Shown here: positions 1 through 64,000 of the stretch, in pieces
Numbering within the stretch: position 1 is the first letter of the stretch
How the letters are laid out: each line of letters begins with the position of its first letter
Source: Aliidiomarina iranensis
Lineage (GTDB): Bacteria > Pseudomonadota > Gammaproteobacteria > Enterobacterales > Alteromonadaceae
Length of the DNA: 64,000 nucleotides
Reading direction: 5' to 3'
NCBI RefSeq assembly: GCF_003987135.1
Contig: NZ_PIPJ01000001.1
Coordinates: 124,001 to 188,000, forward strand
The notes under the pieces: model-generated
Told to the model about the DNA's origin: nothing
Seen by the model: the letters and a program-made list of their open reading frames with translations, nothing else
Database searches by the model: none
Position numbers and translations under genes: made by a program

Positions 1-1822
1 CCACAAGAATACTCACGGTAACCAATTCGTGGAAATACAGGTTAATATCCCAGTTCCAATGCAATTGATAGCGCGTGAGTAAGGTGTAGCCTGTGAGGCC
101 AACAAATACGAGTACAATGGTGCGTAGGTAATTACGCATCGAACCGTTCTGTAGCCAGCGCGTTTGCCACTCTGCTACCCATACAATGGCATCCATAAAC
201 CAAAAGTAACCCCGTTCAGGCCCTCGGTTAATAATGGGATCGAGCACGGTTAGGCGTTGCCGGAATGCATCCCAGACTTTGTAGAGTATTAAACCTAAGG
301 CAATGCTAATGCCGGAAAGCAGCAAAGGTAGGTTTAAGCCATGCCAGAGGGCAAGGTAGCCTTCAACCACATTTCCAGCAACTGCATTTGAGGCAGGCAA
401 GGTTACCCATTGGCCAATGGTTCCGGGAATAATACCGGCTACCAGTGATAACAGCACTAACACCACCGGGCCTACCAGCATAGCTACAGGTGGTTCATGA
501 ATTTTGCTTTGTTCCTTTGGTGCTTTAAAGGCGCCAAAAAACGGCCGGAGGGCAATAACAGATGCCACGGTAACAACAAAAATCGAGGCCACCATAACGA
601 ATACATAAATAAAGCTGTGGAAGGCATCGCCGAGCATGGCTTCAAGCAGTAATTCTTTCGCCACGAAGCCGAATAAAGGGGGAATGCCCGCTAGCGAAAG
701 AGCGGCTACTGCTACTAAAGTTGCGGTGAGCGGAAGATTCTTACGCAAACCACCAAGTGCGGTGACATCGCGGCTGCCGGCTTCGTGGTCCACGATACCC
801 GCCAACATAAATAAGGCGCCCTTGTAGAGTGAATGCGCTAATAGATAGGCGGCAAACGCGATCATCGCGGTTTCCGTGCCGATACCAAGCAGCAAGGTTA
901 AGGTGCCTAGCGCCATAATGGTGGAGTAGGCTAAGAGCTTTTTCAAATCAGTGCTGCGCACGGCCATAAATGCGCCGGTTAACATGGTCATGGCGCCAAA
1001 ACTGCTGAGCAGTATTGTCCACAAACCGCTCTCACCAAGTTCCGGCTGTAATCGTGCTAATAAATAGATACCCGCTTTTACCATGGTTGCTGAGTGTAAG
1101 TAGGCACTCACTGGCGTAGGTGCGGCCATTGCATTAGGTAGCCAAAAGTGAAACGGGAATTGCGCTGATTTGGTGAAAGCGCCAAGCAAGAGACAGATTA
1201 ACATGCCAACAAATAACGGATGCTCAGTGAGCGCCTCTGAGGTGCCTAAGATTTCTTGAATCGAATAGGAGCCGGCCATCGCGGCGAGCATAACCAAGCC
1301 AGCCAGCAAGGCTAGGCCACCGGCAACGGTAACAATTAAACCTTGCAGGGCAGCCTTGCGTGCTTCCGCTGATTGGTGGTTAAAACCAATCAACATATAC
1401 GAAGTAATGCTTGTTAATTCCCAGAACACAAAGAGTGTGATGAGGTTATCAGCAAGAACCAAGCCTAACATCGACCCCATGAAGGCAAGTAAAATAACGA
1501 GGAAGCGATTTTGCGCTGGGTTACCCTTTAAGTAAGCGCCTGCATACAATGCAATAAAGGTACCGATACCACAGATGAGCAGCGCAAACATGAGCGATAG
1601 CCCATCGAGCACCATAGTGAAAGAAATATCTAACCCGGGTATCCACTGATATTCGTGGATCAAAATTTCGCCGCCGGCGATGAGCGGAATGTGAGTGGCA
1701 AACCAAATAGTGAGTGCAGCTGGCACCAAAGCCATCATGTAGGCTGTGCGATGTTGGTGTTGCACAAACAGCCAGGGTGTTAAAAGTGCTGCAAGGTATA
1801 TCACCAGTACGGCAAGTTGCAT
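1..1822 (-). CDS. mrpA: Na+/H+ antiporter subunit A (MrpA/MnhA), 3' part missing
   Basis: My reading of the reverse strand from ATG at 1822 gives about 607 codons with no stop before the window edge, so the C-terminal part is cut off. The protein is a polytopic membrane protein of the NuoL/MrpA family. Family hallmarks seen are the WELTSITSYMLIGF segment (the conserved glutamate of the proton path) near residue 140 and FTKSAQFPFHFWLP (conserved lysine) near residue 230. MrpA is the largest subunit of the multi-subunit Mrp antiporter that expels Na+ in exchange for H+; the other mrp genes should lie to the left, outside the window. NuoL of complex I is the main alternative, but the divergent ion-channel neighbour and the sequence favour MrpA. 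Confidence 0.85.
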   Translation of the reverse strand, partial: MQLAVLVIYLAALLTPWLFVQHQHRTAYMMALVPAALTIWFATHIPLIAGGEILIHEYQWIPGLDISFTMVLDGLSLMFALLICGIGTFIALYAGAYLKGNPAQNRFLVILLAFMGSMLGLVLADNLITLFVFWELTSITSYMLIGFNHQSAEARKAALQGLIVTVAGGLALLAGLVMLAAMAGSYSIQEILGTSEALTEHPLFVGMLICLLLGAFTKSAQFPFHFWLPNAMAAPTPVSAYLHSATMVKAGIYLLARLQPELGESGLWTILLSSFGAMTMLTGAFMAVRSTDLKKLLAYSTIMALGTLTLLLGIGTETAMIAFAAYLLAHSLYKGALFMLAGIVDHEAGSRDVTALGGLRKNLPLTATLVAVAALSLAGIPPLFGFVAKELLLEAMLGDAFHSFIYVFVMVASIFVVTVASVIALRPFFGAFKAPKEQSKIHEPPVAMLVGPVVLVLLSLVAGIIPGTIGQWVTLPASNAVAGNVVEGYLALWHGLNLPLLLSGISIALGLILYKVWDAFRQRLTVLDPIINRGPERGYFWFMDAIVWVAEWQTRWLQNGSMRNYLRTIVLVFVGLTGYTLLTRYQLHWNWDINLYFHELVTVSILV

Positions 1823-2075
1823 GGTTTGTCCTCTCCAGCTGAACGATAAATCAAAGGGTTACCGCTTTCATAAGCAATAGAACCATGTAATCTAGCATAA
1901 ATTAATAAAATGAGTGAAGTGAACTCGTCGGCTATTAACCGAATTTCATGTGTTTAGCCGTGTAAAAAACTGGTATCTTCGCTTGCTATTAAACGAACTT
2001 GGCCCAATATTCAGTTCACTCAAACTCCATATATTGATACCGATACATAACGGCGAATAAACGGAAAAAAGAAAA

Positions 2076-2942
2076 ATGGAAAAGGCAAACTACAGTAAAT
2101 GGCAATCAGGTTTTGTGCGTTTGCGCAGCAATAAAATTTTTGAACTTGTCGTTGTGGGCATCATTATATTTTCCGCTTTGGTTGTTGGCGCAAAAACCTT
2201 CGACGAAACCACTCGTTTCACCCGCATCATGGATTACCTAGATTTAGGGGTAACCATCTTTTTCGTGATTGAAATTGCAATCCGCATGCTTGCGGAGCGC
2301 CGGTTCTTGAATTTTTTTAAATCCGGCTGGAATATTTTTGATTTTGTGATTGTTGTTGCCAGCCTCATTCCCGTAGATGGCGGCCAGAGTGTTTTACTCG
2401 CGCGGCTATTGCGAGTATTCCGCGTACTACGCCTAGTTTCTATTGTGCCGGAATTGCGAATGCTCATGAATGCATTCTTAAAAGCGCTTCCGCGCATGGG
2501 TTATGTTGCTCTTTTCATGTTCATTATTTTCTATATTTACGGCGCTATTGGCAGCTTTATTTTTGGTGATATTAATCCTTTTTACTGGGAAAATATTACG
2601 GTTTCTATGCTCACTTTGTTTCGCGTGGCAACTTTTGAGAGCTGGACATCAATTATGTACGAAACCATGGAAGTGTATCCTTGGTCGTGGTTATTTTATG
2701 TGAGCTTCATTTTCTTAAGTGCGTTTATATTTTTGAACATGATGATTGGGGTGGTGCTTGAGGTGATGCAAAAGGAGAGTGCGGCTCATTCACTGGAAAC
2801 CGGCGAGGGTGAAGCTGCGGATATTCATTGGATGCGAGAACATTTAGCAGATCTACAAACCCAGATTAGTGCAATTCACATGCACGTGGTGGCGAACGCC
2901 ACTGCTGAAACTAGTGTGGATAAACAAAAATCGGAAGATTAG
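2076..2942 (+). CDS. Voltage-gated sodium channel, NaChBac/NavBP family
   Basis: 288 aa, the usual size of a single-domain bacterial Nav channel that works as a homotetramer in the inner membrane. S1-S6 can be followed. The voltage sensor S4 has arginines every third residue (R110, R113, R116, R119). The pore loop has the filter T186-F-E-S-W-T191; the glutamate and serine match Na+-selective channels (TLESWS type) rather than the DDW of Ca2+ forms. A cytoplasmic tail of about 55 residues after S6 should form the C-terminal helical bundle. It lies divergent to mrpA and its last 4 bases overlap the convergent hydrolase gene. In alkaliphilic Bacillus this channel family supports motility and pH homeostasis; that role here is inference. 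Confidence 0.9.
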   Translation: MEKANYSKWQSGFVRLRSNKIFELVVVGIIIFSALVVGAKTFDETTRFTRIMDYLDLGVTIFFVIEIAIRMLAERRFLNFFKSGWNIFDFVIVVASLIPVDGGQSVLLARLLRVFRVLRLVSIVPELRMLMNAFLKALPRMGYVALFMFIIFYIYGAIGSFIFGDINPFYWENITVSMLTLFRVATFESWTSIMYETMEVYPWSWLFYVSFIFLSAFIFLNMMIGVVLEVMQKESAAHSLETGEGEAADIHWMREHLADLQTQISAIHMHVVANATAETSVDKQKSED

Positions 2943-3556
2943 CGAATATAAGTTTTCGAAATGTGCCGGAAGGTATCGGTTCCGGCTCGTTCTAGCCATT
3001 CAAAAATCACCATTTCCGAGCTTACAACAATAGCCCCAGCGCGGCCTAAACGTGCGAGCGCTATGGCTTTATCTTGCGGGTTTCGTGAGCCGACGGCGTC
3101 TTCAACCACAAACACCTGGTAGCCTGCTGCCAATAAATCAAGCACGGTTTGCAACACACAAACATGGCTCTCGGTACCCATAACCACGATTTGTGAACGC
3201 TGTTGCTGTGCGAGAAAATCGGCGAATTCTGTTTCCCGAAAAGCACTGAAATGGATTTTTTCAAACAACGTTGTTTTTGCAACATGCGGTTGCAGCTGCT
3301 CCACGGTATGCCCTAAACCCTGAGGGTATTGCTCAGTAACTAACCTAGGTACATTTAATTCGGTGGCAACTTTGAGCAATCTATCTGCCGCATGCACGAT
3401 ATCTCGAGCCCGATCGATGGCCAGCGCTAAACGCCCCTGAATGTCAATGACGAGAAGGAGGCTGTGTTGCCGGGAGATAATTTGTGGGTTCGGTATTTGC
3501 TCAGAGCTTGTTTGTGCCTTGCTGCTTAAGTGTTGAGGGTTCTTGGCATTGCTCAT
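2939..3556 (-). CDS. Isochorismatase-family cysteine hydrolase
   Basis: 205 aa. The family triad is visible: Asp in LLVIDIQG, Lys in FEKIHFSAF and the nucleophile Cys in GTESHVCVLQT, with the usual alpha/beta pattern between them. The closest described group is the YcaC-type hydrolases of unknown substrate. An AAGGAG box precedes the ATG at 3556. The gene starts only 15 bases after flgN and points the same way, so it is probably read from the flgM promoter. Nothing in the protein suggests a flagellar part. The first ~30 residues are outside the conserved fold and could be a disordered tail or a too-early start. Confidence 0.85.
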   Translation of the reverse strand: MSNAKNPQHLSSKAQTSSEQIPNPQIISRQHSLLLVIDIQGRLALAIDRARDIVHAADRLLKVATELNVPRLVTEQYPQGLGHTVEQLQPHVAKTTLFEKIHFSAFRETEFADFLAQQQRSQIVVMGTESHVCVLQTVLDLLAAGYQVFVVEDAVGSRNPQDKAIALARLGRAGAIVVSSEMVIFEWLERAGTDTFRHISKTYIR

Positions 3557-3571
3557 TGGACACTACTCCTT

Positions 3572-4021
3572 TTAAGCTTTTGAACTAACTCTCGGCATGC
3601 TTTTATTCGATTGTCCATCAGGACCATATAAATTTGTACCGGCAGCATCGCGCAAAATATTGAGCATTTGCTGATTATGCTGCAACCGATGTTGAATCAA
3701 ATCGCCATTCAGCGCATTAAGGTGAGCGACCGTTTCGGTAGCAGTAATAAGTTGTTGCCACAATTCGCCGCAATTTGAATCTAAAGCAGCTTGCTTGGAA
3801 CCTTCGCTGTTTAGCGGGTAACCCAAACGATCTTGCGCTTTTCGGCGTTTTAGTTCTGATTCTTCTAAATCTGCGAAAAGCTTTTGTTTTTCTTTAGCTA
3901 GGGCTTCTAAAGCGGCACCATCAACTTTGCCTTCGCCCAACAGAGCCTGCTCGGTCTTGAGCAAGGCTTCCATGGTATGCATGCGTTCTAGCTGATGGTG
4001 CAAATGATTTTGTAGGCTCAT
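3572..4021 (-). CDS. flgN: Flagellar chaperone FlgN
   Basis: 149 aa, almost entirely helical, with the long coiled-coil-prone segment (residues ~20-75) typical of FlgN. FlgN is a cytoplasmic export chaperone that holds the hook-filament junction proteins FlgK and FlgL before secretion. It is placed directly after flgM as in most gammaproteobacteria. The sequence has diverged and the assignment rests on size, helix pattern and position as well as similarity. No strong ribosome site is seen before the ATG at 4021. Confidence 0.85.
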   Translation of the reverse strand: MSLQNHLHHQLERMHTMEALLKTEQALLGEGKVDGAALEALAKEKQKLFADLEESELKRRKAQDRLGYPLNSEGSKQAALDSNCGELWQQLITATETVAHLNALNGDLIQHRLQHNQQMLNILRDAAGTNLYGPDGQSNKSMPRVSSKA

Positions 4022-4053
4022 TGGTGAGTTCGGAATTCCAATATGATGGGGTT

Positions 4054-4341
4054 TTAGTTATCGAGAAGCTCCCGAACACTATCGATAAGGCCATCCGCAA
4101 TTTTATCCGCGCGAATATCGAGCTTGCCATCGCGAATTGCTTCCTTGAGTTCGTTTACCCGAGCCATATCAATATCTTGGCTGGTATTCTCTAACTCAGG
4201 GCTAAAATGCGTAACGGCGGCTGGTGTTTCTGCAGCTGCATTTGTATTACCTGCACTGGAAGATTTCCCAGTTGATTTGCTTTGCTCGCTACTTGGAGTA
4301 ACGGGTAAAGGCTGCATGCCATTGATTTTCAAAACATTCAC
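4054..4341 (-). CDS. flgM: Anti-sigma-28 factor FlgM
   Basis: 95 aa. The N-terminal half is low complexity and rich in Ser, Thr, Ala and Asn, as expected for the disordered exported part. The C-terminal half (about 50-95), with ARVNELKEAIRDGKLDI and a final helix, is the FliA-binding region. FlgM holds FliA inactive until the hook is finished, then leaves through the flagellar channel. A GAGGTG ribosome site precedes the ATG at 4341, and a perfect sigma-28 promoter lies 26 bases further up, so FlgM is under the control of the factor it inhibits. Confidence 0.93.
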   Translation of the reverse strand: MNVLKINGMQPLPVTPSSEQSKSTGKSSSAGNTNAAAETPAAVTHFSPELENTSQDIDMARVNELKEAIRDGKLDIRADKIADGLIDSVRELLDN

Positions 4342-4366
4342 CTCGGTATATTTGCGCCTGCAAAGA

Positions 4367-4393
4367 TTATCGGCAGAACATAATAAAACTTTA
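4367..4393 (-). promoter_or_regulatory. Sigma-28 (FliA) promoter for flgM-flgN
   Basis: Read on the minus strand: TAAAGTTT at 4393-4386, an 11-base spacer, then GCCGATAA at 4374-4367. This matches the gammaproteobacterial FliA consensus at every position and ends 26 bases before the flgM start. Confidence 0.92.
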
Positions 4394-4445
4394 GCAAATT
4401 AATGCTTAAAAAGCAGCCAAAAGCGCATTGATTTCGCGCACTTTA

Positions 4446-5183
4446 CTAAAACGCCAAGGTTACTCGGCCAGGGCCAATTATTTTTGCATCGATGAGTTGC
4501 CGATTACGTTGATCACCTGTGTTGATTCGAATCCTAATGGTTTCGTTCAGGCCCCCGCTATCCACCGCAACTCCCTCTCGCTCTATTTGAAACCCTGCAC
4601 CCTCGGCAATGATTTTCACCGCATCACCGCGGCTGATAATCTCAGCCGCTTGTACCATAGTTGCATAAATCGGTTGCCCAGCCCGAAGATTTCGCCGCAC
4701 TACTTGCCCCTCTAATGCGGTAGTTTCCGTTACCGGCGCTTGCCGCATTCGGCCAAGATCGCCTTGGGCTGTGGTCAGCATGGTTGCCGTTAGAATTGTT
4801 CCCGAGGGGATATCCGCTTTAGGCACAAGGAAGCTGCTTATTAGCGATACTTGCGCTTGCACATAACGTACTTGGTTGCCCTGAGCCCCGCAACGCACAC
4901 CAACCGATACACGGCCAGCTACTTCTTGGTTTGCATTAGGGAAAAAAGGTTGTGGGTTTTCACACTCACCGAAGTAAGTGCTACCTGCAAAAACTTCGAT
5001 AGCAATCTCTGATTCGTTTGTATTTCTTTGCTGCACCTGTTGATACAGAAAATTCTCAACCGCATGAGTAACTTGCTCGTTATTGCTTTTGCTATCCGCC
5101 AATGCGGCATTTCCGAGCCCTAACGCACATGCAGTGATAGTGATGAGAGCGATCATAAGCGCTTTTTTTACAATAGCTTGCAT
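4446..5183 (-). CDS. flgA: Flagellar P-ring assembly chaperone FlgA
   Basis: 245 aa from the ATG at 5183, which opens with a classic Sec signal peptide (MQAIVKKALMIALI then a hydrophobic core ending near ALAD). The frame stays open upstream to 5267, but that would bury the signal peptide behind 28 extra residues. The C-terminal SAF domain shows the GTILTATML and LRAGQPIYATMV elements of FlgA. It works in the periplasm to help FlgI form the P ring. It lies upstream of flgM in the same direction, divergent from flgB. Confidence 0.92.
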   Translation of the reverse strand: MQAIVKKALMIALITITACALGLGNAALADSKSNNEQVTHAVENFLYQQVQQRNTNESEIAIEVFAGSTYFGECENPQPFFPNANQEVAGRVSVGVRCGAQGNQVRYVQAQVSLISSFLVPKADIPSGTILTATMLTTAQGDLGRMRQAPVTETTALEGQVVRRNLRAGQPIYATMVQAAEIISRGDAVKIIAEGAGFQIEREGVAVDSGGLNETIRIRINTGDQRNRQLIDAKIIGPGRVTLAF

Positions 5184-5648
5184 CAGATGTTCAGTTCCCA
5201 TTTGGCTACGATATCGATGGCTGCTGGATTGCCTCTTGATTGCGTTGTAAAGGCGATTAATCGCCATTATAAGCCTGCCAATGAGCGGTGAACCGCAGAA
5301 ATAAGCGAAAAAAACAGCTTTTTTCTAGCATTTGCCTCGACAAATATCATCGTAGTCTTAATCCTGCGAAGTTCTCCGAATATCGGCCTGTACAATAAAT
5401 AGGCAGGTATGAAATAGCCAGGCATGAAATAGCCAGGCATGAAATAGCCAGGCATGAATTAACTCGGAATGGCTTGAATTATTGCTCGATGAGGAATTGT
5501 TCGGTGAGGAATAGCTCGGCGGGGAATAGCTCGGTGAGAAATGGCCAGTTGGGTAGTTACAGGTGCGGAGAATGGGAACACTAAAATTAAGAATGGGTTC
5601 GTAACCAAGCGCTAGGTGCGCAATGTTATTGCCATTAAGGGTAGCACC
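5184..5648. promoter_or_regulatory. flgA/flgB divergent control region (465 bp, no gene)
   Basis: The gap between divergent flgA and flgB holds no credible gene. It should carry the FlhDC-dependent (class 2) promoters for both operons. Its right half is occupied by the 15-bp repeat array described separately. I could not fix a -10 or -35 element here with confidence. A reverse-strand open frame over the repeats encodes MPGYF pentapeptides, but this is a product of the 15-bp period and is not called as a gene. Confidence 0.6.
5394..5550. repeat. 15-bp degenerate tandem repeat array in the flgA-flgB gap
   Basis: Three exact copies of ATGAAATAGCCAGGC stand at 5409-5423, 5424-5438 and 5439-5453, preceded by AATAAATAGGCAGGT (5394-5408) and followed by ATGAATTAACTCGGA (5454-5468). 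After a 7-base shift the period resumes: GAATTATTGCTCGAT (5476), GAGGAATTGTTCGGT (5491), GAGGAATAGCTCGGC (5506), GGGGAATAGCTCGGT (5521), GAGAAATGGCCAGTT (5536). That makes about ten units. The shared core is GRAATAGCYNGG. The units near 5400-5453 contain GGCA and GAAATAGC, the two blocks of the enterobacterial FlhDC half-box. Confidence 0.9.
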
Positions 5649-6059
5649 ATGATCGATAAACTAACCGGAACATTGCAGTTTAACCAGCAAGCGTTGAGCC
5701 TTCGTGATCAACGCCAGCAGGTATTAGCTAACAATATTGCGAATGCAGATACGCCAAATTTCAAAGCGCGTGATTTCGATTTCGCCAGTGAGTTGCGCAA
5801 AGCCACCGCACAAACCGGGCCACAGCAAACAGTTCTTGCCCGCACTGCGCCTGGCCATATCGGTGGTAGTGGTTCTAGTTCGGCTTCGGTGGATAACTTG
5901 CAGTATCGGATTCCAGCGCAATCACGGCTCGATGGTAATACCGTGGATATGGACGCTGAACGCAGTAAATTCTTGGATAACTCAGTGCGCTATCAGGCTG
6001 AGCTCACTTTTGTAAACAGCCGAATTAAAGGGTTGCGTTCGGCGATGCAGCCAGAATAA
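5649..6059 (+). CDS. flgB: Flagellar proximal rod protein FlgB
   Basis: 136 aa from the ATG at 5649, chosen because TAAGGG lies 8 bases upstream and the protein then begins in the standard way (MIDKLTGTLQFNQQAL). The N-terminal flagellar rod signature LANNIANADTPNFKARDFDF is present near residues 25-45, and the C-terminal helix pairs with it. FlgB forms the first part of the rod next to the MS ring. It is first in an operon running through at least flgJ. Confidence 0.95.
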   Translation: MIDKLTGTLQFNQQALSLRDQRQQVLANNIANADTPNFKARDFDFASELRKATAQTGPQQTVLARTAPGHIGGSGSSSASVDNLQYRIPAQSRLDGNTVDMDAERSKFLDNSVRYQAELTFVNSRIKGLRSAMQPE

Positions 6060-6077
6060 GAAACGAGGTTCTGAAAT

Positions 6078-6485
6078 ATGAGTATGTTCAGCATTTTTGA
6101 TATTTCCGGTTCGGCGTTAACAGCGCAATCGCAGCGAATGAACGTTGCGGCCAGCAATATGGCCAATGCCGATAGTGTAAGCGGGCCCGATGGCTTGCCT
6201 TACCGTGCCAAACAAGTGGTATTTGAAAGCAAACTTGCTAATGGGCAAGGTGCTGGTGGCGTGCAAGTGCGCGAAGTAATTGAGGAGCAAACGCCGGGGC
6301 GCCTTGAATATCGACCAGGCCATCCACTCGCGAATGGCGATGGTTATGTGCAAATGCCAAATGTGGATCCCATTGCAGAAATGGTGAACATGATTTCTGC
6401 ATCACGTTCATATCAGGCGAACGTGGAAGTGATGAATACGAGCAAGCAATTAATAATGCGCACACTGAGCATTGGAGAGGGATAA
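6078..6485 (+). CDS. flgC: Flagellar proximal rod protein FlgC
   Basis: 135 aa, normal length. Starts [33 protein letters not shown], with the rod-family N-terminal motif, and ends with the [19 protein letters not shown] helix shared by axial proteins. The [13 protein letters not shown] element before it is typical of FlgC. It stacks on FlgB in the periplasmic rod. It is 18 bases after flgB and just upstream of flgD. Confidence 0.95.
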
Positions 6486-6489
6486 GCCC

Positions 6490-7158
6490 ATGAACACCAT
6501 TGATCAAACGGTATTAAACACCGTGAACGGGCAGGGGCCGGGCGCTCAAGCAAATAGCGCAGAAATGCGCGAAAACTTCATGACCTTGCTAGTGGCCCAG
6601 TTAAAAAACCAAGATCCATTGAATCCAATGGAAAATGCGGAAATGACATCTCAGCTGGCACAAATTAATACGGTAAGTGGTATTGAGCAATTAAATGACA
6701 CCATGACTGGCATTAACGGCCAAATTGAACAAGGTAAATTCATGCAGGCCACTGCACTAATTGGCAAAGCGGTGTTAGTGCCGGGTGAGCGTGTTTTGGT
6801 GGGTGAAGGCGTGCCTACGCCCTTTGCCATGGAATTTAATCGCCCCGCCGATAGTGTGAAAGTGAATATTTTAGATGGTGCCGGCCAAGTGGTGCGAACC
6901 TTGGATATGGGCAAAATAAATGCTGGCATGCATACCGTAGAGTGGGATGGCAAATTAACCGATGGCTCTGTAGCGCCGGATGGTGCTTACCGGTTCCAAG
7001 TTGAGGCTACCAATGCGGATGGCCGCAATGTGCCAAGTGAAGTTTTTAATTACGCCCAAGTATTTGCAGTAAGTACTGGCCACCCGGATGGACCGCGTTT
7101 GGACCTCGGTGGCATTTTTGAACCTGTTCGACTTGAAGATATACGCCAGGTTGTCTGA
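6490..7158 (+). CDS. flgD: Flagellar hook-capping scaffold FlgD
   Basis: 222 aa. The start at 6490 is preferred over an in-frame codon inside flgC because GAGAGGG lies at the right distance. The N-terminal LLVAQLKNQDPLNPMENAEMTSQLAQ motif region (residues ~35-60) is the FlgD hallmark. The rest is the FlgD tudor/Ig-like part with GAGQVVRTLDMG and the NADGRNVPSEVF strand. FlgD caps the growing hook and is released when the hook is complete. Confidence 0.95.
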   Translation: MNTIDQTVLNTVNGQGPGAQANSAEMRENFMTLLVAQLKNQDPLNPMENAEMTSQLAQINTVSGIEQLNDTMTGINGQIEQGKFMQATALIGKAVLVPGERVLVGEGVPTPFAMEFNRPADSVKVNILDGAGQVVRTLDMGKINAGMHTVEWDGKLTDGSVAPDGAYRFQVEATNADGRNVPSEVFNYAQVFAVSTGHPDGPRLDLGGIFEPVRLEDIRQVV

Positions 7159-7195
7159 TTTTTCAGCGCCTTTGCTTTAATCCAGGAGATTAATT

Positions 7196-8380
7196 ATGAG
7201 TTTTTCACAAGCACTAAGTGGCCTGCGCGCCGCAGCCGATAACCTCGGCGTTGTAGGTAACAACATTGCCAACGCGCAAACCGTCGGTTTTAAGAGTTCA
7301 GGTATTCAATTTTCCGATGTATATGCGGATTCTCAAGGTGGCTTGGGTACTCGTGTGGCGGCAATTGTTCAGAACTTTAATGAAGGCAACTTGGAAACCA
7401 CAAACCGTTCGTTAGATCTAGCGATTACCGGTAACGGCTTTTTCCGTTTCACGCAAAATAACGAAGTTATGTATTCGCGTAACGGCCAGCTTACCATGAC
7501 CAACGAGGGTTTCCTCGTAAATGCTTCTGGCGCGCGCCTTACCGGTTATCCGGCTGATTCAGCTGTAGGCACACAGCCTGAGCAGTTACGTGTACCTTCA
7601 GGCGGATTGCAGGCTCAGCAAACTAACGAAATTCTTGCCAGTTTCAATATGGATGCACGGGCTGAGATTATTGATCCTGCTGCTACGCCATTCGATATTA
7701 ACGACCCAGATACCTATCACTATGCCAACACAGTAACCATTTACGATTCACTGGGTAACAGCTCCAGTGCGCAAATGTATTTTACTAAAGTGGCTGATAA
7801 TGAGTGGCAAGTTCGCTTAGCTCGTGATGGCGAAGTAGCGCCAGAAGTTGGCACGATGGAATTTGATTCAAACGGTATTTTAGCAACCACAAACGGATTG
7901 GATAATTACACTTTTAATCCAGGTGGCGGTGCCGAACAGATGAACGTGGCGATGACAGTAACCGGTACTACTCAGTTTGCGAATGAGTTTGAGCTAAATA
8001 ACTTACAGCAAGATGGCTACACCTCAGGCACCTTGGTGCGTGTTGCGATTGAAGAAGATGGCAGCATTGTAGGCACTTACACCAACGAACAAAGCCAAGT
8101 GTTGGGTACCGTTGCCCTTGCATCGTTCCGAAATATGGAGGGCTTGCGCGCAGTTGGTGATAACTCATGGTTAGAAACACCTGATTCTGGCCCTGCAATT
8201 ATTGGTTTGGCGGGTGAAGGCCAATTTGGAACCATCGCTTCTGGTGTTGTTGAGCAATCGAACGTTGATTTAACGCAAGAGCTAGTAGCTTTGATTATGG
8301 CGCAGCGTAATTATCAAGCGAATGCGCAAAGCATAAAAACCCAAGATGAAGTGCTGCAGGCTACAGTAAATCTCCGTTAA
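7196..8380 (+). CDS. flgE: Flagellar hook protein FlgE
   Basis: 394 aa, typical length. The N-terminal axial motif (SFSQALSGLRAAADNLGVVGNNIANAQTVGFK, within residues 2-34) and the C-terminal ALIMAQRNYQANAQSIKTQDEVLQATVNL pair form the D0 coiled coil. The middle holds the FlgE D1/D2 beta domains (ANTVTIYDSLGN). It builds the curved hook outside the cell. A GGAG box precedes the ATG. Confidence 0.96.
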   Translation: MSFSQALSGLRAAADNLGVVGNNIANAQTVGFKSSGIQFSDVYADSQGGLGTRVAAIVQNFNEGNLETTNRSLDLAITGNGFFRFTQNNEVMYSRNGQLTMTNEGFLVNASGARLTGYPADSAVGTQPEQLRVPSGGLQAQQTNEILASFNMDARAEIIDPAATPFDINDPDTYHYANTVTIYDSLGNSSSAQMYFTKVADNEWQVRLARDGEVAPEVGTMEFDSNGILATTNGLDNYTFNPGGGAEQMNVAMTVTGTTQFANEFELNNLQQDGYTSGTLVRVAIEEDGSIVGTYTNEQSQVLGTVALASFRNMEGLRAVGDNSWLETPDSGPAIIGLAGEGQFGTIASGVVEQSNVDLTQELVALIMAQRNYQANAQSIKTQDEVLQATVNLR

Positions 8381-8474
8381 GCAAATAACGGTTGAGAAGC
8401 TTGCGAAAGCGTTCATCGGGTAAAAAAAGCAGTGAATGAACATAGTTAATGAAGGTAGTTAAGGAGCTCGGATA

Positions 8475-9218
8475 ATGGATCCAATGATTTACACAGCCAT
8501 GGGCGGAGCGAAACAAACGCTGGATGACCAAGGTGTGATTAATCACAACTTGGCGAATGTATCGACCAGCGGTTTTCGTGCCCAACTCAGTGCTGTTCGA
8601 TCTGTTCCCATTGAGGGGCCGGGCGCCTTAGCTACGCGCACCACGGCAGTGGCTTCCACTCCTATGTTTGATGCAACAAGCGGGCCTATCAACGCAACCG
8701 GCCGGCCACTGGATATCGCCTTGGGTGATGATCATTGGTTCGCAGTACAGGGTGCTGATGGAAACGAAGCTTACACACGCCGGGGTGATCTCAATGTGGA
8801 TGCCAACGGCGTTTTAATGAGCGCGGGACGCCCTCTATTGGGCGATGGTGGCCCCATTGTGATTCCTTTGGGCGCCGAAATTACCATTGGTGCCGATGGC
8901 ACTATCACGATGAAAGCTGAAGGTGCCCGCTCAACAGAATTGGCCGAAATTGACCGCATTAAAGTGGTAAACGCCGAGGCTGAGCAATTAGAGCGGGGCC
9001 TTGATGGATTATTTCGAGCCACTGATGGTGGTTTATTAGGCCGTGATGAGAATGCGAAAATTGCCACCGGAGCGCTTGAAGGCAGCAATGTAAGCGCTGT
9101 AGAAGCTATGGTGGCGATGATAAGTAACCAACGCAAATTCGATATGCAGATGAAAGTTATTACCAGTGCTGATGAAAATGCTCAGCGCGCTAATAGCCTG
9201 CTTTCCGTGCAAGGCTAA
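8475..9218 (+). CDS. flgF: Flagellar proximal rod protein FlgF
   Basis: 247 aa. Begins MDPMIYTAMGGAKQTLDDQGVINHNLANVSTSGFRAQL, the FlgF form of the rod signature, and ends with the MVAMISNQRKFDMQMKVI helix. A GGAG site is 9-12 bases before the ATG. The gap of 94 bases to flgE carries no clear terminator, so the operon probably continues through it. FlgF is one of the four proximal rod proteins. Confidence 0.95.
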   Translation: MDPMIYTAMGGAKQTLDDQGVINHNLANVSTSGFRAQLSAVRSVPIEGPGALATRTTAVASTPMFDATSGPINATGRPLDIALGDDHWFAVQGADGNEAYTRRGDLNVDANGVLMSAGRPLLGDGGPIVIPLGAEITIGADGTITMKAEGARSTELAEIDRIKVVNAEAEQLERGLDGLFRATDGGLLGRDENAKIATGALEGSNVSAVEAMVAMISNQRKFDMQMKVITSADENAQRANSLLSVQG

Positions 9219-9244
9219 TTCGTAAACACGAATGGAGATAGAAC

Positions 9245-10027
9245 ATGATTAAATCACTTTGGACTGGGAAAACAGGCCTTGAAGCGCAGCAGTTTCAAAT
9301 GGACGTTATCACCAATAACTTGGCCAACGTAAACACCACAGGTTTCAAACAATCCCGCGCGGTATTTGAAGATTTGCTTTATCAAAACATGCGCCAACCT
9401 GGCGCTATGAATAACGCTCAAGATCGCTTGCCCTCAGGGTTGCAAGTGGGCACAGGTGTGCGTGCCGTAGCCACTGAGCGTTTGCATACTCAAGGTGGAT
9501 TGGTAGCAACCGAAAATTCTCGAAACTTAGCCATTAATGGCAAAGGCTTTTTTCAGGTGTTGATGCCTGATGGCGAAGTGGCTTTCACGCGTGATGGTAG
9601 CTTTCAGTTGAATGAAAATGGGCAAATGGTAACAGCGAGCGGCTATCCCTTAGAACCTGGGATTTTTATTCCAGCGAACGCTCTGAGTGTCACGATTGGC
9701 GAAGATGGTATCGTTTCTGTTACGCAACCGAGCAACCCACAGCCCACTGAAGTTGGGCAGATCACGCTGGCAACTTTCATGAACGATACTGGCCTTGAAT
9801 CGGTTGGCGGTAATTTGTATCGAGAAACGGCTTCCTCTGGCCCACGCAACGAATACAGCCCCGGTGATAACGGTACAGGCCGGTTATTCCAAGGGTATGT
9901 GGAAACTTCGAATGTGAATGTGGTGGAAGAAATGGTGAATATGATTCAAACCCAGCGTGCTTACGAAATTAATAGCCGAGCGTTGCGCACCAGCGATGAA
10001 ATGTTATCGCGTTTAACCCAGTTGTAA
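9245..10027 (+). CDS. flgG: Flagellar distal rod protein FlgG
   Basis: 260 aa, the canonical length. The N-terminal motif [20 protein letters not shown] and C-terminal [20 protein letters not shown] are near identical to the family pattern. The [14 protein letters not shown] segment after the N-terminal helix is the distal-rod stretch that sets FlgG apart from FlgF and FlgE. FlgG forms the distal rod inside the P and L rings. Confidence 0.97.
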
Positions 10028-10107
10028 TTTGAGTTTTAGTTTACCGAGTTGTGATTCATTCATTCATACATTCATGCGTGCAATAGCAAAATGTTTAGGA
10101 GCCAGTG

Positions 10108-10794
10108 ATGTTTAACGTAACCCATAAACGAGCGATGAAAGCCATAGGTATTACATTGGCTGCCTTTGGGTTAGTGGCATGTTCATCAGCACCTAAGCCT
10201 ATTGTGGTAACACAACCGGAGCCCATTGTAATGCCGGAACGCGGTGCGATTCAGGCCAACGGCTCGATTTTTCAAGCGCAGCGCGGCTATGCACCGCTAT
10301 TTGAAGATCGGCGCCCGCGCATGGTTGGCGATATCCTCACCATTTTGGTGGAGGAACAAGTGAGTGCATCGAAAAGTAATCAAACCAATACATCGCGCGC
10401 AAGTAATATGGGTGTAGATCTCGAACAACTCCCCGATTTCTTAGATTCTTTGGCCGATTTAGGCCTCGATGTGAGCTCGGTAAGTGATTTCAACGGCCAA
10501 GGTTCAGCAAGTGCTAACAATACCTTTCAAGGCACCATCACCGTTCAGGTGTTGGAAGTGATGCTGAATGGCAATTTGAGAGTGCGTGGGGAAAAGCAAA
10601 TAGCGATTAATAGTGGTGCTGAATATATTCGATTTTCCGGCATTGTGAATCCTCGTTCGGTAACCGGGCAAAGCACCGTGCTTTCGAGCCAAGTGGCCGA
10701 AGCTCGAATCGAATATATCGGTGATGGTTATATCCACACCGCACAGCGCATGGGCTGGTTCCAGCGCTTCTTCAATTGGGCGAACCCAATGTAA
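10108..10794 (+). CDS. flgH: Flagellar L-ring lipoprotein FlgH
   Basis: 228 aa from the ATG at 10108, placed 6 bases after AGGAG. It has a lipoprotein signal with lipobox GLVAC (Cys25). Later come FQAQRGYAPLFEDRRPRMVGDILTI and SGIVNPRSVT, both FlgH marks. It forms the outer-membrane L ring that acts as a bushing for the rod. The final residues AQRMGWFQRFFNWANPM match the usual FlgH C-terminus. Confidence 0.95.
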   Translation: MFNVTHKRAMKAIGITLAAFGLVACSSAPKPIVVTQPEPIVMPERGAIQANGSIFQAQRGYAPLFEDRRPRMVGDILTILVEEQVSASKSNQTNTSRASNMGVDLEQLPDFLDSLADLGLDVSSVSDFNGQGSASANNTFQGTITVQVLEVMLNGNLRVRGEKQIAINSGAEYIRFSGIVNPRSVTGQSTVLSSQVAEARIEYIGDGYIHTAQRMGWFQRFFNWANPM

Positions 10795-10805
10795 TGGTGG
10801 CGAAT

Positions 10806-11909
10806 ATGAAAAAACTTTTTAGCTCTATCGTTATTGTTATTGCCCTTGTGGTTAGTTCTCCCGCACACGCTGAACGGTTAAAAGATTTAGCCGAGTTTGC
10901 TGGCGTGCGCGATAACGTACTCGTGGGTTATGGTTTAGTCGTTGGCCTTGATGGCACAGGCGATCAAACCACCCAAGCACCTTTTACCGGACAAAGCTTA
11001 ACCAATATGCTCTCCCAGCTTGGGGTTACCATTCCTGCCGGCACCAATATGCAGTTGCGAAATGTGGCCGCAGTAATGGTAACCGCAGATTTACCACCAT
11101 TTTCAATGCAGGGGCAACGCTTAGATATAACGGTGTCTTCTGTGGGTAATGCACGCAGCTTACGTGGTGGAACACTCCTCATGACCCCATTGCGCGGCGC
11201 TGATGGTGAAATTTACGCCATTGCTCAAGGTAATTTGCTCATCGGTGGTGTGAGTGCTGAAAGTGGCGGTAGCCAGCAAAGTATTAATCATCAAGCGGCT
11301 GGGCGAATTGCTCGCGGCGCTATTGTAGAGAGAGAAGTGGCACTTACTATGGGTGCCAACCAAGGTGAATTGGAATTGCACTTGAAGCAAGCCGATTTCA
11401 GCACAGCGGAACGCGTAGTTACTCGTATTAATGAGGAATTTGGCAACTTTGTGGCCGAGGCAGTAAACGGCCGTGTGATTCGTTTGTTTGGCCCGCAAAA
11501 TGATAACGAGCGGGTGCGTTTTATGGCTCGGGTAGAAAACATCGAAGTTGATCCAGCGGTTGGCCGGGCTCGAGTTGTTCTCAACGCGCGAACAGGTTCG
11601 GTGGTTATGAATGGCAATGTGCGGTTAACGCAAGCGGCTGTTGCTCACGGAAACCTCTCGGTATCCATAGATACTCGGCAACGGGTGAGCCAACCAGCAC
11701 CGTTTTCTCAAGGCGAAACGGTGGTAACAACAGATACTGACATTCAAATCACGCAAGAGGCAGGAACACTGAATCTTGTAGAAGGTGTTGATTTAATGGA
11801 AGTGGTAAATGCATTGAATGCGTTAGGCGCAAGCCCAGCCGACCTAATGGCGATTCTTGAAGCATTGAAAGCATCGGGATCACTGCGCGCAGAACTGGAG
11901 ATAATTTAA
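10806..11909 (+). CDS. flgI: Flagellar P-ring protein FlgI
   Basis: 367 aa from the ATG at 10806, which gives a clean signal peptide (MKKLFSSIVIVIALVVSSPAHA) and a mature end beginning ERLKDLAEF, as in other FlgI proteins. In-frame starts at 10776 and 10794 would only add residues ahead of the signal. VGLDGTGDQT and the C-terminal VDLMEVVNALNALGASPADLMAIL are conserved. It assembles in the periplasm into the P ring with help from FlgA. Its stop overlaps the flgJ start. Confidence 0.95.
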   Translation: MKKLFSSIVIVIALVVSSPAHAERLKDLAEFAGVRDNVLVGYGLVVGLDGTGDQTTQAPFTGQSLTNMLSQLGVTIPAGTNMQLRNVAAVMVTADLPPFSMQGQRLDITVSSVGNARSLRGGTLLMTPLRGADGEIYAIAQGNLLIGGVSAESGGSQQSINHQAAGRIARGAIVEREVALTMGANQGELELHLKQADFSTAERVVTRINEEFGNFVAEAVNGRVIRLFGPQNDNERVRFMARVENIEVDPAVGRARVVLNARTGSVVMNGNVRLTQAAVAHGNLSVSIDTRQRVSQPAPFSQGETVVTTDTDIQITQEAGTLNLVEGVDLMEVVNALNALGASPADLMAILEALKASGSLRAELEII

Positions 11910-12244
11910 TGAACGACACATTTTCAACCCAGTTACTGCAAACCAATCAAGCTAGAATGGCGCTTGACGTACAAGGTTTAAATGAGATTAAAGCCAATAA
12001 TCGTGTGGATGGTGAAGCGGGCCTGCGGCAGGCTGCTGAGCAATTCGAAGCAGTATTTTTGAATATGATGATGCAAAGCATGCGCGAGGCCACCGGCAAA
12101 TCAGAATTGTTCGATTCGCCGCAAACTCAGCAAATGCAAAGTATGTATGATCAACAGCTCACCCAACATTTAGCTACTCGCGGCATTGGCCTTGCTGATC
12201 AGCTGGTGCAGCAGCTGCAACAAACTCCGGCAAAAAAGCCCTAG
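11909..12244 (+). CDS. flgJ: Rod-cap protein FlgJ, N-terminal domain only
   Basis: 111 aa. It has the rod-capping half (AAEQFEAVFLNMMMQSMREATGKSELFDSPQTQQMQSMYDQQL) found at the N-terminus of FlgJ. Enterobacterial FlgJ is about 310 aa and carries a C-terminal muramidase that opens the peptidoglycan for the rod. Here the protein simply ends after the rod domain with a proline/lysine tail, and the 60 bases before flgK hold no muramidase remnant. A separate lytic enzyme elsewhere in the genome probably does that job. The start overlaps the flgI stop. Confidence 0.92.
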   Translation: MNDTFSTQLLQTNQARMALDVQGLNEIKANNRVDGEAGLRQAAEQFEAVFLNMMMQSMREATGKSELFDSPQTQQMQSMYDQQLTQHLATRGIGLADQLVQQLQQTPAKKP

Positions 12245-12250
12245 TTCCTC

Positions 12251-12277
12251 TTAAGAATTCGCCACTGCTGCCGATAA
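12251..12277 (+). promoter_or_regulatory. Sigma-28 promoter for flgK
   Basis: GCCGATAA at 12270-12277 is a perfect FliA -10. Eleven bases upstream stands TTAAGAAT (12251-12258), a 5 of 8 match to TAAAGTTT. It ends 29 bases before the flgK start, fitting the late timing of the hook-filament junction proteins. Confidence 0.75.
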
Positions 12278-12305
12278 CCTTCAGCACAGATAAAAGGTAG
12301 GTTTG

Positions 12306-13913
12306 ATGAGTATTTTAAACACCGGGATTACCGGCTTAAATGCCGCACAAACGGCTCTATATGCCACTAGTAACAACATTGCGAATGTTTATACCCCAGG
12401 GTTTAACCGTGAAGTTGTGGTGCTGGGTGAAGCAAAAAACAGTGGTGGCGTGCAAGTAAACGCGGTGAATCGCCAATTCAATAGCTTTATTGCCGATCGA
12501 TTGAATAGCGCAAACGGCAATTTATCTTCGTTGCAAGCCTATAAATCACAAGCCGGCCAAATCGATAATTTGCTGGCTGACCCTGATGCTGGTTTGGCGC
12601 CGTTAATGCAACGCTTCTTCGGTGCTATCGGTGATTTGGCGGGATCGCCGGCGGAGCCAGCGGCCCGTGAAGGTGTGCTGGGTAACGCCAATAGCATGGC
12701 CGCGCAGTTCCGTTCTTTTGATAGCTATTTGTATGATATGCAGCGCACTGTTAATGGCTCAGTAGAACTTGAAGTATCGCAAATTAACGATATCGCTGGG
12801 CAAATTGCGATGTTGAATAAAGAAATAGCTTCTTCTGCGGCGGCAACAGGGCAAGCCCCGAATGGCCTGCTAAATCAACGCGATCAGTATGTTGCGGAAT
12901 TAAGCACGAAAATTGATGTGCGCGTAAATATTCAAGACGGTGGCGCCTATTCGGTTTCTATTGGTAACGGGCAGCCCCTAGTAAGCGGTGAAAACTCGTT
13001 TCAGCTGGAGGCGGTTCAATCATCATCAGATCCAGAGCGGATAGTTGTGGGCTACCGGGATGCTGTGGGTAACCTCATGGAGTTTCGTGAGGATCAGTTT
13101 AAGGGTGGTGCGCTAGGTGGCTTAATGAGCTTCCGCCGCGAAAATTTAGATAAAGTTCAAGGTCAACTTGGGCAACTTGCCATAACCATGGCCCAAGCCT
13201 TTAACGAGCAGCACCAATCTGGCGTTGATTTAAATGGCGATGCTGGCGCTGCGTTTTTTAGTATTGGCGCACCAACAAGCTACACCAATACCAATAATAG
13301 TGGTGATGCGGTTTTAGATGTAGCTGTGAATGATTTATCTAATCTCACATCCAGTTCTTGGGATTTAACTTTCAATGGTACCGATTGGCAGGCTACACAG
13401 CGAGATACTGGCCGGCGGACAACGATTTCGCCCGACGCGGATGGCAACCTGAACTTTGCCGGAATGCAAATTAGCGTAGCTGGGAACCCTGCTGAGGGCG
13501 ATCGTTTTCGCGTGAACCCAGTGCAACGCGCAGCTCGAGATTTTGCCGTACAAATTGATGATATCGCCCAAATAGCGGCGGCAACATCGGCTGATTCTGG
13601 TGATAATCGTAACGCATTAGCCTTACAGGATTTGCAAACCAGCCGTTTGGTGGGTGGAAATGCTAATTTCGCGCAAGCTTATGGTGCGATTGTGAGTGAC
13701 TCTGGTAACCGTAATGCGGTGGTGAATGCGAACTTAGCGGCACAGCAAGGATTAACGGAGCAATTACAGGCGTTACAGCAATCAGAATCGGGTGTGAACC
13801 TCGATGAAGAAGCGGCCAATTTGATACGTTATCAACAGTATTACCAGGCGAATGCAAAGGTAATTGAAGCTGGTATGACGGTGTTAGAAACCATTCTATC
13901 GATTGCCCGTTAA
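12306..13913 (+). CDS. flgK: Hook-filament junction protein FlgK (HAP1)
   Basis: 535 aa. Start at the ATG 12306 after AAAGGTAGG. The N-terminal SILNTGITGLNAAQTALYATSNNIANVYTPGFNRE and C-terminal EEAANLIRYQQYYQANAKVIEAGMTVLETIL regions are the FlgK D0/D1 coiled coil. FlgK joins hook and filament together with FlgL; FlgN is its chaperone. Normal length, no visible damage. Confidence 0.95.
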   Translation: MSILNTGITGLNAAQTALYATSNNIANVYTPGFNREVVVLGEAKNSGGVQVNAVNRQFNSFIADRLNSANGNLSSLQAYKSQAGQIDNLLADPDAGLAPLMQRFFGAIGDLAGSPAEPAAREGVLGNANSMAAQFRSFDSYLYDMQRTVNGSVELEVSQINDIAGQIAMLNKEIASSAAATGQAPNGLLNQRDQYVAELSTKIDVRVNIQDGGAYSVSIGNGQPLVSGENSFQLEAVQSSSDPERIVVGYRDAVGNLMEFREDQFKGGALGGLMSFRRENLDKVQGQLGQLAITMAQAFNEQHQSGVDLNGDAGAAFFSIGAPTSYTNTNNSGDAVLDVAVNDLSNLTSSSWDLTFNGTDWQATQRDTGRRTTISPDADGNLNFAGMQISVAGNPAEGDRFRVNPVQRAARDFAVQIDDIAQIAAATSADSGDNRNALALQDLQTSRLVGGNANFAQAYGAIVSDSGNRNAVVNANLAAQQGLTEQLQALQQSESGVNLDEEAANLIRYQQYYQANAKVIEAGMTVLETILSIAR

Positions 13914-13936
13914 TATTTTCGCTTTGTAGCCGATAA
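13910..13936 (+). promoter_or_regulatory. Probable sigma-28 promoter for flgL
   Basis: GCCGATAA at 13929-13936 is a perfect -10. The -35 position (13910-13917, TTAATATT) matches TAAAGTTT at 5 of 8. It overlaps the flgK stop and leaves a leader of about 100 bases to flgL. Confidence 0.6.
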
Positions 13937-14041
13937 CATAATCGGCACACCACTGTTAGCAAGCAGCATTTAAAAACAAAAAAGAAATGATTATGTAAGC
14001 TTCGCCACCTATTGTGTGGGGAAGCTGCCGAGGAAGGTAAT

Positions 14042-14998
14042 ATGCGTATTAGTACGGTTACGATTTTTGATCAAAACGTATCATCAATGAACCGCCAACA
14101 AGCGGAATTTATGAAAGTAGGCCAACAATTGGCTACTGGACGCCGCGTGGTAACGCCTTCTGATGATCCGCAAGCAGCCTCACGTGCGGTAGGTGTAAAC
14201 CAATCGATTGCCGTTACGCAGCAATACACGGATGCACGCATTAATGCTCGAAATAGTATTTCCCAGCAAGAAAGTGTGTTGAATAGTGTTAACGATATGC
14301 TCACCCGAGCTAAAACCTTGATGATTCAGGCATCAAACGGCACCGTAAGTGAAGTTGATGCGGTTTCTATTTCGGCTGAAATGGAAGGCATCTATGAAGC
14401 CATGATCGGTTTAGGTAACACAACCGATGGTACTGGCCGCTATATCTTTGGTGGCTATCGTGATGGCGAGCCGCCTTTTGCTCGCGCCGCTGATGGTACC
14501 GTTGAGTTTGTGGGTAGCACACAAATGCGCGAAGAGCGGGTTGATAGTGATCGTTTATTGAAAGTTGGCCATACCGGTGCTGATGTGTTTTTAACTGGAT
14601 TAAGCACTGCGAAGCCGGCGGTTGATGGCTCTCCAGCGGAAACCAATTTATTCGCTAGCTTTGAAAAGGCGATTAGCGCATTGCGCGCCGATAAAACAGC
14701 GCTTCCGGATGATCAACGTAAAGATATCTATAGCAATGTCATGCGCGAGTTTGATAACGCCCAAGATAATACTCTAACTAAACGCGCCTCTCTCGGTGCT
14801 CGCCTTAATGAGCTTGATACACTTGATTTAGTAGCAAGTAACCGCAAGTTAGGATACGAGCAACAGCTCTCCGATTTAGTGGATTTAGATTACGCTCAAG
14901 CAGCCTCTGATTACAGTTTACGTATGGTGGGCCTGCAGGCTGCGCAGAAATCTTTCGTAGATATTAAAGGTTTGAGTTTATTTAATTACATTCGCTGA
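14042..14998 (+). CDS. flgL: Hook-filament junction protein FlgL (HAP3)
   Basis: 318 aa from the ATG at 14042 (MRISTVTIFDQNVSSMNRQQ); an upstream in-frame start at 14012 adds ten residues unlike any FlgL, and GAGGAAGG precedes 14042. The flagellin-like N-terminal helices with LATGRRVVTPSDDPQAASRA and the C-terminal YAQAASDYSLRMVGLQAAQKSF helix are clear. FlgL links FlgK to the filament. The stop codon lies in the first unit of a small tandem repeat. Confidence 0.95.
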   Translation: MRISTVTIFDQNVSSMNRQQAEFMKVGQQLATGRRVVTPSDDPQAASRAVGVNQSIAVTQQYTDARINARNSISQQESVLNSVNDMLTRAKTLMIQASNGTVSEVDAVSISAEMEGIYEAMIGLGNTTDGTGRYIFGGYRDGEPPFARAADGTVEFVGSTQMREERVDSDRLLKVGHTGADVFLTGLSTAKPAVDGSPAETNLFASFEKAISALRADKTALPDDQRKDIYSNVMREFDNAQDNTLTKRASLGARLNELDTLDLVASNRKLGYEQQLSDLVDLDYAQAASDYSLRMVGLQAAQKSFVDIKGLSLFNYIR

Positions 14999-15029
14999 CC
15001 AGTATTCGCTGACCAGTATTCGCTGATTA
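14990..15029 (+). repeat. 14-bp tandem repeat over the flgL stop codon
   Basis: ATTCGCTGACCAGT stands at 14990-15003 and exactly again at 15004-15017. A third partial copy begins ATTCGCTGA at 15018. The first unit encodes the last two FlgL residues and the stop; the others lie downstream. Confidence 0.9.
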
Positions 15030-15135
15030 ATGCCACACTCGGCTACACTGGCTTCCACAGCCTTTTCGTATGCTTATTGGTTTTCTGCTGCTTGGTGAGT
15101 TCGCCGCTCATTCCTAATCGCCTTTCACCACATTC

Positions 15136-15927
15136 CTACTGCATTGGCGCTAATGCTTCGAGCATCTGAGCAATAAACTCAAGCGTATGGGTAAACAGCG
15201 CTTGCACGAAAGGGCCCAATTGCGCTGTCAGTATCATGATGAGAAATAGCCCCATAGTGAGCGAGAGCGGGAAACCAATCGAGAATACGGTAAGTTGAGG
15301 GGCGGAGCGGTTCAAAATACCCAAGGTTAGGTTGATAATGAGCAACGCCCCGAAAACTGGAAGAGCAAGTAACATCCCGGAAGAAAAAATCACTCCACCA
15401 AAGCGTGCAAAAGCTTCAAAGGCAGTTAAGTTTAAACCAGCTGTACCAATCGGCAATTGTTCAAATGAAAACGCGATTATTTCCAACATGATTAAATGCC
15501 CATTTAGAGCTAGATAGAGCAAAATTGTAAAGGCATGAAATAAGCGCGATAAGATCATTGTGTTGGCGCCGCTATCTGGCGAGAAAAAGGTAGCAAACGC
15601 CAAACCCATCTGTAAGCCAATAAACTCACCTGCGGCCATAACCACGGCAAATGCTATCTGCATCACCAAGCCCATTGCGACACCAATTAGAACCTGCTCA
15701 ACGATAATGCCAAATCCGGCCCAAGAGTAAATTGGTACATCTGGCATGGCCGGAATAATAGGTGCCATAACGATAGCTAGCGCCGCGCCAAAGGCGATAC
15801 GAAGTTGAGCGGGTATGCGTGAATGGCCGAAAATCGGGGCTGAAACCATAAAGCTGGTGATACGAAAGAATGGCCAGAGAAAGGCTACAATCCAGCCTTG
15901 CAGTTGTAGAAAGTTTACTTCAACCAT
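15136..15927 (-). CDS. fliR: Flagellar export gate protein FliR
   Basis: 263 aa, polytopic. The GLQMGLAFATFFSPDSGANTMILSRLFHAF region and the C-terminal hydrophobic block with NRSAPQLTVFSIGFPLSLTMG are the FliR signatures. It joins FliP and FliQ in the export gate in the inner membrane. It is last in the block fliF to fliR and converges on flgL across about 137 bases with no clear terminator. Confidence 0.95.
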   Translation of the reverse strand: MVEVNFLQLQGWIVAFLWPFFRITSFMVSAPIFGHSRIPAQLRIAFGAALAIVMAPIIPAMPDVPIYSWAGFGIIVEQVLIGVAMGLVMQIAFAVVMAAGEFIGLQMGLAFATFFSPDSGANTMILSRLFHAFTILLYLALNGHLIMLEIIAFSFEQLPIGTAGLNLTAFEAFARFGGVIFSSGMLLALPVFGALLIINLTLGILNRSAPQLTVFSIGFPLSLTMGLFLIMILTAQLGPFVQALFTHTLEFIAQMLEALAPMQ

Positions 15928-15947
15928 GGAACCACCACCGCACTGGG

Positions 15948-16217
15948 CTATTGCACCATGGTGGGAATACTAGTGAAAAGTTCAGTAGTGTAATCAATGA
16001 TGAGTTGCAATAAAAAAGGCCCAGTAACAACTAGAATAATCACTACACCAAGAATTTTGGGAATAAAGGAGAGTGTCATTTCGTTAATTTGCGTGGCGGC
16101 TTGGAATAAGCTCACGATTAAGCCGATTAATAGCGCCGTTAGCAGTAAAGGCCCAGCAAGATAAAGCGCTACCCGCATTCCCTGGTAAGCGATGGTCATA
16201 ACCTGTTCTGGATTCAT
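15948..16217 (-). CDS. fliQ: Flagellar export gate protein FliQ
   Basis: 89 aa with two transmembrane helices, the standard FliQ size. It carries PLLLTALLIGLIVSLFQAATQINEMTLSFIPKI, the conserved hairpin with the QAATQINEMTL loop. GGGAGGTAG precedes the ATG. Part of the FliP5Q4R1 gate; 20 bases from fliR and 14 from fliP. Confidence 0.95.
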   Translation of the reverse strand: MNPEQVMTIAYQGMRVALYLAGPLLLTALLIGLIVSLFQAATQINEMTLSFIPKILGVVIILVVTGPFLLQLIIDYTTELFTSIPTMVQ

Positions 16218-16231
16218 CGTCTACCTCCCAG

Positions 16232-16993
16232 CTATAAGTAGAAGCTTGCCGCGAGTGAGCCAATGATGAGTTGCCAGCCATCTACCAACACAAACAGCAT
16301 CAATTTAAAAGGTAATGAAATAGTTGCCGGTGGCACCATCATCATACCCAACGCCATTAAAACACTTGCTACGACCAAATCGATAATTAAGAACGGAATA
16401 AAAATAGTAAAACCAATTTGGAAGGCGGTTTTTAATTCGCTCGTAACAAAAGAAGGAATGAGCACGTGCATGGGTAGTTCTTCTGGCCCTTGAATTGGCC
16501 CAATATCCGCTAATCGTACGAACAGTTCGAGATCGCTCTGGCGAGTTTGCGCGAGCATGAATTCTCGCAATGGCTCGGCGGCAAGCGGTAAAAACTCTTG
16601 GAAGCTGATGGTATCTTCACTCAATGGTACCCAAGCAACCTCATAAATTTGTGCTAGCACCGGCGACATAATAAAGAACGTAAGGAAAAGTGCGATGCCG
16701 AGGAGTACTTGGTTGGGCGGGGCCGATTGCGTACCCATGGCGGTTCTTAATAAACCCAGCACAATAATGATGCGCGCGAAGCTTGTCATCATCAGTAAAC
16801 CCGCCGGTAGAAACGCCATACTGCTGAGCAACAACAGCGTTTGCAATGGAACCGACCAACGCTGAGTGCCATCTTCGCCGGTAGTACTCGTGATCGTTGG
16901 TAATTCTTGGGCGATCGCCTCGGCCGGTAAAAAAAGCGCGAATGCGCTTAAAAAAAGAATGGCGATAGTAATGAAGTGTGTATGCGGTTTCAC
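16232..16993 (-). CDS. fliP: Flagellar export gate protein FliP
   Basis: 253 aa with a cleavable signal peptide (to about AIAQ, residue 29) and four transmembrane helices. [30 protein letters not shown]-type sequence and the [20 protein letters not shown] end are family hallmarks. It forms most of the export gate ring. Its start overlaps the fliO stop by 4 bases, suggesting coupled translation. Confidence 0.96.
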
Positions 16994-17451
16994 TTGTGGC
17001 CACCTTTGGGGCCATTATCCGAATTACTTTGCCGGCTACCAACTGCATTTTGTTTCGCTTTTAACAATTTGGCGAAGGAACTAACGAGTGGGCTTGCTGT
17101 TGAATCTTGCTCGGTATTTGAAGCCGCATCCGATTCTTTGGCAACGGGTATAGGCCCCTCACTTAAACGATTTACGCTACCCGGACCCACACCTAAAACT
17201 AGACGTTTATCTTCAACATCAACCACTACAACGCGTTCTTTACCACCTAAGCTGGCACTGGTAACCACATGAATCTTGTGCGTGCTACTCGGCAACCAAT
17301 TTCCACCCATGCGGCGAAATATCCACGCGCACACTAAGATGATAACAATCACCATAATCAGTGATGCCGATACTTTACCCAACAGCGTAAGGCTCGATAC
17401 TACATCGGTACCTGCAGGTGTGCTGGCTGTACTAGTGGTGGTGCTGTTCAT
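16990..17451 (-). CDS. fliO: Flagellar biosynthesis protein FliO
   Basis: 153 aa. One transmembrane segment (residues ~28-46), then RRMGGNW and the [30 protein letters not shown] block, which is the FliO cytoplasmic domain, and a low-complexity Ser/Ala/Asn tail. FliO helps the FliP ring assemble. It overlaps fliN and fliP by 4 bases on each side. Confidence 0.93.
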
Positions 17452-17900
17452 CGATTTAGCTTCTGCACCCGCTCGGCTGGCGTTACAATTTCGGTAATAC
17501 GGATACCATATTTATCGTCTAAAACCACAACTTCGCCCTGGGCGATTAGATAGCCGTTAATCAAGATATCCATTGGTTCACCGGCTAAGCCATCAAGTTC
17601 TACTACTGAGCCTTGGGCAAGTTCAAGTAACTGTTTGATGGTAATACGAGTGCGGCCAAGCTCAACACTTAGCTTTACCGGGATATCCATGATGATATCT
17701 AAATCACTCGCATTACCGCCACGATTCGTATTTTCGAGCGGTTTGAATACGCTATCACCAGCCGATTGCGGGTTACCTGCGGCTTGCTCCTCGGCTAACA
17801 CATCAGCCCATGGATCTTGCTTACCATTCTCTGAGCTATTCTGGGCATTGCCTTGTGGTTGCCCTTCGGCATCCTGGTTCGGCTTGTTATCATCAGTCAT
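17448..17900 (-). CDS. fliN: Flagellar motor switch protein FliN
   Basis: 150 aa from the ATG at 17900 (MTDDNKPNQDAEGQPQG); an in-frame codon at 17930 lies further inside fliM and is less likely. The first ~70 residues are polar and disordered. The C-terminal SpoA domain is clear: LDIIMDIPVKLSVELGRTRI, ELAQGSVVELDGLAGEPMDI and KYGIRITEIVTPAERV. FliN is part of the C ring, binding FliM and FliH. Confidence 0.94.
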   Translation of the reverse strand: MTDDNKPNQDAEGQPQGNAQNSSENGKQDPWADVLAEEQAAGNPQSAGDSVFKPLENTNRGGNASDLDIIMDIPVKLSVELGRTRITIKQLLELAQGSVVELDGLAGEPMDILINGYLIAQGEVVVLDDKYGIRITEIVTPAERVQKLNR

Positions 17901-18981
17901 CGTTATAATCCTCAGAGGTTGCGGGCCCATACACCGAAGCCTTCTCTGTTCGGGTTGGGTTTGCTACCGCATGGTTTTCTAAAATCTTAGTTACCCGGAG
18001 TGCCCGGTGTTTATTTAACGAGCCGTACTCACATTCAAGTACCGGTAAACCACTTACGGTTGCGGTTACTGTTTTGGGTAACGTAACCGGCAGAACATCG
18101 CCAACTTTCAGCGCCATAACTTGGGGCAAGCGCACTGGGATATCTAAAAAGTTTGTGGTTAGCTCCACATCCGATGATTGCAGCTCTTGTTTAATTCGTT
18201 CTCGCCAAGCTTTATCAGTGGCGCTTGAGGCATCAGCTCGCAGGTTTGTTAGCCGATCGCGCAAAGGCTCGATCATGGAGTAGGGCATGCAAATTTGAAA
18301 ACTAGAATCCAAGTTACCTACTTCCAAATGAAAAGTTGTGGTGACTACAATTTCACTGGGTGAGCTGGTAATGCTGGCGAACTTTGGCTGCATTTCCGAG
18401 CGAATGTAACTTATTCTGAGTTGGAAAACCGCCCGCCAAGCCTCTTGGTAAGCATCCATCGCGAGATTCAATACCCGATTAATAATGCGTTGCTCAGTGC
18501 CGGTAAATTCACGCGCTTCATTTTTCGTAATAAAGCGGCCATCACCACCAAATAGGTTTTCCACGATCATAGAAACCATGTTCTGCGGAAACACCACTAG
18601 AGCAGTTCCGCGCAAAGGTTTCATGGCAATGATGTTTAGATTAATGGGTGTGGGTAATTTATCGGAAAAATCCTGAAAGCGTTGATACCGTACAGATTCT
18701 ACCGAAATATCCGCATTACGGCGCAGAAGGTTGAATAAATTCATCCGAAATTGCCGGGCAAAACGTTCGTTAATAATTTCAAGCGTGTGCAAGCGCTCAC
18801 GCACAACACGATGTTGGGTGCCAGGATCGAAAGGCCGTTCACTAGGGTTCGGTTCTTTCACGCCACCAAAGCGCTCCTGCCGAGAAGATGTTTTCACATC
18901 ATCGGCAGGTTTTGATGGTTTTGATACTGAGCCTAAAAGTTCATCAATATCATGTTGTGAAAGGGGCTTATCACCAGCCAT
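17893..18981 (-). CDS. fliM: Flagellar motor switch protein FliM
   Basis: 362 aa from the ATG at 18981; a GTG at 18987 would add two residues. The N-terminus is shifted from the usual MSDxLSQDEIDALL to MAGDKPLSQHDIDELLGSV, the CheY-P binding peptide. A CheC-like middle domain follows, and a SpoA domain (LDIPVRLPQVMALKVGDVLPV) lies near residues 275-340. FliM ties FliG to FliN in the C ring. It overlaps fliN by 8 bases. Confidence 0.94.
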   Translation of the reverse strand: MAGDKPLSQHDIDELLGSVSKPSKPADDVKTSSRQERFGGVKEPNPSERPFDPGTQHRVVRERLHTLEIINERFARQFRMNLFNLLRRNADISVESVRYQRFQDFSDKLPTPINLNIIAMKPLRGTALVVFPQNMVSMIVENLFGGDGRFITKNEAREFTGTEQRIINRVLNLAMDAYQEAWRAVFQLRISYIRSEMQPKFASITSSPSEIVVTTTFHLEVGNLDSSFQICMPYSMIEPLRDRLTNLRADASSATDKAWRERIKQELQSSDVELTTNFLDIPVRLPQVMALKVGDVLPVTLPKTVTATVSGLPVLECEYGSLNKHRALRVTKILENHAVANPTRTEKASVYGPATSEDYNDD

Positions 18982-19100
18982 AAACACTCATCTGTTGTTG
19001 CTTTAACCAAGAACGCTACCTAGCTGATACGTTATCCACTAAATAGCTCGCGTTACATGTTGCTATTTCCGAGTTCAAATCCCACGCTCATAACGTATTA

Positions 19101-19595
19101 CTATTGAACAATAAACTCAGTGAATAGCACTTCAAAAATTTCAATTTCCGCAGTGGAATTGGCATAAGGTTCTGATAAACGCACCTTAATGCGTTCCGCG
19201 AGTTCGGTTTTGCCATCGGTTGTACTAATACGTTCGGCATCCAGGCCCGAAAGCATCACTAATAAACGGCTGCGAACCTGCGGCATATTATCAACTAAGG
19301 TTTGTTGTGTATCACCATCTTGCACTTCCAGTGTCATACCGGTGTACAACAAACGTGGGCCGAATTGGTCGCTGCGTAAGTTCACCGTGAATGGCTCAAT
19401 TTTCAAAAAAACCGGCTCACGAATGCGTTCTGCAGCAGGGCTGTTTGCTGCTAATGCATTCATCGCTGTTGTTCTCGTATCAAGTAGCAGCCAAGTATTT
19501 ACCGCTGTAACGGCTATCATGATTGCAACTAAGCCCACCAAGGCTAGGATAATGGTGTTGTTGCTATCTTTGTTTTTCGCTTGTGGCTTCGCCAT
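19101..19595 (-). CDS. fliL: Flagellar basal body protein FliL
   Basis: 164 aa with a short basic cytoplasmic head, one transmembrane helix (about 15-37) and a periplasmic domain containing PFTVNLR and MPQVRSRLLVMLSGLDAERISTTDGKTELAERI, typical of FliL. The C-terminal FEVLFTEFIVQ is the usual ending. FliL rings the stator units and supports torque. It stands 119 bases before fliM and 128 after fliK, so a separate promoter for fliL-fliR is possible; I see no convincing one. Confidence 0.95.
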   Translation of the reverse strand: MAKPQAKNKDSNNTIILALVGLVAIMIAVTAVNTWLLLDTRTTAMNALAANSPAAERIREPVFLKIEPFTVNLRSDQFGPRLLYTGMTLEVQDGDTQQTLVDNMPQVRSRLLVMLSGLDAERISTTDGKTELAERIKVRLSEPYANSTAEIEIFEVLFTEFIVQ

Positions 19596-19723
19596 GTAAA
19601 TACCCTGTTTTAACTATTCTGAATTATGCCTGTTGGGAAAAAAAGTGAAGCCCGAAAAAGCGGCACTTCGCTTAGTTATCTTTCCAGTTTAACCTGAAAG
19701 CGGCATAAAATACCTGTTCAATA

Positions 19724-21148
19724 TCAGGCGTAAAGGTCGATTTTCCCATTTCCCATTTGAACCTCAACTTCTTGCTCAGCGTTTGCATCTGCCGCTAGAG
19801 TTTGAGTGTTCCCACTATTATCGGCCAATTCGGCAGAACCTGAACGTTGTTCTTCATTTTGTTGTTGGCTTTGGCCATCGTTTATTGCCGATTCAGCAAG
19901 CTCTATACCTTGCTCCGCCAGTATCTCACGCAGCTGTGGAATAGCGTTTTCAACGGCGGCTCGAACATTTGCGTTGCTGGCGCTAAATTGTAAACTCGCG
20001 GCTTGGTCGTCCATTTTTAAGTTAATCATGAGCGGCCCAAGCTCAGCCGGGTGCAGCCGCAAAGCCACGTGATTATCTTGGCGAATATTCATATTCACTA
20101 CTTGTTGGCTTAACTGTTGCTGCCATGCATTCGATGCTAATGGTGCAGAAAGCGTGGTACTAGGGCTAGCGCTGGGGCTGGCAATGCTACTTCCAGCCGC
20201 TTGTTGCGCAAGCATATTAGCTTGTTCGGCATTGCTTATAATACTTGTGCTCAGGTTCGCCCCTAATTCAGCACCTCCAGCAGCGGCAGCTTGGCTGGCA
20301 ACATGAAACGCTGAATCATTTACCGGTAACGCTTGTTTTATAGGTAAAGGCGTGGCTAAAGGCTGCCAGTTCGGCAAATTCCCCGCTTGGGTAAGCTTGG
20401 TATCTGTTAGAATAGGGTTCTTATCTGCTAATGCACCGGCCGGCAGTGAGGCACGCTCTTGCCCAGTAAGCTGCATCGCCATTTGCAAGGCTGCGGTTTG
20501 GCTTGGTGTTAGCGTTTGCCCGTTATTTTGGGCAAGTTGTGGGTTGCCTGCCTGCAACGTTTCGGCCATTGCACTTAACGGTATCGCGTTCACATTTGTA
20601 GCACCATTTGCGCTGTTACTAACGGCCTGTTGCCCAGCAATTGCCTGCAAGCCATCGCTATGATTACTCTTAATTGGAGGGGTTTGTAGCTCCTGCTTTG
20701 CCACATGCTGCACCATTTGCTGATTCAGATTTTGTGCCTGCGTAATCCGGCTCAGCATATCGTTTTCGCCAGGATTGGCAGCCATAGCCGCGGCTTGGGA
20801 GAGCGCGCCACTGTTTTCTGCCGGCATTCCTGAAAGCGTTCCTGAGAGCATTCCTGAAAGCATAGCCGGGCCATGCTCATCGATAGGCAACAGCTCCATC
20901 GGATCGCCAGGCAAAGGTTTTTTATCCTGTGGCAGAGAGTATTCAATTTCTGGATTAAATAATACTTCTTGCGGCGTATGTTTTGCGCCCGGAGCCTGAT
21001 AATCCGGCAGCGTTGGATTACTTTGTGCGGCCACTAAATCTTGTAAACGCGCGGCAAAATCGGCGGAATCTGCAGCAGAACCAGCCTTCGTTCCGGTTAC
21101 GCCTTGGCTAGCAGGCTGTGCGGTGTTCAGCACCATCATGTTCAACAT
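19724..21148 (-). CDS. fliK: Flagellar hook-length control protein FliK
   Basis: 474 aa. A long Ala/Gln/Ser/Asn-rich N-terminal ruler is followed by the C-terminal Flg_hook domain at ~345-435 (VALRLHPAELGPLMINLKMDDQAASLQFSA and AIPQLREILAEQGIELAESAI). FliK measures the hook and switches FlhB specificity. A 12-bp repeat at 20826-20861 gives the LSGM/LSGT/LSGM run in the ruler. It abuts fliJ with no spacing. A second, smaller FliK-like protein is at 33943. Confidence 0.93.
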   Translation of the reverse strand: MLNMMVLNTAQPASQGVTGTKAGSAADSADFAARLQDLVAAQSNPTLPDYQAPGAKHTPQEVLFNPEIEYSLPQDKKPLPGDPMELLPIDEHGPAMLSGMLSGTLSGMPAENSGALSQAAAMAANPGENDMLSRITQAQNLNQQMVQHVAKQELQTPPIKSNHSDGLQAIAGQQAVSNSANGATNVNAIPLSAMAETLQAGNPQLAQNNGQTLTPSQTAALQMAMQLTGQERASLPAGALADKNPILTDTKLTQAGNLPNWQPLATPLPIKQALPVNDSAFHVASQAAAAGGAELGANLSTSIISNAEQANMLAQQAAGSSIASPSASPSTTLSAPLASNAWQQQLSQQVVNMNIRQDNHVALRLHPAELGPLMINLKMDDQAASLQFSASNANVRAAVENAIPQLREILAEQGIELAESAINDGQSQQQNEEQRSGSAELADNSGNTQTLAADANAEQEVEVQMGNGKIDLYA

Positions 21149-21625
21149 CTATGACTCCTTTTCCGTATCGGCAATGAGTGTTAAGTGCCCACCACGCACA
21201 TGCTGATTATTCGCAAATTCATCGGTTTGCAGTTGCTCTTTCCGAGCTGAGATTCTATTTGCAGCGGCAGCGCGTCTATCGTTGAGTGTGGTATACGAGG
21301 TTAACTTGCGTTGCTGCTGCTGCCAGTTCTGTTTACTTTTATCCACCAAGGTGCTTTGTTGCTGTAAGGCTTTACTCGCTTTTTGAATCGATTCATCTAA
21401 CGACATCAGAAACTGCCGATAGTTATAAAGGGTTACCGGATCGATACCGTTCAACATGAGCTTTTGCAGTTGAACCGCATATTCCTCTCGATAATTCACC
21501 AGCATTTCTTGGTGCGCTAAAATTTGTTGCTCGTTCGTACGCTCTGTTGCGAGTAATTGCCCGGCTTTGTCTCGGGCTTCTTTTGCTAAATCAGTGAGCG
21601 TATCAAGGGCCGTAGAACCACTCAT
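21149..21625 (-). CDS. fliJ: Flagellar export protein FliJ
   Basis: 158 aa, an almost uninterrupted coiled coil as expected for the FliJ stalk that sits in the FliI ATPase ring. Placement between fliI and fliK with a 4-base overlap of the fliI stop confirms it. Sequence similarity alone is weak, as usual for FliJ. Confidence 0.92.
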
Positions 21626-23004
21626 TGGGAGCCTCCAAACAGGGAATTTAACGCGATAATTGAAGCTGAAGAATCAGCCCCTTGCGTGTGCGATTGCTGT
21701 AAAAAGGATTCTAATTTCGGGTACATTTGCACCGCTTGGTCAAGCACAGGGTCGTGTCCTGAGCTGTAGGCGCCAACACTAATTAAATCGCGGTTGCGTT
21801 GATAAACCGAGAATAGCTTTTTGAATTGCTGTGCTTGTTTAATTTGGCTCTCTGGAACCACCGCTGGCATAACCCGGCTTATCGAGGCCTCAACATCAAT
21901 TGCTGGATAATGGCCGGATTCGGAAAGCGAGCGTGAAAGCACAATGTGGCCATCGAGAATAGCTCGGGCAGAATCCGCAATGGGATCTTGTTGGTCATCA
22001 CCCTCGGTGAGAACGGTGTAAAATGCGGTGATTGAACCTCCACCTTTGCAGCCATTACCGGCACGCTCCACGAGGGCGGGCAATTTGGCAAATACCGAAG
22101 GCGGATAACCTTTGGTGGCCGGTGGTTCGCCAATGGCGAGCGCAATTTCCCGTTGGGCCATAGCAAAGCGAGTGAGGCTATCCATGATAAGCAAAACGTT
22201 GAGGCCTTGATCGCGATAATCTTCAGCTAAACGCGTGGCGTAAGATGCGCCTTGCAAACGTTGTAGCGGCGAGGTATCGGCAGGTGCCGCCACAACAACG
22301 GCGCGCTTTAAGCCCTCTTCACCCAAAATATTTTCAATAAAATCTTGTACTTCACGGCCACGTTCACCGATTAGGCCAACCACAATCACATCCGCTGCTG
22401 TGTAACGCGCCATCATGCCAAGAAGCACTGATTTGCCCACACCAGAGCCGGCAAACAAACCCATGCGTTGGCCGCGGCCAACGGTGAGTAATGAATTAAT
22501 TGCACGAATGCCAACATCAATAGGTTTCTCGATTGGCGCTCTACTCATGGGGTTGATTGTAGGTGTGGCTAAGGGCGCAAATTTGGCTTCACGCAAAGGG
22601 CCTTGGCCATCCAGTGGTTTACCATTGCCATCCACTACTCGCCCTAACAAACTGGTGCCAATTGGAAAGCGGCGGCCTTCAAAAGGGCCTTGTTCTTGCA
22701 GTGGAAATACACGAGCGCCGGGGGTAAGGCCGCGAATTTCCACTAAGGGCATTAAAAACGAGCGCTCGCCGGAAAAGCCCACAACTTCCGCTTCAATAAA
22801 TTCATGGCCACCTTCAGCAACAATTTCGATACGGCAGGCACTGCCTAGGGGTAATTCCAGCCCAACTACCTCAAGCACCATACCGGTAGCGCGAATCACT
22901 CGGCCGCTAGTACGAAAGCTGGGCAAACTAGCCACGCGGTTTTGAACCTTGTTCAAAACTTGGCTCCAATCTGTGCCGAAGGTACTTTCAAGCTTAGCGC
23001 TCAC
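21622..23004 (-). CDS. fliI: Flagellar export ATPase FliI
   Basis: 460 aa. The Walker A motif [21 protein letters not shown] (about residues 183-203) is present, with [40 protein letters not shown] as the Walker B/catalytic region. FliI is the hexameric ATPase at the base of the export apparatus, related to F1 beta. Overlaps fliH and fliJ by 4 bases each. Confidence 0.97.
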
Positions 23005-23771
23005 GATGGGACATCTCCGTTTCGTTGCCCAATTTGCTGTTGCACCTGTTGCCAGCGTGATTCCCAGGTAGCATCGCGTTCGCCGCTTTGGCTAACTAGC
23101 CGGCAACCACCACGAGTAAGGCGCTCGTCGGAAACGAGTTTCCAGCCGGCGGCTTGTAATTCATCGTGCAAATGTTCTTCAATTAATGAAAAATCTTCTG
23201 GGTTAACTAAAAGCCGTGGCTTATTTGTGAAAGTTGGTTCGGAATGCAGTAGCTCACGAACAATTTTTAATACGGTTTCTGGCTTTTCATCAAGGCTATC
23301 GCGAGCCAGTTGTGCACCCACCGCGAGAGCCAGTGCTACCAGCTCATCAGAAATATTTTTATCAAGCTCGTTAAGGCTACTGCTAACGCGGTTAACGAGC
23401 GTTTTTATTGGCGTAACAGCTTCCTCTAACAATGCTTGTTTTTCGGCTTCAACTTCGCTTTTTGCTGCTTTCAGCCCTTGTTCATAACCGGCTTGATAGC
23501 CGCTCTCAGTACCTTCTTTATGGCCTAACTCCCACGCTTCTTGGCGCGCTTTTTCTTTCAAAGCATTCAGCTCAGCATCACGAATAAAGCCTTGTTCCGC
23601 TTCCTGCGCGGTGGTGTCGTGTGTACCTTGCGCTTGCCGTTGCTTGCCATTTTGCAGCTCATCCAAATCCCAGCGATGCCATTTAGCGCCAGAAACCACT
23701 TTAGTTTCAGCAAACTCAGAAGCTTCTGTTTTTAAGTTTTCCGGCGAAAAGGGCTTAAACATAGGTGTCAT
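23001..23771 (-). CDS. fliH: Flagellar export ATPase regulator FliH
   Basis: 256 aa. The charged central part includes a GxxxG-like run ([27 protein letters not shown], residues ~85-111), the FliH hallmark helix, followed by the V-type-stalk-like C-terminal domain that ends [24 protein letters not shown]. FliH holds FliI dimers and docks them on FliN. The start at 23771 lies inside the end of fliG; an ATG at 23762 is equally possible. Confidence 0.93.
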
Positions 23772-24783
23772 CTCCGCTACTCAGCATAATTTCACCGGCA
23801 TCGGCTAAGCGGCGAGTAATTGCCAAGATGGCTTTTTGCTCGGTTTCCACTTGCGATAAACGCACTGGCCCACGCGTTTCCATTTCTTCCCGAACCAATT
23901 GGCCGGCGCGTTGCGACATATTCCGGAGGAATTTATCCACCAGTTGATCTTCAGCACCTTTAAGCGCAATAACCAACACATTGGTGTCGATCTGTTTGAG
24001 CAGCACTTGAATACTGCGGTCGTCGAGGTCGATAAGATTTTCGAATAGGAACATCTCGTCGATAATCTTGGTTGCCAATTCGTCGTTGTAAGCGCGGATA
24101 TTTTCCAAGGCGGTATCTTCTTGCCCAGCGCTCATTAAGTTGAGAATTTCCGCTGCGGTTCTTACGCCGCCCATTTTGCTGCGCTTCAAGTTCTGGCCAT
24201 CTAGCATACCACCGAGCACTTCGGTTAATTCCTGCAATGCCGCTGGCTGAACGCCGGTGAACGTGGCTACACGCAACACCACATCGTTGCGTAGGCGTTC
24301 TTCAAATAACTCCAGCACACCCGCCGCTTGCTGGCGGTCTAAATGGATAAGGATGGTAGCAATAATTTGCGGATGCTCATCGCGAATTAACTCAGCAACC
24401 TCTGAAACATCCATGAGGTTAAGTGCATCGATGCCGTAGTTACCTGCTTTCTGATCGAGAACATCATCAATTAACGTTGAAGCCCGCTCACTGCCAAGTG
24501 CTTTGGTAAGAACTGAACGAATATAACCATCATATTCATCCACCGGTGGTGCGTTTGAGAGATCTTCGTGGAACTGTTCGAGCACCCACTTAATTTCATT
24601 CCGAGATACATTTTGTAACCGCGCCATTTCTTTGCTGATGCGTTGAATTTGCTGGGGTGTGAAGTTTTTAAATACATCCACAGCAGTATCTTCATCCAGC
24701 GAAAGCAGCAGAATTGCGCTTTTACGCAGCCCCGTCATATTCTCAAAGTTGCTCACTTCTTGGGTGGTATCAGTCGCGGACAT
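23755..24783 (-). CDS. fliG: Flagellar motor switch protein FliG
   Basis: 342 aa. The N-terminal MS-ring binding domain (KSAILLLSLDEDTAVDVFKNF), the middle EHPQIIATILIHLDRQQAAGVLELF with the EHPQ motif, and the C-terminal torque helix with charged residues (FLRNMSQRAGQLVREEMETRGPVRLSQVE) are all present. FliG couples the stator to the rotor. Overlaps fliF by 14 bases. Confidence 0.97.
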   Translation of the reverse strand: MSATDTTQEVSNFENMTGLRKSAILLLSLDEDTAVDVFKNFTPQQIQRISKEMARLQNVSRNEIKWVLEQFHEDLSNAPPVDEYDGYIRSVLTKALGSERASTLIDDVLDQKAGNYGIDALNLMDVSEVAELIRDEHPQIIATILIHLDRQQAAGVLELFEERLRNDVVLRVATFTGVQPAALQELTEVLGGMLDGQNLKRSKMGGVRTAAEILNLMSAGQEDTALENIRAYNDELATKIIDEMFLFENLIDLDDRSIQVLLKQIDTNVLVIALKGAEDQLVDKFLRNMSQRAGQLVREEMETRGPVRLSQVETEQKAILAITRRLADAGEIMLSSGDDTYV

Positions 24784-26545
24784 GTTCGTCCTCCGTTAAC
24801 CAGTTTTGCACTATGCGAGCAACTTGCCGTGGCTTCTGACGGGCAATTTCTTGAGTGCGCCGAATCGCATCATCATAAGCGGTAAGATTTTTCTTTTTCG
24901 GCCAATTAAATGTCATGGCATCGCTGTCTTCAGTGTTACTAACGCTTTTTTGCTCATCGTCATCGTCGCCCACAACCGCGCGCAAACGGCCAGCGGTTTT
25001 GGCTGCATTACCCGCTACTGTGTCATCTTCTTCGCCGGCTGCTATGGCCGCCTTAGTTTTCACAAAACGTCGGTTAATCATCGGCCGGAGAATCAATAAA
25101 TAAAAAAGTAAGATACCTGAGCCAGCTAACACATAACGGCCAACTTGCAGTAATAATTGTTGGGTATCAGGCTCTTGCCACCATTCTCTTGGCTCAATCT
25201 CAAGAGGATTCGCCGAACTCACAAAACGGCTATTCACGATTTCTAACTGATCGCCGCGATCAGCATTAAACCCCATCGCTTGTTGAACTAAGCGTTCCAC
25301 TTGTGCGATTTCAATATCGGTAAGGGGAATGGTTGTGGCATTCCCTTCCTCATCTACTCCGTTGCGATAATTAACTACCACGGCTACCGATAAACGCTCT
25401 AATCGACCGCGTTGGTGCTGAATGTGGGCAATATTACGATCAACTTCATAGTTCACGATATTATCTTGGCGCAGATTACGATTGCTTTGTTCGGTTTGCG
25501 TTTCTGCCGCTTCCTCACCTTCTTCCGGTGTTTCAATGGGCGCAGTAACTACACCAGGTGGCGTGTTGGATAGTGCGCCGGGAACGCCGCCCACAAAGTT
25601 ACCTTCACCTTGGAGAGATAAATTGCTTTGGATACTGCGAACAGCGGCAGTTTCTGGTGTTTGATTTGGGCTATAAGTTTCAGAGGTTTCCTCAACCCGT
25701 GAAAAATCAATCTGTGCAGTAACTCGAGCATTTAGATTGTTTGGCCCTAGAATAGGCGCCAGAATTTCTTCAATACGGCGCTGGTAACTCCGTTCGAGCT
25801 CTTCGGTGTAGCTAAGCTCAGTGCCGGTTAAATCGCCGCCTTGGCCTATTGCCGAAAGCAAATTACCGCGCTGATCAACCACCGTAACGTTATCTGCCGT
25901 TAGCTCTGGAACTGAGCTTGAAACCATGTGTACGATGGCATTTACTTGTCCCTCGCCCAGCGCACGGCCAGCATGTAGGTTAAGAATCACAGATGCTTTC
26001 GCAGGTTCTCGGTCGCGTATAAACACCGAAGGTTTCGCCATGGCCAAATGCACCCGGGCGCGATTAACTGGGCCAAGCGATTCCATGGAACTTGCTAGTT
26101 CGCCCTCTAAGGCCCGTTGAAAATTCACTTGCTCGGCAAACTGGCTAATGCCGAACGCTTGATTATCCATCAAGCTAAAACCGGTATTTCCGCCCTCTGG
26201 TAGGCCTTGTTCAGCCATGCCGAGGCGAATGCGGTGAACTTGATCGCCCGGAACTAGAATGCTGGTGCCGCCCGCAGATAACTGATAAGGAATGCGTTGA
26301 GCCTCGAGCTCAGTAACAATTTGGCCGCCGTCGGCTTCACTCAAGTTGCTATACAAAACGCGATATTCAGGGGTAGAAGCCCACATGATAAGCGCCACAA
26401 CTACGGCAATAAATGCAGAACCACCGATTAATATAGGCAGCAGTGAATTTCCACGCACGAGGCCCAGCACTTTATCGAGTTGAGTGCCGGAGCTTGTATT
26501 TGCTGCGTTCGCTGCAGGCGTTTGTTGGTTTATCGTTGATTCCAT
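24770..26545 (-). CDS. fliF: Flagellar MS-ring protein FliF
   Basis: 591 aa. Two transmembrane helices (about 37-56 and 455-475) flank a large periplasmic region with ring-building motifs (EYRVLYSNLSEADGGQIV, VNFQRALEGELASSMESLGPVNRARVHLAMAKPSVFIRD). The C-terminal cytoplasmic tail that binds FliG ends near QVARIVQNWLTED. It is first in the long minus-strand operon, divergent from fliE. Confidence 0.96.
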   Translation of the reverse strand: MESTINQQTPAANAANTSSGTQLDKVLGLVRGNSLLPILIGGSAFIAVVVALIMWASTPEYRVLYSNLSEADGGQIVTELEAQRIPYQLSAGGTSILVPGDQVHRIRLGMAEQGLPEGGNTGFSLMDNQAFGISQFAEQVNFQRALEGELASSMESLGPVNRARVHLAMAKPSVFIRDREPAKASVILNLHAGRALGEGQVNAIVHMVSSSVPELTADNVTVVDQRGNLLSAIGQGGDLTGTELSYTEELERSYQRRIEEILAPILGPNNLNARVTAQIDFSRVEETSETYSPNQTPETAAVRSIQSNLSLQGEGNFVGGVPGALSNTPPGVVTAPIETPEEGEEAAETQTEQSNRNLRQDNIVNYEVDRNIAHIQHQRGRLERLSVAVVVNYRNGVDEEGNATTIPLTDIEIAQVERLVQQAMGFNADRGDQLEIVNSRFVSSANPLEIEPREWWQEPDTQQLLLQVGRYVLAGSGILLFYLLILRPMINRRFVKTKAAIAAGEEDDTVAGNAAKTAGRLRAVVGDDDDEQKSVSNTEDSDAMTFNWPKKKNLTAYDDAIRRTQEIARQKPRQVARIVQNWLTEDEHVRD

Positions 26546-26824
26546 GGGCTCTTTGCGCGTTAGAGTTAAGAGTTTTCATTACCCAAATTGCTGGTTAGGG
26601 TATTTTCATGGATAGCATTATCGCTATTTGAATAGAAACCAAACGGGTAAAAAAGCCACTTTTTTTGCTTTATTTAAACCCTTCACTTTGCGTTTTGCTT
26701 GGTAACCTGTGCTCCATCAAAAAAGATTCAGCGGCTTAACAGGCAAGTGGCAAGCAATAATGCATTAATCGCTAGGCCTAGGAAGTTTTCAGAATAATGC
26801 TGGGAACCATGTGAGGATAAAGAA
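26546..26824. promoter_or_regulatory. fliF/fliE divergent control region
   Basis: This 279-bp gap separates divergent fliF and fliE, the classic class 2 pair. It contains CGCTATTT at 26622-26629, which is the reverse complement of the AAATAGCG core of an FlhDC half-box, and GTGGCAAGCAATAATG near 26748, a looser match on the other strand. I could not pair these into a full inverted box, nor fix a -10/-35 pair. Confidence 0.4.
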
Positions 26825-27160
26825 ATGAGCGTTGCAGGTATTCAATCGGCGTTACAGCAAATGCAAGCGGTGCAAACTCAAGCAACCGGCCAAGTAGCGA
26901 ACCCAAAGGCTGTTGGTAGTTCTGCAGCGGTGGAAAAGGGCGGGTTTGCCAATGAGTTGCAAGCTTCGATTAACCGCATAAATGAACTTCAACAAGCCTC
27001 CGCTGCGCAACGTACGGCTTTTCAACTAGGGGATCCAAACGTTTCGTTAAACGATGTAATGGTTGATTCACAAAAGGCAGGTATTGCCTTTGAAATGGGT
27101 GTGCAGGTGCGCAATCGGTTGGTGAACGCCTATAAAGAAGTAATGAATATGAACGTGTAA
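26825..27160 (+). CDS. fliE: Flagellar hook-basal body junction protein FliE
   Basis: 111 aa, normal length. The C-terminal half (LNDVMVDSQKAGIAFEMGVQVRNRLVNAYKEVMNMNV) is the conserved FliE helix pair that links the MS ring to the rod. GAGGATAAAG lies before the ATG. It is a single-gene unit, divergent from fliF, ending 8 bases from the convergent flaG stop. Confidence 0.96.
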   Translation: MSVAGIQSALQQMQAVQTQATGQVANPKAVGSSAAVEKGGFANELQASINRINELQQASAAQRTAFQLGDPNVSLNDVMVDSQKAGIAFEMGVQVRNRLVNAYKEVMNMNV

Positions 27161-27168
27161 TGAATTGC

Positions 27169-27516
27169 TCAAGCTTCGCTATTCACCAACATACCACGTA
27201 AATCTGCGAGTTGCTCAGCGGCTCGCAACACCTCTTCCGAGGGGATCTGCCGAATCACATCACCCGATTTAGTATCAACAATTTGCACTACCACAGGCTG
27301 GCCATCAGAAATTTCGAACTGCACCCCGTAAGGATTCAAAACTTCGTTTATTTGTTGTAGCGGCGGTACTAATTCTTCAGCACTTAGTTGTTTGTTTCCC
27401 GCATTTTCGCCTTTTTCCGCGGGTAAGTGCTGCATTACCTTATCGGAACGCTGCTTTTCCGAAGCCGCAAATGCGGCGGCCCAGTTTCCTGATAGTTCGC
27501 TAATAGGTGTTGTCAT
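27169..27516 (-). CDS. flaG: FlaG-family flagellar protein
   Basis: 115 aa. The C-terminal ~65 residues (VLNPYGVQFEISDGQPVVVQIVDTKSGDVIRQIPSEEVLRAAEQLADLRGMLV) are a FlaG domain. FlaG proteins act in filament assembly or filament length in other bacteria, with an unsettled mechanism. It has its own sigma-28 promoter. Usually flaG sits between fliC and fliD; here it is separated from fliC by the DCC gene. Confidence 0.92.
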   Translation of the reverse strand: MTTPISELSGNWAAAFAASEKQRSDKVMQHLPAEKGENAGNKQLSAEELVPPLQQINEVLNPYGVQFEISDGQPVVVQIVDTKSGDVIRQIPSEEVLRAAEQLADLRGMLVNSEA

Positions 27517-27561
27517 TTTAGAGTGCTCCTGCGCTGCACTAGCTTTTGCCGATTAGACCTA

Positions 27562-27588
27562 TTATCGGTAAATTCTACAAAAGCTTTA
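27562..27588 (-). promoter_or_regulatory. Sigma-28 promoter for flaG
   Basis: On the minus strand TAAAGCTT (27588-27581), 11 bases, then ACCGATAA (27569-27562). It matches the FliA consensus at 14 of 16 positions, 46 bases ahead of flaG. Confidence 0.82.
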
Positions 27589-27637
27589 GCATGTGCTGAT
27601 TATTTAAGCGGGAGCGCTCACTATTAGTAGTATCAAC

Positions 27638-28033
27638 TTAATCGATCGAGCATTGTTCACAGCGAGATTTCCCGGTGAGCACTTTAGAGATCTGATTGCG
27701 GTTACGAGCGAAGAACAAATAGGTTTTATCGGCAAACCAGCGCAAGATTGGCCAGCGCAGGGGCGCTGTTAGCCAACCACGGCCCACAAGGCTCCACGCC
27801 GCATGGGTAACATCAAGACCGTAAATCATCTCACCATTTTGATTCATGCCGTGCAGTATCTTATTGGCGTTTTCTACTGAAACGTTAGGGTAACGAGCCG
27901 AGAAATCGTCCACCAAGATATCTTCAAACGCCATTTTTTTATCACTATCCAAACGTTTTAAATGCTTCATTTCACGAACGCACAGCGGGCAACCGCCATC
28001 GTAAAATATTGTCAGTGATTTTTCGGAGCTCAT
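27638..28033 (-). CDS. DCC-family thiol-disulfide oxidoreductase (DUF393)
   Basis: 131 aa from the ATG at 28033, chosen because AAAAGG lies 7 bases upstream and because the residues before it in the open frame (from 28225) cover the fliC terminator. The family motif YDGGCPLC (Cys15, Cys18) is followed by REMKHL; the C-terminus has CEQC. The fold is thioredoxin-like, cytoplasmic, substrate unknown. It has no known flagellar role; its place between flaG and fliC may be chance. Confidence 0.88.
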   Translation of the reverse strand: MSSEKSLTIFYDGGCPLCVREMKHLKRLDSDKKMAFEDILVDDFSARYPNVSVENANKILHGMNQNGEMIYGLDVTHAAWSLVGRGWLTAPLRWPILRWFADKTYLFFARNRNQISKVLTGKSRCEQCSID

Positions 28034-28187
28034 GTTTGGGCCTTTTGATTGCGAAATATTGCTAATGATTGATATACGGGCTGACGAGCGATTTAGATGA
28101 TGTTTCACCTTTAGGTATGGCAGAACAATAGCTAGGAAAAATCGAAGTGAAAATTTAATAACGCCGAAGGTAAAAATAATCAATGAA

Positions 28188-28216
28188 AAAAGCGCTCTCA
28201 AATGAGAAGCGCTTTT
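28188..28216 (-). terminator. Terminator after the flagellin gene
   Basis: AAAAGCGCTCTCA (28188-28200) pairs with TGAGAAGCGCTTTT (28203-28216) with one bulged base. Read on the minus strand it is followed by a T run. It lies between fliC and the DCC gene. The A and T runs on both sides would also let it work on the plus strand. Confidence 0.85.
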
Positions 28217-28278
28217 GAATTTCAAATTGAGGTAGCTGGGGTAAACCTAGGTTACACCGAGCTAGCTTTCTAGAGAAA

Positions 28279-29478
28279 TTAACCTAGTAGTGAAAGTACT
28301 GACTGTGGCACCTGGTTAGCCTGGGCAAGTACTGAAGTACCAGCCTGCTGCAGGATCTGTGCACGTGTCATGTTACCCACTTCTACCGCGTAATCCGCAT
28401 CTTCGATACGTGAACGAGCAGCCGCTAAGTTAGTTTCGTTGGTTTGCAAGTTAGTGATTGCAGATTCGAAACGGTTTTGAATCGCACCCAAATCAGAACG
28501 CAAGGTATCAACACTTGATAGAGCGCTGTCTAAGCTTGCAAGTGGATCGGTTGTAGAGCCAGTAGTTACGTCAGCAAGCGTATAGTTATCGAGATCAACA
28601 GAGAATTCTAAGTCTGTTCCGTTAACCGCAGCTTCTTGCGGATCTACCGCTACGTATACTTGGAATACACCCGCGGCAGCAGTACCCGTGTTGGTGAACC
28701 CTAATGATTCAAGTTTAGCGGTATCTTCAGCGTTTGCCGCTGTTAGTGTATCAGTCATAAAGAAGTTGCCGTTATCGTCGGCAATAACTGACGCGCCACC
28801 TAAAGTTGGCGCCGCATCCAAATCAAATTTGCTTTGCCAATCAGCAGCGGCTGGAGCAGTTGCCGCTGAAGCTGTTGCGAGAACCGTTGTTTCGCCAAAC
28901 TCTGCCTGCAATGCATCAGCTGTAGCTGTGCCTCCGTCGGCTAGCTGAGGACCAGATACCGTAAATGAACTTAAACCAAGAGTGCTTGCATTGATTTTTT
29001 GTAAATCAATTTCAATGGCTTCACCATCGTTTGCGCCAACTTGGATATTCAATTTCTGATCATTCGCCAAAACTTTAACACCGTTAAAGTCGGTTTGTTC
29101 AGAGATACGATCAATCTCACCTAAACGCTGCTGAATTTCAGCTTGGATTGATTTTAAATCGTCTTGTGAGTTGGTGCCGTTTTGTGCTTGAACGGATAAT
29201 TCACGAATACGTTGTAAGTTATCGTTTACTTGGTTCAAGGCGCCTTCTGCTGTTTGTGCAACAGAAATACCATCGTTCGCATTTCGTTGTGCTTGGCCTA
29301 AACCAGTGATTTGTGAAGACATACGGTTAGCGATGGCTTGACCAGCGGCATCGTCTTTAGCACTGTTGATACGCAGGCCTGAAGACAGACGTTCCATAGA
29401 AGTAGCTAATGCTGATTGCGACTTCTGAAGGTTTTGCTGACCAATCATCGAGGTGATGTTTGTATTGATTACTGACAT
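28279..29478 (-). CDS. fliC: Flagellin FliC
   Basis: 399 aa. The N-terminal D0/D1 (MSVINTNITSMIGQQNLQKS; ERLSSGLRINSAKDDAAGQAIA) and C-terminal D1/D0 (ARSRIEDADYAVEVGNMTRAQILQQAGTSVLAQANQVPQSVLSLL) are strongly conserved. The middle, roughly 175-305, is an Ala/Thr/Asp-rich variable domain exposed on the filament. It is the only flagellin gene in this window. It has a strong sigma-28 promoter and a terminator. The last gene-distal residues give the usual LLG end. Confidence 0.97.
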   Translation of the reverse strand: MSVINTNITSMIGQQNLQKSQSALATSMERLSSGLRINSAKDDAAGQAIANRMSSQITGLGQAQRNANDGISVAQTAEGALNQVNDNLQRIRELSVQAQNGTNSQDDLKSIQAEIQQRLGEIDRISEQTDFNGVKVLANDQKLNIQVGANDGEAIEIDLQKINASTLGLSSFTVSGPQLADGGTATADALQAEFGETTVLATASAATAPAAADWQSKFDLDAAPTLGGASVIADDNGNFFMTDTLTAANAEDTAKLESLGFTNTGTAAAGVFQVYVAVDPQEAAVNGTDLEFSVDLDNYTLADVTTGSTTDPLASLDSALSSVDTLRSDLGAIQNRFESAITNLQTNETNLAAARSRIEDADYAVEVGNMTRAQILQQAGTSVLAQANQVPQSVLSLLG

Positions 29479-29536
29479 AGTCTTATTCCTTCTGTTTTCA
29501 TAAATGGCCGGCGTAGTGGCCTGCCGTCACCCCTAG

Positions 29537-29563
29537 TTATCGGAGAGGAGAAAAAAAACTTTA
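29537..29563 (-). promoter_or_regulatory. Sigma-28 promoter for fliC
   Basis: On the minus strand TAAAGTTT (29563-29556), 11 bases, TCCGATAA (29544-29537). It matches at 15 of 16 positions, 59 bases before the flagellin ATG. Confidence 0.92.
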
Positions 29564-29612
29564 GTGCATTGTTAAAAAAAATTTTCAAAAGGCGTGACTC
29601 TCCAGTTAATTC

Positions 29613-29639
29613 TTCAGTTTTTTGCGTGATTGCCGATAC
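29613..29639 (+). promoter_or_regulatory. Probable sigma-28 promoter for the PilZ/HD-GYP gene
   Basis: TTCAGTTT (29613-29620), 11 bases, GCCGATAC (29632-29639): 13 of 16 to the FliA consensus. It lies back to back with the fliC promoter, about 118 bases before the TTG start at 29757. Confidence 0.6.
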
Positions 29640-29756
29640 TGTTATACATAGGCGAGAGGGTCAGTTGTTGAAGTGATGCAACTTGACAAAACGCAACAGT
29701 GAAGAATTTAGAAAAAGCAGAAAAGCAGTAGAACAAGAGCACAAGGAAATCAGAAC

Positions 29757-31514
29757 TTGAAAGAAGAAGAATACTCACCCGTTTCGAGCAAAATGGAAGT
29801 TTCCGCTTTGCTCGAAACTATGACCCAACCAGGGGCTGCGCAGATTCGGTTGAACATTGCTGATTCGAAGGCGTTCCCTGTGGTTTTGTTGGATCTAATA
29901 GATGAAGAATCTGTTGAGTATGATTTAACCGCTATTCGTGAGTTAGCACCGAAATTGCGCCGAGGCGTTGAGTTCTTATTATTAGGGCAGAGCCACGCTG
30001 GCATGATTCGCTCTACGCCCATGAAGATGACAGAGTTTTCCGATAAAGATGGCCGATTAGTAAGTAAATCGAAATGGCCTGAAGGGTTAGATTTACGCCA
30101 ACGCAGAGCCGCCTTTCGAGCACATTTGCGCATAGGCATGGATGTTGGCGTGCGTTTGCGCGCCGAAGAAGTGGTTAAACAGCGCAAAAAAGGTGAGAGC
30201 GAGGAAGCGCCACCCGTTGATGTCAATGCGGAGGAGCCGAGCGAAACGCGAAAAATGGAGCTCATTGGCGACCTTAAAGATCTATCCGCAACGGGTGCAC
30301 TGGTGGATTTCTTTGCCCAGGATGGTGCTTCGAGAGTTATCAATCACATGCGCTCGGAACTTGAGCTCTGTTTTCCGGACGGCACTATTTTTCCTATAGT
30401 GGCGGATGTGCGGCATATAAAAACCGACCCAGACCGGCAAGTACTCACTGTAGGCTTCGAATTTAGCAGTGTGAGCAAGGCAGACGAAAAGCAGCTTTGG
30501 GCGTTTGTGCGAGAAATTGAGCGAGAGGCTTCACGTAACGCTGGCGAGGGCTCTTCAAAAACACCATCGCCATTGTTTGAAGTAAAAGATGAATCGATAT
30601 CTTTAGGCCGCCGGCAAGGGCATAAGTATCCTACTCCAATTGCACGCAGGCTTGCGCGCGTAGCCGGCTACTTGGATAGCCAGATGGTGGCCTTGCGGCA
30701 GGGGCAAAAAATCAATTCGAGCCAGCTTTCTGCAAATTCTGATCGATTGTTAGATATCATTAAAGATGATCGCGAGGGTGCTTTATTTGCCTTACGTTGC
30801 ATTCATCGAGAATCAGCCTGGGTTATTCATGGCTTAAGTGTAGCCATTCGGGCAGTTGATTTAGCTCAGAGTGGGGCAAGGCTTCCGCGCGAACTGGAAA
30901 AAGCCATTGTTGCTTGCGGCATGTTGCACGATTTGGGCAAAGGTATGCTGCCGGGCTCACTTTGGCGAGCAAGTACTTTAAGCCGTGATTCCTACTTGCG
31001 AATGCAATCACATGTGGCTCTATTAGTTAACCAAATGGATCAGTGCAAATGGTTGGCGCCAGCGGTTGTTCAAGGTTTTGTAGAGCGTATAAATGAACGC
31101 TTAGATGGTTCCGGCTATCCTCTTGGGCTAAAAGGCGATGATTTAGGGCAGCTTTCGCGCATGGTTGCCGTAGTGGACGCAGTTGATGCCATGTGTAGGC
31201 CTCGAGCCGATAGGCCGGGGCAAACCACGGAAACCGCCTATCGATACCTTTTAGCAAACACTACACAATTCGATTATGCTTGGATTGAACGCTACATTCG
31301 GCACTTCGGTATGATTGCCGTGGGTTCGCTTGTTCGATACAAGCTCAATGACCAATTAGCGTGGGTTACCGGCCTGGATGAAAATCGGCACATTCGCCAA
31401 GTAGTATTAACTTCCCATGATGGCCCACCTGATAATGAACTTGGTAATCCTGTTGAGGGTAAGGCTCTATTGGAGCTTGGAGAAATTAAGGAAGTACTGG
31501 AAACGGACTTCTAA
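29757..31514 (+). CDS. YcgR-like/PilZ protein fused to an HD-GYP domain
   Basis: 585 aa. A TTG start with AGGA nine bases upstream is preferred; the next ATG (29793) has no ribosome site. Residues ~1-110 look like the YcgR N-terminal domain. A PilZ domain follows with the c-di-GMP motifs RRAAFR (about 116-121) and DLSATG (about 178-183). From ~330 an HD-GYP domain appears: IHGLSVAIRA, MLHDLGKG (about 389-396) and GSGYPLG (about 451-457). In place of the usual HHExxDGxGYP this protein has INERLDGSGYP, so two metal-ligand histidines are missing. It should bind c-di-GMP and act on the motor; phosphodiesterase activity is doubtful. It sits between fliC and fliD behind a probable FliA promoter. 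Confidence 0.82.
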   Translation: MKEEEYSPVSSKMEVSALLETMTQPGAAQIRLNIADSKAFPVVLLDLIDEESVEYDLTAIRELAPKLRRGVEFLLLGQSHAGMIRSTPMKMTEFSDKDGRLVSKSKWPEGLDLRQRRAAFRAHLRIGMDVGVRLRAEEVVKQRKKGESEEAPPVDVNAEEPSETRKMELIGDLKDLSATGALVDFFAQDGASRVINHMRSELELCFPDGTIFPIVADVRHIKTDPDRQVLTVGFEFSSVSKADEKQLWAFVREIEREASRNAGEGSSKTPSPLFEVKDESISLGRRQGHKYPTPIARRLARVAGYLDSQMVALRQGQKINSSQLSANSDRLLDIIKDDREGALFALRCIHRESAWVIHGLSVAIRAVDLAQSGARLPRELEKAIVACGMLHDLGKGMLPGSLWRASTLSRDSYLRMQSHVALLVNQMDQCKWLAPAVVQGFVERINERLDGSGYPLGLKGDDLGQLSRMVAVVDAVDAMCRPRADRPGQTTETAYRYLLANTTQFDYAWIERYIRHFGMIAVGSLVRYKLNDQLAWVTGLDENRHIRQVVLTSHDGPPDNELGNPVEGKALLELGEIKEVLETDF

Positions 31515-31538
31515 AGTTTAGAGCGAGGCTGCCGATAA
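31512..31538 (+). promoter_or_regulatory. Sigma-28 promoter for fliD-fliS-fliT
   Basis: TAAAGTTT (31512-31519), 11 bases, GCCGATAA (31531-31538): a perfect FliA site that begins on the stop codon of the HD-GYP gene. The leader to fliD is about 130 bases. Confidence 0.92.
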
Positions 31539-31673
31539 ATTAAATAAGCAGTGTTTAAGATGCCTTTTTCAGTGATTGCTACTGGAAAAAACTGACAAAA
31601 TAAGCAAGCTTTGTTGTGAAAGGCGCTATAATTTTGCGCAAACAACAGCGGCAAATGTAAAAAAGGTAAAACG

Positions 31674-33023
31674 ATGGCTTCAATTTCTGCATTAGGTATT
31701 GGTTCTGGCATGGACCTAAATGGGCTTCTTGATCAGCTGGCAGCAGCTGAACGTCAGAAGCTTCAGCCTATTACGCAACAGAAACAAGCACAGCAGGCGA
31801 AGATTTCGGCGTACGGACGATTAGAAAACGCTTTATCAACCTTCCAAGATTCAGCAGCAAAACTCAGCAAGCCAGAAACCTTTCAAGGGGTTAGTAGTGC
31901 GGTAGCGGGGGCTTCAGTTAGTGCTGCAGCGAGTTCAACGGCACCTATCGGGAGCTATCAGGTTAATGTGATTGACCGAGCTGAATCTTACAGTATTGCC
32001 ACAAATGGTGTTGCTAGCCAAACCGATAATCTAGGTGGTGGAACGCTCTCATTTACTATGGGTAATGGTGATGCCCTCTCTGTGGATATCAATCCTGCTG
32101 AGAGCTCCTTGCAAGATATTCGCGATGCTATCAACAGTTCAAACGGCGGCGTGCAGGCATCGATTGTGAATGATGGTAGCAACACACCATACCGTTTGGT
32201 TCTGAGCTCGTTAGAAACCGGCACCGATGCAGCTATCACGAATATTGATTTTGGTACCTTGGGTGCTGATTTAGGTTTGGATGCAGCTACTGAACAGCAA
32301 GCGCAAAACGCAATGTTGAATGTGAATGGTATTACCATCACGAGCCAAAGCAATCGGGTTGAAGGTGCCATTCAAGGTGTAACTCTCGATCTGCAAGAAG
32401 AAGGCAGCTCAACGGTATCGATTTCTCGAGATACTGAACTTACGGAAAAAGCAGTCACTGACTTTGTAGATAAATACAATAATCTACAAACCTTGATCGG
32501 TAATCTCACTCGTTTTGGTGGGGAAAGCGGAAGCAACGGCCAACTCTTGGGTGATTCAACATTACGCTCTGTGCAACAGAATATGCGCAACATTCTCGGC
32601 GAAGGTGTTGGCGAGGGTAACGCGCGTTTACTCAGCGATGTGGGTATAGATTTGGGCCTTGATGGCAAATTAACCCTAGATGAAGCTAAGTTAAACGATT
32701 TAACTGCTAATAATATGAATGACCTCAACACATTTTTTGCCGGCACCACTGCGGGTGGGGGCTTGAGCGGTAAAATTGACGTGAGCATTTCGCAGTTATT
32801 ACAAAGTGATGGGCCAATCAAAAATACCACCCAAGGCCTGCAAGATAGTATTGGCCGACTAGATGACCGCTTTTTGCGTATGGAAGAGAGTATTGAGAAA
32901 ACGATTGATCGCTATCGCTCGCAGTTTTCCCAACTTGATTCAATGATTGCCAATATGAACTCAACGAGTAATTACCTAACTCAGCAATTCGATATTATGA
33001 ATGCACAGTTGGGCCGAAACTAA
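31674..33023 (+). CDS. fliD: Flagellar filament cap protein FliD (HAP2)
   Basis: 449 aa. The N-terminal ASISALGIGSGMDLNGLLDQLAAAERQKL and C-terminal RFLRMEESIEKTIDRYRSQFSQLDSMIANMNSTSNYLTQQF helices are the FliD hallmarks. FliD forms the pentameric cap at the filament tip and folds flagellin monomers as they emerge. A strong purine-rich site (AAAAAGG) precedes the ATG. Followed by its cognate fliS and fliT. Confidence 0.96.
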   Translation: MASISALGIGSGMDLNGLLDQLAAAERQKLQPITQQKQAQQAKISAYGRLENALSTFQDSAAKLSKPETFQGVSSAVAGASVSAAASSTAPIGSYQVNVIDRAESYSIATNGVASQTDNLGGGTLSFTMGNGDALSVDINPAESSLQDIRDAINSSNGGVQASIVNDGSNTPYRLVLSSLETGTDAAITNIDFGTLGADLGLDAATEQQAQNAMLNVNGITITSQSNRVEGAIQGVTLDLQEEGSSTVSISRDTELTEKAVTDFVDKYNNLQTLIGNLTRFGGESGSNGQLLGDSTLRSVQQNMRNILGEGVGEGNARLLSDVGIDLGLDGKLTLDEAKLNDLTANNMNDLNTFFAGTTAGGGLSGKIDVSISQLLQSDGPIKNTTQGLQDSIGRLDDRFLRMEESIEKTIDRYRSQFSQLDSMIANMNSTSNYLTQQFDIMNAQLGRN

Positions 33024-33086
33024 ATCTAAATAATTTGTAAAGTTAGTACCAGCTCGGCTGGGAAACTCTAGGATAGGAGAACAGTT

Positions 33087-33497
33087 ATGTATGCAATGCG
33101 TGGTGCCGCGGCTTACGGCAGGGTGAGTGTAGAAAGTAATGTACTTTCTGCTAGCCCACACCAACTGATCTCGATGTTATTTGATGGCGCTCAGGCTGCA
33201 ATTAAAGCAGCAAAATTGCACATGGCGAACGGTAATGTGGCGGAAAAAGGTAAAGCGATAAGTAAAGCTATGGATATCGTTAACAGTGGCTTGTTGGCGG
33301 CTCTAGATAAAGAAAAGGGCGGCGAACTCGCAGAGCGTTTAGAAGGTATTTACAACTACGTTAGCAATTTGCTGATTCAGGCGAACTTGCGCAATGACAC
33401 TGCGAAGCTGGATGAGGCCGCAGAACTTCTTCAAAATATAGGTTCAGCATGGAAAGAAATTGGACAGCAAGCAGCATCAGCGAAGCAAGGCGGGTAA
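33087..33497 (+). CDS. fliS: Flagellin export chaperone FliS
   Basis: 136 aa. AYGRVSVESNVLSASPHQLISMLFDGAQAAIKAAK is the standard FliS start, followed by four helices and LDEAAELLQNIGSAWKEI. FliS binds the flagellin C-terminus in the cytoplasm and keeps it from polymerising. GATAGGAG precedes the ATG. Confidence 0.96.
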   Translation: MYAMRGAAAYGRVSVESNVLSASPHQLISMLFDGAQAAIKAAKLHMANGNVAEKGKAISKAMDIVNSGLLAALDKEKGGELAERLEGIYNYVSNLLIQANLRNDTAKLDEAAELLQNIGSAWKEIGQQAASAKQGG

Positions 33498-33499
33498 GC

Positions 33500-33853
33500 A
33501 TGGGTGCTCGGGCATATTTAAAACCAGTGATGGATGGCGCAGATGTGATTAGTGCTTACGAGCGGCTAATTGAATTCTCGTCGACCATGCTTGAACATGC
33601 CCGTGAAGACGATTGGACTAAACTGATCGAGAGCGAAGTAGCCTACGTGGGCGAAGTTGAACGGTTACAAAAACATGAGCTTGATGCCACACTGACTGAA
33701 CAACAGCAGGAGCAGAAGCTTAACTTACTCGAAATTCTTCTGAATCAAGACAAAGAGATACGGATGCGCTTAACCCAACGCCGCACTGAGTTGGAAAAGA
33801 TGCTCTCTTCTGCTTCGAAAAAAAGAAAAGTAGATAACGCTTACCTCTCTTGA
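33500..33853 (+). CDS. fliT: Flagellar chaperone FliT
   Basis: 117 aa from the ATG at 33500, two bases after the fliS stop; a start at 33449 would lie deep in fliS. It is all helical, with LIEFSSTMLEHAREDDWTKLIESEVAYVGEVERLQKHEL as the conserved part. FliT is the export chaperone of FliD and, in enterobacteria, also a brake on FlhDC, which fits this FlhDC-bearing cluster. Sequence similarity is moderate and the call leans on position. Confidence 0.85.
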   Translation: MGARAYLKPVMDGADVISAYERLIEFSSTMLEHAREDDWTKLIESEVAYVGEVERLQKHELDATLTEQQQEQKLNLLEILLNQDKEIRMRLTQRRTELEKMLSSASKKRKVDNAYLS

Positions 33854-33942
33854 TTTACGCTAGCCCACGCAAATGTTAACTGTATCAACACCCCTAACAT
33901 TGGCGTTGGGCAAAAGTGGCCGGAGAATAACGGAGGTAGAAA

Positions 33943-34932
33943 ATGAGCGGCATTACTCCGTTACTGGATACACTTCTCCACCAAGTTCTTGGCCCGAAAG
34001 GCGATCAAACCGCACAAAAAATCTTGAACCAGCCGGTACGTCCAGTTGATCCGGGCGAGGGCCCTCGTGCTTTACAAAGTGATTCCCGGCTCGATTCCCG
34101 GGCGAATTCGCAAGCCCACGCGGTGCAACCTAATTTGCGGACGGGCAGTAAATTTGCCCAAGCAAGCTATCAGCAAATACAGCCGAATCTTGGTAACCCG
34201 CCTTCGACCCAAATTGCTCTTTCTGGAGCGGGTAAAGCGATTGCGGATGTACTGATGCAATATCCGGCACCTGGTTCAACTATTCGCCCTAGCATGGCTT
34301 TGATTCAGGGTGGCGAAACCATAACACCCACACTTTTGGCGGATCGGCTTGATGCCAGTATCCGCAATAGTGGCGTGTTTTATGAAAGTACATTGGGCCG
34401 CTGGTTTCGCGGCGAACTTCCCCGAGCTGCTTTGGAGCAACAACCGCAAATGCAGTTGGCAGCACAACAAACACAACAACAAGCGCAGCAAGAAGGGCGT
34501 GTTTTAAGCGGGCCAATTCCCGAGGCGATTCAACCTGTGGTGCGGCAACAATTAGAAATGCTGAGCGCACCAGTTTTACGTTGGGAAGGTGATTTATGGT
34601 CGGGTATTTTCCTTGCTTTGTTTCTTCACCCAAGCCAAATAGAGGGGCGCGAACCATCAAGCCAAGATCAATCTCAGGGCAAGCGCCAAGAAAAGAGCTG
34701 GCGCTCGGAATTGGAATTAACGGTACGGGGTTTGGGCGCGCTTTCGGTGGGTGTTCACTTAAACGATAAACAACTTCACCTACTTTTCGTTGCCAATGAT
34801 GATGTAGTGGCGAAGTTAGAGTTGAAAGAAAGTATTTTGCGCGATCGCCTACGAAAATTGGGCTTATCGGAAGTAACGGTAGAAACCCGTTTGCGGAGCG
34901 AGCCAGCGGAAGAGGCGCGCCGCGATGAGTGA
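33943..34932 (+). CDS. Second FliK-like flagellar hook-length control domain protein
   Basis: 329 aa. The N-terminal two thirds are Gln/Pro/Ala-rich, with a glutamine run at about 165-183. The last ~80 residues (WRSELELTVRGLGALSVGVHLNDKQLHLLFVANDDVVAKLELKESILRDRLRKLGLSEVTVET) have the form of the FliK C-terminal substrate-switch domain. It overlaps the following FlhB-like gene by 8 bases. Such a pair, a small FliK paralogue with a free FlhB C-terminal domain, is seen in other proteobacteria; the function is unclear. Not a copy of the fliK at 19724. Confidence 0.7.
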   Translation: MSGITPLLDTLLHQVLGPKGDQTAQKILNQPVRPVDPGEGPRALQSDSRLDSRANSQAHAVQPNLRTGSKFAQASYQQIQPNLGNPPSTQIALSGAGKAIADVLMQYPAPGSTIRPSMALIQGGETITPTLLADRLDASIRNSGVFYESTLGRWFRGELPRAALEQQPQMQLAAQQTQQQAQQEGRVLSGPIPEAIQPVVRQQLEMLSAPVLRWEGDLWSGIFLALFLHPSQIEGREPSSQDQSQGKRQEKSWRSELELTVRGLGALSVGVHLNDKQLHLLFVANDDVVAKLELKESILRDRLRKLGLSEVTVETRLRSEPAEEARRDE

Positions 34933-35200
34933 AAAAGATTGGGATAAGCGGCGCAGTGCAGTGGCGTTGGGCTATGGCCACAACAAACAACCAGAAATAA
35001 TAGCCCAAGGCTATGGTGAATTTGCTGAGCGCATTATTCAGGAGGCGGAAAAGCACGACATTTTTGTGCACGATGCACCTGAACTTGTAAGTTTGTTGAT
35101 GCATTTAAATCCAGATGATTATTTACCAGATGCCCTTAAAGAGGTGTTGGTTGAGCTCTTAATTTGGTTACAGGAGGTGGCGGACAATCAATCGAAATAA
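34925..35200 (+). CDS. FlhB C-terminal-domain homologue (FlhX type)
   Basis: 91 aa, soluble. RRSAVALGYGHNKQPEIIAQGYGEFAERIIQEAEKHDIFVHDAPELVSLLMHLNPDDYLPDALKEVLVELLIWLQ corresponds to the FlhB cytoplasmic domain after the NPTH cleavage point (FAVALKYD...GAPRLVAKGSD...IRELGEEHNVP). There is no membrane part and no NPTH motif, so it resembles the mature FlhBCC fragment. FlhX proteins of this kind can replace the FlhB C-terminal half in other bacteria. Confidence 0.85.
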   Translation: MSEKDWDKRRSAVALGYGHNKQPEIIAQGYGEFAERIIQEAEKHDIFVHDAPELVSLLMHLNPDDYLPDALKEVLVELLIWLQEVADNQSK

Positions 35201-35513
35201 CTTCCAAACTCAGCAAAGACTTACAATAAACATGGATATTATTGGTTCCCCCGCAAAACAATCTCATTTACCATAGTAAAATAATTGTAAAACTTTTTGG
35301 TTAAGATACCGCGTCATGGCTTGACGGATTGAAATATTATCGGTATCACTAACACTGTGTTAACAAAAAAATAAAAAGCTTACGCTAATAATTATAAAAC
35401 ACAGCTCAAAACAACGAGTAATAATTAACTTTCTCGCGCGTTTTAGAAGTTTTTCAATTAAAAAATGTTGTTATGCGCTCACTCTCCATTGGAGATGATC
35501 AGGGGATAAGATT
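35201..35513 (+). promoter_or_regulatory. AT-rich upstream region of flhDC
   Basis: 313 bp with no gene, markedly richer in A and T than the flanking coding DNA, as is usual for the heavily regulated flhDC promoter. A perfect 6+1+6 palindrome TAACACTGTGTTA lies at 35350-35362. A weak sigma-70 type pair, TTGACG (35321) with TATCAC (35344) at 17 bases, overlaps it. I see no sigma-28 or sigma-54 element. Confidence 0.5.
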
Positions 35514-35816
35514 TTGGAAACCACAAAAACCATAGAAGAGTTCCAAGAACTCAACCTTGCCTATTTGCTTTTGATTCAGAAAATGCTTTCTGAAGATCGC
35601 GATTCTGCTATGTTTCGTTTGAAGTTATCGAACGAAATGGCTGATTTAGTTGCGTCTATGTCAATTCGTGAAATTACCTGGCTAGCAACCCAAGGCCAAT
35701 TCGCGTTGCGCCCCTGTGCAGATAATGCGGATCAACTTGCACATATTCTTCGTAGCAAGCGTGAAACTGGTTTAACACATACCCATTTAGCCATGTTAAT
35801 GGCTTCAACCCGTTAA
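35514..35816 (+). CDS. flhD: Flagellar transcriptional master regulator FlhD
   Basis: 100 aa from a TTG start 8 bases after AGGGG. FQELNLAYLLLIQKMLSEDRDSAMFRLKLSNEMADLVASMSIREITWLA is closely matched to FlhD, and Cys68 (RPCADNADQL) corresponds to the inter-subunit disulfide Cys. The C-terminal helix-turn-helix-like part is short, as usual. With FlhC it forms FlhD4C2, which activates the middle flagellar promoters with sigma-70. Confidence 0.95.
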   Translation: METTKTIEEFQELNLAYLLLIQKMLSEDRDSAMFRLKLSNEMADLVASMSIREITWLATQGQFALRPCADNADQLAHILRSKRETGLTHTHLAMLMASTR

Positions 35817-35850
35817 ACTTTGGGTTTTAGAACTTTAAAGGTGTAACGGT

Positions 35851-36387
35851 TTGTCGAAAAAAAAGCTTCTTGATGAAATGAATCAGGTTCAGTTAGCTAT
35901 TGAGCTAATTGAGCTCGGAGCTCGGCTACAAGTTTTAGAATCTGAAGTTGAACTCAACCGCGGGCGTTTGGTTCGGCTTTACAAAGAGGTTCGGGGCGAA
36001 TCACCACCTAAGGGTTTACTGCCTTTTTCTACTGATTGGTTCATGACCTGGCTACCAAATATTCATTCTTCGCTGTTTTATTCGATTTATCTGAAGTTAA
36101 CGGAGAACGAAAAAATTGACCGCATGACGGCCTTCACTAAGGCTTATCGCCTTTATAATGAACATGTGGATTCTACCGGTGGTGAACAAGTTCTTGGATT
36201 AACAAGGGCTTGGACATTGCTACGGTTTTTTGAAAGTAATATGTTCCAACTCTCGAATTGTAATCAATGCCACCTTCCTTTTGTAAACCATGCCCATACT
36301 CCGGATGACGATTATGTCTGTGGGATTTGCCAACCTCCCTCGCGCGCTGGAAAGCCGGGTAAGAAAAAAGCTGCTCTTAGTAAATAA
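35851..36387 (+). CDS. flhC: Flagellar transcriptional master regulator FlhC
   Basis: 178 aa from a TTG start (35851). Four zinc-binding cysteines stand at C137, C140, C157 and C160, the same spacing as in enterobacterial FlhC. The TRAWTLLRFFESNMFQLSNCNQCHLPFV region is the hallmark. It gives the complex its DNA-binding specificity. It lies 34 bases after flhD and shares its transcript. Confidence 0.95.
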   Translation: MSKKKLLDEMNQVQLAIELIELGARLQVLESEVELNRGRLVRLYKEVRGESPPKGLLPFSTDWFMTWLPNIHSSLFYSIYLKLTENEKIDRMTAFTKAYRLYNEHVDSTGGEQVLGLTRAWTLLRFFESNMFQLSNCNQCHLPFVNHAHTPDDDYVCGICQPPSRAGKPGKKKAALSK

Positions 36388-36400
36388 GCGAAAATATCCC

Positions 36401-36427
36401 TCAAGTTTTCAGAGAAAATGCCGATAG
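36401..36427 (+). promoter_or_regulatory. Sigma-28 promoter for motAB
   Basis: TCAAGTTT (36401-36408), 11 bases, GCCGATAG (36420-36427): 14 of 16 to the FliA consensus. It starts 13 bases after flhC, so motAB can be expressed late even though it follows flhDC. Confidence 0.85.
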
Positions 36428-36523
36428 CTCGTATACGTAAATAGTTTGCGCAAGCCACGCAGATTTTCATATTTTGCGCGTTTGCGGCAACTATAAAAGA
36501 ACGTAATTAATGAGGGGACATTT

Positions 36524-37390
36524 GTGCTCATTGCTATCGGATTTATCATCGTTATTTTCTCTGTGTTTGGCGGCTTTGCCATGGCTGGCGGCGCGTTAGG
36601 CCCTTTATGGCAGCCCTTTGAAGTGTTGATGATCGGTGGGGCTGGTGTGGGTGCTTTTATTGCTGCGAATAATGGCAAAGCGATTAAAGCAACCTTTAAT
36701 GTGGCGAAAAAATTAAAGGCTACCACCAAGTACAATAAAAATGTGTATATGGAGCTGATGTCGGTTCTTTATAAAATACTCAACAAAATGCGCAGAGACG
36801 GCATGCTAGCGGTTGAGCGTGATATTGAAGAGCCGGCAGAAAGTGCGATTTTTCAAGAGCACCCGCTAGTGCTCGAAGATGACATGATTCGTGATTTTCT
36901 CACCGATTATCTACGCCTCATGATTAGCGGTAACATGAATCCGCAAGAACTTGATGAATTGATGTTGCATGAGATCGAATCTTTTGAAACAGAGGCACAT
37001 GTGCCTGCTGACGCCATCGCTAAGGTGGGGGATGCAATGCCTGCTTTCGGTATCGTTGCTGCGGTACTCGGGGTTGTAAAAGCGCTCAGTAGTGCTGATG
37101 CGGGGCCAGATGAAATGGGCGTAATGATTGCTCACGCATTGATTGGTACTTTTCTCGGTATCTTGTTGGGTTACGGTTTTATCAATCCAATTGCCAGCCG
37201 GGTAGAACGGCAAGTAGCGGAAGCAATGAAAGCTTTGCAATGTATTCGCGTAACTTTGTTGGCAAGTATGGGTGGCTACGCACCTCAATTAGCCGTTGAA
37301 TTTGGCCGCAAAGCACTCGATACGGTGGAGCGGCCATCGTTCAATGAACTAGAAGATCATGTTCGTGGTAATAAGCCAGCGGAGTCGTAA
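36524..37390 (+). CDS. motA: Flagellar stator protein MotA
   Basis: 288 aa from a GTG start with GAGGGG upstream. Four transmembrane segments are visible. The cytoplasmic loop has KMRRDGMLAVERDIEEP, carrying the charged residues that touch FliG. DAMPAFGIVAAVLGVVKAL contains the conserved proline of TM3. This is the H+-type MotA form (longer cytoplasmic loop, ~290 aa) rather than the shorter PomA form. It pairs with MotB 2 bases downstream. Confidence 0.96.
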   Translation: MLIAIGFIIVIFSVFGGFAMAGGALGPLWQPFEVLMIGGAGVGAFIAANNGKAIKATFNVAKKLKATTKYNKNVYMELMSVLYKILNKMRRDGMLAVERDIEEPAESAIFQEHPLVLEDDMIRDFLTDYLRLMISGNMNPQELDELMLHEIESFETEAHVPADAIAKVGDAMPAFGIVAAVLGVVKALSSADAGPDEMGVMIAHALIGTFLGILLGYGFINPIASRVERQVAEAMKALQCIRVTLLASMGGYAPQLAVEFGRKALDTVERPSFNELEDHVRGNKPAES

Positions 37391-37392
37391 GC

Positions 37393-38331
37393 ATGGCTGA
37401 AGAACATCGCCCAATTATCATCCGCCGAAAAAAAGTGGTGCACAAGCACCATGGTGGGTCGTGGAAAATTGCCCTTGCAGATTTCATGACAGCTTTGATG
37501 GCGTTGTTCTTAGTAATGTGGATTTTGTCTACCGGCGATGAAGAGCAGCGAGAAGCGGTTGCTGAGTATTTTCGCACACCACTGGTAGTGGCAATGAGTG
37601 GCGGCAACCAGAGCAGCTCTGCGAGTACTGTTATTCCCGGTGGCGGGCCGGATAGTTCTCATTCTCAGGGTGAGCGCGCACGCATTGATTATCGTATGCA
37701 AACACGTCCAGCCGATGTTCGCCGGCAATTTCAAAATATCCAACGGCAAATTGAGCGTGCGATTCAAGCCGACCCTGTTCTGCGTCAGCTTGAAGCGCAA
37801 ATGCGTTTAGATTTAACACGCGAGGGGTTACGAATTCAGATGATGGATACTGAAAACCGACCAATGTTTGAAATTGGTTCGCCCACCGTTGCCCCTTACA
37901 TGAGCCGATTGCTCCAAACAGTAGCCCCTATCTTAAACTCAGTGGATAACGCATTAACCATAAGTGGCCATACCGATAGCATTCCTTATGCTGGTGGTTA
38001 TGTTGGCTATAGTAATTGGGAGTTATCTTCAGATCGTGCGAATGCATCACGCCGAGAGCTAGTAGCGGGTGGTTTGGATCCGAATAAATTACTTTCTATA
38101 TCAGGTGTTGCGGATCGTATTCCATTAGAAGGGGCTAATCCCCGAGATCCAATGAACCGACGCATTACTTTAGTGCTGCATACTGAGCAATCGGCTGAAT
38201 TCATTCGCCGCCAAGGTTTATTACCCGGCGATGCAGAAGAGTTTGAGCGCTTGTTGCAGGAAGATGCTGAAGCCGAACTCGGTGAGGGCGGCTTATCTTT
38301 GGATGAAAATCCGCAAGGGTTTTTTCTCTAA
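37393..38331 (+). CDS. motB: Flagellar stator protein MotB
   Basis: 312 aa. One transmembrane helix, WKIALADFMTALMALFLVMWIL, holds the proton-carrying Asp30. The C-terminal OmpA-like peptidoglycan-binding domain has LTISGHTDSIPYAG and NWELSSDRANASRREL. It anchors the stator to the cell wall. The C-terminal ~30 residues are acidic. A terminator follows. Confidence 0.96.
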   Translation: MAEEHRPIIIRRKKVVHKHHGGSWKIALADFMTALMALFLVMWILSTGDEEQREAVAEYFRTPLVVAMSGGNQSSSASTVIPGGGPDSSHSQGERARIDYRMQTRPADVRRQFQNIQRQIERAIQADPVLRQLEAQMRLDLTREGLRIQMMDTENRPMFEIGSPTVAPYMSRLLQTVAPILNSVDNALTISGHTDSIPYAGGYVGYSNWELSSDRANASRRELVAGGLDPNKLLSISGVADRIPLEGANPRDPMNRRITLVLHTEQSAEFIRRQGLLPGDAEEFERLLQEDAEAELGEGGLSLDENPQGFFL

Positions 38332-38380
38332 TTAGCAGAGAAAAGAAATCCCTAAGCTCTGAAAACACCAAAGCAAATGA

Positions 38381-38408
38381 AAAGCGCCAATAAAACGGCG
38401 CTTTTTTT
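38381..38408 (+). terminator. Terminator after motB
   Basis: AAAGCGCC (38381-38388), an 8-base loop, GGCGCTTT (38397-38404), with the T run continuing to 38408. It separates the motAB unit from flhBAF. Confidence 0.9.
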
Positions 38409-38428
38409 CCATTCGAATTTCCTTTCCT

Positions 38429-38460
38429 TCTGGCAGTATAACGGCTAAATCTCCGATAAT
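38429..38460 (+). promoter_or_regulatory. Candidate FlhDC-activated promoter of flhB
   Basis: TCTGGCAGTATAACGGC at 38429-38445 resembles an FlhDC half-box (AATGGCAGAAATAGCG). GATAAT at 38455-38460 is a good -10, 20 bases before the flhB ATG. No good -35 is present, as expected for an activator-dependent promoter. Only one half-site was recognised. Confidence 0.4.
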
Positions 38461-38480
38461 GCCCAGAGAAAAACCGAAAC

Positions 38481-39671
38481 ATGGCCGAACAGAGCACCAG
38501 CGACGACTCTGAAAAAACAGAACCCGCCACACCCAGGCGCCTGCAAAAGGCGCGGGATGAGGGGCAAGTTGCGCGATCGCGAGAATTAACAACCTTTGTG
38601 CTCCTGTTCGGCGGCATTATTGGCCTATGGGGTATGAGTTCTCTTATTTATGAGAACCTTGGCACTGTAATGGAGCAGGCATTTTTATTCGAACGTATGC
38701 ATGCTTTTCAACCAGAACCCATGCTCTCGAAAGTGGCTAATTTGGGGCTGCAAAGTTTATATGCCTTAATGCCTCTGTTTATTCTCATGGTGGTATTAGC
38801 CTTGGTAGCACCCGCATTGTTGGGCGGCTGGATCGTTTCAGCAAAAGGCATGAAGCCACAGCTTTCAAAATTGAACCCAGTAAAGGGTTTAAAACGCATA
38901 TTTTCAGTTCAGGCGCTCGCGGAATTAGGCAAGGCGATTGCCAAAACCACTTTAGTAGGTGGCGTGCTGGTGGCTTTTTTGGTGACTCGCCAAGGCGAAT
39001 ACATGGGCTTGATGGGGCAACCTGTACAATTGGCGCTCACCAATGCGCTCACCTTGGCGGCAGAAGCGGCAGTACTAATGGTGCTCACGCTTATTGTAGT
39101 GGTATTGATTGATGTGCCCTACCAGTTATACGACCACACCAAAAAACTAAAGATGACCAAGGATGAAGTAAAACGGGAGCACAAGGAAACAGAGGGTGAT
39201 CCGCATGTGAAGGCGCGTATTCGCGCGCAACAACAAGCGATATCGCGTGGGCGCATGATGAGTAAAGTGCCCGAGGCGGATGTTATCATCACCAACCCAA
39301 CACACTTTGCGGTAGCACTGAAATATGATGATAAAAACATGGGCGCGCCGCGATTAGTGGCGAAAGGCTCTGATGCGGTAGCGGCAAAAATTCGTGAGCT
39401 GGGGGAAGAACACAATGTTCCCAGGCTAGAGGCTCCGGCTCTGGCGCGGGCATTATTTTATAATGTTGATCTCGAACGCGAAGTGCCTACAGCACTTTAC
39501 ACGGCGGTTGCCGAAGTATTGGCTTGGGCATTCCGATTGAAACAAATAAAGGTTGAAGGTGGTGATATTCCGCCGAAGCCTAAGAACCTTGCGGTACCAA
39601 AACAAATGGCAGAACGCAAAGTACATCCTCGCCATCAGCAAAATCAAACGTTTGGGGAGAGCAGTGAATGA
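38481..39671 (+). CDS. flhB: Flagellar export switch protein FlhB
   Basis: 396 aa. It has four transmembrane helices and then a cytoplasmic domain with the self-cleaving motif N272-P-T-H275 (ITNPTHFAVALKYD). The N-terminus DSEKTEPATPRRLQKARDEGQVARSREL is standard. FlhB changes export specificity from hook to filament proteins on a signal from FliK. The C-terminal Pro/Lys tail is longer than minimal. The stop overlaps the flhA start by 4 bases. Confidence 0.97.
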   Translation: MAEQSTSDDSEKTEPATPRRLQKARDEGQVARSRELTTFVLLFGGIIGLWGMSSLIYENLGTVMEQAFLFERMHAFQPEPMLSKVANLGLQSLYALMPLFILMVVLALVAPALLGGWIVSAKGMKPQLSKLNPVKGLKRIFSVQALAELGKAIAKTTLVGGVLVAFLVTRQGEYMGLMGQPVQLALTNALTLAAEAAVLMVLTLIVVVLIDVPYQLYDHTKKLKMTKDEVKREHKETEGDPHVKARIRAQQQAISRGRMMSKVPEADVIITNPTHFAVALKYDDKNMGAPRLVAKGSDAVAAKIRELGEEHNVPRLEAPALARALFYNVDLEREVPTALYTAVAEVLAWAFRLKQIKVEGGDIPPKPKNLAVPKQMAERKVHPRHQQNQTFGESSE

Positions 39672-41752
39672 AGGGGTTAATGCCTTCACTGAATCAGTTT
39701 GGCAACATTGCCAATGGCCGTTTGCAAATGCTGATCGGGCCTATTCTAATTCTCATGATTTTGGCAATGATGGTATTGCCATTGCCGCCGTTCGCACTGG
39801 ATTTACTCTTTACGTTTAATATTGCCCTGGCACTTATGGTGCTGTTAGTGAGCATGTTTGCTGAAAAGCCTTTAGATTTTGCCGCGTTTCCAGCTGTACT
39901 GCTATTCACAACCTTGTTGCGCTTATCGCTGAATGTAGCATCTACTCGAGTAGTGCTTATGGATGGCCACACCGGCGGTGATGCTGCTGGCAAAGTAATC
40001 GAATCTTTCGGCCAGTTTTTGGTGGGTGGTAATTTTGCCGTTGGCTTGGTGGTGTTTTTGATTCTTGTCATCATCAACTTCATGGTTATTACGAAAGGTG
40101 CGGGCCGAATTGCTGAAGTTGGTGCACGCTTTATGCTTGATGCGATGCCGGGCAAGCAAATGGCGATTGACGCTGATTTAAACGCTGGCCTGATTGGCGA
40201 AGAAGATGCTCGCCGTCGGCGTTCCGAAGTGGCACAAGAAGCGGATTTTTACGGCTCTATGGATGGGGCAAGTAAATTTGTGCGCGGTGATGCGGTGGCC
40301 GGTTTAATCATCATGGTGGTAAATATCATCGGCGGTTTGCTTATCGGTACCATGCAACACAGCATGAGCTTTGGCGATGCTGCGCAAACCTATATTCTAC
40401 TCGCCATTGGCGATGGCCTTGTTGCCCAAATTCCTGCGTTAGTAATTTCTACTGCCGCAGGTGTAACCGTTTCGCGAGTGAATACGGAGCAAGATGTTGG
40501 CCAGCAAATGGTAAGCCAACTCTTTGTGAATCCAAAAGTGATGATTTTGGCGGCGGTGGTAATCGGCCTGTTGGGCTTGGTTCCGGGCATGCCGAATTTT
40601 GTGTTCTTGCTATTTACCGCTTCACTTGGCTTTATGGCTTGGCGCGTTATGGCGAAACAAAAACAAAAAGCCATTGAGCAGCCTTTAGAAGAAGGCCCTG
40701 TTACCCAATTCGAATCACCTGAGGCGAGTTGGAAAGATGTACAACTGGTGGATACATTGGGCATGGAAGTTGGGCATCGCCTTATTTCTTTGGTTGATGA
40801 TCGCCAACAAGGTGAGCTTTTGGTTCGCATTAAAAGTGTGCGCAAGAAATTTGCCCAAGATGTAGGTTTCTTACCACCCGTAGTGCATATCCGGGATAAT
40901 CTTGAGCTACCGCCAAATAGTTACGTAATTACCTTAAAAGGTGGTGAGGTAGGGCGCGCTGATATCTATCCAGACAAATGGCTAGCTATTAACCCAGGCC
41001 AAGTAACCGGCGAAGTAGAAGGCATAAAAACCACGGATCCAGCCTTTGGTTTGGATGCGGTATGGATTGATGCAAGCGAGCGTGAGCATGCGCAAATTTA
41101 TGGTTATACAGTGGTAGATGCCAGCACAGTAGTGGCTACCCATTTGAACCACTTACTGCAGCGTTTTTCTGGTGAATTACTGGGCCGTTCCGAAGTGCAA
41201 CAATTAGTTGATAAGTTAGCAGAAGAAAACAAAAGTTTGGTTGAGGATGTGGTGCCCAAATGTGTTTCCCTCACCGTGCTGCAACGTATTTTGCAGAATC
41301 TTTTAGATGAAGAAGTACCGATTCGGGATATGCGCACAATCTTTGATACACTAGCGGAGTTTGAAGGGCAGCAACCGGAAGCCCATGAATTAACCGCTCA
41401 GGTGCGTTTGGCATTAGGCCGGGCAATCACGCAAAAATGGTTTGCAGGAGCGCGGGAATTGCATGTGTTAGGCCTTGATGTTCGCCTTGAGCAGGTATTG
41501 ATGCAAGCCATGAATAACGGTGGAGCACTTGAGCCAGGTTTGGCCGCTACCTTACAAGAACAAGCTCGAGTAGCTTTGGAGCGGCAAGAATCGATGGGCG
41601 AGCCACCAGTACTTGTGGTGCAGCATGGTTTAAGGCCGCTGTTGGCGCATTTCTTGCGCCGCCAGCTACGCTACTTGGTGGTCATGTCGCAAGCCGAAGT
41701 GCCAGATGATAGAACACTGAAAATCACCGCATTAATTGGAGAAAATCAATGA
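39668..41752 (+). CDS. flhA: Flagellar export protein FlhA
   Basis: 694 aa, canonical length. Eight membrane segments, with the conserved FHIPEP-type cytoplasmic loop (ITKGAGRIAEVGARFMLDAMPGKQMAIDADLNAGLIGEEDARRRRSEV) near 140-190. The soluble C-terminal domain (about 340-694) binds chaperone-substrate complexes. FlhA forms the nonameric export ring. Overlaps both flhB and flhF by 4 bases (ATGA). Confidence 0.97.
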   Translation: MKGLMPSLNQFGNIANGRLQMLIGPILILMILAMMVLPLPPFALDLLFTFNIALALMVLLVSMFAEKPLDFAAFPAVLLFTTLLRLSLNVASTRVVLMDGHTGGDAAGKVIESFGQFLVGGNFAVGLVVFLILVIINFMVITKGAGRIAEVGARFMLDAMPGKQMAIDADLNAGLIGEEDARRRRSEVAQEADFYGSMDGASKFVRGDAVAGLIIMVVNIIGGLLIGTMQHSMSFGDAAQTYILLAIGDGLVAQIPALVISTAAGVTVSRVNTEQDVGQQMVSQLFVNPKVMILAAVVIGLLGLVPGMPNFVFLLFTASLGFMAWRVMAKQKQKAIEQPLEEGPVTQFESPEASWKDVQLVDTLGMEVGHRLISLVDDRQQGELLVRIKSVRKKFAQDVGFLPPVVHIRDNLELPPNSYVITLKGGEVGRADIYPDKWLAINPGQVTGEVEGIKTTDPAFGLDAVWIDASEREHAQIYGYTVVDASTVVATHLNHLLQRFSGELLGRSEVQQLVDKLAEENKSLVEDVVPKCVSLTVLQRILQNLLDEEVPIRDMRTIFDTLAEFEGQQPEAHELTAQVRLALGRAITQKWFAGARELHVLGLDVRLEQVLMQAMNNGGALEPGLAATLQEQARVALERQESMGEPPVLVVQHGLRPLLAHFLRRQLRYLVVMSQAEVPDDRTLKITALIGENQ

Positions 41753-44028
41753 GCGTAAGGCGCTATTTTGGTGCCAACAATCGTGATGCAATGCGCCAAG
41801 TTCGGGAGAGCTTGGGGCCCGATGCCATGATCCTATCATCGCGGCAATTAGACGATGGCTATGAAATTTTGGCGATGGCGGAAGATGCACTCGATGAGAA
41901 GGTGGCGCAGGCTGATAAGCCACCTGCCAACGATTTTGCCGCGTTAGCACAGCGCTTGTTGAGTGAAGTGCAAGAAATGCGCAGTATGTTGAATAATCAA
42001 CAGAAAAAAGTAACTCCTACGGTTCACCCAATTCGAGAAATGGTGAACATTTTGCAAGCTGCTGGTTTTGGCACCGAATTAATTCGTGAGTTAGCCGCGG
42101 CTTTACCCGGGAATTGCAACGATGTAAGTGCTTGGTTGCATGAGCAGCTACAACAGCGAATTCAATTACCGAGCTTTCCTGCAGAATTGTTTAGCGATGG
42201 CGTAATCGCTTTAGTTGGCCCTACCGGTGTAGGGAAAACCACGACAACCGCAAAGCTCGCTGCCCATTATGTAATGCAGTTTGGGCCTGAGCAGTTGTTG
42301 TTAGTAACAACCGATGGCTATCGTGTGGGAGCCCGAGAGCAGTTAAAAATTTATGCCGGTTTGCTTGAGGTTGATATGCATGCGCTGGAAGAGGGCGAAA
42401 AACTCGATGTGCTGCAAGACAAGATGTGCGGTAAAAAGCTTGTATTGATCGATACGGTAGGTATGAGCCAGCGTGATCAGCGGCTCACGCAGCGTATTGC
42501 TGAACTGCAAGCTGGCGCAGAAACCCCTGCGGCAACTCGGCCATTAACTCGGGAAACAACACAGAAAACGACGCAGAAAACAACGCCGAAAACAAGCAAC
42601 ACACGGTTAGTGTTGGTGTTGAATACGGCGAGCCAGCGTGAAAACTTGGATGAGGTGGTGTGTTTATTTCAACGCACCGCGAGAGAATCGGGCATGGTTA
42701 TTCGCGATTGTATCGTTTCTAAGGTTGATGAATCGGTGCGCTTGGGGGGTGCATTAGATGTACTTATTCGCCATGGCCTAATTTTGCATTTTGTTTCCAA
42801 TGGCCAGCGTGTACCGGAAGATCTAGAATTGCCCGATACCGAGGCTTTGGTAAATTTAGCGCTTAATGGTGTAGCCGCAGAATATGCAGAGTTTAGCCAA
42901 TGGTTAGCCAACTTTGGCGAACAGAGTGCCACGCCGGCGCGGGCTGCATCGGGCGCTTTACAAGCTCAAGGCAAAACCGTTGCCAGTTTGTATGAACAAT
43001 TGCGCGCTGATTTACCCGGCTTTGATTTCATTGAAAGCTTACTCAATATCGGTGAATTGCCAGCCAATGACCAAGAAGCAGCACTCACGCAATGGTATGC
43101 GGATATCCAAGCCGAGGCTGGGAAAGTGCAACCTAAAACGCTTCACTGGGCGCGAACTAAGCCTGTGGCTGGGGTGAAATGGCATCTTGCCAACTTGCCG
43201 GCGGATATCGAAAGTTGCCTGTTACCGTTACCTATTCTCCCAGAGCCGGTGGCTAATATTGCCAAGATTCATCAAAACCTGGGCGTGCAACAGCATATTT
43301 TTCAAATGTTGCCTTCAGAGGCAACGTTAAATTGGCTGAATAGCCCCGAAAATGGCTTGCAGCCGTGGGTTGCCGTTATCAATCGGAATCATCGTTTCCG
43401 TGTTCGCAATGCTGATTCTAAAGCCGCCACTAATGCCACCAACAATGCCGCCGCTAAAGCCACTAACGAAAAAGAGGAACGGGTTGCCGCTTTGGCGTTA
43501 CGAACACGTTTGAATTCGCATCATAGTGTGCAACTACATTATCGCGGCGAAGCTGCAAAGCTAACCTTGGGTTCGGTGGCAGTAAAGTTGATGAACAGCA
43601 GCGTTGAGTATCAATTGTGGTATGGTGAACTCGCAGCAGAGGCTCGCGGTGCTGGGTTGGTTCGGCGCTTTTGGTTGCTGCCCAAAACGGTAGCAGCGGA
43701 TACTGCAAAAAATTTGATCGTGGCGCAGTTAAAGGGTGATGAGGCTGCGAGCTTAACGCGGCAAACTCATAACCTTTTACAAAAAGCTGGTTATGAACAT
43801 TTATCGCAACCGGTTTCTGTGGCTTTAGCCACTACTTTGGCCGCTAGCGCAATTCATGTTGAACAAAGTATGGCTCCGGTATTTAATACCGCGCGGCAAC
43901 GCTTGTTTAATTTATCCGGTAAGCGTGGCAAAGCCAATGGGCAAAAAATATTAGCCGGGTTAATTCAATTGTTGGAAGCCACCGTGGCTATCCAGATTAT
44001 GTCGGCAGCGGGAGTTCGAAGTGAGTAG
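41749..44028 (+). CDS. flhF: FlhF GTPase with a ~390-residue C-terminal extension
   Basis: 759 aa; ordinary FlhF proteins are about 400-500 aa. Residues 1-365 are a standard FlhF: N-terminal VRRYFGANNRDAMRQVRESLGPDAMIL, P-loop G157-P-T-G-V-G-K-T164, DTVGMSQRD near 235-243, SKVDE near 324-328 and a normal end around RVPEDLELPDTEALVNLAL. The G domain carries an insert of ~25 residues with a TTQK repeat (12-bp units at 42556-42591). From ~370 to 759 runs a region I cannot assign, with an Ala/Thr/Asn linker near 555-575. FlhF belongs to the SRP GTPases and sets the site and number of flagella in polar bacteria. Confidence 0.9.
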   Translation: MSVRRYFGANNRDAMRQVRESLGPDAMILSSRQLDDGYEILAMAEDALDEKVAQADKPPANDFAALAQRLLSEVQEMRSMLNNQQKKVTPTVHPIREMVNILQAAGFGTELIRELAAALPGNCNDVSAWLHEQLQQRIQLPSFPAELFSDGVIALVGPTGVGKTTTTAKLAAHYVMQFGPEQLLLVTTDGYRVGAREQLKIYAGLLEVDMHALEEGEKLDVLQDKMCGKKLVLIDTVGMSQRDQRLTQRIAELQAGAETPAATRPLTRETTQKTTQKTTPKTSNTRLVLVLNTASQRENLDEVVCLFQRTARESGMVIRDCIVSKVDESVRLGGALDVLIRHGLILHFVSNGQRVPEDLELPDTEALVNLALNGVAAEYAEFSQWLANFGEQSATPARAASGALQAQGKTVASLYEQLRADLPGFDFIESLLNIGELPANDQEAALTQWYADIQAEAGKVQPKTLHWARTKPVAGVKWHLANLPADIESCLLPLPILPEPVANIAKIHQNLGVQQHIFQMLPSEATLNWLNSPENGLQPWVAVINRNHRFRVRNADSKAATNATNNAAAKATNEKEERVAALALRTRLNSHHSVQLHYRGEAAKLTLGSVAVKLMNSSVEYQLWYGELAAEARGAGLVRRFWLLPKTVAADTAKNLIVAQLKGDEAASLTRQTHNLLQKAGYEHLSQPVSVALATTLAASAIHVEQSMAPVFNTARQRLFNLSGKRGKANGQKILAGLIQLLEATVAIQIMSAAGVRSE

Positions 44029-44524
44029 TGATCAGGCCGCCGGATTACGAGATTGGGCAAGTAAAAATAAACCGCCGGAGAGCGCGGCCACAGCCGAAAA
44101 TACCTTAGTGGTTGTAGGTTTGCCATCAAAAAGCAATGGCGATACTCAACCCGTGCGAGAGCAATTAGCACGGCTCGCAGAACTAGGCCGGCGTTGGGTA
44201 GGTAATCCGCAAGCTTGGGAACTCATTCCAGCGGAATATGTGCATACAGATATGCAAGAATTAGCCTCACGGTTTCCGCGCTGGGCACTTTGGGTTGAGC
44301 CCGATACTAATGGTTTTCAACGTGCCTACAATACAATGCGGAATTTACATGTGAATGGCGGGCCACAACGTGTTTTACTATTACACCCGCCGGTGGTTTC
44401 CACCCGCGGCTTGATTAACAATGTTCGTGAATGCGCACGTAACTTTTTTAATCTTGATTTAATATGTGTGCAATATTCTAACGAAGGTATGAATACTGAT
44501 ATAAAATCTGGCCAACGCACCTAA
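44021..44524 (+). CDS. FlhG-like protein without a P-loop
   Basis: 167 aa from a GTG start after GGGAG; it overlaps flhF by 8 bases and sits exactly where flhG (fleN) is in polar flagellates, between flhF and fliA. Residues ~85-155 (LWVEPDTNGFQRAYNTMRNL, then RVLLLHPPVVSTRGLINNVRECARNFFNLDLICVQY) follow the pattern of the FlhG half that reads CDEPTSITDAYALIKLL in Pseudomonas. The GGKGGVGKT motif is replaced by GLPSKSNGDT. FlhG is ~280 aa, so about 110 residues are missing. I read it as a shrunken MinD-type protein that cannot bind ATP in the usual way. The homology is my inference by eye. Confidence 0.6.
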   Translation: MSSDQAAGLRDWASKNKPPESAATAENTLVVVGLPSKSNGDTQPVREQLARLAELGRRWVGNPQAWELIPAEYVHTDMQELASRFPRWALWVEPDTNGFQRAYNTMRNLHVNGGPQRVLLLHPPVVSTRGLINNVRECARNFFNLDLICVQYSNEGMNTDIKSGQRT

Positions 44525-44551
44525 ACCAGAATCAGGGGCAAATACGAGTTT

Positions 44552-45256
44552 ATGTATACAGCACAGGGTAAAATGAATCGAGAATCGGTTCTGCAGCAAT
44601 ACTACCCAACGGTAAGGCGCCAAGCGCTTTCGTTGCAGGTAAGGCTGCCCGCCGGTGTTGATGTGGATGATTTAATTCAAGCTGGCCTCGAAGGCCTGTT
44701 AGATGCGTTTGGGCGTTTTGACCCTAGTGCAGGTGCCGCATTTTCCACCTTTGCTCATCAGCGTATTCGGGGTGCGATGATCGATGAGTTGCGCTCCCGA
44801 GATTGGTTGCCGCGCAGTGTGCGCCGGAATGCTCGTGATGTTGAAGCTTGCATGCGCAAACTCGAGCATCGCCTTGGCCGTGTGCCAGAAGAGCGGGAAA
44901 TCGCAGCCGAGCTTGATATGCCGTTGGATGAATATCAAAAGTTGTTGTTAGATACCAACAATGGCTTAGTGCTTTCTTATGATGAAGTAGTCACTGAACA
45001 AACTGAGCTAAGCAGCGACGGTGAGCGCCAAGATTCGCCTGCCGAAGCCTTATTCTCCGGAGAACGAAAAGAGCTTATTGCCCAAGCGATAGGTAATTTA
45101 CCGGAGAAAGAGAAATTGGTAATGGCTCTTTACTATCAGGAAGAATTGAACTTAAAAGAAATCGGTGCCGTTCTCGATGTCACCGAATCGCGAGTATCGC
45201 AACTACACAGCCAAGCGATAAAGCGTATTCGGGCTCATGTACTTGATGATTTGTGA
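44552..45256 (+). CDS. fliA: Flagellar sigma factor FliA (sigma-28)
   Basis: 234 aa. The start at 44552 gives MYTAQGKMNRESVLQQYYPTVRRQALSLQVRLP, in line with the enterobacterial protein (LYTAEGVMDKHSL), so it is preferred over the ATG at 44573. Region 2 (VDVDDLIQAGLEGLLDAFGRFD, FSTFAHQRIRGAMIDELRSRDW) and region 4 (LPEKEKLVMALYYQEELNLKEIGAVLDVTESRVSQLHSQAIKRIR) are complete. It reads the late promoters listed in this annotation and is held by FlgM. Confidence 0.97.
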   Translation: MYTAQGKMNRESVLQQYYPTVRRQALSLQVRLPAGVDVDDLIQAGLEGLLDAFGRFDPSAGAAFSTFAHQRIRGAMIDELRSRDWLPRSVRRNARDVEACMRKLEHRLGRVPEEREIAAELDMPLDEYQKLLLDTNNGLVLSYDEVVTEQTELSSDGERQDSPAEALFSGERKELIAQAIGNLPEKEKLVMALYYQEELNLKEIGAVLDVTESRVSQLHSQAIKRIRAHVLDDL

Positions 45257-45384
45257 GCGCGAAAGAACATTTAAAACATAGAACGGCAGCTTCGAGTTAA
45301 CCTAGCCTTGCTTTAATCTGCTAAAGTTCAATTTACTCATTCGCCTATTGTTTAGCTTAGAATGTTCAGCTAGGAATTTTTGTT

Positions 45385-46257
45385 ATGCTCAGTTATCAAC
45401 ATGGCTACCACGCAGGCAACCCCGCCGATGTGCACAAACACCTCACCCTTATTGCGGTTATTCAACGCCTGCAGGCGAAAGAGAGCAGCATTCATTACTT
45501 CGATACCCATGCCGGCAAAGGCCATTATGATTTAACTGATGCACAAGCACAAAAAACTGGCGAGTTCGCGGTTGGTGTAGCGCGGATGGTGCCTTTACGA
45601 GAGCGTTTGGTAGTAAATCCAATATGGGCTGAATTTTTCGCTGCGCTCGATTCCGCTAATGCAGCACAAACCAATCGTGGGCAGGTCATTAAAACTGAGC
45701 AGCTGCGCTATTATCCGGGCTCTCCGGGTTGGATTTCGCGTTTACGGCGTGAGCAAGATCGCCATACGGTGTTTGAATTGCATCCTGCGGAACACGAAGT
45801 GCTGAGTACGCTTGGCGAAACACACACCGGGCGTGTTGTGTATGGTGATGGCCTGCAAGGTGTGGTGAAGTTATTGCCACCGAAAACCCCTCGGCTTATG
45901 GTGCTGATTGACCCAGCCTACGAGAATAAAACAGAATATGATGATGTTGCTTCTGCTGCCGCGAAGATTCTGCAACGTTGCCGTCATGCGGTTGTGTTAA
46001 TTTGGTATCCATTATTGCCGGCAGCAAAACATCAAACTCTGTTAGCGCGAATTAGCAATGATATTCCTATGCCAGTTCTGCAAAGTGAGTTTCATTATCA
46101 GGCCAACAGCGGCGAACGCGGTATGTATGGTGCGGGCATGTTGGTGGTGAACCCACCATGGCAACTGGAAAAAAATATTACCGAATTGATGAGCCCAATT
46201 TTGGCCGAATACGGCGAAGTCGCGAAACTAGAGCAATCATGGTTGGTTGCTGAGTAA
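45385..46257 (+). CDS. rlmJ: 23S rRNA (adenine2030-N6)-methyltransferase RlmJ
   Basis: 290 aa. MLSYQHGYHAGNPADVHKHLTLIAVIQRL and YFDTHAGKGHYDL are the RlmJ N-terminus and SAM-binding loop. The catalytic motif IV is DPAY (D176), where most members have DPPY; the change keeps Asp and Tyr. It methylates A2030 of 23S rRNA using SAM. Single gene, 128 bases after fliA. Confidence 0.94.
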   Translation: MLSYQHGYHAGNPADVHKHLTLIAVIQRLQAKESSIHYFDTHAGKGHYDLTDAQAQKTGEFAVGVARMVPLRERLVVNPIWAEFFAALDSANAAQTNRGQVIKTEQLRYYPGSPGWISRLRREQDRHTVFELHPAEHEVLSTLGETHTGRVVYGDGLQGVVKLLPPKTPRLMVLIDPAYENKTEYDDVASAAAKILQRCRHAVVLIWYPLLPAAKHQTLLARISNDIPMPVLQSEFHYQANSGERGMYGAGMLVVNPPWQLEKNITELMSPILAEYGEVAKLEQSWLVAE

Positions 46258-46327
46258 ATTAAATTTATTATTTTTTATAGAAATTAACTGTTTAATGAAG
46301 TGATTATCTAAAGTAATGGAAGTGCCC

Positions 46328-48289
46328 ATGAAACTGCTAAAAATATCGTTGTTACTTGCTATCGCTAGCCTAATGGCTAGCGCCTGTAGCGAAACTCAAG
46401 AACCGGCTGAAGTAGAGCTTAGGCTGATTGAAACTACCGATTTACATGCCTATATGCTCGGGTATGATTATTTTCAACAGGAAAGCACTAGCGATTATGG
46501 ATTAGCGCACACGGCCGCTCTTATTCATGAAGCACGCGCCGAACAGCCCAATAACTTCTTGGTGGATAACGGCGATTTGATTCAAGGCAGTGCGCTTGGT
46601 GATTGGGTTGCTGGTCAGGGTGCTGAATACGTTGCTGAAAATATGCACCCCATCATGCGCGCTTTGAATTACTTAGAATATGATGTTGGTAATATGGGGA
46701 ACCATGAATTTAATTATGGTTTAGAGTTTTTGCAAGCTACCGTTGCTGGCGCTAACTTCCCGTATATTAGTGCAAATGTATTTTCTGCCAATAGCCCCAG
46801 TGAGGCCGGCAAAGTAACTTCGGGTTGGGATAACCCGATGTATGAACCTTATGTGATTCTATCGAAATCGATGCAGGATCAATATGGCAATGACCACGAA
46901 ATCAAAGTTGGCTTTATTGGCTTTTTACCGCCGCAAATCGTGCGCTGGGATCAACAGCACCTCGCGGGCAAAGTTAGAGTGCGGGATATGGTAGAGGCAG
47001 CTGAGTATTATATTCCGCAAATGCAGGCGGAAGGCGCCGATGTTATTGTTGCGATCCCGCATTCAGGGCTGCGAATATACGATAACTATCCGCAATTTGC
47101 AGAACAAGCGAGTTATCAACTTGCCGGCGTTGCCGGTATCGATGCCATTTTATTTGGCCACCAACACCAGTTATTCCCAGGCGCCGAAGCCTACGATAAT
47201 TTGCCCGAGGTAGATAATGAGGCCGGTTATGTTCGTGGCGTTCCAGCTGTTGCCCCAGGTTATTGGGGTGATCATCTCGGTATTATTGATTTACGTTTGC
47301 AAAACACTGCAAATGGTTGGCAGGTAGTGGCAAGTAATGTAGCTGTGCGGGCGGTTGATGAACGCAAAGATACAGAACTTGAAGCTATGTTGATGGCAGA
47401 GCATGAGCAAACTGTAGCAATGCTTAATGAGCCACTCGGTGAAGTAGAAGCGCTTATTTCTACTTTATTCGCCCGCATAGAGCCGAGCACAGCGGTGCAG
47501 CTGATAAATGATGCGCAACAATGGTTTGTTGAATCATTGCAAGCTCGCGGAGAAATTCGCGCTGATTTGCCGATATTAAGCGCGGCCGCACCGTTTCGAA
47601 ATGGTTTTCAAAGTGCAAACGATTACACCATTATTGAAGCTGGTGAATTTACCCTTGGGAATCTGGTTGATTTGTATGTGTACCCGAACACTCTGCAGGT
47701 AGTAGAGGTAACGGGCAGCCAGTTGGTGGAATGGCTCGAGATGTCGGCGTTGGCGTATCAACAAATTGATGCCAACAACCCTGATCCGCAACCGCTGTTC
47801 ACTGGCTATCCGAGTTTTAATTTTGATGTTTTAAGTGGGCTAGAATATCGCTTCGATATTGCAGCGCCAGCTCGCTACGATTCGCAGGGGGAACTTATCA
47901 ATGAGGAGGCGCGGCGAGTTGTAGATGTGCGCTACCAAGGCGAGCCGTTAGATTTAGAGCAGCGGTTTCTTGTTGCGGTAAATAACTATCGCGCTGGCGG
48001 CGGCGGTGGTTTCCCGGGCCTTGATGGTTCAACCATTGTGTATTCCAGCGGTGAAGAAGTAAGGCAAGTGATTGCCAACTATGCGCGTGAAATGACAGCG
48101 AAAAATGCTGGTGTGTTACCGTTAGCGTTGCATCGGAATTGGGAACTTGTTTTACCTGCTGGTGCAGTGGTTGAATTTAGAGGTAATAACAGCGCCTTAG
48201 GCGTTGAGGAAGCGGAGCAAATACAGCGCCTACAGAAGCACAGCACAGATGAAAACGGCTATGCGGTATATCATTTGCGAAATGAATAG
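46328..48289 (+). CDS. cpdB: 2',3'-cyclic-nucleotide 2'-phosphodiesterase/3'-nucleotidase, lipoprotein
   Basis: 653 aa from the ATG at 46328 with GGAAG upstream. A lipoprotein signal ends in LMASAC (Cys20); E. coli CpdB is instead a soluble periplasmic protein. The metallophosphatase motifs DLHAYM, VDNGDLIQG, GNHEFNYG and GHQHQLFPG are present. The 5'-nucleotidase C-terminal domain (residues ~380-600) has NNYRAGGGGGFPG for substrate stacking. It releases nucleosides and phosphate from extracellular nucleotides. CpdB versus the related 5'-nucleotidase UshA: the motifs and the C-terminus fit CpdB better. Confidence 0.88.
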   Translation: MKLLKISLLLAIASLMASACSETQEPAEVELRLIETTDLHAYMLGYDYFQQESTSDYGLAHTAALIHEARAEQPNNFLVDNGDLIQGSALGDWVAGQGAEYVAENMHPIMRALNYLEYDVGNMGNHEFNYGLEFLQATVAGANFPYISANVFSANSPSEAGKVTSGWDNPMYEPYVILSKSMQDQYGNDHEIKVGFIGFLPPQIVRWDQQHLAGKVRVRDMVEAAEYYIPQMQAEGADVIVAIPHSGLRIYDNYPQFAEQASYQLAGVAGIDAILFGHQHQLFPGAEAYDNLPEVDNEAGYVRGVPAVAPGYWGDHLGIIDLRLQNTANGWQVVASNVAVRAVDERKDTELEAMLMAEHEQTVAMLNEPLGEVEALISTLFARIEPSTAVQLINDAQQWFVESLQARGEIRADLPILSAAAPFRNGFQSANDYTIIEAGEFTLGNLVDLYVYPNTLQVVEVTGSQLVEWLEMSALAYQQIDANNPDPQPLFTGYPSFNFDVLSGLEYRFDIAAPARYDSQGELINEEARRVVDVRYQGEPLDLEQRFLVAVNNYRAGGGGGFPGLDGSTIVYSSGEEVRQVIANYAREMTAKNAGVLPLALHRNWELVLPAGAVVEFRGNNSALGVEEAEQIQRLQKHSTDENGYAVYHLRNE

Positions 48290-48370
48290 TTTTGCAATTA
48301 TTGAGCTACTTTGATGTGCATTAACGTATAACTTGTTCAAACGATTTGTGGTTCGAGTGCGGAGATGAGC

Positions 48371-49000
48371 ATGAAAGCTTTTCTAATGGGATTAGCAGTG
48401 GTTTTTCTATCAGGTTGTTCAATTGTGGGTAAAAGCAATGCGGAAACAGTGCCTTACACATTGATTACGGCGGCTGATAACGAACAAATTGAAGTACGAA
48501 ACTACGAACATATGGTGCTGGTTTCCGCCAACATGGGCAGTGACGGCCGAAACGATGCGTTTCGAGCCTTGTTCCGCTACATCAGTGGCGAAAATGAAGG
48601 CCGTGCTGAAATAGCCATGACAGCGCCAGTAATGATGGAATCAGAAAGCTTACCTGCTGAAGGCAGTGAGATTCCAATGACGGCGCCTGTGTTTATGGAA
48701 CGAGGCGAGGAAAGATCGCAAATGTCGTTTGTGATGCCCGCTGAATTTACCCTGGCAACAACGCCGAAACCTACGAACCCTAATTTACAAGTGAGTGAGT
48801 TGCGTGATCACAAAGTAGCTGCAATTCGATTTAATGGCCGCCTCACTGAAAGTAACGTAGCGAAGCATACCGAAATGCTTTTAACTTGGATGAGTGAGAA
48901 TGGGTATGTGGCTGCGGGCGAACCGGTTGAGGCTGGTTACAACGGGCCATTCACACTACCCATGTTTCGCCGCAACGAGGTATTAATAGAAATTGAGTAA
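48371..49000 (+). CDS. SOUL/HBP-family heme-binding lipoprotein
   Basis: 209 aa from the ATG at 48371, 6 bases after GGAG; the ATG at 48365 touches that site. A lipobox LSGC gives Cys16. The SOUL domain shows IEVRNYEHMVLVSANM, RYISGENEGRAEIAMTAPVMM and the repeated IPMTAPV motif, and YNGPFTLPMFRRNEVLIEI at the end. SOUL proteins bind heme or porphyrins weakly in animals; the bacterial role is unknown. It should be anchored in the periplasm or outer membrane. Confidence 0.9.
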   Translation: MKAFLMGLAVVFLSGCSIVGKSNAETVPYTLITAADNEQIEVRNYEHMVLVSANMGSDGRNDAFRALFRYISGENEGRAEIAMTAPVMMESESLPAEGSEIPMTAPVFMERGEERSQMSFVMPAEFTLATTPKPTNPNLQVSELRDHKVAAIRFNGRLTESNVAKHTEMLLTWMSENGYVAAGEPVEAGYNGPFTLPMFRRNEVLIEIE

Positions 49001-49443
49001 GTTTTGGTTTTGCCCCAGGTTTTTAGGCGGCCAAGTTTAGGTTAGTGCTTAAATTAAGATTATTTATAAGCGCGAGGTTTAGGTTTGTAATATTTTGGTA
49101 CTTATCTTATTGATAACTTTATCTTAGTTAAAGATTCTAAAGATTGATTTTTATAGGCCAAATGTTAAACTCAAGCTGCTTAGATAAGCATCGAAATTAG
49201 TGTGCTATACTGCAAGTTATAAGTTAGTAAATGTACCAAGAGCAAAATGTCAGGAAGAAGGCACAAGCGAAGTCATTATTAACCCAGAGGTAAAAGCCGC
49301 TGGAATGCTAAAAACTTGGTCTAAAGATTTTAAAAGTTTTGGTAAAGCTCTCGCGCTAGTGCGAAAGTTAAGCCAGAATAAGGGTTCACACCCCCCAACC
49401 CTCCCGGGTTAGCGGAGCAGCTAAAGGAAAGAAGGAATCCCTT
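49001..49443 (+). promoter_or_regulatory. Long leader region of the OmpA-like gene
   Basis: 443 bp without a convincing gene. An extended -10 promoter (TGCTATACT, 49203-49211) would give a leader of about 230 bases. Within it, TCGC...GCGA near 49352-49365 and AACCC-TCCC-GGGTT at 49397-49410 can form hairpins just ahead of the AAGAAGGAATCCC ribosome region. A 70-codon frame at 49200-49412 exists but resembles nothing and has no ribosome site. Post-transcriptional control of an abundant outer-membrane protein is plausible but unproven. Confidence 0.4.
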
Positions 49444-50568
49444 ATGAACAAATTTGTTGGAATGGCATTACCTGCAGCGATCGCCGGCTTGCTTATCGCT
49501 AGCCCGCAAGCGCAAGCGCAATCAGAAGAAAACTTCACGGGTACTGAAACATTCTCAATTGGTGCACGTTTACATGTGTCGTCAATTGATGGTGACCGTA
49601 TTTACGTTGATAGTGAAAACTTCGGTTTCCAAGTTGACGATGGTTTCAATTCTGCGCAGCTAGGCTTGGAAGTTTCTGTACCGCTTACCAACCGTTGGGC
49701 GTTCCGCACTTATTTCGACCGTGTGAGAACAGATGTAGAAGGTTTGAGTGATACAGCAACTGGCCATATGTTCGGTTCAGATGCACTTTATTACTTGAAC
49801 AACAACGTATATGTTGGTGCGGGCTTCAATGCAACGCGTGTTCAACAGCATCGTGATTTGATGTGGCGTGCAACTTTGGGTTACCGCCACACGCTGAACG
49901 AGAATTGGTTTATCCGTGCAGAACTAGCGCCTCAGTTCAACTCTGATTTCAACGATATGTCGTTTATTCTGAGTGCGAATTATCGCTTCGGTGATAACGG
50001 CCCGTTATTGAGCTCATGGTCTGACCGCGATAGCCGTCAAGCAGCAGCTGAAGAAACTACTCAAAGTGCAGCAGCAAGCACAACAACCGACCGCGAAACC
50101 GATACCGATAACGATGGCGTGCCAGATTATCGTGATGATTGTGCCAACACACCGCGTAATCACGTAGTTGATAGCCGTGGTTGTACTCAGTACACAACAG
50201 AGCAAGTATCTGAAAATCTTCGCGTAGGCTTCGCGTTTGATTCTGCTCGTGTAACCAGCGATTACAATGGCGATGTTCGCCGTTTAGCTGATTTCATGAA
50301 AGAACATACAGACACTGAAGTTGTTATTAACGGCCACACCGATTTAATCGGTACTGCTGAATATAACCGTGATTTATCTGAGCGTCGTGCGCAAGCTGTA
50401 GCCGACATGCTAGTAAACAGCCACGGTATTAACCGTAGCCGTATTACTACTGTGGGTCATGGTATGAGCCGCCCAGTGGTAAACGAAATTAGCCTTGAAG
50501 CTAATGAGCGTAACCGCCGTACAGAAGCAGCACTTTCTGTAGAAATCCGGGTACCACGTACTCGTTAA
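49444..50568 (+). CDS. OmpA-family outer membrane porin
   Basis: 374 aa. A Sec signal peptide ends at about PQAQAQ (residue 26). An eight-strand type beta-barrel domain follows to about residue 180 (alternating aromatic strands ending in LSANYRFGD). A Ca2+-binding thrombospondin type 3 type linker DTDNDGVPDYRDDCANTPRN and SRGC follow, and then a C-terminal OmpA peptidoglycan-binding domain (VINGHTDLIGTAEYNRDLSERRAQAVADML). It ties the outer membrane to the cell wall. AAGAAGGAA precedes the ATG. A strong terminator follows, so it is a single-gene unit. OprF-type is the nearest class. Confidence 0.92.
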   Translation: MNKFVGMALPAAIAGLLIASPQAQAQSEENFTGTETFSIGARLHVSSIDGDRIYVDSENFGFQVDDGFNSAQLGLEVSVPLTNRWAFRTYFDRVRTDVEGLSDTATGHMFGSDALYYLNNNVYVGAGFNATRVQQHRDLMWRATLGYRHTLNENWFIRAELAPQFNSDFNDMSFILSANYRFGDNGPLLSSWSDRDSRQAAAEETTQSAAASTTTDRETDTDNDGVPDYRDDCANTPRNHVVDSRGCTQYTTEQVSENLRVGFAFDSARVTSDYNGDVRRLADFMKEHTDTEVVINGHTDLIGTAEYNRDLSERRAQAVADMLVNSHGINRSRITTVGHGMSRPVVNEISLEANERNRRTEAALSVEIRVPRTR

Positions 50569-50683
50569 TAGCCAGTGAGTTAATACGCACTTTAGGTTAT
50601 CGGCAAACTTGCTAGCAAAACATCAACCGCGTGTAGAGCGTGTGGGATGGTTAGGCAGGCTAAAAGAACAGTAGTATTAGCGG

Positions 50684-50717
50684 GCGACCACAACATCTTT
50701 GTTGTGGTCGCTTTTTT
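50684..50717 (+). terminator. Terminator of the OmpA-like gene
   Basis: GCGACCACAACA (50684-50695), loop TCTT, TGTTGTGGTCGC (50700-50711), then six T (50712-50717). It is a perfect 12-bp stem, the strongest terminator in the window. Confidence 0.96.
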
Positions 50718-50837
50718 ATGACCGGCAGATTATTCTATTTACTTAATACGCTTTTGCTGTAACTAAATCGCCTTACTTGAGAAGGGAACCTTTTTGCTGA
50801 AAAAATCTCTGAATTAAAAATAAAAAAGGGAAATTTA

Positions 50838-51557
50838 ATGTCTAAAATCGTACATATCGCTTACGGGGCTGTAATAGTTGTACTGCTGGTGTTTAGCCTA
50901 TCGCGGAACGCAGATCCAGTAGCCAATACGCCTCTACAAATAAAGCCTGAATTGGAACGAGAAATACAAGTTAACACCAACGATGATATGCTCTCCGCAG
51001 CAGAAGCCTCTGGGAACCAAGCGGCACTTCAGCGCGAGTTAGCAACTTTAATTGCCGAGAATGCGTTGCTTAAAGAGCAGCTGGAAGCGGCTCTGGCGCA
51101 GTTGAGTGAGGCTGAAAGTGAAGCCGGCGGGACATTGGCTAATGCCAATAACAGATTAGAACGACGTCAAAACGAAAGCGTTCAGGACCAACTCGCTCGA
51201 ATCGCTCGAAACAACAATTTAGAGGCCATTGATGTTACAAATCTGGACCAGCGCTTAATCGAAGAGCCAATTGATTACAACTGGGCGTATGAAATGGATA
51301 TGATGTTTAGGGATTTCCTTCTCACTTCAAACGCATTGACCAACATACAGGTTGAGAATATTAATTGCCGCACCGAGGTGTGTGAGTTTGAAATGAAAAT
51401 GATCAATGAAGACGAAGATTTCAATACAATGACCTTTCACAGGGAGTTCTTTCAGCAAGAAGATATTAACCTGCAGGATTACAGGTACCTCACCATGCAC
51501 GAAAGTGGTAGTGGTGTGGTTAGGTTGATTCTGGAAAAGCGAAAGACCTCTGAATAG
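50838..51557 (+). CDS. Unknown membrane-anchored coiled-coil protein
   Basis: 239 aa, not recognised. One N-terminal transmembrane anchor (residues ~6-22) is followed by a coiled coil with heptads of Leu/Ala/Glu (about 58-98) and a globular C-terminal domain of ~120 residues holding INCRTEVCEFEMKM, two cysteines separated by four residues that could form a disulfide. The protein should face the periplasm. It starts after GGGAA behind the ompA terminator and stands 24 bases before the acyl-CoA dehydrogenase gene, so the two may be cotranscribed, with no obvious functional link. Confidence 0.75.
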   Translation: MSKIVHIAYGAVIVVLLVFSLSRNADPVANTPLQIKPELEREIQVNTNDDMLSAAEASGNQAALQRELATLIAENALLKEQLEAALAQLSEAESEAGGTLANANNRLERRQNESVQDQLARIARNNNLEAIDVTNLDQRLIEEPIDYNWAYEMDMMFRDFLLTSNALTNIQVENINCRTEVCEFEMKMINEDEDFNTMTFHREFFQQEDINLQDYRYLTMHESGSGVVRLILEKRKTSE

Positions 51558-51581
51558 TTATACAAATAAATAGGTTCCGAC

Positions 51582-52760
51582 ATGAGCAAACTCCGCCCTT
51601 CATTTAATTGGCAAGATCCTTTTAACATTGATGGTTTGCTATCTGATGAAGAACGTATGATTCGAGATAGTGCCCATGCGTATTGCCAAGAGAAGTTACA
51701 GCCACGCGTTCTGATGGCGAATCGGGAAGAGCATTTTCATCGCGAAATTCTCCATGAGATGGGCGCGCTTGGGTTGCTCGGTGCTACTATTCCAGAGGCC
51801 TACGGTGGCGCTGGTGTTAATCATGTTTGTTACGGTTTAATTGCTCGCGAAGTAGAGCGGGTTGATAGCGGTTATCGGAGTGCCATGAGCGTGCAAAGCT
51901 CGTTGGTGATGTACCCGATCTATGAATTTGGTAGCGAAGCACAACGGCAGAAATATCTACCTAAACTGGCAACAGGGGAGTGGGTGGGTTGCTTTGGTTT
52001 AACCGAACCTGATGCGGGCTCTGATCCAGCGAGTATGAAAAGTCGGGCGCAAAAGGTAGAGGGCGGCTATCGTTTGACGGGCAGCAAAATGTGGATCACC
52101 AACAGCCCGATAGCCGATGTATTTATTGTTTGGGCGAAGCTCGATGGCGTTATTCGCGGCTTTATTCTCGAACAGGGGATGGAAGGCCTAAGCGCACCGA
52201 AAATTGAGGGTAAATTTAGCCTACGTGCCTCGATTACCGGTGAAATCGTGATGGACAATGTGTTCGTTCCCGAAGCCAATATTTTCCCCGAAATTACCGG
52301 ATTAAAGGGGCCATTTCAGTGTCTGAATAAGGCCCGTTATGGTATTGCTTGGGGAGCTATGGGCGCAGCCGAATTCTGTTGGCACGCTGCGCGGCAGTAT
52401 ACCTTGGATCGCGAACAGTTTGGCCGGCCTTTGGCTGCTACACAACTAGTTCAAAAAAAGCTGGCCGATATGCAAACTGAAATTAGCCTTGCCCTTCTTG
52501 GCGCACTGCAAGCCGGGCGTTTAGCGGATAGAAATGAATTATCGCCAGAAACGATTAGCTTAATTAAGCGCAATAGCTGCGGCAAAGCGCTAGATATTGC
52601 GCGAACGGCAAGAGATATGCACGGTGGCAATGGCATTGCTGATGAATATCACGTTATTCGCCATGTGATGAACTTGGAAGCGGTAAATACCTACGAGGGT
52701 ACGCACGATGTGCATGCGTTGATTCTTGGTCGTGCGCAAACCGGTTTGGTAGCCTTTTAA
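51582..52760 (+). CDS. gcdH: Glutaryl-CoA dehydrogenase
   Basis: 392 aa, full length for Gcd[22 protein letters not shown] and [16 protein letters not shown] are the FAD and substrate regions, and [19 protein letters not shown] carries the catalytic Glu (about 372). It oxidises and decarboxylates glutaryl-CoA to crotonyl-CoA in lysine and tryptophan breakdown, passing electrons to ETF. Other acyl-CoA dehydrogenases are possible but the whole sequence has the GcdH pattern. Confidence 0.93.
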
Positions 52761-52810
52761 ACGCACATGTTGAAAGAAAACAGCGTTTTTGGGCGCCTCG
52801 CTGGCGAACG

Positions 52811-52885
52811 CTTTAATTGCCAGTGCTGTAATTGCCAGTTCTGTAATGGACAGGGCCTTAATTGTTATCGCTGTAATTTCCAGAG
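52811..52885. repeat. 15-bp tandem repeats at the 3' end of the NarL-type gene
   Basis: Five units of 15 bp: CTTTAATTGCCAGTG (52811), CTGTAATTGCCAGTT (52826), CTGTAATGGACAGGG (52841), CCTTAATTGTTATCG (52856), CTGTAATTTCCAGAG (52871). The last unit encodes LWKLQ, the end of the regulator, on the minus strand; the stop codon lies in the fourth, and the rest is downstream, where the same frame would continue with WQLQ-like words. Confidence 0.85.
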
Positions 52886-53491
52886 CGCGGCTTGCATGCG
52901 TGAACGCAAACCAAGTTTTTTTAAAATATTCTTGATGTGCACTTTCACAGTGCCTTCAGAAATACCCATTACTTCTGCAAGTGCCTTATTACTCTTCCCT
53001 TCCGTGAGTAATTGCAGCACTTCCTTTTCCCGCTTGGTTAATGCAGGCTGTGATTCAGCCTGCTCACCCTCTGAGTAGCGCAGTGCTCGAGCTAAGATTT
53101 CAACTACCCCATCACTGAGCGCCATTTTTCCCTGTAGGGCTTTCATTAATAATGCTGCTAAGTGCTCAGGGTTGGTATCTTTCAGCAAATAGCCATCGGC
53201 GCCGTTGCGTATCGCTTGCAAAATATCTTTTTCGGCATCAGAGGCTGAAAGCATAATAATTCGAGTTGGAATACAGCTCTTGCGCAGTTTATCAAGCGCA
53301 GAAAAGCCGCGCTTTGAGGCCTCTAACACAATTAAATCGGGTTCATTTGCAATCGCGGCCGCCACAGCTTTTTGTGTTGTGGTGTAGATAATTGGATTTG
53401 AGATACCGATACGATTTCTCAGTACTTCTTCAACGAGCGCAAGCGAATTTGCTCGTTCTTCGAGAATGATAATACGACTCATATTATACAT
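52865..53491 (-). CDS. NarL-family response regulator with an atypical receiver
   Basis: 208 aa from the ATG at 53491, 8 bases after GGAG. It is similar to NarL throughout: GADGYLLKDTNPEHL in the receiver and a LuxR-type helix-turn-helix TKREKEVLQLLTEGKSNKALAEVMGISEGTVKVHIKNILKKLGL (about 151-194). The phosphate-accepting Asp is replaced by Glu57 (IVLEAS where NarL has LLDLNMP) and the acidic pair is E11-E12 (NarL has DD). Lys104 is kept. No sensor kinase gene is adjacent. It may be always on or respond to something other than phosphorylation. Confidence 0.88.
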   Translation of the reverse strand: MYNMSRIIILEERANSLALVEEVLRNRIGISNPIIYTTTQKAVAAAIANEPDLIVLEASKRGFSALDKLRKSCIPTRIIMLSASDAEKDILQAIRNGADGYLLKDTNPEHLAALLMKALQGKMALSDGVVEILARALRYSEGEQAESQPALTKREKEVLQLLTEGKSNKALAEVMGISEGTVKVHIKNILKKLGLRSRMQAALWKLQR

Positions 53492-53653
53492 AATGGCTGC
53501 TCCGCCTGCCTTTGAATTTAGGTGGCTACTTCCAGCCTATTACCTCCTATTTCGCCAAAAAATACTTTGATTCAAATCATGCATTTGCCATTATATAAAA
53601 AATTGCGTTTTACCCAAATTGTAGTAGAGTGCAAATAATAAGGCACTTGTTAA

Positions 53654-53669
53654 ATTAGAAAAACCTAAT
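53654..53669. promoter_or_regulatory. Operator-like palindrome upstream of the ArsR-family gene
   Basis: ATTAG-AAAAAC-CTAAT. The arms are perfectly complementary and the site is 12 bases before the ATG of the repressor gene, where bound protein would block transcription. The same arms with the same spacing occur at 54003. Confidence 0.75.
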
Positions 53670-53681
53670 ATAATAGCGAAT

Positions 53682-53984
53682 ATGAAAACAATATCAATTG
53701 ATCAAATGCAGGCAAACGCGAGTTCCGCAGAGAGCTTGTTAAAATCGTTGGCGAATAGCCATCGGTTAATGGTGCTGTGCTACTTAGTGAAAGGTGAAAT
53801 GTCGGTGGGTGAGCTTGAGAAGCGCATCGGTTTATCGCAATCATCGCTTTCTCAACACTTAGCAAAATTGCGTGAGCAAAAAATTGTGAGTTTTCGCAAG
53901 GAAGGCACCACGGTGTTGTATCAAATTGCAGATCAAAATGCGCTTGCGCTTCTTGAAAGCTTACATGGCATTTTTTGTGAGTAA
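53682..53984 (+). CDS. ArsR-family repressor of the BigR/SqrR type
   Basis: 100 aa. The winged helix-turn-helix is VGELEKRIGLSQSSLSQHLAKLREQKIVSFRKEGTTVLYQIAD. It has two cysteines, C33 (MVLCYL) and C99 (GIFCE), 66 residues apart. The persulfide sensors SqrR (C41/C107) and BigR (C42/C108) have the same spacing, and their Cys pair forms a polysulfide link that releases DNA. The metal-binding ELCVCDL of ArsR/SmtB sensors is absent. It probably represses itself and the following DUF2892 and RND genes. Confidence 0.85.
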   Translation: MKTISIDQMQANASSAESLLKSLANSHRLMVLCYLVKGEMSVGELEKRIGLSQSSLSQHLAKLREQKIVSFRKEGTTVLYQIADQNALALLESLHGIFCE

Positions 53985-54002
53985 TTTTTTTTGATTACAA
54001 AT

Positions 54003-54018
54003 ATTAGTAAATTCTAAT
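54003..54018. promoter_or_regulatory. Second operator-like palindrome, before the DUF2892 gene
   Basis: ATTAG-TAAATT-CTAAT, identical arms and spacing to the site at 53654, in the 47-base gap between the repressor gene and the next one. The pair suggests two control points for the same repressor. Confidence 0.75.
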
Positions 54019-54031
54019 TAAAGGTGATGAT

Positions 54032-54235
54032 ATGAATATTGATCGGTTCGTTTTTGCGTTTGCAGGTTTTGTTGTTTTGTTATCCGTACTTTTAGCCTGG
54101 CAAGTTAATCAAGGTTGGTTGTTACTAACCGGTTTTGTTGGTCTAAACTTACTGCAAGCTGCGTTTACCGGCTTTTGCCCATTGGCCAAAATATTAAAAG
54201 CAGTTGGTTTAAAGCCTGGGCAAGCGTTTAAGTAA
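54032..54235 (+). CDS. DUF2892 membrane protein
   Basis: 67 aa with two transmembrane helices (about 5-22 and 29-45) and the family motif [18 protein letters not shown]2892 segments also form the membrane tail of rhodaneses such as YgaP and appear often in sulfide/persulfide operons. AAAGGTGATGAT lies before the ATG. Exact function unknown; a role in sulfur handling is inferred from the family and the neighbour repressor. Confidence 0.88.
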
Positions 54236-54260
54236 TCAAGAAATATTAAGGGAGCATTAA

Positions 54261-57200
54261 GTGAGCAATTCCGCAACGAAGCCAAGTGCGAATGCCAACC
54301 AAGGTTTGGTGGGGTGGTTTTTAAATAGCGCATTTCCTCCCATACTCATTGGTTTGGCGTTGTTGCTAGGTGCATTTGCGCTTTTGCTTACCCCCCGAGA
54401 AGAAGACCCGCAAATCGTTGTGCCTATGGCCGATGTGCGGGTTATGGCGCCTGGGCTCTCCGCTCGGCAAATCGCTACCCAAGTAACCGAACCGCTAGAA
54501 CGCCTAGTTTCGCAAATCGATGGCGTTGAATATGTTTACTCACAATCAAATCGCGATTATGCCAATGTTACCGTGCGTTTTTATGTGGGTGAGGATCGGG
54601 AAGATTCACTGGTAAAACTCTACAACAAGCTCTATTCCAGCCAAAACGAAATACCCGCGGTAGTGAATAATTGGTCGATAAAGCCGGTTGAAATCGATGA
54701 TGTTCCTATTGTTGTTGCTGCCCTCTATAGCACTAATCCGAACCAGCATGATGCCTTTGCTCTGCGGCGAATAGCTGAGCAGGCTACGCAAAAGTTAAAA
54801 GCGATCGATAATACTAACCAAGTTTCAGTGGTAGGGGGGCAAGCCCGGACCATTCAAATATCCCTTGATAGCGTTAGCCTCGCGGCACATAGCACTACAA
54901 TTGCCGATATTGCCCGCGCCATACAGGTGAGTAATACCCAAGTAAGTGCGGGCCAACTTCATCAACAAGGGCGTGTAATTGAAGTTGAGAGTGGCGAGTT
55001 TTTTACCAGCGCCACTGAGTTAGCTAATGCCGTTGTGAACGTGGTAAATGGCCGTCCCGTTTATCTGCAAGATGTGGCGAAGGTAACGGATGGCCCTGAA
55101 CTCGCTACTAGTTATACCGCCTTTTATCCTGGCCCAGAATTCAGCGGCCTCACCGCTGGGGATGATAGAACTGCAGCCTCCGTGGAGGGTGAGAAGTATC
55201 CTGCGGTGTATATTGCGATTGCTAAGCAACGTGGAACCAATGCGGTATGGGTGGCCGATGATGTACTGGCCGAACTTGAGGAATTAGAGGCAACCTGGCT
55301 ACCTGAGGGAACCGCCTTTTCGATTATCCGAAACTATGGTGAAACTGCCAATGAAAAGGTATCGGAGCTAGTAAGTAGCCTGGCCGTAGCGATACTGGTG
55401 GTGGTGGTTTTTGTTGGTTTGTTTTTAAATTGGCGCGCTGCACTGGTAGTAGCAATCGCCATTCCCATTGCCTATGGTGCCACCTTAGGTATGGATTTAC
55501 TTTTTGGCTATACCATCAATCGGGTTACGCTGTTTGCGCTCATACTCGCTCTCGGGCTTATCGTTGATGATCCCATTGCCGCCATTGATAACATTGAACG
55601 CCACATCCGCGAAGAAGGTAAAACCTCAAAACGTGCAGTAATTGCCGCAATGGTAGAAATTCGAAGTGCCTTGCTGATGTCTACCTTGGCTATCATTATT
55701 GTGTTTACACCAATGTTTTTCATTACCGGCATGATGGGCCCATACATGGGGCCAATGGCCTTCAATGTGCCCATTAGTGTTATTTTTTCAACTATCACTG
55801 CGTTTTTAATCACGCCATGGTTGGCTTGGAAGATTATGGGGAAAGCGAAACAGGCCGGCGCTTACGATCCAAGTAGCAGCCTAATCTATAAGGGTTACCG
55901 ACGGCTGCTTGAGCCACTCCTAGATTCTCGTAAACGGAGTAAAGTTTTTTTGTGGGGCGTAGCCGGTTTATTTGTGCTTGCTGCTTTGTTGCCGGCGATG
56001 CGTTTAGTCCCCCTGAAGCTCCTACCTCATGACAACAAGAATGAATTTCAGTTAATTGTAGATATGCCAGAGGGTGAATCGCTAGAAGCCACAAGTATGG
56101 CACTTGAGCGTTTCGCTGAGTATTTGCAAAGAGTGCCGGAAGTGAGTGCGATTGCAACCTTCGGTGGCATTGCTTCACCAATGGATTTCAATGGCATGGT
56201 GCGGCACTACTCAAACCGAAATTTGCCGTGGCAGGGTGAGGTTCGTATTGTGTTGGCTGATAAATCACGCCGTAGCATGCAATCGAATGAAATTGTTAAT
56301 CGCCTTCGCGACCCACTCGAAGCAATTGCAGCGGATATGAATGCACAAGTGAAAATTGTGCAAATGCCGCCCGGACCACCCGTTTTGGCAACGATTGTAG
56401 CGGAAGTTTATGGTGGTGATGAAACACCGTATGCAGAGCTCGAGAGCGCGGCGCAAGTGCTCGCCGATAGAATGCGGCAAGAAGATTATGTGAGCGAAGT
56501 AGATACTTCGGTGCCAACGGAACACACCGTTTGGCGGTTTGTAATTGATCGGGAAAAAGCGGCACTGTCAGGAATTAGCGCCAACGATATCCACGAAAGT
56601 ATACAGGCCGCTAGTGGTGGTTGGACAATTGATTATCTGCAACAACCAACTGAGATTAACCCGCTGCCTATTGAGATTCGGTTACCGAAAAGGTTGCGTG
56701 ATAACCCAGAGCAGCTGTTATCGCTATATGTAAGAGGGCAGAGTGGTATTGCGCAACAAAGTAATGAATCTGGTTTAAGTGATGCGCCTGCACCTCTAGT
56801 GCCGCTAGCTGAGCTCGGCAAGTTTTTGGAAATGCCTGCCGATCGGCCCATCATCCACAAGAACCTGAAGCCTGTTGTTTATGTGTACGCTGAACCGGTG
56901 GGTCGTGTGCCTGCTGATATTGTAGCGGATGTAATGGTAGATGAAGGCAGTGATAGCAATACTGTGGTGCCACACTGGCAACGGCATTATTTTAACAATG
57001 GCTCGGGCATTGGCTGGCAGGTTGCCAGCGATATCAATGTTGTGTGGAGTGGCGAAGGCGAATGGAAAATTACCCTCGATGTATTCCGTGACTTAGGTAT
57101 TGCCTATGCGGTAGCTCTCCTTGGTGTTTACGTTGTTATGGTTCTGCAAACTGGTTTGAAAGCAGTGGCCGGCATAATGATGTTATCAATACCGCTTACC

Positions 57201-57671
57201 GTTATTGGCATTATGCCCGGCTTTTGGTTCTTGAATATGTTTAAAGCCGATATCGCGGGTTACCCAAACCCCGCGTTGTTTACGGCAACTGCGATGATTG
57301 GAATGATCGCCTTAGCGGGTATTGTAGTGCGCAATGCCCTGATTCTGATTGAGTTTATCCAGCAGCGCTTACAAACCGATTGCACACTTAAAGAAGCGTT
57401 ATTTGATGCGGGTGCGGCACGTACTCGGCCAATTTTATTAACCGCGGGCACGACGATGTTGGCGAATATCGTGATTACCCTCGATCCGATTTTTAATGGG
57501 TTAGCTTGGGCTGTGATTTTTGGTATCACTGCCTCAACATTATTTACTTTAGTGGTTATTCCAGTGGTGTATTACATGATGTATCGAGATGTTGCTGCCC
57601 ATGACTTCGTTGACCACAGTTCGGTAAACAAGAGCAAGCCAAGTTCAGAGCATCAGGAGCAAAAAGCATGA
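54261..57671 (+). CDS. RND efflux transporter, inner membrane permease
   Basis: 1136 aa from a GTG start after AAGGGAG. Twelve transmembrane segments and two large periplasmic loops are laid out as in AcrB-type pumps. TM4 has LGLIVDDPIAAIDNIERHI with the proton-relay Asp pair. The C-terminal repeat has AGIVVRNALILIEFIQQRL and ARTRPILLTAGTTMLANIVITLDPIFNGLAWAVIFG. Unlike AcrAB, the permease gene comes before the adaptor gene, overlapping it by 4 bases. Substrate unknown; an outer-membrane channel is not encoded nearby. Confidence 0.92.
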   Translation: MSNSATKPSANANQGLVGWFLNSAFPPILIGLALLLGAFALLLTPREEDPQIVVPMADVRVMAPGLSARQIATQVTEPLERLVSQIDGVEYVYSQSNRDYANVTVRFYVGEDREDSLVKLYNKLYSSQNEIPAVVNNWSIKPVEIDDVPIVVAALYSTNPNQHDAFALRRIAEQATQKLKAIDNTNQVSVVGGQARTIQISLDSVSLAAHSTTIADIARAIQVSNTQVSAGQLHQQGRVIEVESGEFFTSATELANAVVNVVNGRPVYLQDVAKVTDGPELATSYTAFYPGPEFSGLTAGDDRTAASVEGEKYPAVYIAIAKQRGTNAVWVADDVLAELEELEATWLPEGTAFSIIRNYGETANEKVSELVSSLAVAILVVVVFVGLFLNWRAALVVAIAIPIAYGATLGMDLLFGYTINRVTLFALILALGLIVDDPIAAIDNIERHIREEGKTSKRAVIAAMVEIRSALLMSTLAIIIVFTPMFFITGMMGPYMGPMAFNVPISVIFSTITAFLITPWLAWKIMGKAKQAGAYDPSSSLIYKGYRRLLEPLLDSRKRSKVFLWGVAGLFVLAALLPAMRLVPLKLLPHDNKNEFQLIVDMPEGESLEATSMALERFAEYLQRVPEVSAIATFGGIASPMDFNGMVRHYSNRNLPWQGEVRIVLADKSRRSMQSNEIVNRLRDPLEAIAADMNAQVKIVQMPPGPPVLATIVAEVYGGDETPYAELESAAQVLADRMRQEDYVSEVDTSVPTEHTVWRFVIDREKAALSGISANDIHESIQAASGGWTIDYLQQPTEINPLPIEIRLPKRLRDNPEQLLSLYVRGQSGIAQQSNESGLSDAPAPLVPLAELGKFLEMPADRPIIHKNLKPVVYVYAEPVGRVPADIVADVMVDEGSDSNTVVPHWQRHYFNNGSGIGWQVASDINVVWSGEGEWKITLDVFRDLGIAYAVALLGVYVVMVLQTGLKAVAGIMMLSIPLTVIGIMPGFWFLNMFKADIAGYPNPALFTATAMIGMIALAGIVVRNALILIEFIQQRLQTDCTLKEALFDAGAARTRPILLTAGTTMLANIVITLDPIFNGLAWAVIFGITASTLFTLVVIPVVYYMMYRDVAAHDFVDHSSVNKSKPSSEHQEQKA

Positions 57672-58726
57672 CATTGAAGCGAATTCTAACAATTGCAGCT
57701 GCTTTTCTCGGTTTAATTCTGATTTTTCTTTGGTTGGCGAATGCGTTTACCGAAAAATTAGATACTGAAACACGAGCTCAGCAAGCGCAAAGTAAGCCGG
57801 AAACTGTGGCAGTGGTGGCGGAGCCTATCCGCCAACAACGAGCCTTTAGTGGCAGTATTCAAGCTCGCCAGCAGGCTTCTATTTCCGCGCGGATTACTGC
57901 TCGTGTAGCGGAAGTATTGGTAGATGCCGGTGATCAGGTGGAAGCTGGGGATGTATTGTTGCGCTTAGAAAATGACGATTTAAGCTCGCGAGTGCGGCAA
58001 CAAGAACAATCTTTGGCTGCTGCGCAAGCTCGAGTGAACGAAGCGCGCTTAAATTTCCAACGTATTGAGGCGGTGGTTTCTCAAGGTGTGCTTCCCGAGG
58101 CGCGGCTCGATGAGGCACGCGCAGCAAGGGATGGAGCCGAGGCCGATTTCATTCGCGCGCGTGAATCACTTTTAGAGGCACGAACCAGTGAAAGCTTTAG
58201 TGTTATTTTGGCGCCATTTTCTGGTGTTATCAGCCGACGTGCGGTATTTACCGGTGATACGGCTACGCCGGGGATGATGCTTTTAAGCCTCTATTCGCCG
58301 GATAGCCTTCGTTTAGAAGCCGGTGTAAGCGAATCAGTGCTGGCAAATATTCAATTGGGTGACAAGTTAGCCATCGCTCTTGATGCATTGGATACTAGCT
58401 TACTCGGTGAAGTCGTTGAAATTGAACCGGCAGCAGATTCAGCATCGCGAAGCTTTACCATCCGGTTGGTGCCGAATTCTCTAGATGGCCTTTACCAAGG
58501 TATGTATGGGCGTGTTTCGGTACCTGCGGGTGAGCGTGAAGTGATTCATATTCCGGCTGCAGCTATTACGCAAATTGGCCAACTGCACTATGCTCATGTT
58601 TGGCATGAACAGCGCCTTGAACGCCGCTTAGTTCGCTTAGGTGAGCGTTTTCAGCAGCAGGGAGAGAACCGAGTAGAAGTGGCCTCGGGTTTACAAGCCG
58701 GTGAAGAAGTTCGCATTCACCGATAA
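57668..58726 (+). CDS. RND efflux periplasmic adaptor protein
   Basis: 352 aa. An N-terminal membrane anchor (about 7-25) is followed by a lipoyl half (SGSIQARQQASISARITARVAEVLVDAGDQVEAGDVLLRLEN), a short coiled-coil hairpin (about 100-165), the second lipoyl half (VILAPFSGVISRRAVFTGDTATPGMMLLSL) and a beta-barrel domain. It bridges the permease to an outer-membrane channel. Translationally coupled to the permease by ATGA. Confidence 0.92.
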   Translation: MTLKRILTIAAAFLGLILIFLWLANAFTEKLDTETRAQQAQSKPETVAVVAEPIRQQRAFSGSIQARQQASISARITARVAEVLVDAGDQVEAGDVLLRLENDDLSSRVRQQEQSLAAAQARVNEARLNFQRIEAVVSQGVLPEARLDEARAARDGAEADFIRARESLLEARTSESFSVILAPFSGVISRRAVFTGDTATPGMMLLSLYSPDSLRLEAGVSESVLANIQLGDKLAIALDALDTSLLGEVVEIEPAADSASRSFTIRLVPNSLDGLYQGMYGRVSVPAGEREVIHIPAAAITQIGQLHYAHVWHEQRLERRLVRLGERFQQQGENRVEVASGLQAGEEVRIHR

Positions 58727-58880
58727 GTGAGCCACCAAGCCGATACTCGAGTTTTATAAAAGTGCGATCTTGGGGTGCTTAACAAGTGTACATGGGGTAG
58801 GCGCTCGGCTTGGTGCTAGTTAAGTTGAATGCTATGCTGCAGTTCCTCTGAAGCACGAGCAAAAGTTTACTAGGATGCCC

Positions 58881-59843
58881 ATGCCCATAAAAGCCTTTGA
58901 TAAGCTCTGTTGCCCTATTGATGGCGAGCGATTGGTGTTAGATGCGGTTAGTAACGCTTGGCGTTGCGGTAACGGCCATAGTTTCGATGTTGCTAAACAA
59001 GGTTATCTTAATTTACTGCCGGTACAGCATAAGCGCTCGAAAGATCCGGGTGATAGCAAGGCGATGGTAGCCGCGCGCCGGGATTTTCTTGAAAGTGGGT
59101 TTTATCAGAAATTAGCCCAAGCGATTTCAACACAGGTAGCTGCGCAAACAGAGCTTTTACAATCATCATCGGCCGAGTTGCATGCGCAAAATATGGCAGG
59201 TAAAGAAGCTTCCGATGAACCGGTAAGTATTCTCGATGCGGGTTGTGGTGAGGGATACTATTTGCGGCACCTGATTGCCCATGATGCTACTGCTAATTTA
59301 CGGTTAGTGGCCTTGGATATTTCAAAGTGGGCGGTTCTCGCTGCAGCAAAACAAGGCCTAAAAACCCATTACACTGAAAACAACACGCCCAAGAATTCAA
59401 ATCTTCCAAATGCGCAAGCGCCACTAGTGCAGTGGATCGTAGCGAGCAATGCACAAATTCCAGTAGCCGATGCTTCTATCGATATCCTATTGTGTATTTT
59501 TGGATTTCCGGTTTACCAAGAATTTCACCGGGTTTTAAAGCCTAATGGCGTGGTACTTATGGTCGACCCGGGTGCCGATCATTTGCGTGAACTACGTGAA
59601 GTAATTTACACCACGTTGAAGCCAGAAAACCAAGCGAAAAGCTACCCTGAATATTTTACTGCTGAACCTGCCATGGCGGTTCGCTACCCCGTTACGCTGC
59701 GATCACAACAAGAAATAGCGAACTTATTGGCCATGACACCGCACTTATTTCGAGCACCTCAAGAAGGCAAGCAACGGGTGCAAGCTCTAGAACGCTTAAA
59801 AGTTAGCGTTGATGTGCAACTACAAGTGCTACGCAAAAATTAA
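58881..59843 (+). CDS. rlmA: 23S rRNA (guanine745-N1)-methyltransferase RlmA
   Basis: 320 aa from the ATG at 58881; the ATG at 58875 touches the AGG site. GYLNLLPVQHKRSKDPGDSKAMVAARRDFLESGFY is nearly identical to the RlmA signature, and SILDAGCGEGYYLRHL is the SAM loop. In the zinc knuckle the usual CPLC reads CCPID (Cys10, Cys11, Asp14), followed by Cys29 and His33, so one Cys ligand is an Asp. An insert of ~20 residues (near 95-115) separates the N-terminal part from the SAM loop. It methylates G745 of 23S rRNA. Confidence 0.93.
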   Translation: MPIKAFDKLCCPIDGERLVLDAVSNAWRCGNGHSFDVAKQGYLNLLPVQHKRSKDPGDSKAMVAARRDFLESGFYQKLAQAISTQVAAQTELLQSSSAELHAQNMAGKEASDEPVSILDAGCGEGYYLRHLIAHDATANLRLVALDISKWAVLAAAKQGLKTHYTENNTPKNSNLPNAQAPLVQWIVASNAQIPVADASIDILLCIFGFPVYQEFHRVLKPNGVVLMVDPGADHLRELREVIYTTLKPENQAKSYPEYFTAEPAMAVRYPVTLRSQQEIANLLAMTPHLFRAPQEGKQRVQALERLKVSVDVQLQVLRKN

Positions 59844-59859
59844 GTATACTCGCGCGAAT

Positions 59860-61224
59860 TCACACTACTTTTGAATAAGCGTTTTGGCCAGTTGCAAGGT
59901 AGGCATCGAAGGCACTGCAAATACTGCGAACCCATAGCCTGCCAGCATCGGTTACACGAATCTCTTGTTCATCCATTTCTACTAAACCATCCGCAATAAA
60001 ATGATCGAGCTTACCCATACAATCGGCGAAGTAAGTGTAGAAATCTAGCGCCCAGCGGCGCTCGAAACTAGGAATATCGAGTTTAAAATGGCAGATTAAT
60101 TCTGCAATTAAATGAGCACGAATTTTATCGTCTTCGAATAATTCTACCCCCTTGGAAATAGGCAATTGATTTTGCTCCAAAGCACTGTAGTAATGTTTTA
60201 AGTCCTTTTCATTTTGCCAAATAACGCCATCAATTTGGCTGATAGAAGAGTTACCTAACCCTAATAAGGCATCTGATCCATGTGTTGTGTAGCCTTGGAA
60301 ATTTCTTTGTAACTTTCCGGTTTGCTGAGCAACCGCTAAATCATCACTAGGCCGGGCAAAGTGGTCCATGCCAATGAATTGATAGCCGGCTTGAGTGAAA
60401 GTTTTTATCCCCATGTGTAGTAGTTTCAGCTTCAATTCTGGAGCCGGCAGGGTGTGATTTTTTATCTTCCGTTGCGCCGCAAATCGAGTGGGTAAATGAG
60501 CGTAGCTAAACAACGAGATACGATCTGGGTTGAGAGCAACTACCTTGTTCAAAGATGCTTGAAAGCTTTCAGCCTGTTGCTGAGGTAAACCGTAAATCAC
60601 ATCAAGATTAATGGAAGCAAAGCCCAACTCCCGAGAGCGTTGGATCAAGGTAGCGACCATATCGAAATCTTGTACTCGATTAATGGCAATTTGTACCTGC
60701 TCATCGAAATCTTGAATGCCGTAGCTCACGCGGTTAAAGCCTAAATGTTTTAAATGCGCCAGCTTATTTAACGAACAGCTCCGTGGGTCAATTTCGATAC
60801 TCGTTTCGTAATCTGCATTGGGAACAAAGCCCAGATGAGTTTTGAGCATGCACATTAAACGGCTTAATTGTGCTTCGGTGAGAAATGTAGGTGTCCCCCC
60901 ACCAAGATGCAAGTGGCCAACCTTTCTGTGCTTTAAAACCGTTTTATAGAGCCGCATTTCCTGCTCTAAAGCATCGAGATAACGATCTGCTTTGCTTTGA
61001 TGCCGAGTTACAATTTTATTGCAGCCGCAGTAATAGCAAAGCTCGTGGCAAAAGGGTAAATGAATATAGAGGCTCAAAGTATCCGTACTGGTTTGTAATG
61101 CTTCAATAGCGCGCCGCCCGGCGAATGGGCTGGCCAGTGCAAGTGCAGTTGGATATGAGGTATAGCGCGGCCCGTTCACGTTATAACGCGCAATAAGCGA
61201 TGGATCCCAAGATATTTCCGCCAT
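59860..61224 (-). CDS. hemN: Oxygen-independent coproporphyrinogen III dehydrogenase HemN
   Basis: 454 aa from the ATG at 61224, which aligns with the E. coli start and has GAGG upstream; the frame is open to 61308. The radical SAM cluster is HLPFCHELCYYCGC (Cys59, Cys63, Cys66, plus Cys68), followed by NKIVTRHQSKADRYLDALEQE and HLGGGTPTFL. It turns coproporphyrinogen III into protoporphyrinogen IX without O2 in heme synthesis. It converges on rlmA across 16 bases. A candidate Fnr half-match lies upstream. Confidence 0.95.
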   Translation of the reverse strand: MAEISWDPSLIARYNVNGPRYTSYPTALALASPFAGRRAIEALQTSTDTLSLYIHLPFCHELCYYCGCNKIVTRHQSKADRYLDALEQEMRLYKTVLKHRKVGHLHLGGGTPTFLTEAQLSRLMCMLKTHLGFVPNADYETSIEIDPRSCSLNKLAHLKHLGFNRVSYGIQDFDEQVQIAINRVQDFDMVATLIQRSRELGFASINLDVIYGLPQQQAESFQASLNKVVALNPDRISLFSYAHLPTRFAAQRKIKNHTLPAPELKLKLLHMGIKTFTQAGYQFIGMDHFARPSDDLAVAQQTGKLQRNFQGYTTHGSDALLGLGNSSISQIDGVIWQNEKDLKHYYSALEQNQLPISKGVELFEDDKIRAHLIAELICHFKLDIPSFERRWALDFYTYFADCMGKLDHFIADGLVEMDEQEIRVTDAGRLWVRSICSAFDAYLATGQNAYSKVV

Positions 61225-61296
61225 AATTAACTTTGCCTCAGCCGATAGGAAGTTTGCTTCATGATGAAAGTATACGTATTCGCTAGCTTGGTAACT

Positions 61297-61310
61297 TTGA
61301 TCTGCCACAA
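61297..61310. promoter_or_regulatory. Weak Fnr-like site upstream of hemN
   Basis: TTGAT-CTGC-CACAA against the Fnr consensus TTGAT-N4-ATCAA: the left arm is perfect and three bases of the right arm match. It stands 73-86 bases before the hemN start. hemN is Fnr-controlled in several bacteria; a single site of this quality could be chance. Confidence 0.3.
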
Positions 61311-61417
61311 ATCAGCGAATAGTTAATGCATGGGAAAAATATTCCGGTAGGATAGAACGCGTTGGCTAGAAACCTTCGAATTGGGCTTAATCACCGAAAA
61401 ATAAGAGAGTAATGATC

Positions 61418-61795
61418 ATGGAATTGTACGCACCCTTGAAAGGCATTCACATGCTAGCAGCCTACCTTACTGGGCTATTCTTAGTACTTCGCCTCGGCCT
61501 AGATGCCTTGGGAAAACCTGGCTGGCGCACCACGCCGCTGCGTTGGATTCCGCATGCAAATGATACCGTTCTATTGGTGATGGCGATATCCTTGTTAGTG
61601 ATTGCGGGTTGGAATGTGCTAGAGCATGCGTGGCTATTGCTAAAAATAGTGTTTCTAATCGGTTACATTGTTGCTGGTATTTTTGCAATTAAGCCAAAAT
61701 TTCCGAAACGAACTCGCATTGTTGCCGCTGTGTTGGCCTTCGTGCAATTGGCGATTATTTTCCACTTAGCCATGGCGAAACCCATGCTTTGGTAA
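61418..61795 (+). CDS. SirB2-family membrane protein
   Basis: 125 aa from the ATG at 61418, 8 bases after GAGAG; an ATG at 61412 is too close to that site. Four transmembrane helices cover most of the protein. KGIHMLAAYLTGLFLVLRL and the HANDTVLLVMAISLL segment are SirB2 marks. The family is named for a Salmonella invasion-gene regulator locus; its molecular role is unknown. Confidence 0.88.
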   Translation: MELYAPLKGIHMLAAYLTGLFLVLRLGLDALGKPGWRTTPLRWIPHANDTVLLVMAISLLVIAGWNVLEHAWLLLKIVFLIGYIVAGIFAIKPKFPKRTRIVAAVLAFVQLAIIFHLAMAKPMLW

Positions 61796-61807
61796 TGTGA
61801 GTATTGC

Positions 61808-61830
61808 GGTGCGCGTGAAAAGCGCGCACC
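61808..61830. terminator. Hairpin between convergent genes
   Basis: GGTGCGCG (61808-61815), 7-base loop, CGCGCACC (61823-61830). A perfect GC-rich stem sits between the ends of the SirB2 and GMC genes. No T run follows on either strand, so termination is only likely from its position. Confidence 0.45.
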
Positions 61831-61839
61831 AAACTTTGC

Positions 61840-63417
61840 TCAAGCTAAAAAGTTGGTAGCTAATCGAGCCACTAAAGCATAAATACTCAGTTGTGGGTTG
61901 GCGCCAACGCTGGTGGGAAATAACGAACCGTCCATCACATACAAGTTTTGCAGTTGGTGGTGCTGGCCTTGCGGATTTACTACGCTCATGGTTGCATCTG
62001 CACCCATCGGGCAGCCGCCCATAACATGCGCGCTCGAAAGGCGAACCGAAACCGGTTCATAGGCTAGATGCGCCAATTGCGCCTTGAATTCGCTGAGTGA
62101 GCGTGTTGCCGTGCCGTGAATATGTAACGGTGTTACTTCTGTGGCGCCGGCGGCAAATTGGATTTCAGCCATTTTTACGTAGGCCTCAGCAACTGTAGCC
62201 CAAAGCCGATCTCGCAACGGATAGTCTACCACCGCATCACCATTTTTACGCAACTTCACCTGGCCACCGAGGTCGTCTTCGAAAAAGCCATCGCGCATGA
62301 GTGCCAACATGAGATTACTCTTGGCTAAATCTTGAATCCGTTGAAAATGTTGTTCGCCAAAGCCACCCATGAGCGCCGCTACAATACTAGGCTGCATGGG
62401 CGGTACTTCAAGTTTAAAGCCCATACGTTCGCTTGTGGGTGCCACTTCATTGAAGTGATCTGAGTACACCGATTGAGGCGCACCATAAAAGCCATCAATT
62501 GCCCTGGGGAAGGTAGCGAGAGTCATGCAAACAGGATGCAAAAAGGTTCGTTTTCCAAGCTGTTGATGCGGATCCGGCGCTTTCGAACGAAGCAACAAGC
62601 CGGGGTTATTAATAGCACCCCCGGCGAGAAATAAATTCGGTGCGGTTAGCGTAAACCGGCGGCCATCGGCCTCTGTAAGAGTGCCGTTCATACCTTGGCA
62701 CTGCACCCCGAGAACCTTACCCTGATGGTGATCCAGCTTTACTGCACGCAAGCTATGTATAAGTACCGCACCGTTTTCAAGGGCCGCGGGTAAGCTGGTA
62801 ACTAGCATGGATTGTTTCGCATTTACTGGGCAACCGGTGCCGCAATAGCCAAGATTCCAACAGCCCTTTACGTTGCGGGGAATAATATCCCAATCCCAAT
62901 TCAGAGCTTCGCAGCCTTTGCGAATAACATCATTGTTAGCATTTGGTGCCATTTGCCAGCGGCTTACATTCAGGCGTTGCTCCATGCGCTCAAACCAAGG
63001 TGTCATTTCGGCCTCGGTGGCATAGTCGATGCCCCATTTCGATTGCCATTGTGCCAGCGTTGAATTCGGCGTGCGAAAGCTACTGGTCCAGTTTACTGTG
63101 GTGGTGCCACCTACTGTGCGGCCTTGCAAAATGGCAATGCCACCATCGGCTGAGGTTCGTAAAGCACCTTCTTGATAAAGCTCAGCATAAGCTTTGAGCT
63201 CATCGTTATGAAAATCGCTAGAAGTTTTTAATGAGCCTTCTTCCAAAATATACACTTGCAGGCCAGCCGCACTTAAAATTTCGGCCGCAGTAGCACCGCC
63301 CGCTCCAGAACCAATAATGATGACATCGGGGGCAGGCAATTCAGGCAGCCGTTGATTGCCATCGAATACCCGCCAACCTTTTTGCATACCTTCACGGAAT
63401 ATATCAGGAACCGGCAT
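61840..63417 (-). CDS. GMC-family FAD-dependent oxidoreductase
   Basis: 525 aa from the ATG at 63417, five bases after GAGG; the open frame extends to 63657 but that part lies inside the upstream gene. The N-terminal FAD motif is G36-S-G38-A-G-G41, then TVGGTTTVNWTSSFRTP, YCGTGCPVNAKQSM and the C-terminal GMC block (SSAHVMGGCPMGADA, LFPTSVGANPQLSIYALVARLA). With its small Tat-exported neighbour it resembles two-part membrane dehydrogenases for sugars or alcohols. Substrate unknown. The start overlaps the upstream gene by 14 bases. Confidence 0.87.
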   Translation of the reverse strand: MPVPDIFREGMQKGWRVFDGNQRLPELPAPDVIIIGSGAGGATAAEILSAAGLQVYILEEGSLKTSSDFHNDELKAYAELYQEGALRTSADGGIAILQGRTVGGTTTVNWTSSFRTPNSTLAQWQSKWGIDYATEAEMTPWFERMEQRLNVSRWQMAPNANNDVIRKGCEALNWDWDIIPRNVKGCWNLGYCGTGCPVNAKQSMLVTSLPAALENGAVLIHSLRAVKLDHHQGKVLGVQCQGMNGTLTEADGRRFTLTAPNLFLAGGAINNPGLLLRSKAPDPHQQLGKRTFLHPVCMTLATFPRAIDGFYGAPQSVYSDHFNEVAPTSERMGFKLEVPPMQPSIVAALMGGFGEQHFQRIQDLAKSNLMLALMRDGFFEDDLGGQVKLRKNGDAVVDYPLRDRLWATVAEAYVKMAEIQFAAGATEVTPLHIHGTATRSLSEFKAQLAHLAYEPVSVRLSSAHVMGGCPMGADATMSVVNPQGQHHQLQNLYVMDGSLFPTSVGANPQLSIYALVARLATNFLA

Positions 63418-64000
63418 TGGCACCTCGCAGAAAACTTGGAATACCGGGGTAGCCAATATCAGCCCACGATTCTGGGCGCCCATACCATGCCATTTGGCAG
63501 AGCTGGCAAATACCCTGATAACCGAAGCGGAATAACTGCACACTACTATTTTGCCAGCGTTGTAAAAACGCCTCGATATCCGCAGGGCTAGCTTGTTGCC
63601 ATTGGCCCCAATAACCCGATACAAGCCCTTGGGTGGCAGTAAAGGTAAGCAAATCAACTAAATCGCGAATTTGCTTCTGCATGGCGGGGCTGCTGTGCGC
63701 CAACATGGTATCAAGTTGCCCTAACGTATTGGTGACAACGGGCGCGCTCGCAGGATTAGCAGAACTCGTTAAACTTGCTTGAAAACTTGGATTTGGCCCC
63801 AGCACAACCGGCAGAAGCGCCCCGAAAAACAGAATATCCTGTGGCCTGAGCACCATATAATTGGCTTCTGCACTGGCAGATGCGCGCTGCTGCCAGCGCA
63901 CACCGGTGTAGCCTACAACACTTACCAAACTACCTACTGCAGCAAGCGCAAAAGCACTGCGGCCACTAAGCTTTAAAAAGCCGCGGCGGCTGGTATCCAC
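63404..64000 (-). CDS. Tat-exported small subunit of the GMC dehydrogenase (start at window edge)
   Basis: 198 aa visible. The frame reaches the last base of the window, where a GTG stands; it may be the true start or an internal Val. The N-terminus has a twin-arginine signal SRRGFLKLSG followed by a hydrophobic stretch, so few residues can be missing. After it the protein resembles the gluconate 2-dehydrogenase subunit 3 family in size and helical character (MYGRPESW-like AWYGRPESWADIGYPGIP near the end). It would carry the folded flavin subunit across the membrane as a complex. Confidence 0.7.
   Translation of the reverse strand: MDTSRRGFLKLSGRSAFALAAVGSLVSVVGYTGVRWQQRASASAEANYMVLRPQDILFFGALLPVVLGPNPSFQASLTSSANPASAPVVTNTLGQLDTMLAHSSPAMQKQIRDLVDLLTFTATQGLVSGYWGQWQQASPADIEAFLQRWQNSSVQLFRFGYQGICQLCQMAWYGRPESWADIGYPGIPSFLRGANAGS

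Follow-up and report, generated by a model that had tools for sequence, protein, structure and literature searches.

The 15-bp tandem array that lies between flgA and flgB of Aliidiomarina iranensis is probably a lineage-specific minisatellite, one of many unrelated arrays in this genome. In its likely history, a 15-bp segment of the flgB leader would have been duplicated in tandem, the older copies would then have drifted, and the genome would have built up many unrelated arrays of 12-22 bp units, mostly outside genes. FlhDC would act from a conserved predicted box upstream of the array, and the array would be transcribed within a flgB leader of about 284 nt, probably without a selected function. 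As an ordinary kind of repeat, the array illustrates how a partial motif match in a repeat can point to a regulatory platform when a conserved site is next to it. The wider result is weightier: intergenic arrays are several times denser here than in relatives, their units are unrelated to one another, and such a genome would allow the study of minisatellite birth in a bacterium.

The 15-bp array of the flgA-flgB intergenic region

The window (the whole 64,000-nucleotide stretch of DNA that was analysed) includes two sub-arrays in the flgA-flgB intergenic region, as detected by TRF: (i) 4.1 copies of the 15-bp unit AAATAGCCAGGCATG at 5397-5458 of the plus strand, with 95% matches and a score of 110, and (ii) 3.9 degenerate copies of the 15-bp unit GCTCGGTGAGGAATA at 5484-5542 of the same strand, with 79% matches and a score of 76. 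The two are separated by a 5-bp slip. The array that the earlier note described is confirmed, and so are its three identical units, which are the copies of ATGAAATAGCCAGGC that begin at 5409, 5424 and 5439. The sequence quoted there as containing both blocks of the FlhDC box is present, although at 5398-5419, one base later than the claimed 5397-5418. Identity at a lag of 15 is 0.62 over 5394-5605, compared to 0.16-0.39 at lags not divisible by 15. In TRF, 2000 dinucleotide shuffles of the intergenic region scored no higher than 63 and 40 whole-window shuffles no higher than 58, compared to 110 for the array. The array is single copy in its own genome, where a search with the array as query returned 13 matches, the array alone being significant and the remaining 12 standing at E values of at least 0.5.

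By TRF and the shuffles, the array consists of head-to-tail, near-identical units, as does a minisatellite. It resembles the bacterial minisatellites, or VNTRs, in having 15-bp units that are head-to-tail and partly near-identical, in being intergenic and in occurring in one lineage but not in the relatives examined, and differs from them in belonging to an unusual genome-wide excess. The staphylococcal STAR elements (PMC3532100) are likewise intergenic direct repeats; however, STAR elements have one sequence across loci, whereas the units of this genome differ from array to array.

Flanking genes and the flgB leader

The array is flanked by flgA (4446-5183, minus strand; Pfam ChapFlgA and SAF) and flgB (5649-6059, plus strand; an ORF with a Flg_bb_rod domain). 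FlgN, FlgM, FlgA and FlgB are backed by Pfam, FlgB by its rod domain, while the other flagellar gene names are labels from gene order and sequence, given without family searches except for FlhC (PF05280). By FlgA, the nearest relative with a name is a metagenome assembly of Idiomarina sp., at 47% identity. The start chosen for flgA, 5183, is preferred over 5267 because a start at 5267 would overlap a possible flgA -10 hexamer, the TATAAT of the minus strand at 5266-5271, which may have a promoter role for flgA; most relatives have CATTATA at the corresponding position of the alignment.

A putative -10 hexamer of flgB, TAGTCT, is located at 5353-5358 of the plus strand, with the TA-x-x-x-T form and spacing after the FlhDC box that were read by eye in nine genomes. 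In all 18 flgB and fliE regions of these genomes, a TAATCT-like hexamer lies 18-20 bp 3' of the box, also as read by eye. The hexamer at 5353-5358 would place the transcript start near 5365 and the array some 30 nt inside the flgB leader (about 30 nt from the start). Codon 2 of flgB lies 319 bp beyond the end of the box, compared to 54-157 bp in eight relatives; in the closest of these, G009, the distance is 124 bp, and the predicted leader is 195 bp longer here. The leader is expected to be unusually long, at about 284 nt. Short likenesses between the array and the leaders of G009 and G014 suggest, and fall short of proving, that the array arose locally by slippage or duplication.

A predicted FlhDC box upstream of the array

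The FlhDC box is published as AAYGSSNNAAATAGCG-N10-12-inverted (PMC9962212), and this consensus was scanned over the flagellar clusters of nine genomes. A predicted box common to flgA and flgB, with two inverted 16-bp arms and a 10-bp spacer, lies at 5291-5332; it scores 33 of 44, tied for second in the window with a site upstream of fliL, and aligns with boxes in relatives. The scan is imperfect, in that its top match is fliE/fliF or flgA/flgB in eight of the nine genomes, G084 being the exception, and flgA/flgB is within the eight sites listed in seven of the nine (not G009 or G084). A matrix was also built from 14 boxes of seven relatives, this genome being left out. It ranks the site at 26642 first in the window (33.0 bits) and that at 5291 second (31.8 bits), ranks that partly reflect orthology, the training set of the matrix having consisted of flgB and fliE boxes. 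The third site (19.9 bits) is upstream of flhB and the fourth upstream of fliD, neither of which was in the training set. The best site of the window, at 26642-26683 in the gap between fliF and fliE, is itself a strong predicted FlhDC box, with 37 of 44 by the consensus and 33.0 bits by the matrix.

Absence of the array from relatives

The array is missing from the relatives examined. In the flgA-flgB intervals of eight relatives (seven congeners, with the other nine genus genomes outside this set, plus G084 from a different genus), no TRF array was detected at a score of at least 30 and the array unit was not found. Identity at a lag of 15 across the interval is 0.21-0.27 in these relatives and 0.43 here. 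FlhC is kept in seven of the eight array-free relatives and, by tblastn, in the eighth, G084. When the 17 genomes of the genus were searched at the DNA level, the flanks of the array turned up in five relatives and the array in none.

A genome-wide excess of unrelated tandem arrays

The sampled part of this genome, 36 stretches amounting to 720 kb, holds 75 TRF arrays with periods of up to 60 bp, the stretches being hand-chosen, not random, and 11 of the first 16 containing a weak match with the array query. A second sample of 20 stretches, drawn without regard to such matches, has a similar rate (44 arrays in 400 kb). The 75 arrays include 41 that are intergenic, 28 that are coding and six at edges. 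By comparison, six relatives have 32 arrays in 1005 kb, seven of which are intergenic (G009, 21 in 585 kb; G014, 11 in 240 kb; four others, none in 180 kb). The p-value of the difference is 5e-9 for all arrays (75 in 720 kb vs. 32 in 1005 kb) and 7e-10 for intergenic arrays (41 vs. 7). The flagellar clusters of eight relatives, counted apart, have 10 arrays in 398 kb. Runs of at least 12 matching bases at lags of 14-15 number 15 in 384 kb here, compared to two in each of two sets of sequence from relatives (400 kb and 398 kb). The sampled non-coding DNA has approximately 41 intergenic arrays in 82 kb, a rate at which a region of the size of flgA-flgB is expected to hold approximately 0.2 arrays.

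Periods of 12-22 bp account for 63 of the 75 arrays and periods of 13-17 bp for 37, while the units are mutually unrelated: only four of 2775 pairs share at least 10 bases in a row. The flg units share at most seven consecutive bases with the other 75 units, and shuffled units do equally well or better. A dispersed repeat family was rejected, as the array is single copy and the sampled arrays have no common unit. Gene loss as the cause of the excess was likewise set aside for four cases compared by presence alone: PF02739 has one match in each of 17 genomes, and exonuclease I, RecJ and MutS are each present in six of six, alike in this genome and its relatives. It is conceivable, if doubtful, that a process of this lineage keeps making new arrays of about 12-22 bp units, 14-15 bp being commonest, from unrelated local sequence, with the array of the flgB leader as one product. 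One conceivable cause of such a process is a change in the handling of the lagging strand or of end repair. If this is true, arrays that land in leaders such as that of flgB would supply length-variable regulatory regions.

Two further arrays were noted in the window. A second degenerate 15-bp array (52810-52883, 4.9 copies) follows the end of an ORF and has an unrelated unit, with at most five consecutive bases in common with the unit of the first sub-array. A 14-bp array of 2.6 exact copies (14990-15026) is located at the end of the gene labelled flgL.

Alternative readings of the array

The earlier note proposed that the units resemble the FlhDC box and that the array may form a multi-site FlhDC platform. 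The likeness is real but partial, and is to one arm only: the units include AAATAGC, and three of them score 16, 17 and 17 of 22 against one arm of the published consensus. Two single arm-like matches (starts at 5419 and 5434, spanning 5419-5449 of the plus strand, without inverted partners) have 17 of 22 each and 11.9 bits each; the latter level is attained by just 16 arms in the window, and two such units are expected by chance about 0.04 times in the array when identical copies are counted as one. By comparison, the boxes at 5291 and 26642 have arms of 14.4-17.4 bits, and 87 arms of the window score at least 17 with the published consensus. The array consists of direct, not inverted, repeats at a 15-bp step, with no two inverted 16-bp arms comparable to those of the upstream box; its best two-arm site scores 28 of 44 vs. 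33 for that box, and 0.7 bits (rank 115) vs. 31.8 bits. The array is undistinguished as a two-arm site by both the published consensus in nine genomes and the matrix of the relatives. In addition, the array is downstream of the predicted flgB start, its unit is found nowhere else in this genome, and it is not kept upstream of the class 2 promoter in any of the eight relatives, so the platform reading is unlikely. Another form of FlhDC binding, in which directly oriented single arms, repeated along the array, would make it an auxiliary site or one that sequesters FlhDC, is very improbable: the one-arm matches speak for it, and the two-arm scores, the 87 arms of like score, the absence of the unit elsewhere in the genome and the position downstream of the predicted flgB start speak against it. 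By title and abstract opening, the literature searches listed no paper about an array of this kind or about FlhDC of this group.

A possible role, with length variation as in the earlier note's alternative, is the tuning of flgB by leader length, in which steps of 15-nt units would alter the length, RNA folding or translation of the leader such that flagellar output varies between cells. Near-identical adjacent copies are of a kind able to slip, the array sits in the predicted leader, and the leader includes five minimal AUG-codon-stop frames and one frame of 31 codons. The array RNA also folds better than shuffles (z -2.45, 3/200), while folding of the whole leader is unremarkable (z -1.51, 9/100 shuffles). 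By contrast, the array is outside the gene, so that 15-bp steps leave the flgB frame unshifted, no Rfam match was obtained at E values up to 1, and many like arrays occur elsewhere in the genome; this tuning is considered improbable, though it has a better chance than FlhDC binding. Least credible is an origin or fate of the array as a short translated repeat with five codons per unit, of which it would be a remnant or a nucleus. The unit length is a multiple of three and the 31-codon frame, with repeated residues, spans the second sub-array; however, in the frame of the ATG of the first sub-array, each of its three identical units contains a stop, no clear ribosome site was seen by eye, and the periods of many arrays of this genome are not divisible by three. 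The minisatellite reading keeps the preference, with the rank of the two units among the 16 best single arms and the folding of the array RNA counting against it.

FlhDC-type flagella in the genus

The earlier note's view of the flagellar cluster as FlhDC-type is borne out: this genome and seven relatives of the genus have FlhC, and FleQ was not detected in them. The FlhC of the window (35854-36363) matches PF05280, and FlhC is matched in 10 of 17 genus genomes, with eight strong matches (E about 1e-78) and two weak ones (about 5e-15). FleQ is detected in nine of the 17 genomes and in none of the eight with strong FlhC. FlgB divides the 17 genomes as FlhC and FleQ do, with eight close, seven distant and two without a match. 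These distributions reveal an Idiomarina-group lineage with FlhDC-type flagella in a genus whose other members carry FleQ. The two weak FlhC-like matches come from genomes that carry FleQ as well, G006 and G011. Upstream of motA (36387-36524), TTAAGTT and GCCGATA blocks are conserved in the alignment of relatives, and resemble a sigma-28 promoter.
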